From: a virus
DNA: 47,828 nt
Reading direction: 5' to 3' (one strand)
IMG/VR virus record: IMGVR_UViG_3300028030_000018
Location: 1-47,828 of that record
Program-made: the position numbers and the translations under genes
In this document: positions 1-47,828 of the stretch, one piece after another
Layout: each line of letters opens with the position of its first letter
How positions within the stretch are numbered: the stretch's first letter is position 1
The notes under the pieces: generated by a model
Database searches by the model: none
Told to the model about the DNA's origin: nothing
The model's input: only the letters and a program-made list of their open reading frames with translations

Positions 1-216
1 GGTCAATATTAGCCGTTTATGCAATATCATCAATACTATCAATACCATCAATGCCAGCTCTACATCAATACTATCAATGCCATCAATGCCAGCTCTACAT
101 CAATACTATCAATACCATCAATGCCAGCTCTACATCAATACTATCAATGCCAGCTCTACAACAATGCCAGCTCTACAACAATGCCAGCTCTACAACAATG
201 CCAGCTCTGCATCAAC
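1..216. repeat. Left-end minisatellite, part of terminal redundancy
   Basis: After a unique stretch (1-26) the sequence is built from 9-bp units of the ATCAATACT/ATCAATACC type, interleaved with 17-bp units of the type CAATGCCAGCTCTACAA (four tandem copies near 140-214). Bases 1-115 are identical to 47577-47691. Reading frames through the array give only low-complexity Q/Y/H/N/S peptides without a ribosome site, so it is not coding. Candidates are a direct terminal repeat, a packaging or replication iteron cluster, or the join of a circular map. Confidence 0.85.
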
Positions 217-680
217 ACCTTGCACACAAGAACACTAAGAAACTCTGTCATCTGGACACTCCCCTTTGTAATGTCAATCCGCAACAATCTTCAACAATCG
301 ATGCCAATAACAACTCAACATTTTATAATGGCTAACCTCCATTATGTTTAATGTAGAATGTCAAAGTTCAAATTAAATGGTTAAATGCTAATCAATCCTA
401 TATTAATTATCCAATCATAAATGTAAATTAAAAGCAAAAAAAGTTATATATATAAAAAAAATGATATATGTTTTCACACCGCGAGTAAAGCATTGTTTTT
501 CAATGGTTTGCGAGGTAACTGAAAGTAATCTGACCGGAATTTTTCGCGTCAGTTAACTTTAAGTTACAAAAAAAAATCTCTATGAGTCCTAATTATCTCT
601 TAATCGTAATATATACGGCTAATATTGGATATGACATGGCTACTGATGTGCATTAAAGATTTGTTTTTATTTTTTACATT
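217..680. other. Non-coding AT-rich left region
   Basis: No convincing gene is present. The stretch holds A/T runs, a small hairpin with CATTG/CAATG arms near 493-507 and a TAACTT/AAGTTA dyad near 557-569 followed by a run of A. It separates the terminal array from the first promoter and may hold control sites, but I see no recognisable motif. Confidence 0.5.
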
Positions 681-713
681 TTAAGGTGGTTTTAAGGTAA
701 AATATGCTATAAT
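680..713 (+). promoter_or_regulatory. Promoter for the replication operon
   Basis: TATAAT lies at 708-713, extended by TATGC. Upstream TTTAAGG occurs twice (about 680-697). The block TTTAAGG-AAA-TATGCTATAAT is nearly identical to the one at 16519-16540 upstream of another + strand gene, and resembles those at 4538 and 8794. A -35 box is not evident. The conserved flanks argue for a real promoter family. Confidence 0.7.
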
Positions 714-800
714 TATAAATAGATAATATTTGTAGGCCTGTTTAATCCTAGCAAGCCTTGTCTTTTAGCTGGTTTGGCCACCATCGCTCTAAGGGACAAA

Positions 801-863
801 ATGTTTAATAGTGTCAAGAGGCTGGTCGTGATATTCTTACATGGCTGGTCATCTACTCAGTGA
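801..863 (+). CDS. Possible 20-residue leader peptide
   Basis: An ATG preceded by AAGGGACAAA opens a 20-codon frame (MFNSVKRLVVIFLHGWSSTQ) inside the roughly 190-nt leader between the promoter at 708 and the primase-helicase start at 907. It could be an attenuating or coupling leader peptide, or chance. The leader also contains a repeated GGCTGGTC (near 821 and 844) and GGCC arms that could pair. Support is only the ribosome-site match and position. Confidence 0.25.
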   Translation: MFNSVKRLVVIFLHGWSSTQ

Positions 864-906
864 CATGCCTCCAAATATGTCTTGACATTTTCATAGGATT
901 TAATAA

Positions 907-3900
907 ATGATAAATTATACCTGTTTTAAGAATAATGCTTATGGATTGAAGCATAAAATGGTGCCTCCCGGGGTTGAATTTAGTGTGTGCAGGGTTGCTA
1001 CATTTGCTGAATTTGTTACCGATATGATGCAGTCCAACACTGTGATGCCTTTTGTACCACGTAACAAGAAAATAAGTCACGGATATATCAGTAGTCGTGA
1101 TAAAACCTATCCTGTGTATTCCAGTTCTGGTGAGTCTATCGGTGTGGTACTGAGACGAACATCTGAATTATTTAAAAACACAAGTGGATTATTATACATT
1201 GACTTTGATATGCATCTACTGATGGAAGTGTTTTATACACTTATGCATCGTTACAATCTTAAACCACCAAAACACTACACCCCTTCAATTGATCGTATCT
1301 CAGGTGCTAATTCCTTAAGTGGTGAGGATGGTTTACCATATGTGGATGAAAATACTATAAAAGATATACTGTTAATGGCCGGACTTGACATACACAGACA
1401 CAATCACCTCATATACAAAAGTACATCATACGGTAAAGAGATAACTGATAAAACTGATAAAACTGATATGTTTAGTACGCATAAAACAAATATGCATTGT
1501 TGGTTTGAGCTGCACTCTGCTGTGTCAGTGGATAGACTGGCTAAGATTGTTGAACGGATGTTCTCATTTATACCAAACATCAAAGGTGTTGATCGTCAAT
1601 CAAGGATACAAACAAAACCATACATGCCTGATTACGCTGTATATTCCTCTGTGAGGTTAATGTTCCAGGGAGAGTTGACCGATGATAGGATAATATCGGT
1701 TAAAACAGATGGGGCTAAACTACCTCAATTGTCCTATTTAACGAAAAAAACCAAGTTACATGAGACACCACTCATAGAGCTGTACGAGGATATAGGTAGA
1801 TTTAGTAAAAATGTGGATACCTATAATATGTTTAGTGACAAACACATGACATCTGAGGAGTTCGCCCAATACATGAAGCATAGAGAGCATAGAATGGCTA
1901 CAAGGCAACTGTACCTGGATGATATGGTGTATATAGATAACAAACCCAAAGCAACATATGCTGAGATGCGCGACACACTCAAAGAGTCATACACTAATAA
2001 AAACACCTCACTATTTGTTGAGAGGGCAGAGGACATCACCCTTAACATATCAGACATAAACGACCCACTCAGCGGTAAAAAGGACAACTGCTACCTCGTG
2101 ATAAAACCTGACGATTCAATGAAAGTGTGTCATTTCTCCGAAGGGGTGTGGTACTCAGTTATAAACAAACCTAGAGCACACAAAACCATAACTATAGACA
2201 GATACATACCTACACAGACATGGTTGACTAAGATACACAAAACTAGTTATGCTCTTAAGTCACCTACGGGTACAGGTAAAACATATTATATGATACAAAT
2301 AGCTCTGAGTTTACTCTGTAATGATAAAAGTACCAAAATTGTGTGGACTGTACCAGACTATGCCGCATTGTACTCAATAGCTGAAGAAGTTAAAAAACAA
2401 ATCGATAAACAAACCAAATTTATAGCTCTCACAGCAAGTAAACATAAATGGGTTGATTACGAAGAGAATGATTTTATACTCGTTACACCTGATAAGTTAC
2501 AAGGTGATATGCTCAAGTACACCAAACATTTAGCTACTAGTTCACCTATGCTAATACCTATGCATGGAGGGCGCATATATGATTATGATTTTAGTAAATG
2601 GACTTTTATAATAGATGAGGTGCATAATGTGTTTATGAATGCTGATAGTAAAGTGAACCAATTTATGTTTTATCGCATAATAAATAGGGAGGTTAATTTT
2701 GATAATCTTATAGTAATGAGTGCCGATTTACCACTAGATTATCTACCCAATCAGCATGAGATTGGACATTTAAAACCTAAATACACCATGAGTGAATCAA
2801 ATACGCAAAATGATACAAACTGTGTACCAGGGACAAATACACACAAACACATCGACTTCATAATAGATGAATATACGCTAAAAACACCGAGGGCGGTAAC
2901 AGTCCAACATAACTTCCCCTGGAGGGAGATACTAAACAGTGACAAAGCCCTGGTGCTCAGCCCCACACCCAATAAAGCGATAGGTGTTTATCAGGAATTA
3001 AAAGATAATAAACCACACGCTAATATACAGTTATATTTGGGTTTGCCCCGGAATGCGGGTGAGACAAGTGTGCAAACCTATAAAAAAGATGATGGTACAT
3101 TGGTGGAGTATACGCGTCCATCACATGACGAGTTGGAGAATGCTGATTTTGTGGTGGCTACTGCACTTACGGCAGGTACATCCCTATCCACTGCATTCGA
3201 CTACGCTGTTGTGGATATGGTAGGGTCACCTCATCAACTCATAAATGCTGTGGTTGAGGTACAAAAACTATCCAGGGCGCGTCACAGCGCAGTGAAAAGA
3301 GTGTTGGTGATACCCGAAACACGCTTTGATAACCGTGTTCAGATACCCAAACTGCGTCTCACAGACCCTGCAACGGAGATGAATGCAGTGGATTATATGC
3401 TATCTAGGCATTTAGGTGTAAATAGACACTTAACAGATGTACTCTCTATACAGCCTCAGGCGCCACAAGAAGAGATAGAGATATTAGAGGTTAAAACTGA
3501 GATAAGTCACTTGAACCCCGCGTATAAAAAACACCTGCCCGACGCACACGCAAGACAAATTAAAACAGGTAAACCGCCTATACCCACAACCGCTTTCGAT
3601 ATATTGCGTAGTATCACAACACACTACATGGCTACGATCAGAGATGCTGTGAGAGTTAAATCACGGTACACTACCACACATGATGGTTTTGAGCATTTTT
3701 ATATAAAGACACCCGTTGTGGATTGTGGAGGGCTTGGTAAAGAACATATAGAGCTGGTTAAACAAATTAAGAAATGGTGTAAAACAACCACATATTCAAA
3801 TTTTGAGAAGTTTATGAGCTCACCTCCAACCAGACTACATCCTGATATTATGAAATGTGAACCTTTTAAAGATCTAAATCACTTAAATCTCAAAACCGCT

Positions 3901-4530
3901 ATAGATAAAGTACAACAAGACTACAGAAAAGTGGTTATTCCCGAATCGCCCACCTGCGACCCTAGGTTAGGTTTGTTACCAAAAGAGTACATAGAACATC
4001 CGGAGCTGGTACCTCATCTGAAATGGACAAAATCATTTACACAATTGATGAAGCAAAATCCACAGATAGCGGCCAAAGCTATCACACAAAACAATCTATT
4101 CTGTAGAGCTGATAGTAAATTTGTGTTAAATGCGCTCGACCCTGATACATATTATCCTATAAATAAACTGAGAACATTGTTGGGTTCACTCATAAAACAG
4201 CAAAAAACCAAGAAAGCAATGGAGTCAATGCGCAGAGACCCAAGAAAAGCATTAGAGAAACTAGGTAGGGTGACTTACTTCCGTATAACCAGAAGTGAGC
4301 AAACCAAGACATCAACGGTGGACTGTGTACTCACAACAACAACCAGACATACATTTGAACAACTAACACGCTATAACGCTAAGAAGACAACACATCTGTG
4401 TTTTAAATTAGGGTGGTTCGATTTAGATGATCTTTCTATTGTGGAGAGTGGTACGAATATAGACACACCCAATCTGGACACTCATGAAGAAAATAAAAAC
4501 AAATCCCTATTTAAGCAAACTTTAATATAA
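907..4530 (+). CDS. AEP primase / SF2 helicase fusion
   Basis: Large replication protein of 1207 residues. The N-terminal part has archaeo-eukaryotic primase signatures: the DxD metal motif YIDFD at 97-101, a motif II histidine at H197 (MHCWFEL), and a motif III-like DYAVYSSVR at 242-250. The central part is a superfamily 2 helicase: Walker A SPTGTGKT at 452-459, DEVH box at 570-573, VMSAD near 603-607 and motif VI QKLSRAR at 786-792. The C-terminal 350 residues are unassigned. It would prime and unwind at the phage origin, replacing a DnaB/DnaG pair, and resembles herpesvirus UL9-type origin-binding helicases in motif style. Start is supported by AGGATT 8 nt upstream. First gene after the promoter at 708. 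Confidence 0.85.
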   Translation: MINYTCFKNNAYGLKHKMVPPGVEFSVCRVATFAEFVTDMMQSNTVMPFVPRNKKISHGYISSRDKTYPVYSSSGESIGVVLRRTSELFKNTSGLLYIDFDMHLLMEVFYTLMHRYNLKPPKHYTPSIDRISGANSLSGEDGLPYVDENTIKDILLMAGLDIHRHNHLIYKSTSYGKEITDKTDKTDMFSTHKTNMHCWFELHSAVSVDRLAKIVERMFSFIPNIKGVDRQSRIQTKPYMPDYAVYSSVRLMFQGELTDDRIISVKTDGAKLPQLSYLTKKTKLHETPLIELYEDIGRFSKNVDTYNMFSDKHMTSEEFAQYMKHREHRMATRQLYLDDMVYIDNKPKATYAEMRDTLKESYTNKNTSLFVERAEDITLNISDINDPLSGKKDNCYLVIKPDDSMKVCHFSEGVWYSVINKPRAHKTITIDRYIPTQTWLTKIHKTSYALKSPTGTGKTYYMIQIALSLLCNDKSTKIVWTVPDYAALYSIAEEVKKQIDKQTKFIALTASKHKWVDYEENDFILVTPDKLQGDMLKYTKHLATSSPMLIPMHGGRIYDYDFSKWTFIIDEVHNVFMNADSKVNQFMFYRIINREVNFDNLIVMSADLPLDYLPNQHEIGHLKPKYTMSESNTQNDTNCVPGTNTHKHIDFIIDEYTLKTPRAVTVQHNFPWREILNSDKALVLSPTPNKAIGVYQELKDNKPHANIQLYLGLPRNAGETSVQTYKKDDGTLVEYTRPSHDELENADFVVATALTAGTSLSTAFDYAVVDMVGSPHQLINAVVEVQKLSRARHSAVKRVLVIPETRFDNRVQIPKLRLTDPATEMNAVDYMLSRHLGVNRHLTDVLSIQPQAPQEEIEILEVKTEISHLNPAYKKHLPDAHARQIKTGKPPIPTTAFDILRSITTHYMATIRDAVRVKSRYTTTHDGFEHFYIKTPVVDCGGLGKEHIELVKQIKKWCKTTTYSNFEKFMSSPPTRLHPDIMKCEPFKDLNHLNLKTAIDKVQQDYRKVVIPESPTCDPRLGLLPKEYIEHPELVPHLKWTKSFTQLMKQNPQIAAKAITQNNLFCRADSKFVLNALDPDTYYPINKLRTLLGSLIKQQKTKKAMESMRRDPRKALEKLGRVTYFRITRSEQTKTSTVDCVLTTTTRHTFEQLTRYNAKKTTHLCFKLGWFDLDDLSIVESGTNIDTPNLDTHEENKNKSLFKQTLI

Positions 4531-4560
4531 ATTATGATATAATATGATATCTAAAAAATA
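4531..4560 (+). promoter_or_regulatory. Promoter before the exonuclease gene
   Basis: TATAAT at 4538-4543 in the context ATTATGATATAATATGATAT, matching the phage's recurrent promoter. It sits immediately after the primase-helicase stop and would drive the exonuclease and polymerase genes. Confidence 0.65.
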
Positions 4561-4597
4561 ATTAGATAAATAATATGAAGTCCAATTATTTTTAGAT
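4549..4597. promoter_or_regulatory. Inverted repeat and direct repeat in 5' UTR
   Basis: ATCTAAAAAATAATT (from 4549) and AATTATTTTTAGAT (ending 4597) form a long dyad with one extra A. TAGATAAATAATA occurs twice (4563 and 4592). The dyad lies just downstream of the promoter at 4538 and could be an operator, an mRNA hairpin or a terminator-like stem. Confidence 0.4.
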
Positions 4598-4619
4598 AAA
4601 TAATAAGAAAGGAACAAAC

Positions 4620-5267
4620 ATGAACAAGTATATGTTTATAACAGATTTTGAAACTACAGGGTTAAACCCTCTACGACATGCGCCTATACAGATGGCCTAC
4701 CAGATAGTGGACACGCAGATGAACACACTAATAAAAAGAGTTATTAAGATACAGCCCTTCCAGGGTGCTGAGGTAGATGCACAGGCATTGACATTTAACG
4801 GATTCAAACTTAATAAAACCGAAACCAGCACAGATAACCTCAACTACGCTAATGGTGTTTATACACACGCTGACGAATCAGGTATGTTAAAAACTGAGAG
4901 GGAGGCCGTGATGATGCTTATAAGTGATGTTAAACAATACATAGATACACTAGATAGAAACAGCAACCTAACACCGTGTGCTTACAATGCTCCGTTTGAT
5001 ATAGGGTTTTTGGAGGCTATGCTCAATAGACAGCATAAACGCTATCAGACATACTTCAACCGTAATGCGGTAGATCCACTGGCTGTGCTACGAATGTTGA
5101 AATGGTTTGGCGCTGTACCAACACAAAATCTAAAACTGCCTACAATATACCAAGCCATAACAGGTAAGGTGTTAACCAACGCACACGATGCAGGTGCTGA
5201 TGTGGAGGCATGCAGAGTTGTCCTCAAATCAGTTAAACAAGACTTCAGATCAGTTAAACAAGGATAG
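4620..5267 (+). CDS. DEDDh 3'-5' exonuclease (DnaQ-like)
   Basis: A 215-residue exonuclease of the DnaQ/ribonuclease T fold. Exo I is DFETTG with D9 and E11, Exo II is NAPFDIGFLEAML with D127, and Exo III is HDAGAD with H189 and D194, so all four metal ligands and the general-base histidine are present. It probably proofreads or degrades 3' ends during phage replication. The downstream polymerase also carries its own 3'-5' exonuclease domain. The start follows AAGAAAGGAACAAAC, a leader almost identical to that of the polymerase gene at 5575. The stop is 8 nt before the next start. Confidence 0.88.
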   Translation: MNKYMFITDFETTGLNPLRHAPIQMAYQIVDTQMNTLIKRVIKIQPFQGAEVDAQALTFNGFKLNKTETSTDNLNYANGVYTHADESGMLKTEREAVMMLISDVKQYIDTLDRNSNLTPCAYNAPFDIGFLEAMLNRQHKRYQTYFNRNAVDPLAVLRMLKWFGAVPTQNLKLPTIYQAITGKVLTNAHDAGADVEACRVVLKSVKQDFRSVKQG

Positions 5268-5275
5268 GACATATC

Positions 5276-5560
5276 ATGGCTTACACAAACGAACAATTAG
5301 AAGAACTAAGTAAGAAAGATCCCAAGGATTTAAATCCTTCGGAGTTTTTACATGTGTATAGATATGGTAAGAGGGATGTGAGCAGTACCACCAAACGCTT
5401 AAATTCAGATGCAGAGTTGTATGAGGTGTTTAAAAATGATCCTAAGTCGCAGGTGTCAGCTAATCAATTTAAGCTAGCTGTGGGCAGAGCGGGACTATCC
5501 ATTTCACATGCTAGAGCGTCCAGATTATACACACAATTCAAGAGCTACGAAAATAAATAA
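5276..5560 (+). CDS. Small basic protein with HTH-like C-terminal domain
   Basis: A 94-residue protein of unknown function between the exonuclease and polymerase genes. Its C-terminal half (SQVSANQFKLAVGRAGLSI then SHARASRLYTQF) resembles short segments in the products at 8834 and 43796: a helix, a turn, then an S-[IC]-S-[QH]-[AS]-R motif and a second helix. This may be a small DNA-binding helix-turn-helix. AGGA lies 9 nt before the ATG. Position suggests a replication accessory role, by inference only. Confidence 0.6.
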   Translation: MAYTNEQLEELSKKDPKDLNPSEFLHVYRYGKRDVSSTTKRLNSDAELYEVFKNDPKSQVSANQFKLAVGRAGLSISHARASRLYTQFKSYENK

Positions 5561-5574
5561 GAAAGGAACAAACA

Positions 5575-7575
5575 ATGGCATCGTCATTAACAACGCAAGA
5601 CATTACAGGACCCTACGAGCATTCATATTTTAGATATATGATGGATAAACCGGTTGATTTAACGAGGGAGACACACCCCTGCCACCTCAACCATAACAAG
5701 CCCCTTATGATAGATGTGGAGACACATAAGAAAGATTATACAGGTTTGCGGTTGGTGCAGTTGTATCAAGAAGACTGGCCTCAAGCAGTATTGTTTGATA
5801 TCAACCACACACCTTTTGGTGAGCTGTACAGTTATATTAAAGATATACATATTGTATCACACTTGAGTACAATGGAGTTGAGTGTGGCTCAGAACGCCCT
5901 AGGCATCACAACCAATCCTTTTACTAAGTTTTCGGACACATTTCTATTAGCTCGTAGAGGGTTGTACAATAAAATAGATGCTTTTAGTCTGGATGTAGTA
6001 GCTGCTCATATACATGGTACGGATTATTATAAAGATTATGCTGCATCCCTAGGATTAACATCTACACAAGTCAAAAGTTACAAAAAATATATGCAGCGTA
6101 GTTTCTTGGATACTCCTAAATCAGATAAGAAAAATAAACCACTGAAAGAGGAACAACTTGTGTACGCCGCATTGGATGTACTTGTAATGCCTGCAATTTA
6201 CGACGCTCTCAAACAATATGAGAAGGAGTTCATAATCAGACTTGACTATCTGTTTATAAACCACTGTATACAATATCAGCATAATGGATTACCTCTGGAT
6301 TTAGAAGCGTGGGACCTACATATGCAACAACAACAAGATAAGATAGTTAAGGCTCAAGGGATACTACCCGAGGGATTTAATCCGCGTAGTTATGTGCAAG
6401 TAAGAAAAATATTGTATTCTAATGAGTCAGATGATACATATCTAGCACAAGTAATGGATGGGTCTGATTATGTTCAATCAGGTAATTTAGCTGTGGAGCA
6501 GTTCGCAGATGACCCTGATTATATGGAATATAGAAAGAGTATAGCGGCAGCTATTAGAGACTATAGAGGAGCTATGAAGCGCATAGAGTATTTAAAAGCA
6601 TATAAGAATCAATATGATAGATTTGGTGTAGTTAAAGGGTATATAAGTCCTCGTACCATGTCAGGTAGATTAGCGGGTGACGAGGTTAACATGCTTAACA
6701 TGCCGCGTTCACTTAAAAATTTATTTGGATATCCTAAAGATTCAGATAAGAGACTCATCTACGCTGATTATTCCCAACTCGAGTTGCGTATGACAGCCGC
6801 CGTCCTTAATGAAGAAGCTATGATACACAAATATGAAAATGACGAAGATTTACATACATACGCAGGATCAAAACTATATGAGAAGAATGTGGAAGATGTC
6901 AGTTACGCGGAGCGTTTTATAGGTAAATTCTTTAACTTCTCAGCTACTTATGGGGCTGGTGTAGCTAGACTGTGTGCTATGTTAATTAAGCAAGCAGGTA
7001 TATATATGAGTGAAGATGAGATGCGTCCTCTACACCGTAAATGGAAACAAACATTTCCAGGTATAGCCCACTGGCATAGACGTAATGGACGCTCTAGCAC
7101 AAATGAAGATGTTACATTACTAGGGCGTTATTACAAAGCAAAAATGTACACAGATTTAAATGCTATTAAAATGCAGGGTAGTGCCTCTGAGGTGTTTAAA
7201 CTGGCTCACCTCTATATGATGAAAAACGACGCTACTATCCGTATAGGTGCCGCTGTGCATGACTCCTTTGCACCCTTGACAGATAAAGTACATGCTTATA
7301 ATCAGGCTGTGGTGGTGGGTTGCTGCATGGTAACAGCTTGGTTTGAAGTAATTAAGAATGCAGCATACCCTACACTCAAAATGCCGACAGAGGTTTACAT
7401 CGGACATAACTGGGGAGCCATTGACAATGATGGTCAGTATGAGGAAAAAATATTGTTCTCAGGTACATATGACAGTTATCTAAAAATACAAAATATAGTA
7501 GTTAATGGCGGTATATACGCGCATATTAAAGAAATTACGCGTGATGCTGTAGAATATCACATAACAACACCGTAA
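5575..7575 (+). CDS. polA: DNA polymerase I (family A)
   Basis: A 666-residue replicative polymerase. The 3'-5' exonuclease domain has MIDVET (D47, E49) and a YAALD Exo III motif; its Exo II motif is degenerate (HLSTMEL, Glu where Asp is usual). The polymerase domain has motif A YADYSQLELR with D398, an O-helix with R447, K451, F455, Y459 and G460, and motif C VHDSF with D563. There is no N-terminal 5' nuclease domain; that activity is supplied by the gene at 7600. Phe at 455 corresponds to E. coli F762. Same GAAAGGAACAAACA leader as the exonuclease gene. Confidence 0.95.
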   Translation: MASSLTTQDITGPYEHSYFRYMMDKPVDLTRETHPCHLNHNKPLMIDVETHKKDYTGLRLVQLYQEDWPQAVLFDINHTPFGELYSYIKDIHIVSHLSTMELSVAQNALGITTNPFTKFSDTFLLARRGLYNKIDAFSLDVVAAHIHGTDYYKDYAASLGLTSTQVKSYKKYMQRSFLDTPKSDKKNKPLKEEQLVYAALDVLVMPAIYDALKQYEKEFIIRLDYLFINHCIQYQHNGLPLDLEAWDLHMQQQQDKIVKAQGILPEGFNPRSYVQVRKILYSNESDDTYLAQVMDGSDYVQSGNLAVEQFADDPDYMEYRKSIAAAIRDYRGAMKRIEYLKAYKNQYDRFGVVKGYISPRTMSGRLAGDEVNMLNMPRSLKNLFGYPKDSDKRLIYADYSQLELRMTAAVLNEEAMIHKYENDEDLHTYAGSKLYEKNVEDVSYAERFIGKFFNFSATYGAGVARLCAMLIKQAGIYMSEDEMRPLHRKWKQTFPGIAHWHRRNGRSSTNEDVTLLGRYYKAKMYTDLNAIKMQGSASEVFKLAHLYMMKNDATIRIGAAVHDSFAPLTDKVHAYNQAVVVGCCMVTAWFEVIKNAAYPTLKMPTEVYIGHNWGAIDNDGQYEEKILFSGTYDSYLKIQNIVVNGGIYAHIKEITRDAVEYHITTP

Positions 7576-7599
7576 TTATGTAATTTTAAAGGATTCAAA

Positions 7600-8775
7600 A
7601 TGATTTTTAAAGAACAACAAGTATTAGGACCGGGTGAGCTCTCAGAGGAGCAAGCCCAACAACTACAACAGGTAACGCCAATAGGTATGCCTGATATGGA
7701 TACTTACATTCCATGGCTGGATGATAAACCTACAGAGGAGAAAAAACCACTGTTTAAAGAGGTGGAGGCCGAGGTTCCTATAACAAGAGAAATACATTTT
7801 GTTATAGACGCTGATAGTTTGGTATATAAGGCTGGTTATGTAGGTGCACGCGACTATCCTGAAGAGCACGCAAACACAGGCGGTTTATTTAAAGAAGTTA
7901 CACGCTCAGTTTTAGACAACCAAATAGATATACTAAATAACATGATAAGTGGTATTACAAGAGACGCGTCAGAGCATCTCAAGAAGAAAGGTGTAGGTAT
8001 CCACACGGTGACACTGCTCATTACACCTAGAGAAGAGATGAGAGATAGACTAGGTTTAGCGCCTAACTTCAGATACGCTCTTGTAGATAAATATAATGAA
8101 GCGGAGCAAGAGCTTTATGATATAATGAACAGTCGGTTGGCTGAAGATGAAAAACCATTCACATACACACCTATACCAGCGTATAAGGCAGGGCGTAAAA
8201 ACATGACACCTCCACCTAACATAGCGGAGATGATGGATTATCTGTATGATGTTAAGCGTGTTAATGGGTTAGATGTACAGACCATAGCGGCGGATGGCTG
8301 TGAAGCGGATGATTTAGCTTATGGTATGAAGGTTGACGCTGTTGAAGATGTTGTGCTGGCTGTTATAGATAAAGATATATTATACGGTACACCTTCAGGT
8401 GAGATAGGCCATTTTAATTTCAACTCAAGGGAGCTAGTACACACCGCGGATGATGAAGCCAACCTATTTTATTACAGACAATGCATTGTGGGTGACTCAA
8501 GTGATGGTATTAAAGGTTTGTATCGTTGTGGTAAGGTAGCGGCTGAAAAAACATTGCCTGAATGGACTTCGCATGAAGATGCGTGGGCTCGTACACTTGA
8601 GTTATTCATGTCAAAAAACTCATCAGAGCGATATGCTATGTTGATGATGCGATTAGTTAATTTAGGACAGATAGGCACAGATGGTGAGATTCATTTATGG
8701 GAACCGCCTCATTCAGAAGATTTTAAGAAAACAAAAAATACAAATTCAGCAAAAAATTTACATAAATTCAGCTGA
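7600..8775 (+). CDS. 5'-3' exonuclease / flap nuclease, T7 gp6-like
   Basis: A 391-residue PIN-fold nuclease. Acidic metal ligands appear in order: VIDADS (D70, D72), DGCEADD (E235, D237, D238), VIDKD (D257, D259) and GDSSDG (D299, D302), the last followed by a helix-hairpin-helix-like GIKGLYRCGKVAAEK. The conserved YKAGRK segment is near residue 190. It would remove RNA primers and resect 5' ends, complementing the polymerase at 5575. About 60 N-terminal residues are an unassigned acidic extension. The start follows AAAGGATTCAAA. Family assignment is firm; exact substrate is inferred. Confidence 0.85.
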   Translation: MIFKEQQVLGPGELSEEQAQQLQQVTPIGMPDMDTYIPWLDDKPTEEKKPLFKEVEAEVPITREIHFVIDADSLVYKAGYVGARDYPEEHANTGGLFKEVTRSVLDNQIDILNNMISGITRDASEHLKKKGVGIHTVTLLITPREEMRDRLGLAPNFRYALVDKYNEAEQELYDIMNSRLAEDEKPFTYTPIPAYKAGRKNMTPPPNIAEMMDYLYDVKRVNGLDVQTIAADGCEADDLAYGMKVDAVEDVVLAVIDKDILYGTPSGEIGHFNFNSRELVHTADDEANLFYYRQCIVGDSSDGIKGLYRCGKVAAEKTLPEWTSHEDAWARTLELFMSKNSSERYAMLMMRLVNLGQIGTDGEIHLWEPPHSEDFKKTKNTNSAKNLHKFS

Positions 8776-8812
8776 TTTTAAGCAAAAACATGTTATAATA
8801 TGACATATAAAA
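8765..8812 (+). promoter_or_regulatory. Promoter for the DNA-modification operon
   Basis: TATAAT at 8794-8799 follows TTCAGCTGATTTTAAGC and CAAAAACATGT. The block AGCAAAAACATGTTAT is repeated upstream of the major capsid gene (minus strand, 37833-37853), and TTCAGCTGATTTTA recurs upstream of the gene starting at 46841. The downstream ATGACATATAAA is shared with several other phage promoters. Confidence 0.75.
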
Positions 8813-8833
8813 AATAAATAAAGGATAAACAAA

Positions 8834-9355
8834 ATGCCAAGTACAAAACAAAGCAAACCTGTCAATTCAAACCCGCTCAATAAGAAACCAAGTGGTGCTA
8901 GTGTTAAAGACACTAAACCAAGCACTGATGTTAAAGATACTAAACCAGTTGTAGATACTAAACCACCTAGAAAGGGAGCACCTGTAGGTACATCAAATGA
9001 AGTGTTCATTGAGTTACTACCTGATGAGAGAATTTCAAGACATAAAGCATTGGAGTTTGTTAGAAGTTTAGGTTTAGGTTGTTCACAAGCTAGAATGGCT
9101 ACTATTTTGGAAATGAAATATGGGCCCGCACCTGAAAGAAAAAGAGGTGGTAGCAGCGCGTCAAACGCATCTAAACTTGAAAGAGAACAAAAGAGAAGAG
9201 AAGCTGAGGCTAAAGCACTTGAGCTTGTAAGAGCTAAAAGAGAGCTAGCTGCTAAGGAAGGCAAAGCGGTGGAAGGTTACGCTCCTAAGGTAATTGTAGC
9301 CGTACAAGACACAATACCAGAAGATGAAGCACCAAAAGATGAGGACACTAAATAG
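8834..9355 (+). CDS. Unknown protein with Lys/Pro-rich N-terminus and helical C-terminus
   Basis: A 173-residue protein not recognised. Residues 1-50 are low complexity with a repeated DTKP motif. Residues 52-90 hold the same small putative HTH-like segment as the products at 5276 and 43796 (ERISRHKALEFVRSLG then CSQARMATI). The rest is a charged helix (KLEREQKRREAEAKALELVR) and an acidic tail. It is the first gene after the promoter at 8794, a place where abundant DNA-binding proteins are common, but no function is shown. Confidence 0.7.
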   Translation: MPSTKQSKPVNSNPLNKKPSGASVKDTKPSTDVKDTKPVVDTKPPRKGAPVGTSNEVFIELLPDERISRHKALEFVRSLGLGCSQARMATILEMKYGPAPERKRGGSSASNASKLEREQKRREAEAKALELVRAKRELAAKEGKAVEGYAPKVIVAVQDTIPEDEAPKDEDTK

Positions 9356-9361
9356 TCCACG

Positions 9362-9405
9362 AGCATACCCAGTATGCTTGTTGAAGCCCATATTGTATGA
9401 GCTTC
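9362..9405 (+). other. Two consecutive RNA hairpins
   Basis: Just after the stop of the preceding gene lie AGCATAC/GTATGCT (9362-9378, 7-bp stem) and GAAGC-CATA/TATG-GCTTC (9383-9405, 9 bp with one mismatch). No U-run follows, so these are more likely mRNA processing or stability elements than terminators. They belong to a 191-nt gene-free leader that also holds the tRNA-like element at 9477. Confidence 0.5.
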
Positions 9406-9476
9406 ACCAAGTATATTCGTTTAAGCGTGATAAATTATCCTGTTCCTTTCGTAGCATGGGCGGATATACTTACTAT

Positions 9477-9520
9477 GACTCACCGATGTATAGCATCTAG
9501 GTTCGAAGCCAAGGTGAGTG
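9477..9520 (+). ncRNA. tRNA T-arm/acceptor-like minihelix A
   Basis: GACTCAC (9477-9483) can pair with GTGAGTG (9514-9520, 6 of 7 bp). A 13-nt link follows, then a T-arm-like 17-mer CTAGG-TTCGAAG-CCAAG (9497-9513, one mismatch in the stem). There is no anticodon arm. The layout (7 + 13 + 17 + 7) is exactly that of the element at 10090. It may be a tRNA remnant or a tRNA mimic acting as a processing site. Confidence 0.4.
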
Positions 9521-9546
9521 AATTACTAGACAAACGGAGAAACGAG

Positions 9547-10053
9547 ATGGCTTTATTTCAAGAGCAAGAGATTTTAAGTGAAAATCAGCATAAACAAGTA
9601 CAACTTAGAGAGTTAGGACTCAACGAGTCAATTGGTTTTTATTTTGACAACACAGAGACAAAAAACAGTCAAGAGTATGGTGATTTCAGCGTGTGTCAAG
9701 GTTTAGAGATTGACCTATCTTCACAAACAGTTGAGGAACTAATCAGAACAGCTACACCTATATCATTTATCCCAAATACATTGCTAAGTAACAAGATTGA
9801 TGATAAATCAATGGCGCGCGGCAGATGCTATCGTATCGAGAAGAGATGGGAACGAGGACAAAAGTTCAAAGATGGTTCAAAAGCTAAAGGTTATGGTTAT
9901 GCCTTATTCTATCAAGATGTCGGGCCTCAAATTGAAGCACAGCTAGCTACAGCGTATCAAGACAAAATCAGTGGTGAATTTGACCCTCACGAAAAAGCTG
10001 ATGAGAGCACAGATACACAAAACCCTTCAACAGACAACCCAGCAGGAGTATAA
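9547..10053 (+). CDS. Unknown protein, possible ssDNA-binding type
   Basis: Taken from ATG 9547 (MALFQEQEIL, 168 residues) because GGAG lies 7 nt upstream. A longer frame opens at 9397 but runs through the structured leader and lacks a ribosome site. Residues about 95-130 (GRCYRIEKRWERGQKF then KDGSKAKGYGYALFY) are basic and aromatic, and the C-terminus is acidic and disordered, a pattern seen in phage single-strand DNA-binding proteins. That is only a suggestion. The gene is flanked on both sides by tRNA-like minihelices (9477, 10090). Confidence 0.6.
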   Translation: MALFQEQEILSENQHKQVQLRELGLNESIGFYFDNTETKNSQEYGDFSVCQGLEIDLSSQTVEELIRTATPISFIPNTLLSNKIDDKSMARGRCYRIEKRWERGQKFKDGSKAKGYGYALFYQDVGPQIEAQLATAYQDKISGEFDPHEKADESTDTQNPSTDNPAGV

Positions 10054-10059
10054 CCTGCA

Positions 10060-10082
10060 GCGTACATCAAAACGGTGTACGC
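10060..10082 (+). other. Intercistronic hairpin
   Basis: GCGTACA and TGTACGC form a perfect 7-bp stem around a 9-nt loop, followed by ATTTT. It could be a weak intrinsic terminator or a processing hairpin just after the stop at 10053 and directly before the tRNA-like element at 10090. Confidence 0.45.
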
Positions 10083-10089
10083 ATTTTAT

Positions 10090-10133
10090 GTTGCTGATGG
10101 TTCTTTAATGTGGGTTCGATTCCTGCAAGCAAC
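10090..10133 (+). ncRNA. tRNA T-arm/acceptor-like minihelix B
   Basis: GTTGCTG pairs with AAGCAAC (6 of 7 bp). It encloses a 13-nt link and a canonical T-arm, GTGGG-TTCGATT-CCTGC, with two G-U pairs. No anticodon arm can be drawn. The spacing is identical to the element at 9477, and the two flank the gene at 9547-10053. The TTCGATT loop matches the tRNA T-loop consensus. Confidence 0.45.
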
Positions 10134-10167
10134 CGAGACCAACCTCGAAAAAATATAAGGAGCCTGC

Positions 10168-10824
10168 ATGGAAAGCAAGCAAAACAACACAATGACAAAC
10201 AATAAGTATGGGCTGCGTCGTAACACAGATGCAATACCTCAACAAACAGGTGGTTCACACTATCTTAAACCAATACAACCTATTGAATATATCGAAGCTA
10301 ACCAGTTACCATTTAGTGAAGGCTGTGTAGTGAAATATGTCACGCGGCACCCTGATAAGAAAGGCCTTGAAGATGTACAGAAGGCTATGGATTATTTACA
10401 GTTTATAGCACTTAGATATGGCAACAAACAAGGTTATGTAACTGTGGACGAATTAACAGCATTCGATAATTTAGTTACTAAGATTAAACAATCAGATAAA
10501 TATTACGATAAATTAGTTAGTAGTGGTCGTGGAGGTCTGTGGGTGTTAGCTAATTTGGGCTATGCACTCAACATTTCTGATGTGCAGGTGATGCCTCTGC
10601 CTCAGGTGAACAAACTATCAGCGGATGGTATATTATTTGTGGACGATATATGTGACTCAGGTAATACAATAGCTAATATAGATATAGACACAGCTGTTTT
10701 GTTCGCATTTAAACATTCAAAAGTACAACCAACATATACAGGCAGTGTAACGGTGGACGATACATATATACACCTACCTGTCAGTCAATTTGCAGAAGGA
10801 GAAGAATATGCATGTAATAAGTAA
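10168..10824 (+). CDS. DUF3310-like / phosphoribosyltransferase fusion
   Basis: A 218-residue protein with two parts. Residues 25-95 match the phage DUF3310 pattern: GGSHY, QPIEYIEANQLPF, KYVTRHPDKKGLEDVQKAMDYL split around a short gap. Residues 110-205 look like a type I phosphoribosyltransferase, with the PRPP loop FVDDICDSGNT near 157-167. The fusion suggests a nucleotide salvage or base-exchange role linked to the neighbouring 7-deazaguanine genes, but the substrate is unknown. The start has AAGGAG 7 nt upstream. The end overlaps the queD start by 17 nt in another frame. Confidence 0.7.
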   Translation: MESKQNNTMTNNKYGLRRNTDAIPQQTGGSHYLKPIQPIEYIEANQLPFSEGCVVKYVTRHPDKKGLEDVQKAMDYLQFIALRYGNKQGYVTVDELTAFDNLVTKIKQSDKYYDKLVSSGRGGLWVLANLGYALNISDVQVMPLPQVNKLSADGILFVDDICDSGNTIANIDIDTAVLFAFKHSKVQPTYTGSVTVDDTYIHLPVSQFAEGEEYACNK

Positions 10825-11341
10825 AAGTTTTGATTTTTGTTACGGACACAGAGTCTGGTCACAGGAATTAGATAATCAATTAAGTTGCGGAGCACCATGT
10901 AAGTGCCGCCATCTACACGGACATCAAGGTAGGATAACGATCACATTAGAGGCTGAAAAGCTGCAAAATGGAATGGTGACTGATTTTACCAACCTAGCAT
11001 GGCTCAAACAATGGATTGACAACAATATAGACCATAAGTTTTTAATGGACGAAAAAGATCCTCTACTCATACATATGCTGGACGCTTACGATGATGAGGT
11101 AGACATGGAAGATGATGAGGATTCTATGTACCAGCGTATAATGTTGCACCACCCAGTGGCTTACAGCAAAGAACATTTAGAGTACTGGGACTCTTTCGTA
11201 ATTGTACCTTTCATACCTACATCGGAGAATATAGCAAAGTGGCTGTTTAAACTAGTACAGAAAAGAATGTCTGATGTTAAAGTGTTGAGTGTTATTTTTA
11301 ACGAAACACCTAAAACAGCGGCGGTGTATCATGAAGTATAA
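10808..11341 (+). CDS. queD: 6-carboxy-5,6,7,8-tetrahydropterin synthase
   Basis: Second enzyme of preQ0 synthesis: converts 7,8-dihydroneopterin triphosphate to 6-carboxytetrahydropterin. The 177-residue protein has the zinc histidines H14 and the HGH pair H37/H39, catalytic C33 in CRHLHGH, and the D75-H76 dyad in IDHKFL. ATG 10808 is chosen over an earlier ATG at 10790 because AAGGAG lies just upstream and the protein then begins at the conserved MHVISKSFDF. An acidic insertion (near 95-110) is unusual. Translationally coupled with the genes on either side. Confidence 0.92.
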   Translation: MHVISKSFDFCYGHRVWSQELDNQLSCGAPCKCRHLHGHQGRITITLEAEKLQNGMVTDFTNLAWLKQWIDNNIDHKFLMDEKDPLLIHMLDAYDDEVDMEDDEDSMYQRIMLHHPVAYSKEHLEYWDSFVIVPFIPTSENIAKWLFKLVQKRMSDVKVLSVIFNETPKTAAVYHEV

Positions 11342-11951
11342 AGTGGTAGAAACCTTCACCTCTATTCAGGGGGAAGGCCATCATACAGGCTATCTCATGT
11401 TTTTTATTCGTTTTTACGGTTGTAATCTACAATGTAGTTTTTGCGACGAACCAAAACACACAGATAAAACACTTATCAGAACAATGTCGGCTGCTGAGAT
11501 AGTTAATGAAGTTGAGCGTTCAGGCGTGAAATATGTGTGTTTAACAGGTGGTGAACCATCATTAACTGATAAGAATGAACTTATTGAAGCTCTTATAGGT
11601 AATGGCATATATGTTTCCGTTGAAACCAACGGCCACAGCTATGAAAATATTATGTACGCCGACTGGATTACACTAAGTCCTAAGAACTTGTGCGGTTCTT
11701 TCGAGGATATAATACCTGAAGGAGTATGGTCTGAAGTTAAGTTTGTAGTAGATAGAGATACACGACTACCTGATAGTTTTGAAAGGATAGTCAATGTACT
11801 AGAGATGCGAAGAACATTAACTTTTGTACAGCCTATGAACGACGGAGATAGAATAAATAAAGATAATTATAAATATGCAGTGGAGCTTATCAAGAAGTAT
11901 CCTTCTCTTCGCTTAAGCGCACAGCTACATAAACTAATAGGAGTAGAATAA
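11331..11951 (+). CDS. queE: 7-carboxy-7-deazaguanine synthase (radical SAM)
   Basis: Third step of preQ0 synthesis, ring contraction of carboxytetrahydropterin to 7-carboxy-7-deazaguanine. The 206-residue protein has the family hallmark SIQGEG near 11-16, the [4Fe-4S] cysteines C31, C35 and C38 in CNLQCSFC, and the SAM-binding LTGGEPS. I take ATG 11331, which overlaps the queD stop, rather than the upstream in-frame ATG at 11289 inside queD. The C-terminus overlaps the next start (TAATG). Confidence 0.93.
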   Translation: MKYKVVETFTSIQGEGHHTGYLMFFIRFYGCNLQCSFCDEPKHTDKTLIRTMSAAEIVNEVERSGVKYVCLTGGEPSLTDKNELIEALIGNGIYVSVETNGHSYENIMYADWITLSPKNLCGSFEDIIPEGVWSEVKFVVDRDTRLPDSFERIVNVLEMRRTLTFVQPMNDGDRINKDNYKYAVELIKKYPSLRLSAQLHKLIGVE

Positions 11952-12268
11952 TGGTAACGCTTAAAGAAAAAGTAGTGGATTTAATGGAAGCGATTAACAC
12001 AGAGTTAAAAAACAACGGCGGTAAAATATCACCTCAATTTGTGAATGACTACGCACAACAACAGTGTACATATGAATATGCTAAGGTGGGTGACAGTTGC
12101 AGAGTTTGTGTACTTACAACAAATACAGGTAATAAACTTGTAGGCTACGGTCTTGTACTTGATTCTAACAATGATGACGCTGTTATAGGTAACAAAGTTG
12201 CCCGTGATGAAGCTGTTGATCAACTGTGGGGTTTCCTAGGCGGCGTAGCTAAAATGTTGGAGGTATAG
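11951..12268 (+). CDS. Phage Gp49-like small protein
   Basis: A 105-residue protein. Its C-terminal half fits the phage gp49/gp66 family pattern: a Cys-Val segment followed by a glycine-rich VGYG, then a Gly-x-x-x-Ala-x-x-x-Ala helix ending in LWGFLGG. In that family the protein is widespread in phages and lacks an assigned activity. It is inserted between queE and the DpdA-like gene and is translationally coupled to both, so it may be co-produced with the modification enzymes. Confidence 0.6.
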   Translation: MVTLKEKVVDLMEAINTELKNNGGKISPQFVNDYAQQQCTYEYAKVGDSCRVCVLTTNTGNKLVGYGLVLDSNNDDAVIGNKVARDEAVDQLWGFLGGVAKMLEV

Positions 12269-12269
12269 G

Positions 12270-13028
12270 ATGGAAACCATTCATTTAGCTAACATAGCAC
12301 CAAAATCATTCACATTAGAGGCTTTAGACCTCAGTCCTAAAGTGTATATGGGGCTTCAACACTTATGTGCTGCGGATCCAGGTTATGCTGTGACTTTAAG
12401 TCGCCGAGATGAGAATACTTATCTGTTTTTAGATAACAGCTATTTTGAGTTGGGTAAGGCGTGCTCGATAGATGATTTAATAGAGGCCGGTAATCATACA
12501 AAGGCCAACTGTCTTATTCTACCCGATGGTGATTTAAATGGCTTAGATGTTGTTAAGAGAGGTGGTTTTGATGCAATGTACATACCCATGCATATAGAAA
12601 GTAACCCATCACGATACATCAAAGATATTATAGACGCGCTTAGAAACCCTGACATTGATTATGTAGGTATTAGTTATTTACACGCAACGAAATACACAGG
12701 CAAAGACTACCATAAAGCGCGAAGTGGTTTATTTGTTGAGTTACTACCCGCATTAAAAAGCATATCTACAGCGGTTAAAAAATTACATATATTAGGAGGT
12801 ACAACACCGGACGAGTTCATACATTTAAGCAAATACAGTCGTTACATTAACAGTTGGGATACATCAATGGCCTTCAATGCGGCGATAAGAGACATATCTT
12901 TAGATACGGTAGTGGATAAACTACCGGCGGTTAATCTATTTGAAGTTAACCATTTTACATTAGGTGTGTTGAAAAGAAGCTACTATAATGTTGGTTATTT
13001 AAACGGTTTACTAAGACAAGGAGTATAA
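12270..13028 (+). CDS. dpdA: DpdA-like DNA 7-deazaguanine transglycosylase
   Basis: A 252-residue TGT-fold protein like phage DpdA enzymes, which exchange guanine in DNA for preQ0 or a derivative. Visible signatures: FLDNSYFELG with candidate nucleophile or general-base D55, LPDGD with D86, HILGG at 173-177, and NSWDTS at 194-199 near the C-terminus. It is much shorter than tRNA-guanine transglycosylase and lacks an obvious zinc site. Location between queE and queC supports DNA modification. A tRNA target cannot be excluded from sequence. GGAGG lies just before the ATG. Confidence 0.78.
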   Translation: METIHLANIAPKSFTLEALDLSPKVYMGLQHLCAADPGYAVTLSRRDENTYLFLDNSYFELGKACSIDDLIEAGNHTKANCLILPDGDLNGLDVVKRGGFDAMYIPMHIESNPSRYIKDIIDALRNPDIDYVGISYLHATKYTGKDYHKARSGLFVELLPALKSISTAVKKLHILGGTTPDEFIHLSKYSRYINSWDTSMAFNAAIRDISLDTVVDKLPAVNLFEVNHFTLGVLKRSYYNVGYLNGLLRQGV

Positions 13029-13029
13029 G

Positions 13030-13227
13030 ATGAGTTGGTTTGATAACGAAGAGGTACAAGAAGATTTACCAGAAGAGGTACAAGAAGATTTAGCAGAAGA
13101 TACCGAAGAAGAGGTAGTTGTGGTTCCTTTTGACGATGGGTGGAGTACAAGCTCCCACCCTCAAGAAGATGAGGAATATCTGGTTTGTCCTGTGTGCGGT
13201 TCACCATATTGTGGTGGTTGTGATTAA
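13030..13227 (+). CDS. Small acidic protein with zinc-knuckle tail
   Basis: 65 residues, one base after the dpdA stop. The N-terminal half is strongly acidic with a duplicated EEVQEDL segment (the DNA repeat GAGGTACAAGAAGATTTA occurs twice). The C-terminus has CPVCGSPYCGGCD, a four-cysteine cluster likely to bind zinc. Function unknown. GGAG is 7 nt upstream of the start. Confidence 0.7.
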   Translation: MSWFDNEEVQEDLPEEVQEDLAEDTEEEVVVVPFDDGWSTSSHPQEDEEYLVCPVCGSPYCGGCD

Positions 13228-13247
13228 TTTAAATTGAAAGGTATATT

Positions 13248-13949
13248 ATGAACGAAGAAAAAAGAATACTAATGGTTGTAAGTGGCGGTATGGATAGCGT
13301 AACAGCTCTCCATCTATATAAAGACGATATAAAAGCAGCAGTATCATTTAATTATGGAAGTAACCATAACGAGAAAGAGATTTACTACGCGAAGCTGAAT
13401 TGTGAAAAACTAGGTATACCACATGAAGTGGTTGATTTAAGAGACGCTTTCAAATCATTTAAATCTGGTTTGTTATCAGGAGCTGCGGCAATCCCTGAAG
13501 GACATTACGAGCAAGAGAATATGAAGCATACAGTAGTGCCGTTTAGAAACGGTATTATGCTTAGTATAGCGGCCGGTTTAGCTGAATCCAAAGGCCTTTC
13601 ACATATAATGCTTGCTAGTCATTTAGGTGATCATGCAATATACAAAGACTGTCGTAAATCATTCAGTCAAGCAATGGAAGAGGCCATAAAGTTAGGTACG
13701 GATGCTGAGATTGGTTTGTTGTATCCGTTCGCTGATTTAGATAAACGACAAATAGCTAAATTAGGACATGATGCAGGTGTTAAGTATCAACTGACATACT
13801 CATGCTATAAGGGAGGGCAAATTCACTGTGGTAAGTGTGGTACTTGTGTAGAGCGTATATGGGCATTGAAAGGTATCGACCCTACAGAGTATGAGCTTAA
13901 CGCTTACGAAGATACAGTAGAGCTACTCAAAGAAAAAGGAGAGTGGTAA
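13248..13949 (+). CDS. queC: 7-cyano-7-deazaguanine (preQ0) synthase
   Basis: Last step of preQ0 synthesis: ATP-dependent conversion of 7-carboxy-7-deazaguanine to the nitrile. The 233-residue protein has the PP-loop SGGMDS at 12-17, the PFRNG motif at 98-102 and the zinc site C186, C194, C197, C200. It is a plain QueC without an amidotransferase domain. No QueF is visible in the window, which points to preQ0 itself as the precursor. AAAGG precedes the start. The stop overlaps the next gene's ATG. Confidence 0.94.
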   Translation: MNEEKRILMVVSGGMDSVTALHLYKDDIKAAVSFNYGSNHNEKEIYYAKLNCEKLGIPHEVVDLRDAFKSFKSGLLSGAAAIPEGHYEQENMKHTVVPFRNGIMLSIAAGLAESKGLSHIMLASHLGDHAIYKDCRKSFSQAMEEAIKLGTDAEIGLLYPFADLDKRQIAKLGHDAGVKYQLTYSCYKGGQIHCGKCGTCVERIWALKGIDPTEYELNAYEDTVELLKEKGEW

Positions 13950-14263
13950 TGAGAGATGTGGTTACCGAAGATCATATGATCAAAGACATCACAGATGCAC
14001 AGCGATTTAAATTCGCCGTGCATCAAAGTAAAGGTAGTTGGCGACATAAAACACCAAAAGTGTTAATAGATGAACTCCGTAGAGAAGTAAATGAATTAGA
14101 GGTTTGTGTACTTGATGGGTGCACCAAAGAAGCGATTTTATCTGAGTGTGCTGATATAGCTAACTATGTGGCTATGTTGTGGGATATAACAAAAAACAAA
14201 CAAGACGGTAAAACGACGCAGACCACAGCAGTAAAATGCATGGGTGATTGTCATGGGAACTAA
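13949..14263 (+). CDS. MazG-like nucleotide pyrophosphohydrolase
   Basis: 104 residues. The all-alpha NTP pyrophosphatase signature is visible: two helices with ELRREVNELE and, about 18 residues later, SECADIANY, giving the ExxxExxE plus ExxD metal-binding layout. Such enzymes hydrolyse (d)NTPs or alarmones and act as house-cleaning or pool-shaping proteins in phages. I take ATG 13949 (TAATG overlap with queC, GGAG upstream) over the GTG at 13943. The end overlaps the folE start region. Confidence 0.78.
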   Translation: MRDVVTEDHMIKDITDAQRFKFAVHQSKGSWRHKTPKVLIDELRREVNELEVCVLDGCTKEAILSECADIANYVAMLWDITKNKQDGKTTQTTAVKCMGDCHGN

Positions 14264-14888
14264 GGTATCACAAGCACTAGAGAGTTCTATCGAAGCTAAC
14301 GAAGTTATTGATGTGACACCTCAACACGACTACAGTGAAATGGAGGCTGTGGTCACTAAACTGATAGAGTATATAGGAGGTGATATGACGGACCCCAACT
14401 GCATAGATACACCTAAGCGCTTCCTTAAAGCGTGGAAAGAATATTGGGGTGCCGGCTATGAACAGAAAGCATCTGATTTTTTAACTGTGTTTCCTAATGA
14501 CGAGGGTTACGATGAAATGATAGTTGTTGAGCGTATACCAATACACAGTACATGTTCGCATCACTTAGCGCCTATTACAGGTTTTGCATGCATAGCTATT
14601 ATACCCGATCAAGAACTTATCGGGCTTAGCAAATACGCACGCATAGCCGATATGTACGCCAGAAGATTACAACTACAGGAGCGCTTAACAGTTCAGATAG
14701 CTGATGCAATAGAAGAGCTACTACAGCCTATAGGAGTAGCTGTGTTTATAAGAGCTGAGCACGGATGCATGAGTTCTAGAGGTGTTAAAATTCACGGTAG
14801 CTCCACCGTTACAACCGTATTAAGAGGTGCCTTTAAACAAAACAGTGAGACACGAGCGGAGTTTATGGCAATAGCATCAAAAACATGA
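14253..14888 (+). CDS. folE: GTP cyclohydrolase I
   Basis: First step of the preQ0 route: GTP to 7,8-dihydroneopterin triphosphate. The 211-residue protein has the zinc site C101, H104 and C172 (STCSHHLAP and EHGCMSSRG) and the IGLSKYARIAD segment. ATG 14253 is preferred to a GTG at 14244; no strong ribosome site is seen, but the start overlaps the preceding gene, suggesting coupling. Together with QueD, QueE and QueC it completes preQ0 synthesis from GTP within this window. Confidence 0.95.
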   Translation: MGTKVSQALESSIEANEVIDVTPQHDYSEMEAVVTKLIEYIGGDMTDPNCIDTPKRFLKAWKEYWGAGYEQKASDFLTVFPNDEGYDEMIVVERIPIHSTCSHHLAPITGFACIAIIPDQELIGLSKYARIADMYARRLQLQERLTVQIADAIEELLQPIGVAVFIRAEHGCMSSRGVKIHGSSTVTTVLRGAFKQNSETRAEFMAIASKT

Positions 14889-14917
14889 TAGGAATGACAT
14901 TCGAAGGAGTACTTATA

Positions 14918-16135
14918 ATGAAACCAAGACCTCATCAAATAACAATGGCGGAGGAGGGTTTCAATATCCTTCGAAGCAGAGGCTTATGCTACAATGTAAG
15001 TCAGGAGCGTGTAGGCAAGAGCCTCGCGACACTACTAATAATTCAAAAAACCAACAGACATCGATGTTTAATATTAACGAAGAAAGCAGCCACCCCTGAC
15101 TGGGTAAAGCTCACGCACGATTACCCTATAGCAGGTAAACAATTTGAAGTGATTAACTACGAATCCGCCCATAAAGTTAAAATGAAACCAGACATAGTTG
15201 TGTTGGATGAAGCGCACCACGCGTTAAGTGCATATCCCAAACCAAGCAAGACATTACTTAAAATAGGTCCTCTGGTGTACGGCTTGCCTCTTTTGTATTT
15301 AAGTGCTACACCTCACGCAGAGTCGTATTCACAGATATACCACCAATTAAGACTATCGCAGTGGTCGCCGTTCGCCACTTATAAGAACTTTTATAGATGG
15401 TTTGATGCATACGGTATACCCGAGCTTAAATACTTAGGAGCACGGACCGTCAAGGTATATACACATACACAAGAAGATAAAATTAAAGAGCTGTTTGATC
15501 CCTTATGTTTTGGGTTTACTCGTAAGGAAGCAGGTTTCACTGAAGAGGCAGAAGACATAACTCATTATGTAGAGCTAAGCGATTACGCCAGTGAGCTGAT
15601 TAGAGCTATTACAAAGGACTCACTCATGGTCGTGGACGGCGCTGTAATACCTATTGAGAACGCCGCCTCTGCATTACAAAAACAATATCAGGTAGAGGGA
15701 GGTACACTTAAGTATGAAACAGGCTCTACCGAAACACTCAAACTGTATAAAAGTGTTACGCTACCTAACAGAGAGAAAATAGATTTCATACTAGAACATT
15801 TTGGTGATAAAAGTGATACCGTTATAATGTATAATTATGTACAAGAAGAGATAAAACTCAAAGAGGTATTTAAGAAAGCGCTTATACTACAAGCGGATAG
15901 GTTCGCGGAAGGTATTTCGTTGAAAGACTATAAACACCTCATCATTTACTCCATGTCATGGCGTACATCTAAATACATACAGCGCCGGAATAGACAAGCT
16001 GATTTCACTCGTAAAGAACCTATCCGTGTACACTATGTACTCGTCAAGGGTGGTATAAGCGAATATGTATATGATTGTGTAGCCGTTAAAAACAAAAACT
16101 TTAACGCCCGCATGTATGAGGTGTTATATGCGTGA
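14918..16135 (+). CDS. SNF2-like SF2 helicase/translocase
   Basis: A 405-residue protein starting at ATG 14918 (GGAG 8 nt upstream); an in-frame ATG at 14885 overlaps the folE stop but has no ribosome site. Motifs: Q-motif-like PRPHQ, Walker A variant ERVGKS (R31-S35), DEAH at 97-100, SAT at 129-131, and motif VI QRRNRQADFTR near the C-terminus. This is the common short phage SNF2-type translocase, usually located with recombination or replication genes. The VRR-NUC nuclease starts inside its 3' end. Confidence 0.85.
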   Translation: MKPRPHQITMAEEGFNILRSRGLCYNVSQERVGKSLATLLIIQKTNRHRCLILTKKAATPDWVKLTHDYPIAGKQFEVINYESAHKVKMKPDIVVLDEAHHALSAYPKPSKTLLKIGPLVYGLPLLYLSATPHAESYSQIYHQLRLSQWSPFATYKNFYRWFDAYGIPELKYLGARTVKVYTHTQEDKIKELFDPLCFGFTRKEAGFTEEAEDITHYVELSDYASELIRAITKDSLMVVDGAVIPIENAASALQKQYQVEGGTLKYETGSTETLKLYKSVTLPNREKIDFILEHFGDKSDTVIMYNYVQEEIKLKEVFKKALILQADRFAEGISLKDYKHLIIYSMSWRTSKYIQRRNRQADFTRKEPIRVHYVLVKGGISEYVYDCVAVKNKNFNARMYEVLYA

Positions 16136-16430
16136 GTCACAAATTCAATCAAAAATATTGACATATTTAAACAGTCTAGATGCATGGACTGTTAAACTGA
16201 TCACCACCAACAAATCAGGGGCCCCTGATATTGTAGGTTGTCTCCAGGGCCACTTCATAGCTATTGAAGTTAAGAGGCCAGGACAGAAACCACGCCCTCT
16301 ACAACTGTACCAAATAGAACAAATCCGCAGGGCCGGAGGCGTTGCATTCTACGCAGATTCTGTAGAAAAAGTCAAAAAATACCTCTCTAAATACGTCAAA
16401 AATGCGCATATTAAAGAGATTCCGCGGTAA
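16128..16430 (+). CDS. VRR-NUC domain endonuclease
   Basis: About 100 residues, a minimal VRR-NUC (PD-(D/E)xK) nuclease. The catalytic core is GAPDIVG with D34 followed by AIEVKR with E47 and K49, then a QxxQ-like helix and the GG turn. Members cleave Holliday junctions or flaps. ATG 16128 has GAGGTG five bases upstream; another ATG at 16116 is in frame but less well placed. It ends the operon and is followed by a gene-free stretch with a promoter. Confidence 0.88.
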   Translation: MRESQIQSKILTYLNSLDAWTVKLITTNKSGAPDIVGCLQGHFIAIEVKRPGQKPRPLQLYQIEQIRRAGGVAFYADSVEKVKKYLSKYVKNAHIKEIPR

Positions 16431-16514
16431 TAGCATATAATCACACGCATTTGTAGTGTAATAGCCTTATTTTTTACGATAAAATTTAAATTTAATTTAA
16501 GGGAAATTTAAACT

Positions 16515-16552
16515 AGATTTAAGGCAAATTATGCTATAATATGATATATAAA
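16515..16552 (+). promoter_or_regulatory. Promoter for the ligase-ThyX operon
   Basis: TATAAT at 16535-16540 preceded by ATTTAAGGCAAATTATGC and followed by ATGATATATAAA. It closely copies the promoter at 708 and shares its downstream part with 8794. It opens a second run of + strand genes. Confidence 0.72.
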
Positions 16553-16584
16553 GCAATTTATATAAATACATTGAAAGGAACGAT

Positions 16585-17022
16585 ATGAAAGTAATAAAAA
16601 AACTTTTCATTAACAATATAGAGGTGTCCCCTCCTATCAAGGCTAGTGGTACTAATATAAGCATTTATCACTCCACTGATTACAGAACTGTTTTTCTTAA
16701 AGAGAAAGGCCATGATATTGCGTATCAACTTAGTTTAGAAAGTATAGGAAAAGATCATGTAGGGAGAGAAAGAAAAGGAATAGCAATCAGTAAATTCCAA
16801 GATGAGTTGACGCTCTTCGAAGCTAAAAACAATACTCAGCAGATAAATGGTTTTCCTGCTTACCAGGTAGCTCAGTTTATGAATCCTTATGAGACTATAT
16901 GGCTCTCCAGAGGACACACAAACCTCTTTATAGTACAGCCTAACTTTAATATGAGGGCGATGTACCGCATTCATATTAAACATATTAACAGTGATCCTAT
17001 CCTCGCTGTGGAGGTGATATAG
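16585..17022 (+). CDS. Unknown 145-residue protein
   Basis: First gene after the promoter at 16535, with GAAAGGAACGAT before the ATG. The protein is not recognised: mixed alpha/beta by eye, no membrane segment, no cysteine cluster, ending in a run of beta-like strands (FIVQP, RIHIKHI, AVEVI). Position at the head of an operon suggests strong expression. No function can be assigned. Confidence 0.7.
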   Translation: MKVIKKLFINNIEVSPPIKASGTNISIYHSTDYRTVFLKEKGHDIAYQLSLESIGKDHVGRERKGIAISKFQDELTLFEAKNNTQQINGFPAYQVAQFMNPYETIWLSRGHTNLFIVQPNFNMRAMYRIHIKHINSDPILAVEVI

Positions 17023-17079
17023 TTATGGAACTTGTAACAATTAACGGTATATAGATGAATATAAATAAAAGGACAGTAA

Positions 17080-18165
17080 ATGAACATACTAGGAATTATT
17101 AGAGAGTTGCGTGATACACGTAGCTCCACAGCTAAACAGAATATTTTGAAAAAGTATTCAAGCTATAATGAATGGAAGGATTATCTTGTTGAGGTATATA
17201 ATCCATTTATAACTTACGGTAAATCAGGTGATAAAGTGGGTGGTAGAGAGGATTTAGAAAATCTTAAACTATGTCGCTCAATTGATGCAGGTATTACTGC
17301 CGTTACTATCAACAAGATATATAAAGGATTAATCCCTGAAGTTGGTAAGATTATGAAGGCTAAAGATAAAGCAGTCGATAAGATTAAGTATCCTGTTATA
17401 GCTGAAATTAAATATGACGGTCACTACACCATCATAATCAGATTAGACGGTAACAACAGATATTTCACATCAGGAGGCCATGAATATACGGTTAGAAACA
17501 ATGAGCCTGCAATATCTAGCGATGGGGTTTATCTTGCTGAGCGTATAGGCGATGAAGGTAAATTAGGTGACAGACGCAAATGTATGTTGAAAGGTTCTAA
17601 ACAAAATGGACAACTTCAATACAGCGAAGGACATAAATTTATGATATTCGATTATATGCCGCTTGAAGAGTTCAACAACAATAAAACAACACAGCCGTTC
17701 AATATACGCAGAAGAAAGATATCTGAGTGTGTGGACCACGATAATCGTGTTGAATCAGTGTTAATACCTAACAGAACAGTAATGGAAACTTATATGTCAT
17801 CTGTGTTGCGTAGAGGTTACGAAGGTTTGGTATTAAAACAACCAGATATGATATGGAGAAACACCCGAAGTAGAACACTAGCTTTTGTGAAGTACAAAAA
17901 AAGACCTTCTGCGGATTTATTATGCATCGAAGAGATACCTGGTGATACAGCTAAAACAGCTGGTGTAATTGGATCCCTCAAACTGCAAGATTCTGCTGGC
18001 CGTATAGTGCAAGTAGGTTCAGGAATGTCTGATTATGACAGAGAAAGATTTGGTGCTTACGAAGGTAGTGTAGTCGAGATAGAATACGAGCAGTTAATGG
18101 ATACTTACATTCAACCGACATTTATTTGCATAAGAGAAGATAAAGATATAAAGGATATAGATTGA
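17080..18165 (+). CDS. ATP-dependent DNA ligase
   Basis: A 361-residue nucleotidyltransferase-type ligase. Motif I is EIKYDG with adenylated K111; FMIFDYMP resembles motif IIIa; EGLVLKQP is motif IV; FVKYKKRP is motif V; an OB-fold region follows with the GSLKLQD segment. It seals Okazaki fragments and recombination nicks, as T4 and T7 ligases do. Start supported by AAAAGGACAGTAA. The TGA stop overlaps a TTG start for the next gene. Confidence 0.93.
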   Translation: MNILGIIRELRDTRSSTAKQNILKKYSSYNEWKDYLVEVYNPFITYGKSGDKVGGREDLENLKLCRSIDAGITAVTINKIYKGLIPEVGKIMKAKDKAVDKIKYPVIAEIKYDGHYTIIIRLDGNNRYFTSGGHEYTVRNNEPAISSDGVYLAERIGDEGKLGDRRKCMLKGSKQNGQLQYSEGHKFMIFDYMPLEEFNNNKTTQPFNIRRRKISECVDHDNRVESVLIPNRTVMETYMSSVLRRGYEGLVLKQPDMIWRNTRSRTLAFVKYKKRPSADLLCIEEIPGDTAKTAGVIGSLKLQDSAGRIVQVGSGMSDYDRERFGAYEGSVVEIEYEQLMDTYIQPTFICIREDKDIKDID

Positions 18166-18533
18166 TACAACTACTATACGAACATCATTTCATGGAAGCT
18201 TTTAAACAGCTTTCTACAGAAGAACAACGACGCATAGATATAAATCAGTTATACAACTACGAAGTTAAATTAACCGGAGCACCCGCATATTGCCGCGTAC
18301 AGGAACTTAAAGGTGATTTAATTTATGTAAAGGCCTTATTTACATTAGAAAAAGGCCACCGTCACGGTTGTAAATTACTAGATTACATACAGCACCACTG
18401 GGATGGCGGTGTTGATATTCTATTGGATTGTGAGGCTGCTTTAGTAGCTTATTATGAAAAACAAGGATTCAAACGATTATTTACATCAGGTGATATCCAT
18501 TATTATTTAAGAAAACGAGGAGATATAGAATGA
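18162..18533 (+). CDS. GNAT-like acetyltransferase
   Basis: 123 residues, starting at TTG 18162 that overlaps the ligase stop (TTGA), with AAGGA 6 nt upstream. A later in-frame ATG at 18192 is an alternative. GNAT features are a basic HRHGCKLLDYI helix like the acetyl-CoA pyrophosphate loop (usually Q/R-x-x-G-x-G/A, here G-C) and the C-terminal AYYEKQGFKR typical of the family. Substrate unknown; a DNA-base or host-protein target would be speculation. Confidence 0.65.
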   Translation: MIQLLYEHHFMEAFKQLSTEEQRRIDINQLYNYEVKLTGAPAYCRVQELKGDLIYVKALFTLEKGHRHGCKLLDYIQHHWDGGVDILLDCEAALVAYYEKQGFKRLFTSGDIHYYLRKRGDIE

Positions 18534-19132
18534 AAGTAACACTAAAACACATAACACCGTTGCAGGTGTGTGCGGACGCTATTAGAACATGCTGGAGTAG
18601 TGAGGATAAGAGTGACAAGGGATCTAAAGATAAGGCCCTTATCGACAGAGTAGGTAATAAATTCAAACACAGCTCCACACTGGAGCATATTGTGATGTCT
18701 TTTGAGATTGATGGTATCTCACGCGCTTGTCTAATGGAACTCACACGACACAGAATTTCTAGTTTTAGCGTAAGAAGCACGCGTTATACACTAGCTAAAA
18801 AGTTGAAAGATGAAAAACCATTCAATTGTGATTTTGCTAGGGTTTCTGAGTATTGTGTGTTAACAGAGGATGAGAGGGTTAACACAGCCATAAGTAAAGC
18901 GTTGGATAATACACGAGAATTAATAGCTGCTGGTATATCCAACGACATTGTGAAATACAGCCTACCGGAGAGTTTTAAAACAAAATTAACATGGACTGTT
19001 AACATGCGGAGTTTTCAGAATTTTATGGTATTGCGTTCTAGCAGGGCAGCGTTGCTCGAGATAAGACAATTAGCTAAGCAGTGCCTAGAAGCACTACCTG
19101 AAGAGTATTTATATTTAGTACCAGGAGTATAA
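18530..19132 (+). CDS. thyX: Flavin-dependent thymidylate synthase
   Basis: 200 residues. Converts dUMP to dTMP using FADH2 and methylenetetrahydrofolate. The ThyX signature RHRISSFSVRSTRY occupies 73-86, the conserved HSSTLEH is at 47-53, and the C-terminal RSSRAALLEIR segment is present. GGAG precedes the ATG and the start overlaps the previous stop. Along with NrdJ it gives the phage its own route to dTTP. Confidence 0.95.
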   Translation: MKVTLKHITPLQVCADAIRTCWSSEDKSDKGSKDKALIDRVGNKFKHSSTLEHIVMSFEIDGISRACLMELTRHRISSFSVRSTRYTLAKKLKDEKPFNCDFARVSEYCVLTEDERVNTAISKALDNTRELIAAGISNDIVKYSLPESFKTKLTWTVNMRSFQNFMVLRSSRAALLEIRQLAKQCLEALPEEYLYLVPGV

Positions 19133-19133
19133 A

Positions 19134-19448
19134 ATGCACCCATACATAGAAGAGATTTACGAAGAATGGCAGTCCCACATAGACGCTCACGACTATCAAG
19201 AAGAGTACCAGTTAACACTCGATAGAGTCAACTTAACAGAAGAAGATGTTGTGGCTGCTCTGGAGGATGCTTTCGAAGAAGGTGAGTCGTGGGTTGATAC
19301 ATTTATAGATATTTTACATACCGCCAATGCGCCGCTTGATTGGGATAATATTTTGATTATGTTCGCAGAAGAATTTACATGTCCTTGTGGCTCTGGTGAT
19401 TTGTATGGTTACTGCGATTGTGAAGAACTCGAAGACGAAGGAAAATAA
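19134..19448 (+). CDS. Acidic protein with SEC-C-like tail
   Basis: 104 residues, one base after the thyX stop and with GGAG upstream. It is strongly acidic and helical, ending in CPCGSGDLYGYCDCEE, which resembles the SEC-C zinc-binding motif (CxCxSG...C[HC]). Function unknown; such tails mediate protein binding. Confidence 0.65.
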   Translation: MHPYIEEIYEEWQSHIDAHDYQEEYQLTLDRVNLTEEDVVAALEDAFEEGESWVDTFIDILHTANAPLDWDNILIMFAEEFTCPCGSGDLYGYCDCEELEDEGK

Positions 19449-19449
19449 C

Positions 19450-19758
19450 ATGCAAAACAACACAAATCAACCTAATACATTCCCTTGTATGCCTCGCGTA
19501 CCGCAGGAGCGCACACCCATCATAGAGCATCCAACAGTCACACAAAACATATATAAAAGGATAACAATAACAGTGAAAAACATATTTATTATGGCGGCGC
19601 TTATATTTATATTAATGACCTTATCGGCGGTAATAACAGATTTAATAATTAAATCGAACAAAGAAAAACCCTCTCATATACAAGAGAATAAAATCGAAGA
19701 TGGACCTACATGTCCTATCTTCGATGTACCTTATAAAAACGGAGTAAGACAATGCTAA
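19450..19758 (+). CDS. Single-span membrane protein, lysis region
   Basis: 102 residues from ATG 19450, preceded by GAAGGAAAATAAC; the longer frame from 19387 lies inside the previous gene. There is a proline-rich N-terminus, one hydrophobic segment at about 44-67 and a polar tail of about 35 residues with two cysteines. It overlaps the SLT-like gene by 7 nt. Possible roles are holin, pinholin-type membrane protein or inner-membrane spanin; none can be chosen from sequence alone. Confidence 0.6.
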   Translation: MQNNTNQPNTFPCMPRVPQERTPIIEHPTVTQNIYKRITITVKNIFIMAALIFILMTLSAVITDLIIKSNKEKPSHIQENKIEDGPTCPIFDVPYKNGVRQC

Positions 19759-20474
19759 ACAAGATTTATAAATTTACAGGAAAGCAGTTACTAACTGCTT
19801 CGTTACTAAGTGTACCAATAACATCTATCGTGTTATGGAAAACATTCGAAAAACCTAACATTAAAGTAGATACCAATGTTACGGTACTGCCTGCTATGTG
19901 TCATGTACCACCAATTAACATCCAGGTAGTTTTACCTTTTGAACAAAAAATAGAACAACAGACTCAGCTCAAAGCGGTCAAAAATATCACAAAAGATGAT
20001 CTGCTTAATACACTAACTAAAGGTAAAAACACACCATGGAAGGTGTTCAAGAAGAAATTATACGCAGTTGAATCAGATAATAATTATACGGCGGTAGAAC
20101 CACGACAAAAGAAACATTTTGGTGTTTGTCAGTTGAGTGATTTGTTGGGTCAGACTTATGCATTGAAAATCAAAACTGTGTGGCTTCGAGAAAAAACGCC
20201 TCCTAACATTCAGGATAAGCTATGTAAAATGCATGTAGATTCTTTAAAATATAAAGACACAGACTTATTAAAATATATGAACTTTCAGTTAGGTGGCGGA
20301 AGTACATCTCAAGTTTTGAAGTATCTCTTAGGGGAGCGAAAAGATATAGATTTTAAAATCAAAACCTACATCTGGAATAACTTATCAGCTACGGACAGAA
20401 AAAAATATACAACTACGGTACCTACATTAAAACTATTAACTTTATGGGTTGATAGATTCAAAGATCAATTTTAA
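19752..20474 (+). CDS. SLT-like peptidoglycan hydrolase with N-terminal membrane anchor
   Basis: 240 residues. The N-terminus has a signal-anchor at about 13-30. Residues 100-130 resemble the lytic transglycosylase core: AVESDNNYTAVEP with candidate catalytic E107, then HFGVCQLSD like the G-x-x-Q motif. The rest is basic and helical. It probably cleaves peptidoglycan from the periplasmic side, either in lysis or cell-wall entry. Its stop overlaps the amidase stop on the other strand, so the two operons converge here without an obvious terminator. Confidence 0.6.
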   Translation: MLNKIYKFTGKQLLTASLLSVPITSIVLWKTFEKPNIKVDTNVTVLPAMCHVPPINIQVVLPFEQKIEQQTQLKAVKNITKDDLLNTLTKGKNTPWKVFKKKLYAVESDNNYTAVEPRQKKHFGVCQLSDLLGQTYALKIKTVWLREKTPPNIQDKLCKMHVDSLKYKDTDLLKYMNFQLGGGSTSQVLKYLLGERKDIDFKIKTYIWNNLSATDRKKYTTTVPTLKLLTLWVDRFKDQF

Positions 20475-20926
20475 CGCTCGGGTTTAATTAACCTCTCCCA
20501 TGCGTTAAGTGCCTTCCTCATATTACCCACATCAAAACACGGACATTTTTTCTTTACTTTTGGGTACTCTCTGTGGCCTAGTATATCACGCACAGCCACA
20601 CCGTATCTCTTCCTCAACGAGAGTAATAGCTTAAATAAACTCACGAACTGGGCCTCGGTGAATTCATCTTTACCAATCAGACACACAGCAATCATTCCTT
20701 CGTTATGTCCCCGCACAGCCGCTGGCGTCATAGATAAAGGTCTTCCTGTTTCTATAGCTCCGTCAAGTAAAGGTTCGTAACCTCCACTAACCTTACCATT
20801 TAAAATAACATAATGATAACCAATGTCTTTCCAATGTTTTACTTTTTTATGATAAGTTGTTATGTCGTGGGCTCTACCGCCTTTCGTATCCGAACAGTGA
20901 ACACTGATATGGGTTATTTTTCTCAT
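20471..20926 (-). CDS. N-acetylmuramoyl-L-alanine amidase, T7 lysozyme-like
   Basis: 151 residues. Zinc amidase of the type 2/PGRP fold, the likely endolysin. Zinc ligands are H10 (ISVHCSDT), H118 (LGHREYPK) and C128 in CPCFDV, with the GYHYVI segment carrying the conserved tyrosine. No signal peptide, so a holin is needed for export. The start overlaps the upstream gene's stop (ATGA). It is the last gene of the long minus-strand late block. Confidence 0.92.
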   Translation of the reverse strand: MRKITHISVHCSDTKGGRAHDITTYHKKVKHWKDIGYHYVILNGKVSGGYEPLLDGAIETGRPLSMTPAAVRGHNEGMIAVCLIGKDEFTEAQFVSLFKLLLSLRKRYGVAVRDILGHREYPKVKKKCPCFDVGNMRKALNAWERLIKPER

Positions 20927-21162
20927 CCGATAGCCTTCATTATATTATGTATACCTATAAACTGTACAGCGCCATAAACACCTATAGCTACATAAATCAC
21001 TTTCTGGAGGTTGTTTACGGTCTTATTCAATAGATGTATTTCCGTCATCATACTCTGTACTTTATAGTTAAGCTCCGCGTTGTTTCTAATAGCCTCCACA
21101 GAACAACATGTCTTCTCTAATACCTTTAATCTTTGATCTAATTCGTTTATAGTAGCTTCCAT
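20923..21162 (-). CDS. XhlA-like holin-associated membrane protein
   Basis: 79 residues. Residues 1-52 form a coiled-coil with heptad leucines, and one membrane segment (VIYVAIGVYGAVQFIGI) lies near the C-terminus. This is the architecture of haemolysin XhlA and similar phage holin-associated proteins. Overlap with the amidase supports a lysis role. AAAGGATTTTA precedes the ATG. Confidence 0.7.
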   Translation of the reverse strand: MEATINELDQRLKVLEKTCCSVEAIRNNAELNYKVQSMMTEIHLLNKTVNNLQKVIYVAIGVYGAVQFIGIHNIMKAIG

Positions 21163-21202
21163 TAAAATCCTTTAAAATATTCCGTTGTTTATATATAGAA
21201 TT

Positions 21203-21228
21203 ACAGAGATTAACAGCGGAATCTCTGT
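21203..21228 (-). terminator. Hairpin after nrdJ
   Basis: ACAGAGATT and AATCTCTGT form a perfect 9-bp stem with an 8-nt loop. It lies between the nrdJ stop and the XhlA-like start. On the minus strand a short AT-rich tail follows without a real U-run, so it is a weak terminator or processing hairpin. Confidence 0.4.
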
Positions 21229-21261
21229 TATATGCGCGTTTAAATGCTGTTATTTTGATGT

Positions 21262-23196
21262 TTACAATGTACAATTACCAGAATCACAGAATTTCTCCAT
21301 GGTGCCGTCACCTATAAAAGAACCCCAATCGATCACAGGAAATGCATCTTTTCTATTTCTATATTGACTTCTTGTTATCCCCTCATAAGGCATCTGAGGA
21401 TAAGCTCCCAAATCACTATGAGGTAGCATTGATACCGATTTAATCACAGGAGCAAACTGAGCCAGCATATACTCTACTTGTTTACCCTCCTGTTCTTTAT
21501 CAAAATACACGGAACAACTTACCATGTTATCGCTCCACTCACGCTGTAGCATAGCTAACAACGAAAACTGCTCCCATGCTGATACCTGGGTGGCTTCTCT
21601 TGTACTACCCTGATCTATAGGAAATTCAAATATAGTAGTGCCCTCACTAAACATATCTGTTTCGTTTGGTACGCCCGCCTCTTTAAGAACTTTACACACG
21701 GGCGTGTTATCACCCACACGCATTCGCCGAATAGCGTATTTAAAAGTAGGAAAATGCATACCTGAACTAACGCCTGCCAATAGACTTATAGTCCCACTTG
21801 GCTTTACCGTGGTACATCTTATAGCCGCGGGAATACCAGCCTCCGCATTCAACTTTGCATTATGGCTTTTAACTGTTTGATATCCTTCTCTCAACTTAGA
21901 GGTCATCGCTGTGGCGCCTATCTTATCTAACCAATCAGCGATACCGCTTAAAGACACACCTATTCTTCTGTTTTTAGCTATTATAGAATTTGTCTCTGTT
22001 TTATGCGTAGGAAGTAACGATACAGTCGAAGCATAGAAAGTAGCGTATTTAAGTACCTTATTGAAACTATTTCCACATTTAGTAGGGAACACCTCCACCA
22101 GATTACATAGTTCGAAACTCTCTAATGGTATTTCGCCGCAAGGATTTGCTAGCCATGCAGCGTCTTCTTTTATCTCTCCAAACCTACCATACTTCTGTAC
22201 ATTTATCAAATTAATAATACCAGGCTCACCATTCAATTGAATACGCTTAGCTATGTTCGGTAGTTCTTTGAAATCTTCTTTTGTTTTGAGTATAGCTGTA
22301 TTGTTAGACATCCAACCAATCTCTTGTCTTTCTGGGTTTTTTGAATAGTCTTTCAAATCTAGGAATTCCTCATCCTTAGCATCACCTAAATTAATAAGAG
22401 CGCTTCGTCTCACATTACCAGCCACTACACAAGCACCTATAGCATTAAATATATCTGAGACAGTTCTACCTGCGGAATATTTACCCTTCAACCTATCATC
22501 GAGATATCTAGTGATTCTTTTGTGTAACTCTTTGAGAGGTCCAGGGCCACTTGATGTTCCTCCAAATCCTTTAATAGGTAAACCTTCTTTGCGTATCAAA
22601 CTGTAATCGAATTTAGGTCTTGGTGTCCCGTAGATATATGCACCAATTAAAGCCTGCACAGAATTTACCCATCCTTGTCTATCGTCTGTGATTGTGTGTT
22701 TTTGTTGTTCGTGTGAAGGGCCCACTACCTTACCATCCCAATTAAGATTATAACCAACACCAACACCACACATCAACATATCCATAGCCCAACCAGCGGC
22801 TGTTACTAGATCTTTTGTATCTGCAGCTCCACAGTTATTCAAGGCAGCAGACCCATATTTACTTACGAAATCAGTACCCATTGCCCATAGACCTCTACCA
22901 GGTGGTAACCACTGCATTTTAAACATCGATACAGCCATCTGTTTAGCTAGCGCTGTATGTTTTTCTTCGTCCCATGGTAGGTTATGTTTTGTATACCAAT
23001 CAAATCTAATAGTGAATAGCCCTCTTATTACTCTAAGAACTGTATCATGCCATGTTTCTTGTTTTCCGTTAGCTTGGCGTCTACTATATGTTCTATAATA
23101 AGTAGCTTCTCCAAAACCATTAAAACCAAATTTAGGTGTTAACCCTTCTATACTGTCTCTTACCTCTGAAGGTAAACTCCATACATACTTAATCAT
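21262..23196 (-). CDS. nrdJ: Class II (B12-dependent) ribonucleotide reductase
   Basis: 644 residues, monomeric adenosylcobalamin-dependent ribonucleoside triphosphate reductase. Active-site residues match the Lactobacillus leichmannii type: C122 (ALNNCG), C353/E355/C364 in NPCGEIPLESFELCN, and the C-terminal redox pair C637 and C642 (CDSGNC), with the family's 11- and 5-residue spacings. PSGTISLLAGVSSG is also conserved. It makes dNTPs without oxygen or iron but needs host cobalamin. Its place in the late minus block, away from thyX and the replication genes, is unusual. The start overlaps the PLA2-like gene's end. Confidence 0.95.
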   Translation of the reverse strand: MIKYVWSLPSEVRDSIEGLTPKFGFNGFGEATYYRTYSRRQANGKQETWHDTVLRVIRGLFTIRFDWYTKHNLPWDEEKHTALAKQMAVSMFKMQWLPPGRGLWAMGTDFVSKYGSAALNNCGAADTKDLVTAAGWAMDMLMCGVGVGYNLNWDGKVVGPSHEQQKHTITDDRQGWVNSVQALIGAYIYGTPRPKFDYSLIRKEGLPIKGFGGTSSGPGPLKELHKRITRYLDDRLKGKYSAGRTVSDIFNAIGACVVAGNVRRSALINLGDAKDEEFLDLKDYSKNPERQEIGWMSNNTAILKTKEDFKELPNIAKRIQLNGEPGIINLINVQKYGRFGEIKEDAAWLANPCGEIPLESFELCNLVEVFPTKCGNSFNKVLKYATFYASTVSLLPTHKTETNSIIAKNRRIGVSLSGIADWLDKIGATAMTSKLREGYQTVKSHNAKLNAEAGIPAAIRCTTVKPSGTISLLAGVSSGMHFPTFKYAIRRMRVGDNTPVCKVLKEAGVPNETDMFSEGTTIFEFPIDQGSTREATQVSAWEQFSLLAMLQREWSDNMVSCSVYFDKEQEGKQVEYMLAQFAPVIKSVSMLPHSDLGAYPQMPYEGITRSQYRNRKDAFPVIDWGSFIGDGTMEKFCDSGNCTL

Positions 23197-23443
23197 TGCC
23201 TTGTCCTGCCTTTATATAAAAATACCAACCGAATAATCTAACTCCAATCCACATTAGGCTGGCTATCAGTGGATGGTTTTTTCTTCTAACACATCTAAAA
23301 AGTAATAGATCCGCTTGAAACCTCGTAATTCTTTTGTTATCGTACCGTCTATCATGTCGCATACAGCAACTACTCCAGTTACCTTCAGGAAATAGAGTAC
23401 AATAATCGATTTTATATTTCAGTAGTCGAGATATATAGTTCAT
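23189..23443 (-). CDS. Small PLA2-like protein
   Basis: 84 residues. Residues 26-34 read CCMRHDRRY, resembling the phospholipase A2 core CCxxHDxCY with the His-Asp dyad (H30, D31) intact but the third cysteine replaced by Arg. ADLLLFRCV follows, as the next helix does in phage and parvovirus PLA2-like proteins. A hydrophobic stretch ends the protein. It could act on membranes at entry or lysis. Activity is uncertain. Confidence 0.5.
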   Translation of the reverse strand: MNYISRLLKYKIDYCTLFPEGNWSSCCMRHDRRYDNKRITRFQADLLLFRCVRRKNHPLIASLMWIGVRLFGWYFYIKAGQGND

Positions 23444-23444
23444 A

Positions 23445-24731
23445 CTATTCGCGCTCTACAGGAAATCCATATCGTAAATCTACCCACGAACAACCATGAT
23501 CTAAATGTCCCACTATTCCATCACCTTGGTTATGCAGTAGTACAGCCGCCAGAGGTAAAACACTGTTTTTATCTATATCCCCCCAATCAAGGTTATAGAA
23601 CTCACTCATGATAGCTCTTCTACCTTCAGCTTCGTGGTTGTATAAATTCTGCCCTATAATTTTCTTGACTGCTGGTTCTTTATCTAAGAATAAAGCAAAC
23701 ATCATGACAACATAGTCACCGTTTATGTTTTTCAAATCCCACATATCGTGAACTTCATCGTATCTATTATACATTACGCGGCCACCCTGCTTGTAACCAT
23801 AATAGTTGTCGGCTGGTGTTTCTTTCCATATACCACCAGCACCATCGCGATATAAGAAAGGTGTCTTGTCCATATGAAGTATATCGACTTGTATGGTATC
23901 ATTCAATACTCTACCATCGGTTATGCCCTCATATTTATCGTCGTGATAAGTAATAGTGTCTATGAATAATCCACTTACGAATTTTAATCCGTGGTACAAG
24001 TGATGTACAGCTCTTGAAGCTCCCAGTACCATATAAGACTGCATGTTCTCCCAAAAAGCTAATTCACCGTCTTCATTCCATATTAACTGTGCTATAGGAG
24101 CTAAAGTATCGTAATATGCGTGGGTTTCGTTACTGCTCCAATGTATGGTTTCTTTATCGAATAAATGTAGATGGTTATCTATAAATATATCGTGTGTACC
24201 ATTATCGTGACTTATTTGAATAGTTAATGGATCTGTTATGTTTATCTGTTCGCAGTCCCATATAAAATAACAACCGTCACCATAAGCAGGGTTTGGTCTT
24301 ACGCATAGAGTTCTGAGTTCTATATGAGTATGGTTATCACCAAAATAACCGCTAGATGAGTGTACTTTTGCTTTTATTTTGTCGTCCGTATTGTCATAAT
24401 ATATTCTAGTATAGTGATGTATATCTGACCCGCACCATTCAAGTATGGGTAAAGTCGTTAAATGTCTTCTATCAAAACCTCTACTCCCAGCACTGTTATA
24501 ACAAGGGGAAGACGCCCCTCCTCCTTCATATAAAGTAAAACCAGCAGCTATCATACTAGCCTCGCTGGTATCCTCTGGTACTGTTAAAGGACCTCCAGTG
24601 TTGTTGATCCATCTAACACTATCAACAAATCTAGCTTCTCCTGCTTCTATCACTTCACCAGAATTAGCATCTAATTCGTTTAAATCTTGTCTTGCTTGTA
24701 TATCAGCTTTATATCCTTGTACTACGGGCAT
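23445..24731 (-). CDS. Tail tip or fibre protein, unknown fold
   Basis: 428 residues, last of the tail-tip cluster. Rich in beta-strand-like, Asp, His and Tyr segments and without recognisable domains; no signal peptide or membrane span. Position at the distal end of the tail genes suggests a receptor-binding or fibre-cap protein. AAGGAG precedes the start. Confidence 0.6.
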   Translation of the reverse strand: MPVVQGYKADIQARQDLNELDANSGEVIEAGEARFVDSVRWINNTGGPLTVPEDTSEASMIAAGFTLYEGGGASSPCYNSAGSRGFDRRHLTTLPILEWCGSDIHHYTRIYYDNTDDKIKAKVHSSSGYFGDNHTHIELRTLCVRPNPAYGDGCYFIWDCEQINITDPLTIQISHDNGTHDIFIDNHLHLFDKETIHWSSNETHAYYDTLAPIAQLIWNEDGELAFWENMQSYMVLGASRAVHHLYHGLKFVSGLFIDTITYHDDKYEGITDGRVLNDTIQVDILHMDKTPFLYRDGAGGIWKETPADNYYGYKQGGRVMYNRYDEVHDMWDLKNINGDYVVMMFALFLDKEPAVKKIIGQNLYNHEAEGRRAIMSEFYNLDWGDIDKNSVLPLAAVLLHNQGDGIVGHLDHGCSWVDLRYGFPVERE

Positions 24732-24740
24732 AATTTCTCC

Positions 24741-25403
24741 TTATTCAAATTTCCATATTTGTGTTATTTCTATGTAGTCCACATCTTCGTTATAATTACC
24801 GTCTATATTGTCTCCTTGTACCTGAAAATTACTTGAGGTATATTTAGCGAATATGAAACGCGTCATTACTCCGCCAATCGTTTCAACTATAGAAGGACCT
24901 TTTACACCAGCTATACCGTTCTCTGATATGTTTAATACCAGATAATCATCAGCATCTGTTTTTATTAGAAACTGCCCAAATCCCCATGTATTGTTTACGC
25001 TTGGGGCACTACCAGTCCATTTAGATACCCAGGCCATACTACCGCCGCCACCGCCACCTGAAGGAGCAGCAGCTTCCCATCTACCAAACGCGTTATTGTA
25101 AGTCAATACATCACCATCATTAGCGCCCAAAACCTGCGTATCTTGTAAATCGTTGAGGTATAGATATTGAGGTTGCCATATACCAGAGCCACTATTGTAC
25201 ATTAACACTTTTAAACTTGCTGCACCTGTAGTAGTCACATCATTCAAATCACCTAAATTAGCAGCGAATGTAGGTAGATCTGAAGGAATCCACTCAGATC
25301 CATCCCACTTCAAAAATTGATCTGCCGCAGCTCCTGCAGATGTTACATTTTTTAAATCTTCTATATTACTTTCGTTCTCTAATACTGTGTTTATGTGAGG
25401 CAT
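24741..25403 (-). CDS. Tail fibre protein with repeats
   Basis: 220 residues. The N-terminal 120 residues hold three copies of a roughly 35-residue repeat, each with D-L-x-[DN]-[VT] then a Gly/Ala segment, a V/F-L-x-[WY] strand and a W (starting near residues 16, 50 and 83). A GGGGGGS linker at about 116-122 leads to a C-terminal beta domain. Such repeats are common in phage fibres. AAAGGAG upstream. Confidence 0.7.
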   Translation of the reverse strand: MPHINTVLENESNIEDLKNVTSAGAAADQFLKWDGSEWIPSDLPTFAANLGDLNDVTTTGAASLKVLMYNSGSGIWQPQYLYLNDLQDTQVLGANDGDVLTYNNAFGRWEAAAPSGGGGGGSMAWVSKWTGSAPSVNNTWGFGQFLIKTDADDYLVLNISENGIAGVKGPSIVETIGGVMTRFIFAKYTSSNFQVQGDNIDGNYNEDVDYIEITQIWKFE

Positions 25404-25413
25404 TTTTTCTCCT

Positions 25414-27276
25414 TTATATTGTTAGCGGCTCTGTCCGCTCACCATATAGTTTTTTTATATCTGTGTTATTCAGTACTTTATTAAACACACGCGCATGATC
25501 CATCCAGAATTTACTACCGGCATCTGCCTGAAGACTAAACCATAAAGGGCTTAAAATATTGTTAGATGCGCCTGCTTCTAAAGTTCTATCTTTACCATCA
25601 ACCCAAATATGAGAGGATCCGCCGTTATTTAACCATACTACATGATGCCATTTACCATTGTTTAAATTCGACATGTTATCGGTCCATATATAAGACAACA
25701 CATCCGACCCTATTACTCTCAATCTATATAGACCGCTCCCGACACTTTCAGTAGTTATCGCTTGTGTTGGTGTGTTGTTAACACTATCAAAAAAACCAGC
25801 GCTAATACCATAATGCATGTCACCTTCAGCTTTAAACCAAAAAGATATAGAGAAACCATTTACCATATCAAGGTTTATGGACCCTACCGGATTTGAATAA
25901 TTTCCATTCTCGGAATACAAACTATGGTATTCAGTAGGTGGCGCAAATCTATCAGCGTAAAAAATACTGTCGCTATGATAGTGGAGGCCTCCGGCCGATA
26001 AATTGTACCTAGCTCCGCAATCAAGAGCATTACCTTCAAATCTATATAAAGCTACAGCTGAGCCGTCCTTTAAATATTCTGTAGCTTTGAGACTATCGTT
26101 GAAAAACTGACGCGCTACTATGGTACTTGTTACATGATTGTTTATAAACCGTAAATCGTCTAAATAAACACCAGCTACGCCTGTACGATCACCGAAAGTA
26201 AACATATTAGCTGTATTCAAAGTAGCTACCATGACACCTTCCACAGATGTGGTGTCCATACCGTTGACATATATTTTGATTTTATGACCCCCGCCATCAG
26301 AAATAAAGGAAATCAAATAATGGTTAACATTACTATAACTCGGATTGTCGCCTTCAGCGTTAGTAGTAACATAATCACCGCTCACAACCACATTACTTGC
26401 ATTAACTTGAATATCTACCTTAGGCGATGGATCCCCTTCAATGAAGGCTTTTAATACAGAACCAGGCATACCACCGGGTACCCAAAATGCTATGGCTGAT
26501 TTAGTATACACAAAAGGGAAGTTTTTAACTATTAAACCTTTTTGATTGTCGTCTACATATATTCCTTTAGTATATCTGCAGTTATTGGTGTAAGATACTT
26601 CAGAAGCAGGATCACCATTATATTTACCTGCAATACATTTATCTGGAGGAGCCATATAATTGTATAGATTATCCTGAAATCTATAATGAGCAAAAACACC
26701 TGCATACATAACTGTATATGTAGTGGCTAAATGATCGTAAGGTACTGCTTGCGTAGGCGCGAAACAAGGATGATAGACTTGCGCACCTCCGGAATAGTAC
26801 GGGTCTGTACTTAAGGTAGGGCCTGTTTTATCTCCGCAATATGTGAGTTCTTTGGTTTCACATATAGATGAAACTGTTATAGGATCGCCATTTATATCTG
26901 TAACTTGATCGCCATTCTCGTCGTAAACATAAGCATCACCGAAAAAATGATCTACTTTTAACGCCTGATTCCAACCTTCATCCGATCTCGTTGTTTTGTA
27001 TGAATTAGATATGATATAAACCAGATGAAATAAAGGTTTATTAAAATCTGGTAACCTTACAAGAAACGGTTTGGTACCGTGATTTAAATCACCTAAATAA
27101 AAAGCTCTCCAATCTTGTTGTTTTTGATCTGTATCCAAGAACAACTGTAATGTATAATGGGTGGGAGTAACACGCAATCTATTACCCAAACCATTATAAC
27201 TATGGGTTTGTATCTTGGTGTCGTTTTTGAAGGCGCATTCGCCTAATTTATCTTCGGGAAATTTAATATAGGCCAT
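25414..27276 (-). CDS. Tail protein with two LamG-like domains
   Basis: 620 residues. The N-terminal 115 residues resemble the N-terminus of the next gene's product (a strand-rich unit with a WRAFY helix and a PFLVRL strand). Two concanavalin/LamG-like domains follow, about 190-395 and 400-610, each beginning with a [YL]-x-F-x-x-N-L-like strand (AHYRFQDNL, ALYRFEGNAL) and containing the typical KWHHVVW and WVDG strands. LamG domains bind glycans, so this is a plausible adhesin. AAGGAGG upstream of ATG. Confidence 0.75.
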   Translation of the reverse strand: MAYIKFPEDKLGECAFKNDTKIQTHSYNGLGNRLRVTPTHYTLQLFLDTDQKQQDWRAFYLGDLNHGTKPFLVRLPDFNKPLFHLVYIISNSYKTTRSDEGWNQALKVDHFFGDAYVYDENGDQVTDINGDPITVSSICETKELTYCGDKTGPTLSTDPYYSGGAQVYHPCFAPTQAVPYDHLATTYTVMYAGVFAHYRFQDNLYNYMAPPDKCIAGKYNGDPASEVSYTNNCRYTKGIYVDDNQKGLIVKNFPFVYTKSAIAFWVPGGMPGSVLKAFIEGDPSPKVDIQVNASNVVVSGDYVTTNAEGDNPSYSNVNHYLISFISDGGGHKIKIYVNGMDTTSVEGVMVATLNTANMFTFGDRTGVAGVYLDDLRFINNHVTSTIVARQFFNDSLKATEYLKDGSAVALYRFEGNALDCGARYNLSAGGLHYHSDSIFYADRFAPPTEYHSLYSENGNYSNPVGSINLDMVNGFSISFWFKAEGDMHYGISAGFFDSVNNTPTQAITTESVGSGLYRLRVIGSDVLSYIWTDNMSNLNNGKWHHVVWLNNGGSSHIWVDGKDRTLEAGASNNILSPLWFSLQADAGSKFWMDHARVFNKVLNNTDIKKLYGERTEPLTI

Positions 27277-28475
27277 TAACTTACCTCCTTATATAAATAT
27301 TCTATTCGACTGTCTCCTAAATCATCATTGAGTAGTCTTAACTGATCTATTCTACCTCCAAAACCATTACGACCTAAAAACATATCATGAGCTGTAATAC
27401 CTGCAGGTATTGAACCTACCTGACCTAACGACTCGCTACCATCTATGTAGATATGTACCTCTGAAGGACTAGCAGGTATAGGTCTAAATACTACACATAT
27501 ATGCTGCCATTCTGTTACTGTCTTGCCATGTCCAGGGTCATAGTCATTGATAGAATCACTAGCAGATATAGCATCTACAGTAAAATCAGGTCCGCTAATT
27601 ATTAACTTGTTTGATAAGGCGTCGAACTCGATATACATCTTAACTGTACCAGCTTCTTCTGCTTCAAAAACCCTACCTGAGGCAGAAGAGTCAACAGCTA
27701 ACCAAAAAGATATAGTGTCGTTTGTAAAACTTAGAGGAATACTGTTTACTATAAAACCGGCATTACTACCATTAAACTTAGCGGAATGATCTATATAACC
27801 TATATTGTATGTATTATCTGAGGAAGTTGCGTTATAGTTACCATCTGCTTCTAAATCGTTGTTATTAAATCTATATAAAGCATAACACATACCATCACCA
27901 AAAACATCTCTTGGCGACGCAGGCGGATTAATACAGTCCTCCATATTAGCACCATCAAAACGATTAGAGTGAGTACATGTAACTTCGTTATCTTCTTCCT
28001 CTGTATCTATGAAGAAAGTACCATATATTCCACCACAATCTAAACTTTGAGGTGGCTCTCCTCCTGCTGCCGTATAAGTCCAGTTACCATCGTCATCATA
28101 AGAGTACCCTTTAGGAGGCTGTACTTCTTCTAAATCTAGTACCCCATGCCAGCCATCCATGTCTCGTTTAAACTGAGGATTCATTTTAGTCATTCTAACT
28201 AGTACTTGCTTGAAGTAACCGTATCTATTCATTTTCATGAAAAACGAATCACCTCCATTCTTTATGACTTCGTAGAACTTATGCCATTCTTTCATTAGTT
28301 CGTCAGTTTCCATCTGCATAGTAACTTTGAATTTTGAGGGGAGTTTGAACGCTTTCAAACCCAAACCTTTATTTATCTTTTGCTCTGTAGTAAGAGGCAA
28401 TACAAAAACACATCGGACGCTTAATGAGTGAGGTAATTTCGGTGTCTCTGTTATATCGCATTTACAAGGTATCAC
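27276..28475 (-). CDS. Tail protein with one LamG-like domain
   Basis: 399 residues, starting with GTG and preceded by GGGAG; the start overlaps the previous stop (GTGTGA). The N-terminal 120 residues contain an EWHKFYEVIKNGG helix and FFMKM and VLVRM strands, related to the unit in the product at 25414. A cysteine-rich linker (about 145-185) leads to a LamG-like domain at about 195-398 (ALYRFNNNDL, EWQHICVVF, IYIDG). It appears to be a paralogue of the longer neighbour. Confidence 0.72.
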   Translation of the reverse strand: MIPCKCDITETPKLPHSLSVRCVFVLPLTTEQKINKGLGLKAFKLPSKFKVTMQMETDELMKEWHKFYEVIKNGGDSFFMKMNRYGYFKQVLVRMTKMNPQFKRDMDGWHGVLDLEEVQPPKGYSYDDDGNWTYTAAGGEPPQSLDCGGIYGTFFIDTEEEDNEVTCTHSNRFDGANMEDCINPPASPRDVFGDGMCYALYRFNNNDLEADGNYNATSSDNTYNIGYIDHSAKFNGSNAGFIVNSIPLSFTNDTISFWLAVDSSASGRVFEAEEAGTVKMYIEFDALSNKLIISGPDFTVDAISASDSINDYDPGHGKTVTEWQHICVVFRPIPASPSEVHIYIDGSESLGQVGSIPAGITAHDMFLGRNGFGGRIDQLRLLNDDLGDSRIEYLYKEVS

Positions 28476-29914
28476 ACTATCTCCCTTATTACGAAACTGG
28501 CTTCTGCTAGTGTACCTAACCTATCATCTGTTTTTACAGTAGTCAAAGGCATTTTCTTGATTCTACCTAGTAACATAGTAGAAGCGAATCTATCTTGACT
28601 ATCTGTTTTACAATTATCAAAGGTATCGCTCCCGTTAATAATAACTTCTTTTCCACCTAACGATACAAACAATCGATCGTATATATCGAAGAAAGTAGTC
28701 CAGAACCTAAACTTACCTTTATAGTCCTTTACTTTAAGTCCCTCTTTGTAATGAATTACATTGAAAATAACTTCCACAGGCGAAAAATCAACGAACTCTG
28801 TAGAGAATTTAAAATCTGAGATACCCAAATCAACAGATAAACCTAACTGTATAGTACCTAAGAAACACTGAGCACCTATAAGTTCTACTTCTACGGTACT
28901 TTCGTGCGGTAGTATTTGCGTACGCTGTTCTGGATTCTGATGACTTGAATACAATACAACGGTTGATGGATAGTGCTCTGCTGCATCTCTTATATCTCGT
29001 CTATTATCGGGTACATAATTTAGTAGTTCGTATACAACTGTACCGTCGCTATGAATAAATCTTAAATTAACAGCTTCTGCTTGCAGTCTTCCTAGTGCTA
29101 CAGTATCAAAAGCGGTATCACCTTGAATTACAAACTTACAACTGTTTTTAACAGCTAAACCTGTATAGTTTTTAGCGTCTAATACCAGTTCAGGTTCGTA
29201 TGTATCTATCAATTCCCATCTAGTATCATCCGCTATATCCATACTTCCACCAAACTGTGTAACGAACGCAGAACTTAAAATATCTGCTTCGTCCGTACTC
29301 CATACGCCATTTAATGTTGCTTTGAATTGTGTACCAGTGTCAAAGAATATTAAACCGGGATACAATACAGCGAACTGAGCTGTTGTATAGGTGGTGGTAG
29401 AATCGACTGTACCGGGAGTCTCCATAGATGTACCACCTGAATACTTAATAACATCTACATTAGCGCCATTCATGGTAAATTTAATATACTCTGAAGTACC
29501 GGCAGGTGGAAAGTTTATCTGGCCAAACACATCAGGACCGTAAGTATCTGTTAAAGTTCGAGGGAAAGCATAATCCCATAACATAAAACCAAATCCCCAT
29601 TTAACCCTCATAATGGTAGGTGTGGTGGTATTAAGGAACACCCAATATTTATCGAAGTGAGCATGATAAAAAGTTCTATCAGTTTCACAGCGTACAAACT
29701 TAACAAAATTCTCGTCAATATCTAAAACCAGTAAATCTCTTGGTTCTGGTGTAACATAGGTTCTCACATGTTGTTTAGCTCTATAATAAGCACCGTATTC
29801 TACTACTTTATCATATTTGTCGTAATCAGTATCCCAACTATACACTTGAATAGCATTAGCCGAATCTTCAGTATACTCTAATAGTCTACTATTAATAGGT
29901 TCGCTTATAGTCAT
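28472..29914 (-). CDS. Minor tail protein
   Basis: 480 residues, directly downstream of the tape measure gene, where distal tail or baseplate hub proteins usually lie. It is beta-rich with no recognisable catalytic motif or membrane segment. AAGGAG before the ATG and a coupled stop/start with the next gene support translation. Exact role is inferred from gene order. Confidence 0.6.
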   Translation of the reverse strand: MTISEPINSRLLEYTEDSANAIQVYSWDTDYDKYDKVVEYGAYYRAKQHVRTYVTPEPRDLLVLDIDENFVKFVRCETDRTFYHAHFDKYWVFLNTTTPTIMRVKWGFGFMLWDYAFPRTLTDTYGPDVFGQINFPPAGTSEYIKFTMNGANVDVIKYSGGTSMETPGTVDSTTTYTTAQFAVLYPGLIFFDTGTQFKATLNGVWSTDEADILSSAFVTQFGGSMDIADDTRWELIDTYEPELVLDAKNYTGLAVKNSCKFVIQGDTAFDTVALGRLQAEAVNLRFIHSDGTVVYELLNYVPDNRRDIRDAAEHYPSTVVLYSSHQNPEQRTQILPHESTVEVELIGAQCFLGTIQLGLSVDLGISDFKFSTEFVDFSPVEVIFNVIHYKEGLKVKDYKGKFRFWTTFFDIYDRLFVSLGGKEVIINGSDTFDNCKTDSQDRFASTMLLGRIKKMPLTTVKTDDRLGTLAEASFVIREIV

Positions 29915-29923
29915 CTTGTCTCC

Positions 29924-32900
29924 TTATAAAGCATCTTGATAGCTTGCTTGTTCTTCTATGGTTGTTTGATGTCTGAGTTCGTTTAATATTTCCTCTGCTT
30001 TAGACCATAAATCATTGATGTCTTTCTCTTTCTCTACACGCTGAACAGCATCAATGTAAGTGTCAAATCTACGCATATATTCCTCTACTGTGGGTACCAT
30101 ATCTTTACTAGATCTCAAGGCTTCCTCTAAACTATCTAAATAATTTTTAGCCCCTTCTTTTGTAGAACGATCTTGCATATTAGCGAACTGAGTCATGAAG
30201 TTGGCTTGTTGTTCTGAGGTATAAGGACTTAAATCACCTGTTATTGCTCTAGTGATTCTGTCTACATAATCACTCACAGATTTATCTACCTCTTTTGCAG
30301 CTTCCTCAGCTGTGTCTCTTGTATCGGCGAACGCCTGAGACATTTGAAGCAACATAATATAAGTTTCCCTACCTGCCTTGGTAGATGTGTCTTGGGCTGC
30401 TAGTAAATCTCTATAACCTTGAAGTGTTTTAGGTAGTGTTAGGTTATAATCAGCGAATACTTTTCGTAGATTATTTAACTCCATCGTTGTACGTTGTTCG
30501 TCTGTTAAGATGCTATTCGTATAAGTACTTACCAGCGAGGCAAACTCAGACATACCTCCTGCTTGTTCTACTAATGCTATTGTCTGTTCTTGAGCCGATA
30601 TTCTTTGTGTTTCTATAGTTTGTGTAGCGTTTTCGCTTACTTGAATAGTGGCCCTCATAGATTCGTTAAAACCATCAGTGACACCTGTCGCTTCTCTCAA
30701 CAAATCAATATATTGTTGTTGGGTAGGTGTAACATCGTTTACATTAAAATTCTCAAATGTAGGTGTTATAGGTGCGTTACCGGGATTAGTAATAATCTGC
30801 GATACTTGTATTCTATACGCGTCGTTTATATTTAAGCCGGCCAACTGTAATGCTTGTGTAGCTTGTTGGTATTCTAAACTGATACGCACCAAAGTCTGTA
30901 AATCTGTCTCAGTACCGCGTCTAAAAGTACTAACCAATTCGCTGAACACTTTAGAATCTTCAATTACACCGTTAAACACTTCACTAAATATTTCATCTAA
31001 TCGTTTTGCTAAAGCTTCTTTATCTAAATCGAATAAACTCACAAAATCAATGTTAACTGTTTGATCACCTATTAACTTAGCTATTTTATCTCTATCGAAA
31101 CCTAATGCTACAGCGGAGGATAATATAGCTTGATATCCTTCATTAAACGATTGCGCTAATTGTGTTTTTATCTCTGGTGGTAGTTGAGTGAGCTCTCTTC
31201 TTGTTTTAGTTGAAGATAACAAGCCCCACAAGCCTGTACTTTTAAACTCAGCACTTAAATAAGCTTGGATGTTAGCCGATTGGGCGCTAAGCAAATCTCT
31301 AAACGATTGCTCGCCGAAAAATAAACCCGAATCTATCAACTTTCTGCTATGTGTGGTAATACCTAACTCACTCGAACGACTATAGTTATATAAATCAGCT
31401 CCACTACCATTTAACGAACTCAAATATGTCTTACCTTGATCGCTTAACGATATATTCGCTATAGATATAGCTGTTCTATTAAACGAAGTAACCAAAGCTG
31501 TTAAATGTCTGTTAGTTTCTCGTGCTTCAGCTAACAGAGGATATTGAGCTGCGGAGAAAGCCGATTTTAAAGTACTGAATGTAGGTCCTTCGAATTTGGT
31601 TTGTCCTTTAACCTCTTCAATTTTTTGTTTGATTTGTTCGGCTGTATCTTTCGAAATTCCTCTGAATATCTGAAGTACTACGCCTACTATTGTACCGCTC
31701 TTACCCCAGTCACCTTGAGTCAATGAGTTTATAAAATCTTCTAATACGCCCCTAATAGAAGCAGCAAAATCACCTGTTTGGGCAAATGTATCGGCAAAAG
31801 CCGCCACAGTATCCATAGCTAAACGATAACGAATCTCTGCGTATTTGTTTTTAGCTTTTTCGTATTCTACGCCGGCTTTAAGTAGTTCGGTTTCTTTTTT
31901 AGTTTTTATTAGAACTTGATCTGCTGTTTTGGTGCGTAGTTTAGAATAAGCTTCTACATCTAGTTTGATTTGTTCGTATGCGGCTTTAGCTTTATCCACA
32001 TCGAATTTAGCTTCTAATACTGGCTGTACTGCAGGAACTGCATTGTTTATCTCTCTCTGACTTTCAACTTGGGTAGCCTCTGTTAAAGCTTTTTGAATCT
32101 GCGTATTTACTTCTAAGTCTCTATAGTTTAAACGGATACGCTCTTCTACTAACTTATTATATCGTACAGCTAATGCAATTAACTCTCGCGCAGCTGTATT
32201 TCGTAAAGAAGCTATTTTTTCTTTAACTATAGTTGTTTGTCTTGCTTTTAATAATTGATTAATCTCTTCAGCTATGAGTTTGGCGTCTTGTTGTGCTCTG
32301 TTGATTTGTTTGGTAATTAATAGTTCGCGTTGTTGTATATCGGATGTACCTGAAGTCACCAATTTAAACTGCGCATCTAATTCGCGTCTCTGCAGTGTAG
32401 CTTTTTTAAGCGCTCGTTCTTTCTCTAACCTAAGAATCAATGCGTTGGACTCTTTATTATACCGCTTCATAAGTTTATCGTGAGCTTCTTTTAACTGTGA
32501 AGGTGATGGTCCTGTCTTGGTGTATAAAGAGGTACTTCTCTTAAATTTTTCTTGTGCTCGTTTTTGGGCTTCGGCTGCTTTAAGAGCGTCAAGTCTCATC
32601 TCTTTGGTGACAGCTGCCGCTTCTGCTGCCTTCTTAATCCACTCATCTGTGAACTCGGTGAGTTTTTTCATTCTCTCACCTTCCTCAGCTACAACCTGTA
32701 AATATTTTGTGTTCGATTTTTTTCGAAAATCTTCTATGGCTTTTAGTTGGTTTTTTAGTGCTTCTTCTTCATTTCCAAGTAACGGGTTGGTTATTTGTGT
32801 GCCTGCTATATCTATACCTGTAAGCCAATTAATCCACTCAACAATTTTAAGCTTCATACGAGTTATTATTTCCTCGATACTTAAATCGAATGCGAGCATC

Positions 32901-33940
32901 TCTTTATCTAACCAAGCCATAAATATAGTATATTCTGATTTTAAAGCAGGGCCTATAGTATCGAAACCTTGATAAGCATTTAAACCGATCCATACCAATC
33001 TATCAACCCATAAATCAGAGGCAGCTATCATTCCTTTTATGGCGTCAATGTAGTGGTTTTGTAGTCCTGGTAATGTTTTATCTGTATCATCTAAAGCTTT
33101 TCTAAGAGCGTCAATTCTACTAGTCACAAAATCTGTGATACCTAAGGATCTATCAAGTTGACCCACAAAACGCTGCCATGCATTACTCATTTGTGTGGTA
33201 CTTTGACCCATAGTACGAGCCATTTCAGAGAACTCTTTATCTATTTTATCTTTTTGACTTACAAGAGAGTTCAACACAACAGCTGCTGTGAGTTTACCTT
33301 CCTTAGCCATGTTACGCAATTCACCTATCTGCACATGAAGACCATCTGCTATAGCTTGCGATACACGAGGAATCTGCTCCATTACAGAATTAAGTTCTTG
33401 ACCTCTTAGAGCGTCAGCTGCTAACCCTTGAGTAAACTGTACAAGTGCGGCATTAGCTGAAGCTGCATTAGCTCCCGATATTACAAGAGCTTTAGCTATG
33501 GCTTCCGTTACAGTTAAACGCTTCTCATCCTCGATATTCATTGTGAAAGTGTTTCTAGCAATACGCGTATATAAATTAGCTAACGATTCGTATGCTGCTC
33601 GCGAACGCTGAGCTATATCAAATATAGCCTCTTGTTTTTGTATAAGTTCATCGGAAGAATCTGAAACCAATCTTATCCTAGCATTTGTTAGGTTCCACGC
33701 ATCTGCTGTTTCTAATATCGAGGTAGTTGCTCTTATACCATACTCACCTACAACCGTGGCTGCCAACGAAGCCACAGCTGCTTGAGTTAATCTTATGGAG
33801 GCTGCCGTTCTTCTAAATTGTGAACGCATTGAGTTATTTGCATTGCGTGTTTCTTGCTCGGCTCTACGCAAATCACGCTGCAACTGTCTCATATCTGCGC
33901 GCATTTCGATAATAATCTGATCTTGTATAGTTAAAGCCAT
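29924..33940 (-). CDS. Tape measure protein
   Basis: 1338 residues, the longest product. The N-terminus has a coiled-coil (MRQLQRDLRRAEQETRNAN) and a tape-measure core near 60-260 (GQELNSVMEQIPRVSQAIA and GKLTAAVVLNSL), as in TMP families of siphophages. Long charged helices occupy about 450-720. It fixes tail length; a product this size suggests a tail of roughly 200 nm by the usual 1.5 angstrom per residue rule. It follows the G/GT chaperone genes, as expected. Confidence 0.9.
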   Translation of the reverse strand: MALTIQDQIIIEMRADMRQLQRDLRRAEQETRNANNSMRSQFRRTAASIRLTQAAVASLAATVVGEYGIRATTSILETADAWNLTNARIRLVSDSSDELIQKQEAIFDIAQRSRAAYESLANLYTRIARNTFTMNIEDEKRLTVTEAIAKALVISGANAASANAALVQFTQGLAADALRGQELNSVMEQIPRVSQAIADGLHVQIGELRNMAKEGKLTAAVVLNSLVSQKDKIDKEFSEMARTMGQSTTQMSNAWQRFVGQLDRSLGITDFVTSRIDALRKALDDTDKTLPGLQNHYIDAIKGMIAASDLWVDRLVWIGLNAYQGFDTIGPALKSEYTIFMAWLDKEMLAFDLSIEEIITRMKLKIVEWINWLTGIDIAGTQITNPLLGNEEEALKNQLKAIEDFRKKSNTKYLQVVAEEGERMKKLTEFTDEWIKKAAEAAAVTKEMRLDALKAAEAQKRAQEKFKRSTSLYTKTGPSPSQLKEAHDKLMKRYNKESNALILRLEKERALKKATLQRRELDAQFKLVTSGTSDIQQRELLITKQINRAQQDAKLIAEEINQLLKARQTTIVKEKIASLRNTAARELIALAVRYNKLVEERIRLNYRDLEVNTQIQKALTEATQVESQREINNAVPAVQPVLEAKFDVDKAKAAYEQIKLDVEAYSKLRTKTADQVLIKTKKETELLKAGVEYEKAKNKYAEIRYRLAMDTVAAFADTFAQTGDFAASIRGVLEDFINSLTQGDWGKSGTIVGVVLQIFRGISKDTAEQIKQKIEEVKGQTKFEGPTFSTLKSAFSAAQYPLLAEARETNRHLTALVTSFNRTAISIANISLSDQGKTYLSSLNGSGADLYNYSRSSELGITTHSRKLIDSGLFFGEQSFRDLLSAQSANIQAYLSAEFKSTGLWGLLSSTKTRRELTQLPPEIKTQLAQSFNEGYQAILSSAVALGFDRDKIAKLIGDQTVNIDFVSLFDLDKEALAKRLDEIFSEVFNGVIEDSKVFSELVSTFRRGTETDLQTLVRISLEYQQATQALQLAGLNINDAYRIQVSQIITNPGNAPITPTFENFNVNDVTPTQQQYIDLLREATGVTDGFNESMRATIQVSENATQTIETQRISAQEQTIALVEQAGGMSEFASLVSTYTNSILTDEQRTTMELNNLRKVFADYNLTLPKTLQGYRDLLAAQDTSTKAGRETYIMLLQMSQAFADTRDTAEEAAKEVDKSVSDYVDRITRAITGDLSPYTSEQQANFMTQFANMQDRSTKEGAKNYLDSLEEALRSSKDMVPTVEEYMRRFDTYIDAVQRVEKEKDINDLWSKAEEILNELRHQTTIEEQASYQDAL

Positions 33941-34581
33941 TTAAAACATTCCTTGTATAATATTATCTAGTTCTGCGCCTGTAACCTGTTGCGGTTTGCG
34001 TACCTCTTTGCTAATCATGAAATCACTCATTTTCTTTTTACCTCCCATATAATTACTTATGAGAGATAATAAACTGGCCAGCTGTACCTCGTTCACTATA
34101 AACGAAAAAGGTTCGTATCTGTGATATACTTTCCATTCTTCGTATTCCTGGGCGCTCATTGTTTTATCAAGGTGACCTACCGTACAACCTAAACTACGAG
34201 CTAGTCTAAACTTGAAAAAATCTATACTTCCTACTTTCCCTCTGACTCTACCAATGCTTTTTCTAGTGCTTCGGCGCCTTTAGGGTCTATAATTGCGTAT
34301 ATCTCATCCAGTGCAGCCTTAGCATTCTCATTTAATCCTTTAAGTTCTTCGGTAGTCATTTTAGGTTTTACCAAAGCTTTACTGATTTTCTCGAATCTAA
34401 CATCCAGAGCCTTATCATAATCGATATCAGGTTGTCCTTTATCGTCCACACCTCTGATCATTGAGCGTGTAAACTCGCTTTGCTCACCAAGTGTTAACTC
34501 TCTTATGACAACTTTACTGTTAAGCGCTTTAATAAAATGCTCTTTCTCTTTCGGTTTGAATACATCAAATACATTACTCAT
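33941..34581 (-). CDS. Tail assembly chaperone GT (-1 frameshift product)
   Basis: A lambda G-T type fusion: the G frame (34581 to 34234), then a -1 shift at GGGAAAG (34240-34234), re-reading base 34234 and continuing to 33941. The predicted product is 213 residues. After the shift the frame reads without stop through LARSLGCTVGHL and MSAQEYEEW, typical of gpT-like domains. The heptamer is the same as in lambda, and the G stop codon follows it directly. A 72-codon frame alone (34159-33941) is not likely to be a separate gene. Confidence 0.88.
34231..34581 (-). CDS. Tail assembly chaperone G
   Basis: 116 residues, acidic and helical, between tail tube and tape measure genes. It is the unshifted product of the G/GT pair. 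ACAAGGATTAATT precedes the start. The last sense codons GAG GGA AAG form the slippery heptamer with the TAG stop next. It would bind the tape measure protein during tail tube assembly and is not part of the virion in lambda. Confidence 0.85.
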   Translation of the reverse strand: MSNVFDVFKPKEKEHFIKALNSKVVIRELTLGEQSEFTRSMIRGVDDKGQPDIDYDKALDVRFEKISKALVKPKMTTEELKGLNENAKAALDEIYAIIDPKGAEALEKALVESEGK

Positions 34582-34624
34582 AATTAATCCTTGTCTTTAA
34601 TATTATCCGTAAATAAACAGGTTA

Positions 34625-34694
34625 TTTACTTCGAAGAACCTCCATGGACAAGGCACAGAGGCTCGTCGAAGTAAACAAGAAAAATCTTGTTTAC
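34625..34694 (-). promoter_or_regulatory. Two overlapping hairpins after the tail tube gene
   Basis: On the minus strand, GTAAACAAG/CTTGTTTAC (34694-34671) encloses ATTTTT and includes the tube gene stop. A longer stem, TTTACTTCGA plus GAGCCTC with GAGGTTC plus TCGAAGTAAA (34675-34625), follows. They share 34671-34675, so the full stems cannot both form. Without a U-run this is best read as an mRNA stabiliser or attenuator separating the abundant tube protein from the chaperones. Confidence 0.55.
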
Positions 34695-35146
34695 GCCGCT
34701 TTTGTAACAGTAGCTGAACCTTTAAATTCTAAAGAAAAGGTAAGCTCAACTTTACTATCTTTTGGCATAGCCATATCCCACTCTGCTACTCCCATTCTAG
34801 CTGAAATTTGTGTACCATGAGCTCCACCTGATGGTGTATTGTCGAACTCAATCACTACATCGATTTCAGTGTTGTTGTCGAAAGCTGTTTTTATTTTATC
34901 CTGACCATCTGCATTATCTTCATTATATAAAAGACCTAGTGTTAGAGGATCTCTCGTAATAGAACCTAAACCTACTGTTGATTCATTAGAACTCATACAT
35001 GAATATGTTTTCTTTGCTCTTGTTTGTTTATAGTTACCTAAATCAATAATACATTTAACTTCAGAAGGTGATCCTGCTGGTACTCCTGCGGTTACAGCGT
35101 CCACAGTAACCTTAACTAATTGTGTATCTACTCCGCTTATTGCCAT
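34691..35146 (-). CDS. Major tail (tube) protein
   Basis: 151 residues, beta-rich, with a profile typical of siphophage tube proteins: an early DLGNYKQTRAKKTYSCM strand-loop, a central acidic helix region and C-terminal VELTFSLEFKGSATV strands. Its position between tail terminator and G chaperone genes is diagnostic. TTAGGAGTAAATT upstream. Followed by strong hairpins that may set its high expression. Confidence 0.82.
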   Translation of the reverse strand: MAISGVDTQLVKVTVDAVTAGVPAGSPSEVKCIIDLGNYKQTRAKKTYSCMSSNESTVGLGSITRDPLTLGLLYNEDNADGQDKIKTAFDNNTEIDVVIEFDNTPSGGAHGTQISARMGVAEWDMAMPKDSKVELTFSLEFKGSATVTKAA

Positions 35147-35155
35147 AATTTACTC

Positions 35156-35518
35156 CTAATTTTTAATATAAAACATAATTTTAATGTAATACCTCTCTTG
35201 AGATATAGTATTTTGGTCTACGGGGTGGGAATTGCTAATATACGCAGAATTTAAGCGCTTATTAGCGATAAATTGAGTTACTCTATCTGCTAAATTATAT
35301 GCTGTTACCTTAGTTAATGCGTAACAGGTAACATATAAACCTAGCACATCTTCACTACAACCCTCGTATGACAATTGATTGCTCATAAGAGGAACCACAT
35401 CCACATACAACCATTCATCCACTGTAGGTTTTTTAATGGACGACGCAAAATGTACTTCACCGGGCCAGTTTGTACTGAACTCTGTCTCTATTTCTCTTAA
35501 AATATCTTGCAGCAACAT
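35156..35518 (-). CDS. Tail terminator protein
   Basis: 120 residues. An N-terminal helix followed by WLYVDVVPLMSNQ, YVTCYALTKVTA and RYYIKIMFYI gives the alpha/beta pattern of tail terminator/completion proteins (lambda gpU type). It lies between the HK97 gp10-like gene and the tube gene as expected. The ribosome site is weak; the start is 1 nt after the previous stop, suggesting coupling. Confidence 0.7.
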   Translation of the reverse strand: MLLQDILREIETEFSTNWPGEVHFASSIKKPTVDEWLYVDVVPLMSNQLSYEGCSEDVLGLYVTCYALTKVTAYNLADRVTQFIANKRLNSAYISNSHPVDQNTISQERYYIKIMFYIKN

Positions 35519-35519
35519 C

Positions 35520-35939
35520 TTAAACCCTTATATCTGGATGACCGCTACTTGTTCTAATAGGGTCATATCTTCGCCGTCTTTTATTCCATTTATGTCTTCG
35601 GAGCTCATTTCTCAACAGTAACGCCCTGCGTCTGACTATTGGATCCCCTCCTTGGGGCATCTGCTGCGACGAACCATACCATAGTGGTGCGATATAATAA
35701 AACCCTGTATCAGGATTAGTGACATTGTTAGCCACAGACCATGTATACTGATTACCTCTTACATGCCAGCCTGCTCTGGACCTTCCAGTGGCAACAGGCC
35801 ACGCTTGCCGTAAGTCATTCTTCAGCTCATGTGTATTATCTTTGATAATGTTTTTAATATCATTTTCGATAATATAGTTTAAACCTTTCCATGTCACGCG
35901 CTGATCGCCAAAACTTCCGCTTACATTTAAACGAGCCAT
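35520..35939 (-). CDS. HK97 gp10-like neck/tail protein
   Basis: 139 residues, very basic C-terminus. It has the family's pattern of an N-terminal helix followed by ATGRSRAGWHV and a strand, then YYIAPLWYG. Gp10-like proteins complete the head-tail joint. GGAGG precedes the start, and the ATG overlaps the upstream stop. Confidence 0.75.
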   Translation of the reverse strand: MARLNVSGSFGDQRVTWKGLNYIIENDIKNIIKDNTHELKNDLRQAWPVATGRSRAGWHVRGNQYTWSVANNVTNPDTGFYYIAPLWYGSSQQMPQGGDPIVRRRALLLRNELRRHKWNKRRRRYDPIRTSSGHPDIRV

Positions 35940-36337
35940 TAACGTTCCTCCCTTATGAGAGCTATATAAGCTATAATAGTATTGTTAACTATTATTGTTG
36001 TTACATCATGAAGCCACATATCTACGCCGTTATATGCAATGTAACTCAGTTCATTAACATTTATACTAGCGGCCGGATCTGTTACATAAAACGATACTGA
36101 AGCTGTTTCGAACTTAGCTAAATTATCATCTCTTTGGATGAACTTCTCTTTAAGATTAATGTCTTTGGTTGATACTGTATCATGTACAGCGTACATTATA
36201 TCTATTGTCTGCTCGTTTTTAGTTGTTGTTCCTGTGACGGGGTCGTAACTCTCGCTTAATACGTTATGTAGCACCCCTGGCTGCCCATACATATCTACGA
36301 TGCTTTTAATTGTTTTAGCAAACAGTGTTGATGTCAT
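35939..36337 (-). CDS. Head-tail adaptor (head closure) protein
   Basis: 132 residues from ATG 36337, chosen because AGGAGAACAAG precedes it; the longer frame to 36406 overlaps the upstream gene. The sequence is beta-rich (IDIMYAVHDTV, SVSFYVTD, VDMWLHDVTTIIV) like stopper/head-completion proteins of siphophages. Assignment rests on gene order as well as pattern. Confidence 0.65.
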   Translation of the reverse strand: MTSTLFAKTIKSIVDMYGQPGVLHNVLSESYDPVTGTTTKNEQTIDIMYAVHDTVSTKDINLKEKFIQRDDNLAKFETASVSFYVTDPAASINVNELSYIAYNGVDMWLHDVTTIIVNNTIIAYIALIREER

Positions 36338-36783
36338 CTTGTTCTCCTGAACGCTAACACACCACCACAACCTTGAGGTTTCTTGACACCTACAGACTCC
36401 AAACAAGGCCAGCTCGTAGCTGGTACATCTTCGGGTATGAGTTTATCAAACCCTTCATTTTTAAAGAACTCAGTGCTCATATGATTGAAGTACTGTAAAC
36501 GCACTTGCTGTTTAGCTTCCACAGCGTCTATACTATAACGGATATGATGTATAGCTATGTCTACCTGTACTTTACCTAAGCACTCAACAGCTGTGTCGGG
36601 TAGCTTCAAACCATTTAAATTCATGATGAGGTTACCTGTGTACAACAACCAGCGCTGCTTATCTTCAAGGCTTAAAGCCTCCCACACACCGTGCTCAAGA
36701 AAATCTTCAGCGATAATATCCGCCCCCGCTACATCAACAAAAGTATTGAAGTCGTTAGCTGGATGTACTATTAACGCTGTCAT
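36334..36783 (-). CDS. DnaT-like head-tail connector
   Basis: 149 residues, helical, with NDFNTFVDVAGADIIAEDF near the N-terminus and WLLYTGNLIMNL. The pattern fits the DnaT-like ssDNA-binding family that is found directly after the capsid gene and serves as the head-tail adaptor in many siphophages. AAGGAG upstream. The end overlaps the next start by 4 nt. Confidence 0.7.
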   Translation of the reverse strand: MTALIVHPANDFNTFVDVAGADIIAEDFLEHGVWEALSLEDKQRWLLYTGNLIMNLNGLKLPDTAVECLGKVQVDIAIHHIRYSIDAVEAKQQVRLQYFNHMSTEFFKNEGFDKLIPEDVPATSWPCLESVGVKKPQGCGGVLAFRRTR

Positions 36784-36793
36784 TTCCTACTCC

Positions 36794-37765
36794 TTATACA
36801 TTACAGATTAACGCTGCAAATGGTACTCTTTTTCTATCTACATTACGAGTCCAGTTAGCCGCATTCTCAAACTCGGCATTTGTTGGTGATGTAGAGGCCA
36901 TAGCTGCTTTGGTAAAGCTGAATCCATAAGGGTGTAAACAGAAGTTTCTTCTTTCCCATAGCGTCTCTTGACCAGCACCGTTACCAATTGCTGCTGTCCA
37001 CTCAACTTCGTGTGCTTTTTTAGGCGTACCTAAACCATGACCAATCATACCACCACCTAAAATATAAGATGTGTATGTACCTGCTGCTGGTGAGTCTACG
37101 GCGTCGGTAATAACCAATCTAAGACCCCCTAAGGCTTCGTACAAGAACTTACCTGTTCTATCATCATAGATTCTATCTGTCACACCATCTTTTTTAAGTT
37201 TGTTTCTAATAGCTGAGTGACAAATCATTACGCCGAACATGTCTTGCGCATCACCTGCTGTTTGTTGTGTATCTAGAATCATATTAATATCTACAGTTGT
37301 ACCTGTTTGGTCGTTTACAAAATCCGAAGCATTGTTCGCAACATTGTCCGCAATTAAACCTTTGATAATCGATAACGAAGTGAAGTCCATTTGTCTAGCC
37401 CAATAAGCACCTACTCTCGATGCAATAGCTAACATAGGATCACCTGTATGAGATAAATTAGCTGTGATGTTTCTAGCTCCCCATGATCTGTTTCTGTAGT
37501 TTCCTACAGCTACATCTGTACCTGTGGTGATGCCATCAGTACCTGCCATAGTTGCCGAATCATCTGAAATTCTACCTTCGTTATCTGCTAAATCTAAGAA
37601 ATAGTCAAACTCGAATGTAGCTCCAATATTAGCCTTCATCAATCTTGTTAGTTCAGCGTCTTTAACAATTAAACCTGAATTCCATAGTACTGACTTTCTA
37701 AGTGATTGTCTTAGTACTTCTCTGTTATATTGATCCCTTTGGATCAAATCTGATAAAACTACCAT
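36794..37765 (-). CDS. Major capsid protein
   Basis: 323 residues. Gene order (scaffold, capsid, connector) and composition support the major coat protein: an N-terminal helix region, EFDYFLDLADNE, a long spine-like helix around 110-140 (RVGAYWARQMDFTSLSII), and a glycine-rich beta domain (LGGGMIGHGLGTPKKA) with HPYGFSF near the C-terminus. It is preceded by its own promoter. ATAGGAAAGATT precedes the start. Confidence 0.85.
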   Translation of the reverse strand: MVVLSDLIQRDQYNREVLRQSLRKSVLWNSGLIVKDAELTRLMKANIGATFEFDYFLDLADNEGRISDDSATMAGTDGITTGTDVAVGNYRNRSWGARNITANLSHTGDPMLAIASRVGAYWARQMDFTSLSIIKGLIADNVANNASDFVNDQTGTTVDINMILDTQQTAGDAQDMFGVMICHSAIRNKLKKDGVTDRIYDDRTGKFLYEALGGLRLVITDAVDSPAAGTYTSYILGGGMIGHGLGTPKKAHEVEWTAAIGNGAGQETLWERRNFCLHPYGFSFTKAAMASTSPTNAEFENAANWTRNVDRKRVPFAALICNV

Positions 37766-37829
37766 AATCTTTCCTATTGTTTATTTGTGAATCATAGAAG
37801 GACCATCCTGGCTCCCAGCCATCTCTATT

Positions 37830-37860
37830 GTTATATAATAACATGTTTTTGCTGAGAACC
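37830..37860 (-). promoter_or_regulatory. Promoter for the major capsid gene
   Basis: On the minus strand, AGCAAAAACATGTTATTATA copies the promoter core at 8781-8800 with a single base change, giving TATTAT (37840-37835) as the -10. A GGCT/AGCC hairpin lies in the roughly 65-nt 5' UTR. It would boost capsid expression over the upstream portal and scaffold genes. Confidence 0.65.
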
Positions 37861-37870
37861 ACCTGAGTTA

Positions 37871-38605
37871 CTAGTATTTTCCTGCTAGATATTTAGCAAA
37901 TAGAGCGTCATGTAGTTGTGGGTTGGTTTGTTGCAGCTCATATTGTTTGGACGGCGAATAACTATCTGATGTTTCGTCGAAGTATTGGGCCCACTCGCCT
38001 GTGTCACCTTCTCCTTGGCTACCTCCCTGAGCACCACCCCCTGTACTTCTCTTACCTTTTATAACGGTCTTAAACACAGGATTTTGTTTAAACTCATTTA
38101 TCAAACCATCCTGATTTATAGCGCCACCATCTATACCTAGGAATTGTAACTCAACAGCCCCCTCATCATTCATGTTTGCTTGTATGCGTGCTTGAATATG
38201 AGGTTCTAGAAGCAATGCATTCTCGCCCGCTAAATCTGTAGCAATTTGTTTAACAGCTGTGGTGAGGGCTGTTCTTTTTAAATTGTCTGTTAACTGTTGT
38301 ACTTTTACTTTCTCCGCCTCTAATGCTGTCTCGTATTGAGCTGTCTTGGCTTGTATTAACTGTTCGTATTTTTTACCTTCTAGTAGCTCTTTCTCTATCT
38401 GTTGTTGCTTGAATGCTTCCAGTTCGTCCAGCTTTTGCTTCAGTGTGAGCTTCTCTTGTTTAAGTTTTATATTATTGTTCTTTAAACCACTCACATCCTC
38501 AAACAAGTCATCTTCCAATTGGTATGTACCGTCTGCTTGCTGTACATATAATACGCGATATTTCTCATCTACTAAGCTCAAATCTGCTATTGTTTTTTGT
38601 AACAT
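37871..38605 (-). CDS. Head scaffolding protein
   Basis: 244 residues, highly charged. A long coiled-coil spans about 40-110 (repeated LK/QKLDELEAF-like heptads), followed by a glycine/glutamine-rich linker (STGGGAQGGSQGEG) and a short C-terminal helical tail of the type that binds capsid protein. Location between portal and capsid genes fits a scaffold. ACAAGGATTTAAC upstream. Confidence 0.82.
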   Translation of the reverse strand: MLQKTIADLSLVDEKYRVLYVQQADGTYQLEDDLFEDVSGLKNNNIKLKQEKLTLKQKLDELEAFKQQQIEKELLEGKKYEQLIQAKTAQYETALEAEKVKVQQLTDNLKRTALTTAVKQIATDLAGENALLLEPHIQARIQANMNDEGAVELQFLGIDGGAINQDGLINEFKQNPVFKTVIKGKRSTGGGAQGGSQGEGDTGEWAQYFDETSDSYSPSKQYELQQTNPQLHDALFAKYLAGKY

Positions 38606-38622
38606 GTTAAATCCTTGTCATT

Positions 38623-40149
38623 TTATTTTTTATTTTTATTTCCGGCTGGTAATATACCGGCCCCACCTGTACGGGATCCCTGCTGTTTATTAGGCATAGG
38701 AGCTGTCATTTCTGTAACCAACTTCATATCTTTCAGGTATTTCTCATTAGGTATGTTATCATCCACCAACTCCACTTGTTTAAGGTAGTTTAACGCCGTA
38801 CCTCGGGGCGCTGTACCTGCAACCTCTGCGTTTGAAATAGAAGTGAGGAAAGGACCATCAGGTTCAGGAGCATAAAACTCTTTATTGATCTGTACTGTGT
38901 ACTCTTCATTAACCCCCATGTATAGTGCAATCCAATGCATCCCTTGTGTTAACGCCTGTGACGCGTTGTTCACTATAGAAGCCAACTTACTCATCGATGC
39001 AGATGTTCTGATTTTCAATGCCTGCGCTGACTCCACTCCTGCCTTGTGACTTATAGCTTTTATACGCGCCCCCTGCTCAGCCATAGACGCTTCTAACACC
39101 TCTAATGTTCTATAATGGGTTAGGTTTTGCGCTTCTATCTCTAGTATATCTGCTCTTGAGTTCTCCCCTTCTATAGCTAGTACTTCGGAAGCATCCATTT
39201 TAACCTTCAGGTTTTGACGCTCTGCCTGTTTCGTCCACCCAGGTACCAACCCTGATAACACCAACTGCGGGTGACCTATATAAGTTTGCACAAACAATAA
39301 CTCTGCCCATGTCTGATAGTGTTTTATGTTGGAGTTAGCTATACCTATCACAGGTGATTTATCTACCTTAGATGTGTTTGATGTTGTACCTACAAACATA
39401 CCGGGTATCTCCGTAAGTGGTTCTCCATTAGCCTCCGGTACTATAGTTTTAACAGGTTCTTGATCTCTGTATATCCGTATTTTATATATGCCATCTTCAA
39501 CAACCAGCTCTCTGTATAGGTATTTAACTTCGTTAACCTCACCTTTGTCTTCATCAGCTGCTATTTTCACCTCATCTATCTCTCTAAGCACCACACGCAC
39601 CAGTTGAGCCTTACCTGAGCGTCGTGTCTCTCTCCAATTTAATATGTCCAGTGGCGCATACAGCGTTATATACGCTTTGTTATTTTCATCTTCTATCATA
39701 TTAGGCGTTGTATCTACTGTAGGATAGTCTACTAACATGAATATACGACCGTATGTACCTACACCTCCTACAATTTCACGCCCTATGTCCTCCAAATCTA
39801 AGTAGTCTAATTCACCCAAATCCTCCTGAATAACGCCTTGCGCCTCACCTTCAGCAGGTTTGTTGACTTTCTTTTTCACCTCTATAGGTCTTCTGAAAGC
39901 CGACGACACTAAGTCCTCTACCGCTTCCGCTGTAAACTCAACAAAATGAGCTCCTTGCAGATAGATCTCATACTGGGCCTTAAACTCTTCGGACTCCTGC
40001 GACTCTACATCTGTACGCACAGGATAAGGCAGATAGGTTGTACGCGCCTCTTTAATGGCTTCTTCACCCTCAACACACTTCTTTAATTTCGTCCATGTGT
40101 TAAAGTATTGCTGATATTCACGGTGTGTAGGTATATCATCATAAGTCAT
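38623..40149 (-). CDS. Portal protein (DUF4055 type)
   Basis: 508 residues. DUF4055-like features: an N-terminal CVEGEEAIKEARTTYLPYP segment, GIANSNIKHYQTWAELLFV in the stem/wing region and a long C-terminal helix with SAQALKIRTSASMSKLASI split around it. The portal forms the dodecameric DNA channel. The start overlaps the end of the small gene at 40139 by 11 nt, and AAGGAC is upstream. Confidence 0.88.
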   Translation of the reverse strand: MTYDDIPTHREYQQYFNTWTKLKKCVEGEEAIKEARTTYLPYPVRTDVESQESEEFKAQYEIYLQGAHFVEFTAEAVEDLVSSAFRRPIEVKKKVNKPAEGEAQGVIQEDLGELDYLDLEDIGREIVGGVGTYGRIFMLVDYPTVDTTPNMIEDENNKAYITLYAPLDILNWRETRRSGKAQLVRVVLREIDEVKIAADEDKGEVNEVKYLYRELVVEDGIYKIRIYRDQEPVKTIVPEANGEPLTEIPGMFVGTTSNTSKVDKSPVIGIANSNIKHYQTWAELLFVQTYIGHPQLVLSGLVPGWTKQAERQNLKVKMDASEVLAIEGENSRADILEIEAQNLTHYRTLEVLEASMAEQGARIKAISHKAGVESAQALKIRTSASMSKLASIVNNASQALTQGMHWIALYMGVNEEYTVQINKEFYAPEPDGPFLTSISNAEVAGTAPRGTALNYLKQVELVDDNIPNEKYLKDMKLVTEMTAPMPNKQQGSRTGGAGILPAGNKNKK

Positions 40150-40351
40150 CTTGTCGTCCTTGTGTTTGTGTCAACGGTGTACCATCTTCATTCCACAGCG
40201 GTGTCTTTGTGTCTTTATCCAACACACCACCGTATTTCTCCCATAACCCTTTTCTAAACAGATACAAATCGCTGTACTGTTTATTTGTGTCTAATGTGAA
40301 CTCGCTCACCGGCAGTCTTTGAAAACTACCCTTACATTCTATTAAAGCCAT
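40139..40351 (-). CDS. Small unknown head-region protein
   Basis: 70 residues, between the small membrane protein and the portal. It begins MALIECKGSFQRLP and has no recognised domain. GAGGAG before the ATG and overlap with the portal start show it is translated as part of the head operon. Function unknown. Confidence 0.68.
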   Translation of the reverse strand: MALIECKGSFQRLPVSEFTLDTNKQYSDLYLFRKGLWEKYGGVLDKDTKTPLWNEDGTPLTQTQGRQDDL

Positions 40352-40360
40352 ACCAACTCC

Positions 40361-40498
40361 TCATGATAGATAAGGAGGCCAGCTATCGGTGTTGTCATCA
40401 TTGATGTGTGGTTGTTTTGAATCTCTTATAGCTGATATTAGTATAAATAACATCAACACTATGCTGATGGCTGTCAGCCCATCCAGTATATAATGCAC
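40361..40498 (-). CDS. 45-residue membrane protein (GTG start)
   Basis: A short gene with a GTG start at 40498 preceded by GGGAGGTGATG, the strongest Shine-Dalgarno match I noticed. The product starts MHYILDGLTA, has one membrane segment at about 9-24 (TAISIVLMLFILISAI) and a polar tail ending WPPYLS. The stop is 9 nt before the next ATG. It sits in the transcript from the promoter at 40540, before portal. The role is unknown. Confidence 0.65.
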   Translation of the reverse strand: MHYILDGLTAISIVLMLFILISAIRDSKQPHINDDNTDSWPPYLS

Positions 40499-40529
40499 CG
40501 CATCACCTCCCTGCTAAATTTATGGTTTA

Positions 40530-40560
40530 TATTGTATATTATAGTATAAGGTTACTGCGA
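40530..40560 (-). promoter_or_regulatory. Promoter for the portal-scaffold operon
   Basis: Minus-strand TATAAT at 40543-40538 within ATACTATAATATACAATATA. The ACTATAATATA core is shared with the promoter at 42445-42440. It lies just after the terL stop, so head genes have a promoter separate from terminase. Confidence 0.6.
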
Positions 40561-40581
40561 TAATACTGAAATTGAGTGAAA

Positions 40582-42024
40582 TTAATGTCTTTTCAGTTTA
40601 CCCATATTGTTGTAGTTGCTGAATGTCACTTTGGTTACCGGTTTCACAGCCCACACCAAATATCTGAAGGCGTCAGTGTAGTCATCAATAGTACCAGGAC
40701 CACTAAACTTCTCAGGTTTACCGGTAACCTCATCATAACTGAGTTGCTCCAGTGCCTGTATCAATTGGGGACAGCCTATAGGGTCTATAAATATCTCCTT
40801 TCGTTTAAAGCCACTATTCACGCTCAGTATACTGTCCATTATATGGGGGTTTTTCTCCCCCATTATAAATACGACACCCGCATCACTTAAAATATCCAGA
40901 TCTGACCGCGATGCATTGGTACTTTTGCTACCGCCCGAAGCGTCAAAAGCACCGTACAAATGTTTACCTCTGTATTTATTCTCCAGACGCTGTTTAGTGG
41001 CGAAGGTATCTTCCTCCAGCATCTCAGCAAATACATACAGGTAGTCTTCACCTGTGAGGACAGCACTTAGTGTAACACACCCACCGGCGTTAAAGTCACC
41101 ACCCAGGTATATGTCTTGGTCCGCATCCGTTACTATGTATCTGTGTGTGTTTTTATTTCTGTCGAAGTGATTGAATACAGTGGTAGCTTTTAAGTTCACA
41201 AACTCACCATTTATGTAGCTCTCCACCAGGTTATCTGGGTATATGTCCCTCATCGTTTGTATGAAGTCGTCCGGCAGGAATATGTTGTCTGTAGTCTTGG
41301 CCTTTATCAAACGCCCTCGCTTCTCAGTTACAAATATTTTGTACATAGCTCTGAACCCTTCTGGCGTGGATACTATGATTAACTGTCTTACATTACCGGC
41401 TCTTAAACGCCCTAGTAATTTCAGAAATGCTGCGTATGCCAGTTCTGACTTAGCCGTGTCAAACTCATCCAGTATAACAGCACTAGCGTTAATACCGATT
41501 AATCTATCGTAGTTCTCCAGGGATTTACATATTAGTCTGTTTGTGGTCATTACACGCTCACCTTCTTCATTTACTGTCTCAAAACGCACAAAAAATGTAG
41601 ATTCCGTGGCTTTGTAAGTGTAATCTAAGCCAAATTCCCGTAATGCTGTATGCAATTCAGGTATTAATATTTGAACGAGTAGAGGGAAGTTTGGTTCGCA
41701 TATGATGAGGTCTGTCCCTGGGTTTAGTGACGCTAATTGTAATGTTTTACGCGCAACGATAAATGTTTTGCCCGAACCAAACCCTGCTGTTATACCTAAT
41801 ATCTTCGAATGGGTGTCTTCCATTAGAGCTATTTGATGAGGTAGTAGGTGTAGTGTTAATTCGTCTTTGACTTCTTCCTCCTCCTCTGGTGGTTGGGTGT
41901 TGATAGGGCGTAGATCATCTGTCAGTACAGATTGATTTGTGTTGTTTATACTTTGTGCAGATTCGTAAGGGTCCAGCTCATACTCAAGGAATAGATGTTC
42001 ATTATGATTGTGTTTGTTCATCAT
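40582..42024 (-). CDS. terL: Terminase large subunit
   Basis: 480 residues. The packaging ATPase has Walker A AGFGSGKT (80-87) and Walker B VILDEFD (183-189, with D186 and E187), then motif III IVSTPEG. The nuclease domain starts near 300, with D310 in LGGDFNAG and a C-terminal acidic cluster DDYTDAFRY. The N-terminal 55 residues are polar and acidic and unlike the core. The ribosome site is weak; the start overlaps terS by 23 nt, so coupling is likely. Confidence 0.95.
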   Translation of the reverse strand: MMNKHNHNEHLFLEYELDPYESAQSINNTNQSVLTDDLRPINTQPPEEEEEVKDELTLHLLPHQIALMEDTHSKILGITAGFGSGKTFIVARKTLQLASLNPGTDLIICEPNFPLLVQILIPELHTALREFGLDYTYKATESTFFVRFETVNEEGERVMTTNRLICKSLENYDRLIGINASAVILDEFDTAKSELAYAAFLKLLGRLRAGNVRQLIIVSTPEGFRAMYKIFVTEKRGRLIKAKTTDNIFLPDDFIQTMRDIYPDNLVESYINGEFVNLKATTVFNHFDRNKNTHRYIVTDADQDIYLGGDFNAGGCVTLSAVLTGEDYLYVFAEMLEEDTFATKQRLENKYRGKHLYGAFDASGGSKSTNASRSDLDILSDAGVVFIMGEKNPHIMDSILSVNSGFKRKEIFIDPIGCPQLIQALEQLSYDEVTGKPEKFSGPGTIDDYTDAFRYLVWAVKPVTKVTFSNYNNMGKLKRH

Positions 42025-42400
42025 TGGCTTCTTTGTGTTCTATTGTAGCGGGTACAAAAGATATTTGTTTAACCGTAGCCCCCTGTGAGCTTATATTGTC
42101 ATTGGTGTCTTTGTAACCGTAGTGGTTTTTCAATATAAATTTGGACATATCACCTTTGAGTACACCTGTTAACGCGTTTTCTACTATGCCTGCTTCGGCT
42201 ATAACATTAATATGGTATTTAAGATCCGTGTCTTCGTTGATTTGTTTTGATATATTACGCACCATCCAGGCGGGATAGTTTTGGTACCTCAGCATAAATG
42301 CTTTAAAACCCACTAGGGTGGGTATTCGTGTTTTCTTGTGTTGCAGATAAACATTAAAAAGTTTTAGTATATTTTTGTGATCTGGTGCTCTTGTGCTCAT
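42002..42400 (-). CDS. terS: Terminase small subunit
   Basis: 132 residues. An N-terminal helical DNA-binding half is followed by AGIVENALTGVLKGDMSKF and LKNHYGYKD, a pattern typical of small terminase subunits. It would recognise the packaging site; the repeat arrays just upstream (42528-42800) are candidates for binding. ACAAGGAAATGCT precedes the ATG. Confidence 0.82.
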   Translation of the reverse strand: MSTRAPDHKNILKLFNVYLQHKKTRIPTLVGFKAFMLRYQNYPAWMVRNISKQINEDTDLKYHINVIAEAGIVENALTGVLKGDMSKFILKNHYGYKDTNDNISSQGATVKQISFVPATIEHKEANDEQTQS

Positions 42401-42429
42401 AGCATTTCCTTGTTTAATTAATTGGCATT

Positions 42430-42465
42430 TAAGTATTATATTATAGTAAACCTTAAAGTTTCATG
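42430..42465 (-). promoter_or_regulatory. Promoter for terminase genes
   Basis: Minus-strand TATAAT at 42445-42440 with upstream CTTTAAGGTTTAC, reminiscent of the TTTAAGG element at 690 and 16519. The -10 lies 40 nt before the terS start. Confidence 0.62.
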
Positions 42466-42520
42466 ATTTATGCGTTATGCATTATGCCTTGTGTGGTTGG
42501 ACTTGGTAATTGTCCTTAAT

Positions 42521-42800
42521 CTTAACCCGGAGTGAATTAACTTTTTATATATTTTAGCCCGGAGTGAATTAACTTGTTCTTAGTCTTAACCCGGAGTGAA
42601 TTAACTTGTTTTTAGTCTTAACCCGGAGTGAATTAACTTGTTTTTAGTCTTAACCCGGAGTGAATTATTTTTTTTATATATATATTTTGGTGCGGAGTGA
42701 ATTAACTTGTTCTTAGTCTTAAACCGGAGTGAATTAACTTGTTCTTAGTCTTAAATCGGAGTGAATTATTTTTTTATATATTTTGGTCCGGTGCTTGTCA
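42521..42800. repeat. Iteron-like array with 32-bp period
   Basis: CGGAGTGAATTA starts at 42528, 42560, 42592, 42624, 42656, 42693, 42725 and 42757, with a degenerate ninth CGGTG at 42789. All spacings are 32 bp except one of 37, so sites sit on one face of the helix (about three turns). Between cores the filler is also repeated (ACTTGTTCTTAGTCTTAA). Candidate origin iterons or terminase/packaging binding sites. No coding frame. Lies between terS and the gene at 42895. Confidence 0.85.
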
Positions 42801-42894
42801 AACTGAAACCAAGCTGACCCTGATTCAAATCTGACGGGTTACTTTAATTTTATCTATTCAGTTTATATTAATATAAATATAAACTGAATTAAAA

Positions 42895-43212
42895 TTAAAT
42901 ATTATCATATATAATTTTATTTAATTTATCTATCAATCTTTTTTCTGAATTAAATCTTAAATAAATCGTTATTAAATAATCGATATAATCGATTAATAAA
43001 TAATTATCTTTAATTTTATTTATTTTAAATAATAAATCGATTATATTCAGTAAATCGTCAATCTTTAAATTATTCTGAACATATAATTTTAATTTATTAA
43101 TTAAATCGTCAATTGATTTATTTTTATTATTAAAATTAACTGACACAATTTTACTACATAAATCTATTTTAATATTATTCAATATTAAATCTACATCGAC
43201 ACGTTTATTCAT
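42895..43212 (-). CDS. AT-rich helical unknown protein
   Basis: 105 residues, rich in Asn, Ile, Leu, Lys and Asp, probably all-helical, no recognised domain. It follows a promoter at 43247-43242 and the stereotyped leader AAAAGGATTTAAA before ATG. The gene ends about 95 bases before the iteron array. ATCG/CGAT is dense in its DNA compared with the late genes. Function unknown; an early regulator or origin protein is possible. Confidence 0.65.
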   Translation of the reverse strand: MNKRVDVDLILNNIKIDLCSKIVSVNFNNKNKSIDDLINKLKLYVQNNLKIDDLLNIIDLLFKINKIKDNYLLIDYIDYLITIYLRFNSEKRLIDKLNKIIYDNI

Positions 43213-43229
43213 TTTAAATCCTTTTATAT

Positions 43230-43275
43230 TTTATATATTATATTATATCGTAATTTTACTGAAGATCTACTGAAT
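43230..43275 (-). promoter_or_regulatory. Early promoter, minus strand
   Basis: TATAAT at 43247-43242 in the context TCAGTAAAATTACGATATAA, a near copy of the + strand promoter at 43652-43670 (CAGCAAAATTACGATATAAT). It drives the gene at 43212. The 38-bp upstream element lies about 50-90 bp further upstream. Confidence 0.7.
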
Positions 43276-43295
43276 CGCGTTGTAAATTTAATCGT

Positions 43296-43334
43296 ATCGT
43301 GAGTATTTTTTATTATCGTAATTATAATTTAAAC
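43296..43334 (-). repeat. Upstream element copy 1
   Basis: GTGAGTATTTTTTATTATC followed by TAATTATAATTTAAAC. Two more copies occur at 43579-43616 (opposite strand) and 46943-46981 (2 mismatches in 39). In each case the copy lies about 40-60 bp upstream of a TATAAT promoter and points the same way as transcription, so it looks like an activator or UP-type site for early genes. Confidence 0.75.
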
Positions 43335-43360
43335 GAATCGTGAGGACTGTTGAGTATCAT

Positions 43361-43470
43361 TAAATCGTATTATTAATTACAATTAAATCGTATTGTTAAT
43401 TATAATTAAATCGTATTATTAATTACAATTAAATCGTATTGTTAATTACAATTAAATCGTATTGTTAATT
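43361..43470. repeat. Five 23-bp direct repeats
   Basis: AAATCGTATT occurs at 43362, 43385, 43408, 43431 and 43454, always 23 bp apart and always followed by [AG]TTAATTA. The array lies in the divergent intergenic region between the genes at 43212 (-) and 43796 (+), flanked by inverted copies of the 38-bp upstream element. Probable regulator binding array or secondary origin. Confidence 0.8.
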
Positions 43471-43578
43471 AGTATAAAGTCTTATACAGCATGCTACTTT
43501 ATGCTTCTCGTTTATTATAACATCACGTTATCATAAATCATAATTTGCCATTCTCGCGGTACTATTTTTATAGATTCG

Positions 43579-43616
43579 GTTTAATTATAATTGTGATAAT
43601 AAAAAATACTCACGAT
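43579..43616 (+). repeat. Upstream element copy 2
   Basis: The reverse complement of the 43296 copy with few changes. It points toward the + promoter at 43665, so the divergent region is nearly symmetrical: element, promoter and gene on each side of the 23-bp repeats. Confidence 0.75.
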
Positions 43617-43639
43617 TCGTTAAAATTTATAGCTCGTTT

Positions 43640-43685
43640 CAGGCTAAATTCAGCAAAATTACGATATAATATATTATATAAAAAA
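43640..43685 (+). promoter_or_regulatory. Early promoter, plus strand
   Basis: TATAAT at 43665-43670 preceded by AAATTCAGCAAAATTACGA and followed by ATATTATATAAA. It shares TTCAGGC-AAATTCAGC with the promoter region at 46920-46899 on the other strand. It drives the mini-ORF at 43706 and the gene at 43796. Confidence 0.72.
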
Positions 43686-43705
43686 TAAAACAAAAAGGAT
43701 TTAAA

Positions 43706-43717
43706 ATGAAAACATAA
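43706..43717 (+). other. Three-codon mini-ORF with strong ribosome site
   Basis: AAAAAGGATTTAAA, the phage's standard leader, precedes ATG AAA ACA TAA. The real gene starts 79 nt later at 43796 with the same first three codons (ATG AAA ACA) but a weaker site. It may be a translational decoy, a regulatory minigene, or the relic of a duplicated gene start. Confidence 0.5.
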
Positions 43718-43795
43718 CATATCAATCACGATCACGATCATAACATGCTACTATAAACAATTAATAATTTGTAATGAACAGGATAATAAAAACAA

Positions 43796-44245
43796 ATGAA
43801 AACAAATAACAAAAACAACAACAAAAACAACAACAAAAACGATAACAAAAACGATAACAAAAACGATAACAAAAACGATAACAAAAACGAAAATGTACAA
43901 TTAACTAAATTAGATCAATTACGATTACAAATCGAAGCTAAAATGAAAATGAAAAAAACATTAAACGATCTCGAACTATTCGATTACATTGTCGATCATA
44001 TTAAAGCTAACAAATCGTTAACGAAATCTGCATGTGTCAAACAAATTCGTATCGATAACTATTCAATTTCACAATCTCGTGTATTTAATATATTCGATTC
44101 GATCGTTGCAGCTATCGAAGATGAAAAGAAATACGAATTGTTAAATAAATTAAACGATGACGATCGTAAAGAATACGAAAAACTAATCGAACAACAAAAA
44201 CAATTCGAATTGAAAATGCAACAATTTAAATCTAAATTAAAATAA
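43796..44245 (+). CDS. Asn/Lys-repeat early protein with HTH-like segment
   Basis: 149 residues. The N-terminal 34 residues are K-N-x-N repeats coded by 12-bp DNA repeats (AACAAAAACGAT). The middle holds KSLTKSACVKQIRI followed by SISQSRVFNIF, the same putative HTH-like segment as in the products at 5276 and 8834. A charged C-terminal coiled-coil follows (DDRKEYEKLIEQQKQFELK). A strong terminator follows the stop. Probably a DNA-binding early protein; function unknown. AGGA lies about 14 nt before the ATG. Confidence 0.7.
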   Translation: MKTNNKNNNKNNNKNDNKNDNKNDNKNDNKNENVQLTKLDQLRLQIEAKMKMKKTLNDLELFDYIVDHIKANKSLTKSACVKQIRIDNYSISQSRVFNIFDSIVAAIEDEKKYELLNKLNDDDRKEYEKLIEQQKQFELKMQQFKSKLK

Positions 44246-44260
44246 TCTATTCGTATCGTT

Positions 44261-44303
44261 ACGATATCGATAATATTAATATTATCGATATCGTTTTTTT
44301 TTT
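44261..44303 (+). terminator. Strong intrinsic terminator
   Basis: ACGATATCGATAATATT and its exact reverse complement make a perfect 34-bp palindrome (17-bp stem) followed by T10 (44294-44303). It lies 16 nt after the stop at 44245. It is the clearest rho-independent terminator in the window. Confidence 0.92.
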
Positions 44304-44500
44304 GCTTTTTTTACAATGCCCCTTATCATTCATCATAACATTCATGTGTCATTCATCATAACATTCATGTATCATTCATCATAACATTCATGTATCATTT
44401 TGTACTCTGATTGTGTATCATTAACCAGCCGGTCTACTTATCCGGTACGTTCGTGAATCTTGACGCTCCTGGAACGTTCAATTTTCCGAAACGCGCGGTC
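44304..44500. repeat. Three 23-bp repeats in gene-free stretch
   Basis: CATTCATCATAACATTCATGT occurs at 44327, 44350 and 44373 with two-base spacers (the 20 bases after the first C are constant). The following bases to about 44500 are less AT-rich than their surroundings, with no gene visible. Function unknown. Confidence 0.7.
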
Positions 44501-44650
44501 CTATTTTTCTAGAATGCTCTTTCATACTGGACGTGCCCGTTACGAAAAGAGCAACGCAGCGGTCCTATTTTCTAAACTGCTTCGTTTTAGGTTTGTCACA
44601 GCGCGCCGGGGACACCTAGAACAACGCAGCGGTCCCATTTTTCTAGACTT
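44497..44650. repeat. GGTCC[CT]ATTTT element, three copies
   Basis: GGTCCTATTTTTCTAGAATG at 44497, GGTCCTATTTTCTAAA at 44561 and GGTCCCATTTTTCTAGA at 44631; a fourth exact copy of the first lies at 47433-47453. The second and third are also preceded by CAACGCAGC. The short frame across them has no ribosome site. Possibly protein-binding sites near the genome ends. Confidence 0.7.
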
Positions 44651-44680
44651 CGCGAATGATATTATGAATTGTACAGAACT

Positions 44681-44752
44681 ATGTGATGTGATGTGATGTA
44701 ATGTGATGTGATGTGATGTGATGTGATGTGATATGATGTAATGTAATGTGAT
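44681..44752. repeat. ATGTG pentanucleotide microsatellite
   Basis: About fourteen tandem ATGTG/ATGTA/ATATG units. Low complexity, non-coding. It may be slippage-prone. Confidence 0.9.
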
Positions 44753-44779
44753 ATGCATCAATTATAATAATTGATGCAT
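44753..44779 (-). terminator. Hairpin after the gene at 44786
   Basis: ATGCATCAATTAT and ATAATTGATGCAT pair perfectly (13 bp) around one base. It begins 7 nt beyond the minus-strand stop at 44786. There is no T-run, so it is a probable but not certain terminator; it could also separate convergent transcripts. Confidence 0.6.
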
Positions 44780-44785
44780 TGTGGT

Positions 44786-45430
44786 TTAGAGAGCAAAATC
44801 GCGATCGTTTAATATGGTTGTAAATGTGTATTGATCGCGTATAAGCATCAATGCTTCTAGTCGTTCGTTTTCAGTTAATCCTATGAACATGTGAGATGCA
44901 AGTATGTTCAAAAATGTGTCTGTTGTTATTGTTACGATATCTGTAACGCCTTCTTGTATCGTACGACAATATAGTAACTGGCGATCTACATGAAACATAT
45001 ATACGCTATCTGTTTCTATTATGATATCTCTTTCGTTTTCGAGTGTAGCACATAATTGTTTCACTTCATCTAATGTGTCTGTGAATTGAAATGTTGCTGA
45101 TTTGATATCGGCAGTAACTGTATTAACACATCGAATTGACGCATCTAGTGGATATAATCGTTTCATTTTGTTGATTGTTTTGATTAGTTTTGTTTTGTTG
45201 TTTGTTAACGCACGCGCCATCACAGAATAAAATTCGTCACGTGTGAATTGTTTAGCTCTTGTGATATATTGTTCTGTGAGTGTACGACAATGCAATACGC
45301 CTGACATTACGCTTATCATGTATAACGCTGTAGGTGTTGCGATCACGACATCTTTGTCGTTGTTTAATGCGTCACATATTCGTTTAGCATCTTTGATTGT
45401 GTTTGTGTTGTCGAAAATGAATGTTCTCAT
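44786..45430 (-). CDS. Early protein with two copies of a novel domain
   Basis: 214 residues. Two related halves, about 1-95 and 112-207, start with TFIFDNTNTIKDAKRICDAL and TFQFTDTLDEVKQLCATL, followed by N-[DE]-[KR]-D-[VI]-x-I-x-T and then a [LV]-[HY]-C-R-T strand. The same unit is found in the products at 46841 (one copy) and 46432 (degenerate). I do not recognise the family. GAAAGGATCGAACG precedes the ATG, and a promoter and the 84-bp repeat lie upstream. Confidence 0.75.
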   Translation of the reverse strand: MRTFIFDNTNTIKDAKRICDALNNDKDVVIATPTALYMISVMSGVLHCRTLTEQYITRAKQFTRDEFYSVMARALTNNKTKLIKTINKMKRLYPLDASIRCVNTVTADIKSATFQFTDTLDEVKQLCATLENERDIIIETDSVYMFHVDRQLLYCRTIQEGVTDIVTITTDTFLNILASHMFIGLTENERLEALMLIRDQYTFTTILNDRDFAL

Positions 45431-45477
45431 CGTTCGATCCTTTCGTATTGATTTTTATATATATATATTTTATATAT

Positions 45478-45500
45478 TTTATATTATATAATAAATCGTA
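45478..45500 (-). promoter_or_regulatory. Probable early promoter
   Basis: Minus-strand TATAAT at 45488-45483 after TTCAGCTAAATGTAATACGA, echoing the TTCAGC plus TACGA pattern of the other early promoters. It lies about 55 nt before the start at 45430. Confidence 0.5.
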
Positions 45501-45554
45501 TTACATTTAGCTGAATTGGTCGCATAACAACGTAATCGTATAGGGATTCATGGT

Positions 45555-45638
45555 ATTACGCGCGTGTAATATGAAATTATATGCTAATACCGCGGAATTG
45601 CTGTAATATGCGCGTTTTTGTGCGTTTAAATGCTGTAT
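45555..45638. repeat. 84-bp direct repeat, copy 1
   Basis: Identical over 84 bp to 47047-47130. It begins ATTACGCGCGTGTAATATGA and ends TTTAAATGCTGTAT. Contains CGCGCG and TGCGCG cores. Each copy lies upstream of a minus-strand early gene (45430, 46841), at about 125-210 and 205-290 bp. A shortened relative, TATGCGCGTTTAAATGCTGT, is at 21231-21250. Confidence 0.9.
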
Positions 45639-45700
45639 TTATAAAATTGTAATGCTGTGATTGTGTGATTGTGTGGGTGAGCCGCATTGCGACTCGTGTA

Positions 45701-46432
45701 TTAAAAGTGAGGTGGTGTGATTGCGGTCACGAGATCTGCATGTTCGCCGGTGTCAGCTTGCGGAGCTATGATATCGATTAAGATGTCGTATATAGTGTCG
45801 TAAGGGTTCACACTTGAATGGCTTACTGTGGTGCAATTGTTGATTAGGTGCCAGTGGATGTACTGTTTATGTATGTTTGTGATTATATGAGTGTTGCCTG
45901 TGCTTGTATGTATAACCACCTCGTTGTCATCTTCTAGTGTTGTGAGTATGTTCTGTACTGTTTTAAGTGCGTTGTTGAAACATGATCTGTCGTTGCTGCT
46001 ACGGAAACATGTATCATAAAAACGATCGTGTAATTCGTACTCTTTAGCGGTGTAATGAAGTATCGAGCGACAAGGATCATCAAGTACATCAGGTATTGCG
46101 CATACCTCTTTAACGCGATCAAGCACAATGTTATACACTTCAGAGTTGCGGTCATGGTCGCGGGCTATGTCGTCTGTTAACAGCTGATGTAAGAATAATG
46201 TTGCTGTAATGTGTGAATCTTTATATTCGATCGAATCGAGCGCTTCATCATAAGTAACTTCTGCATAATACAGCATGTTATCAATAATAGTAAAGCGATG
46301 TAAGTTTCCCTCGAGTGTCTCGAGTGTAATGTCTCTGTCATTCAACAGTTCATTTCTGAATGCCGCAGCATCTGTCAGCGTACCTTTGTAATCGAATATT
46401 CTCATATCGTGAATAGGTAATGGGTTTTTCAT
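45701..46432 (-). CDS. Early protein with degenerate copies of the novel domain
   Basis: 243 residues from ATG 46432, which has AAAAGGATTTAAC upstream; the longer frame to 46582 overlaps the neighbouring gene. Residues about 10-60 (MRIFDYKGTLTDAAAF then LLNDRDITLET and MLYYAEV) and about 155-205 (FNNALKTVQNILTTLEDDN then VVIHT) resemble the domain in the products at 44786 and 46482, but Cys-Arg is lost. Function unknown. Probably cotranscribed with the gene at 46841. Confidence 0.68.
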   Translation of the reverse strand: MKNPLPIHDMRIFDYKGTLTDAAAFRNELLNDRDITLETLEGNLHRFTIIDNMLYYAEVTYDEALDSIEYKDSHITATLFLHQLLTDDIARDHDRNSEVYNIVLDRVKEVCAIPDVLDDPCRSILHYTAKEYELHDRFYDTCFRSSNDRSCFNNALKTVQNILTTLEDDNEVVIHTSTGNTHIITNIHKQYIHWHLINNCTTVSHSSVNPYDTIYDILIDIIAPQADTGEHADLVTAITPPHF

Positions 46433-46481
46433 GTTAAATCCTTTTGTATGTTGGCTGCCTGTAATGACAGCCTTTGTTGTA

Positions 46482-46841
46482 TTAGTTGACATAGTCAACA
46501 TTGTTTGACAGCTTTTTAAATGTATATGTTGCTTTGACTGCTGCGAATTGCTTGTTGTACTCTTCCTCTGTAGCGTCTTCATCGAGCATTCGCGTTGTGA
46601 ATGCAGTGAATAGTGTGTCTACTGGAATAGGCATTACATCTTCGATTTCAAGTTGTGGCTTGTGTCGCATCGGTCTGCATAGTAATATGCCGTTGTCGGC
46701 TTTTAGTATGAATATAGTTCTGTCGTCGATATGTAATAATATTTCCGCTGTGTCGTTGTCGAGTGTTTGACATATAGTCTTAACGTCCTCGAGTGTGTTG
46801 TTGAATGTGAATGTCGGCAGTGCTGTCATAAATAATGGCAT
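46482..46841 (-). CDS. Early protein with one copy of the novel domain
   Basis: 119 residues. TFTFNNTLEDVKTICQTLDN, then ILLHIDDRTIFIL and GILLCRPMRHK, followed by a helical C-terminus ending in ATYTF, aligns with both halves of the product at 44786. It is the first gene of its transcript, with GAAAGGAAAAGCA before the ATG, a promoter at 46904-46899 and two repeated upstream elements. No recognised function. Confidence 0.72.
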   Translation of the reverse strand: MPLFMTALPTFTFNNTLEDVKTICQTLDNDTAEILLHIDDRTIFILKADNGILLCRPMRHKPQLEIEDVMPIPVDTLFTAFTTRMLDEDATEEEYNKQFAAVKATYTFKKLSNNVDYVN

Positions 46842-46894
46842 TGCTTTTCCTTTCGTTTGTTATATTAATATAAAGCTTTTTAATTCTTTATATG

Positions 46895-46930
46895 TCATAT
46901 TATAGCTAAAATCAGCTGAATTTGGCCTGA
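46895..46930 (-). promoter_or_regulatory. Early promoter for the 46841 gene
   Basis: Minus-strand TATAAT at 46904-46899 in TTTTAGCTATAATATGACAT, preceded by AATTCAGCTGA. ATAATATGACATATAAA is identical to the + promoter at 8794, showing the same promoter type on both strands and in both gene groups. Confidence 0.75.
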
Positions 46931-46942
46931 AATTAGCTATAA

Positions 46943-46981
46943 ATCGTGAGTATTTTTTATTATCCTAATTATAGTTTAAAC
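46943..46981 (-). repeat. Upstream element copy 3
   Basis: Two mismatches in 39 bp against 43296-43334. It lies 40 bp upstream of the promoter at 46904 in the same orientation relative to transcription as the other two copies. Confidence 0.78.
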
Positions 46982-47046
46982 CTATCCGCTTGATGTTTCT
47001 TGTATCGTGTATCGCTCTATATGTTATATCATATATAGGCTCAAAG

Positions 47047-47130
47047 ATTACGCGCGTGTAATATGAAATTATATGCTAATACCGCGGAATTGCTGTAATA
47101 TGCGCGTTTTTGTGCGTTTAAATGCTGTAT
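47047..47130. repeat. 84-bp direct repeat, copy 2
   Basis: Exact copy of 45555-45638. Perfect identity over 84 non-coding bases suggests recent duplication or strong constraint, such as a binding region for a phage or host factor. Confidence 0.9.
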
Positions 47131-47576
47131 ATGCAGTTTTATATATACAATATTTTGAGTATGCTAATGTCTTCATTGTTGATCGTTGTGTTTATGTCTG
47201 GTCGTGTGCTATAGGTTGATCTGCTTAGGTGATTTTCTTGTTTTATGGCTGGATTTCCACTTTTGTGTTATGGTGGTTTGAAGGACGGTGTGATTAGTGT
47301 ATTAGTGTGTTCTATATGTCTTTTTGTTCTGTATGTTGGTTTGTTCTATACATCTTTTTGTTCTGTATGTTGGTGTGATCAAAATGTTGGTGTCGCTGTT
47401 GTTATTCAGTGGCTTAGATTTCCAAAAGTGTCGGTCCTATTTTTCTAGAATGCGTTTTATGTTTGGTTTGGTTTGGTTTGATTTGGTTTGATCGTTTATG
47501 CGGATTTGATCGTTTATGTTTGGTTTGATCGTTTATACGGATCGTTTTTTATGTTGTTTCGGGTGGAGCAGGCCAG
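47131..47576. other. Gene-free right-end region
   Basis: A short open frame (47245-47448, Cys/Val/Phe-rich) has no ribosome site and I do not call it. The stretch contains the fourth GGTCCTATTTTTCTAGAATG element (47433) and TTTGGTTTGATCGTTTA-type tandem repeats at about 47458-47545. No promoter pattern is clear. Confidence 0.55.
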
Positions 47577-47828
47577 GGTCAATATTAGCCGTTTATGCAA
47601 TATCATCAATACTATCAATACCATCAATGCCAGCTCTACATCAATACTATCAATGCCATCAATGCCAGCTCTACATCAATACTATCAATACTATCAATAC
47701 TATCAATACTATCAATACTATCAATACTATCAATACCATCAATACTATCAATACTATCAATACTATCAATACTATCAATACTATCAATACTATCAATACT
47801 ATCAATACTATCAATACCATCAATACTA
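47577..47828. repeat. Right terminal repeat with expanded 9-bp array
   Basis: 47577-47691 equals 1-115. From 47675 to the end there are about 17 tandem ATCAATACT units with two ATCAATACC variants, ending mid-unit. Left and right ends diverge only in the array, so copy number may vary between molecules or be an assembly effect. This supports a complete, terminally redundant or circular genome. Confidence 0.88.

Follow-up and report, generated by a model that had tools for sequence, protein, structure and literature searches.

Three adjacent genes of an uncultured, siphovirus-like phage, here called P1, P2 and P3, raise the question of whether their products are copies of a single repeated domain and, if so, what such a domain does for the phage. 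The window, by which we mean the whole stretch of DNA analysed, comprises all 47,828 bases of one virus record (IMG/VR record IMGVR_UViG_3300028030_000018). Its minus strand encodes a terminase, a portal protein (DUF4055), a Gp13-like capsid protein and a tape measure protein, together with a B12-type ribonucleotide reductase; its plus strand encodes a family A DNA polymerase, helicases, an exonuclease and an ATP-dependent ligase. The terminase is 41–49% identical to those of Jerseyvirus, Eiauvirus and Dhillonvirus. Two adjacent structural-region proteins (25414–27276 and 27276–28475) are paralogous to one another, with 21% identity over 403 residues (E = 2e-10). P1, P2 and P3 are located between the divergent plus-strand (rightward, replication) and minus-strand (leftward, structural) operons. 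An earlier note on this DNA had placed them at the genome end; bases 1–115 recur exactly at 47577–47691, within a 9-nt tandem repeat, indicating that a circular-type assembly was cut in a repeat and that the supposed end is an assembly break.

Three intact genes carry five candidate units

The open reading frames beginning at 46841, 46432 and 45430 are present as the earlier note had described them. All three are intact, and each start codon, including that of P2 at 46432, lies behind an AAAGGA-type ribosome-binding site. The genes and their units are as follows:

46482–46841, minus strand: P3, open reading frame with an AAAGGA ribosome-binding site; single unit at residues 9–117 of 119 amino acids; pI 4.6
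45701–46432, minus strand: P2, AAAAGGA before the ATG at 46432; two diverged units in 243 amino acids; pI 4.8, net charge −22
46043–46432, minus strand: P2c, first unit of P2 and the weakest member, without the Cys-Arg motif
45704–46042, minus strand: P2d, second unit of P2, diverged; assigned from shuffles and hhalign (E = 0.0022)
44786–45430, minus strand: P1, open reading frame; two-unit gene, 214 amino acids
45113–45430, minus strand: P1a, basic unit of P1; pI 9.7, charge +8
44789–45112, minus strand: P1b, acidic unit of P1; pI 4.3, charge −11; nearest to P3

We considered and rejected a highly acidic DNA mimic of the Ocr type, since charge is not dense over the whole of each protein (P3, −8 in 119 amino acids; P2, −22; P1, −3, with one half basic).

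The three products are diverged copies of one domain

We compared the units in pairs against 1000 shuffles. Similarity was greatest between P3 and P1b (z = 18), followed by P1a and P1b (z = 16) and P3 and P1a (z = 9). Comparison of P1a or P1b with the units of P2 gave z-scores of 4–7, including 6.7 for P1a with P2c, and P3 with P2d gave 5.5; P2c with P2d, and P3 with P2c, were at chance (z = 1.3). A profile built from P3, P1a and P1b only was then searched against 380 open frames from the window together with the reversed sequence of each (380 more). The profile ranked P1, P3 and then P2 (E = 3e-4), with the next-best of the 760 real and reversed frames at E = 0.17, and it found no further copies of the unit among them. 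The score of P2d against this profile was equalled by none of 2000 shuffles, and that of P2c by 2 of 2000. Based on the z-scores and the profile result, we regard three copies as firm (P3, P1a and P1b) and two as diverged (P2c and P2d). These sequence comparisons confirm that P1, P2 and P3 are diverged copies of one small domain.

The sharing of a unit in up to five copies, as proposed in the earlier note, is thus upheld, and the significant profile similarity between units extends to P2; the unit itself spans about 100–110 residues rather than about 95. The motifs ascribed to it, a cysteine in the helix and a Cys-Arg pair in a strand, are confined to P3, P1a and P1b and are missing from both units of P2. 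P3 and P1b have exactly two cysteines each, at these two places, and P1a has both as well. The strong differences between copies that had been described were also observed: one gene is near-intact, another holds two copies and a third is degenerate.

The units differ at synonymous sites to an extent that equals or approaches what random synonymous codons would give, indicating that the duplications are old and that dN/dS is not interpretable. Hence, positive selection cannot be claimed, and the description of an expanding family under selection does not hold in that form. The fold-defining pattern persists across this saturated divergence, indicating that the protein was under constraint. P2 has diverged to such a degree that it may be a decaying copy.

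Predicted structure of the unit

We modelled P3 with AlphaFold2 using the alignment of the five units, obtaining a mean pLDDT of 76 and a pTM of 0.62. The model has strands at residues 10–12, 33–37, 42–49, 52–60, 64–66 and 70–72, and helices at 17–27, 74–85 and 92–105. The AlphaFold model of P1 was weaker (pLDDT 60, pTM 0.42); its two halves have the same order of elements, about 110 residues apart. In a comparison of element order covering the P3 and P1 models, P3, P1a and P1b share a strand, a helix, three to five strands and two helices.

Foldseek searches with the P3 model against the PDB and BFVD (viral), and with the P1 model against the PDB, gave no match at E ≤ 0.001. SH2 domains did occur in the PDB lists, as single domains for P3 (5to4, 6wax, 7q5t) and as tandem domains for P1 (SHP2, PLC-gamma), with E of 0.09–1, TM-scores of at most 0.44 (P3) and 0.19 (P1), and rmsd of 9–17. 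The predicted order of strand, helix, three to five strands and helix is that of an SH2 domain, and together with the single and tandem matches it is what would be seen if the unit were a form of the SH2 fold carried by a bacterial virus, binding phosphorylated or other short linear peptides. By contrast, the best TM-score of 0.44 (E about 0.5–1) is below the 0.5 threshold for the SH2 tertiary fold, unrelated folds score equally well, and neither structure nor sequence gives a significant match to SH2. Moreover, the segments corresponding to beta-B in the five units (EILLH, DVVIA, DIIIE, DITLE and EVVIH) all lack the arginine of the FLVR motif. Because of the low TM-scores and the missing arginine we do not assign the unit to SH2, and we consider a relationship of this kind very improbable.

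Shared boxes and direct repeats surround the genes

The promoter-like boxes reported near the genes were recovered. A 23-nt box, GATAATAAAAAATACTCACGATT, occurs in three near-exact copies (at most one mismatch), all in this region and none elsewhere in the window, and each is followed, about 20–30 nt downstream, by a −10-like motif, TTCAGC...TATAATAT, that has only three sites in the window. These elements are common to P3 and two neighbouring orphan genes:

46942–46964, minus strand: 23-nt box upstream of P3
46897–46923, minus strand: TTCAGC...TATAATAT promoter-like motif of P3, common to 43240–43266 and 43646–43672
43295–43317, minus strand: 23-nt box upstream of the orphan gene 42895–43212
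43240–43266, minus strand: promoter-like motif of the orphan gene 42895–43212, shared with P3
43595–43617, plus strand: 23-nt box upstream of the orphan gene 43796–44245
43646–43672, plus strand: promoter-like motif of the orphan gene 43796–44245, shared with P3
42895–43212, minus strand: neighbouring orphan of 105 amino acids, open reading frame with box and motif; putatively co-regulated, unrelated to the unit (profile negative)
43796–44245, plus strand: neighbouring orphan of 149 amino acids, open reading frame with box and motif; putatively co-regulated, unrelated to the unit (profile negative)

Upstream of P1 there is a looser version of the TTCAGC...TATAATAT motif, without the 23-nt box. 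A generic sigma-70 scan found promoter-like sites to be no commoner than in shuffled DNA. As recurring sequence elements, the boxes are evidence of putative shared regulation, and not of its timing. The early expression and the anti-defence role suggested in the earlier note are not supported by this analysis and stay conjectural.

The surroundings of the neighbouring orphans have several further features. The gene at 42895–43212 has 14% GC over its 105 codons, compared to about 38% for the genome, suggesting a foreign or unusual origin. The N-terminus of the product of 43796–44245 is encoded by a 12-nt microsatellite-like array of NKND repeats, possibly a length-variable protein tail. At 43706–43717, a perfect ribosome-binding site leads into an ATG and, immediately afterwards, AAA ACA TAA, which makes a frame of three residues; its context matches that of the start of 42895–43212, and it could encode a leader peptide or be what is left of a gene start since lost. 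The divergent promoters of both neighbouring orphans are contained in a 118-nt inverted repeat (43222–43339 and 43573–43690) that is 84% complementary.

P3 and P2, together with their promoter-like element, are bracketed by a pair of direct repeats:

47047–47130, no strand assigned: 84-nt direct repeat, copy 1, non-coding, upstream of P3; 100% identical to copy 2
45555–45638, no strand assigned: 84-nt direct repeat, copy 2, non-coding, between P2 and P1; 1492 nt from copy 1

Recombination between these copies would be predicted to delete or duplicate the 1.49-kb P3–P2 cassette. The copies are identical beside proteins that are only about 30% identical, suggesting that they are recent or are kept alike by recombination. 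Their predicted RNA folding is not unusual (z of −0.2 and 0.2).

We also observed at least six tandem repeat arrays, with units of 5, 9, 18, 23, 23 and 32 nt, between genes within about 5 kb (42510–42781, 43359–43471, 44324–44399, 44681–44752, 47461–47542, and 47605–47828 with 1–215). The array of 32-nt units, immediately upstream of the terminase genes, is a possible packaging site. An element close to GCGGTCCTATTTTTCTAGAATGC (the GGTCC element) has at least four intergenic copies, at 44495, 44629, 47431 and 43556. Exact scans of IMG/VR found no copy of the 23-nt box, the 84-nt repeat or the GGTCC element, and Rfam gave no match.

The unit has no match outside this phage among the records searched and is probably accessory

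The earlier note had not recognised the family, and our searches agree: the units of P1, P2 and P3 reached the curated cut-off of no Pfam or NCBIfam family and had no convincing or significant match in PHROGs or PADLOC. Weak matches to RPW8, DUF6669, CesT_sub and phrog_26611 were rejected, since each fell far short of the cut-offs or was no better than chance. For PHROG 26611 (unknown function), the two halves of P1 align to a single short segment of the profile, positions 8–43; however, E was only 0.02–0.04 in one genome, unrelated control genomes also give matches, and P3 and the units of P2 do not match the profile.

We found no homologue of the unit in 50,697 phage records or 72,556 plasmids, in IMG/VR (single-protein scan and unit profile) or in GTDB (unit profile). 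The scans of these last two collections depend on almost exact short peptides and miss distant relatives; the single-protein scan missed even the terminase of the nearest relative, a fragment from IMG sample 3300044607 here called L008 (72% identical), which was found by an alignment scan. The L008 sequence extends only 0.9 kb upstream of the terminase before ending in a tandem repeat of its own, and so breaks off before the region of P1–P3. That repeat, upstream of the L008 terminase genes at positions 1–126, has a 65-nt period. Since both L008 and the present phage break in tandem repeats, this part of the genome is apparently difficult to assemble throughout the group. That no relatives were found is thus due partly to the limits of the searches and partly to poor sampling of this phage group.

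A terminase scan of GTDB found no close relative, and relatives identified through the DNA polymerase are only about 31% identical. Guernseyvirinae (Jerseyvirus) and other siphoviruses with 41–49% identical terminases have the same core terminase, portal and capsid families; by contrast, those searched lack the repeated unit. Overall, 49 records reached through a related terminase or polymerase all lacked the unit, indicating that P1–P3 are accessory rather than core genes. The single weak match among those records (E = 0.025, with an internal stop) was taken as chance.

Possible functions of P1–P3

By exclusion and from genomic context, we tentatively favour the reading that P1–P3 are a lineage-specific, duplicated accessory family of small proteins that bind host proteins, at somewhat less than even likelihood. 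One small alpha/beta domain, duplicated repeatedly, would have yielded P1, P2 and P3. P3 and P2 are probably on one transcript, from the promoter element common to the two other orphan genes, and P1 would be transcribed from its own start. Each unit may act as a small, soluble, non-enzymatic binding module gripping a host protein, with one- and two-unit versions and differing charges (P1a, +8; P1b, −11; P3, −8; P2, −22) suited to different partners, and the putative outcome would be a host process or defence weakened during infection. Consistent with this reading are the homology of the units and the common element order in the P3, P1a and P1b models, the small, soluble character of the proteins with no enzyme family match (which is still compatible with an enzyme), the absence of the unit from the 49 records, the box and −10-like motif found before P3 and two other orphans only, and the bracketing 84-nt repeats. 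Counting against it are the background-level sigma-70 scan, the strong divergence of P2, which may be decaying, and the absence of a homologue in any other genome searched, which leaves conservation and invariant surface residues unreadable. Anti-defence genes of archaeal viruses have been predicted under the guidance of regulatory sequences (PMC11065993), and those clusters likewise have several small orphans behind the same boxes, outside the core operons; here, by contrast, the products are paralogues of one repeated domain, whose early expression and anti-defence activity would be predictions, and the parallel may serve as a working analogy only. A bolder form of the host-binding reading, in which the unit is a new fold or superfamily used as a mix-and-match binding module, its copy number varied through the 84-nt repeats and the locus, with the two orphans, devoted to counter-defence, we consider improbable.

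P1–P3 might instead regulate the phage's own transcription, replication or packaging, their site of action being beside the divergent operons and repeat arrays. The location of the genes between two operons, amid tandem arrays and shared boxes, is consistent with such a role, and the basic P1a could bind nucleic acid. However, searches gave no match to DNA-binding families, helix-turn-helix proteins included, acidic pI or charge characterises three of the five units' proteins or halves, and the unit is missing from related phages that have the same core genes; we regard self-regulation as unlikely, though a serious contender. The saturated or near-saturated synonymous sites, the high amino-acid divergence and the loss of the Cys and Cys-Arg motifs from P2 would also be seen if the genes were duplicated orphans that now serve little purpose or none, P2 decaying, kept by chance and by recombination between direct repeats, for which the exact 84-nt copies provide a route. 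This is quite unlikely, since all frames are intact behind good ribosome-binding sites and the retention of the fold-defining pattern despite saturated divergence requires selection on the protein. Small, variable phage accessory genes with their own promoters often serve superinfection exclusion or toxin-antitoxin-like roles, and this general precedent favours products that exclude superinfecting phages or form a toxin-antitoxin-like pair. There was no PADLOC match to support such a role, inspection by eye showed neither a transmembrane nor a secretion signal, and the open reading frames examined included no integrase and gave no other hint of lysogeny, leaving this a distinctly doubtful explanation.

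Clusters of phage orphans under common promoters are often a source of new inhibitors of bacterial immunity or host enzymes. If P1–P3 do bind host proteins, paralogues in one- and two-unit forms would make it possible to compare the ways in which a single binding module is retargeted, and the exact direct repeats around a gene cassette offer a concrete hypothesis for how such families may grow.
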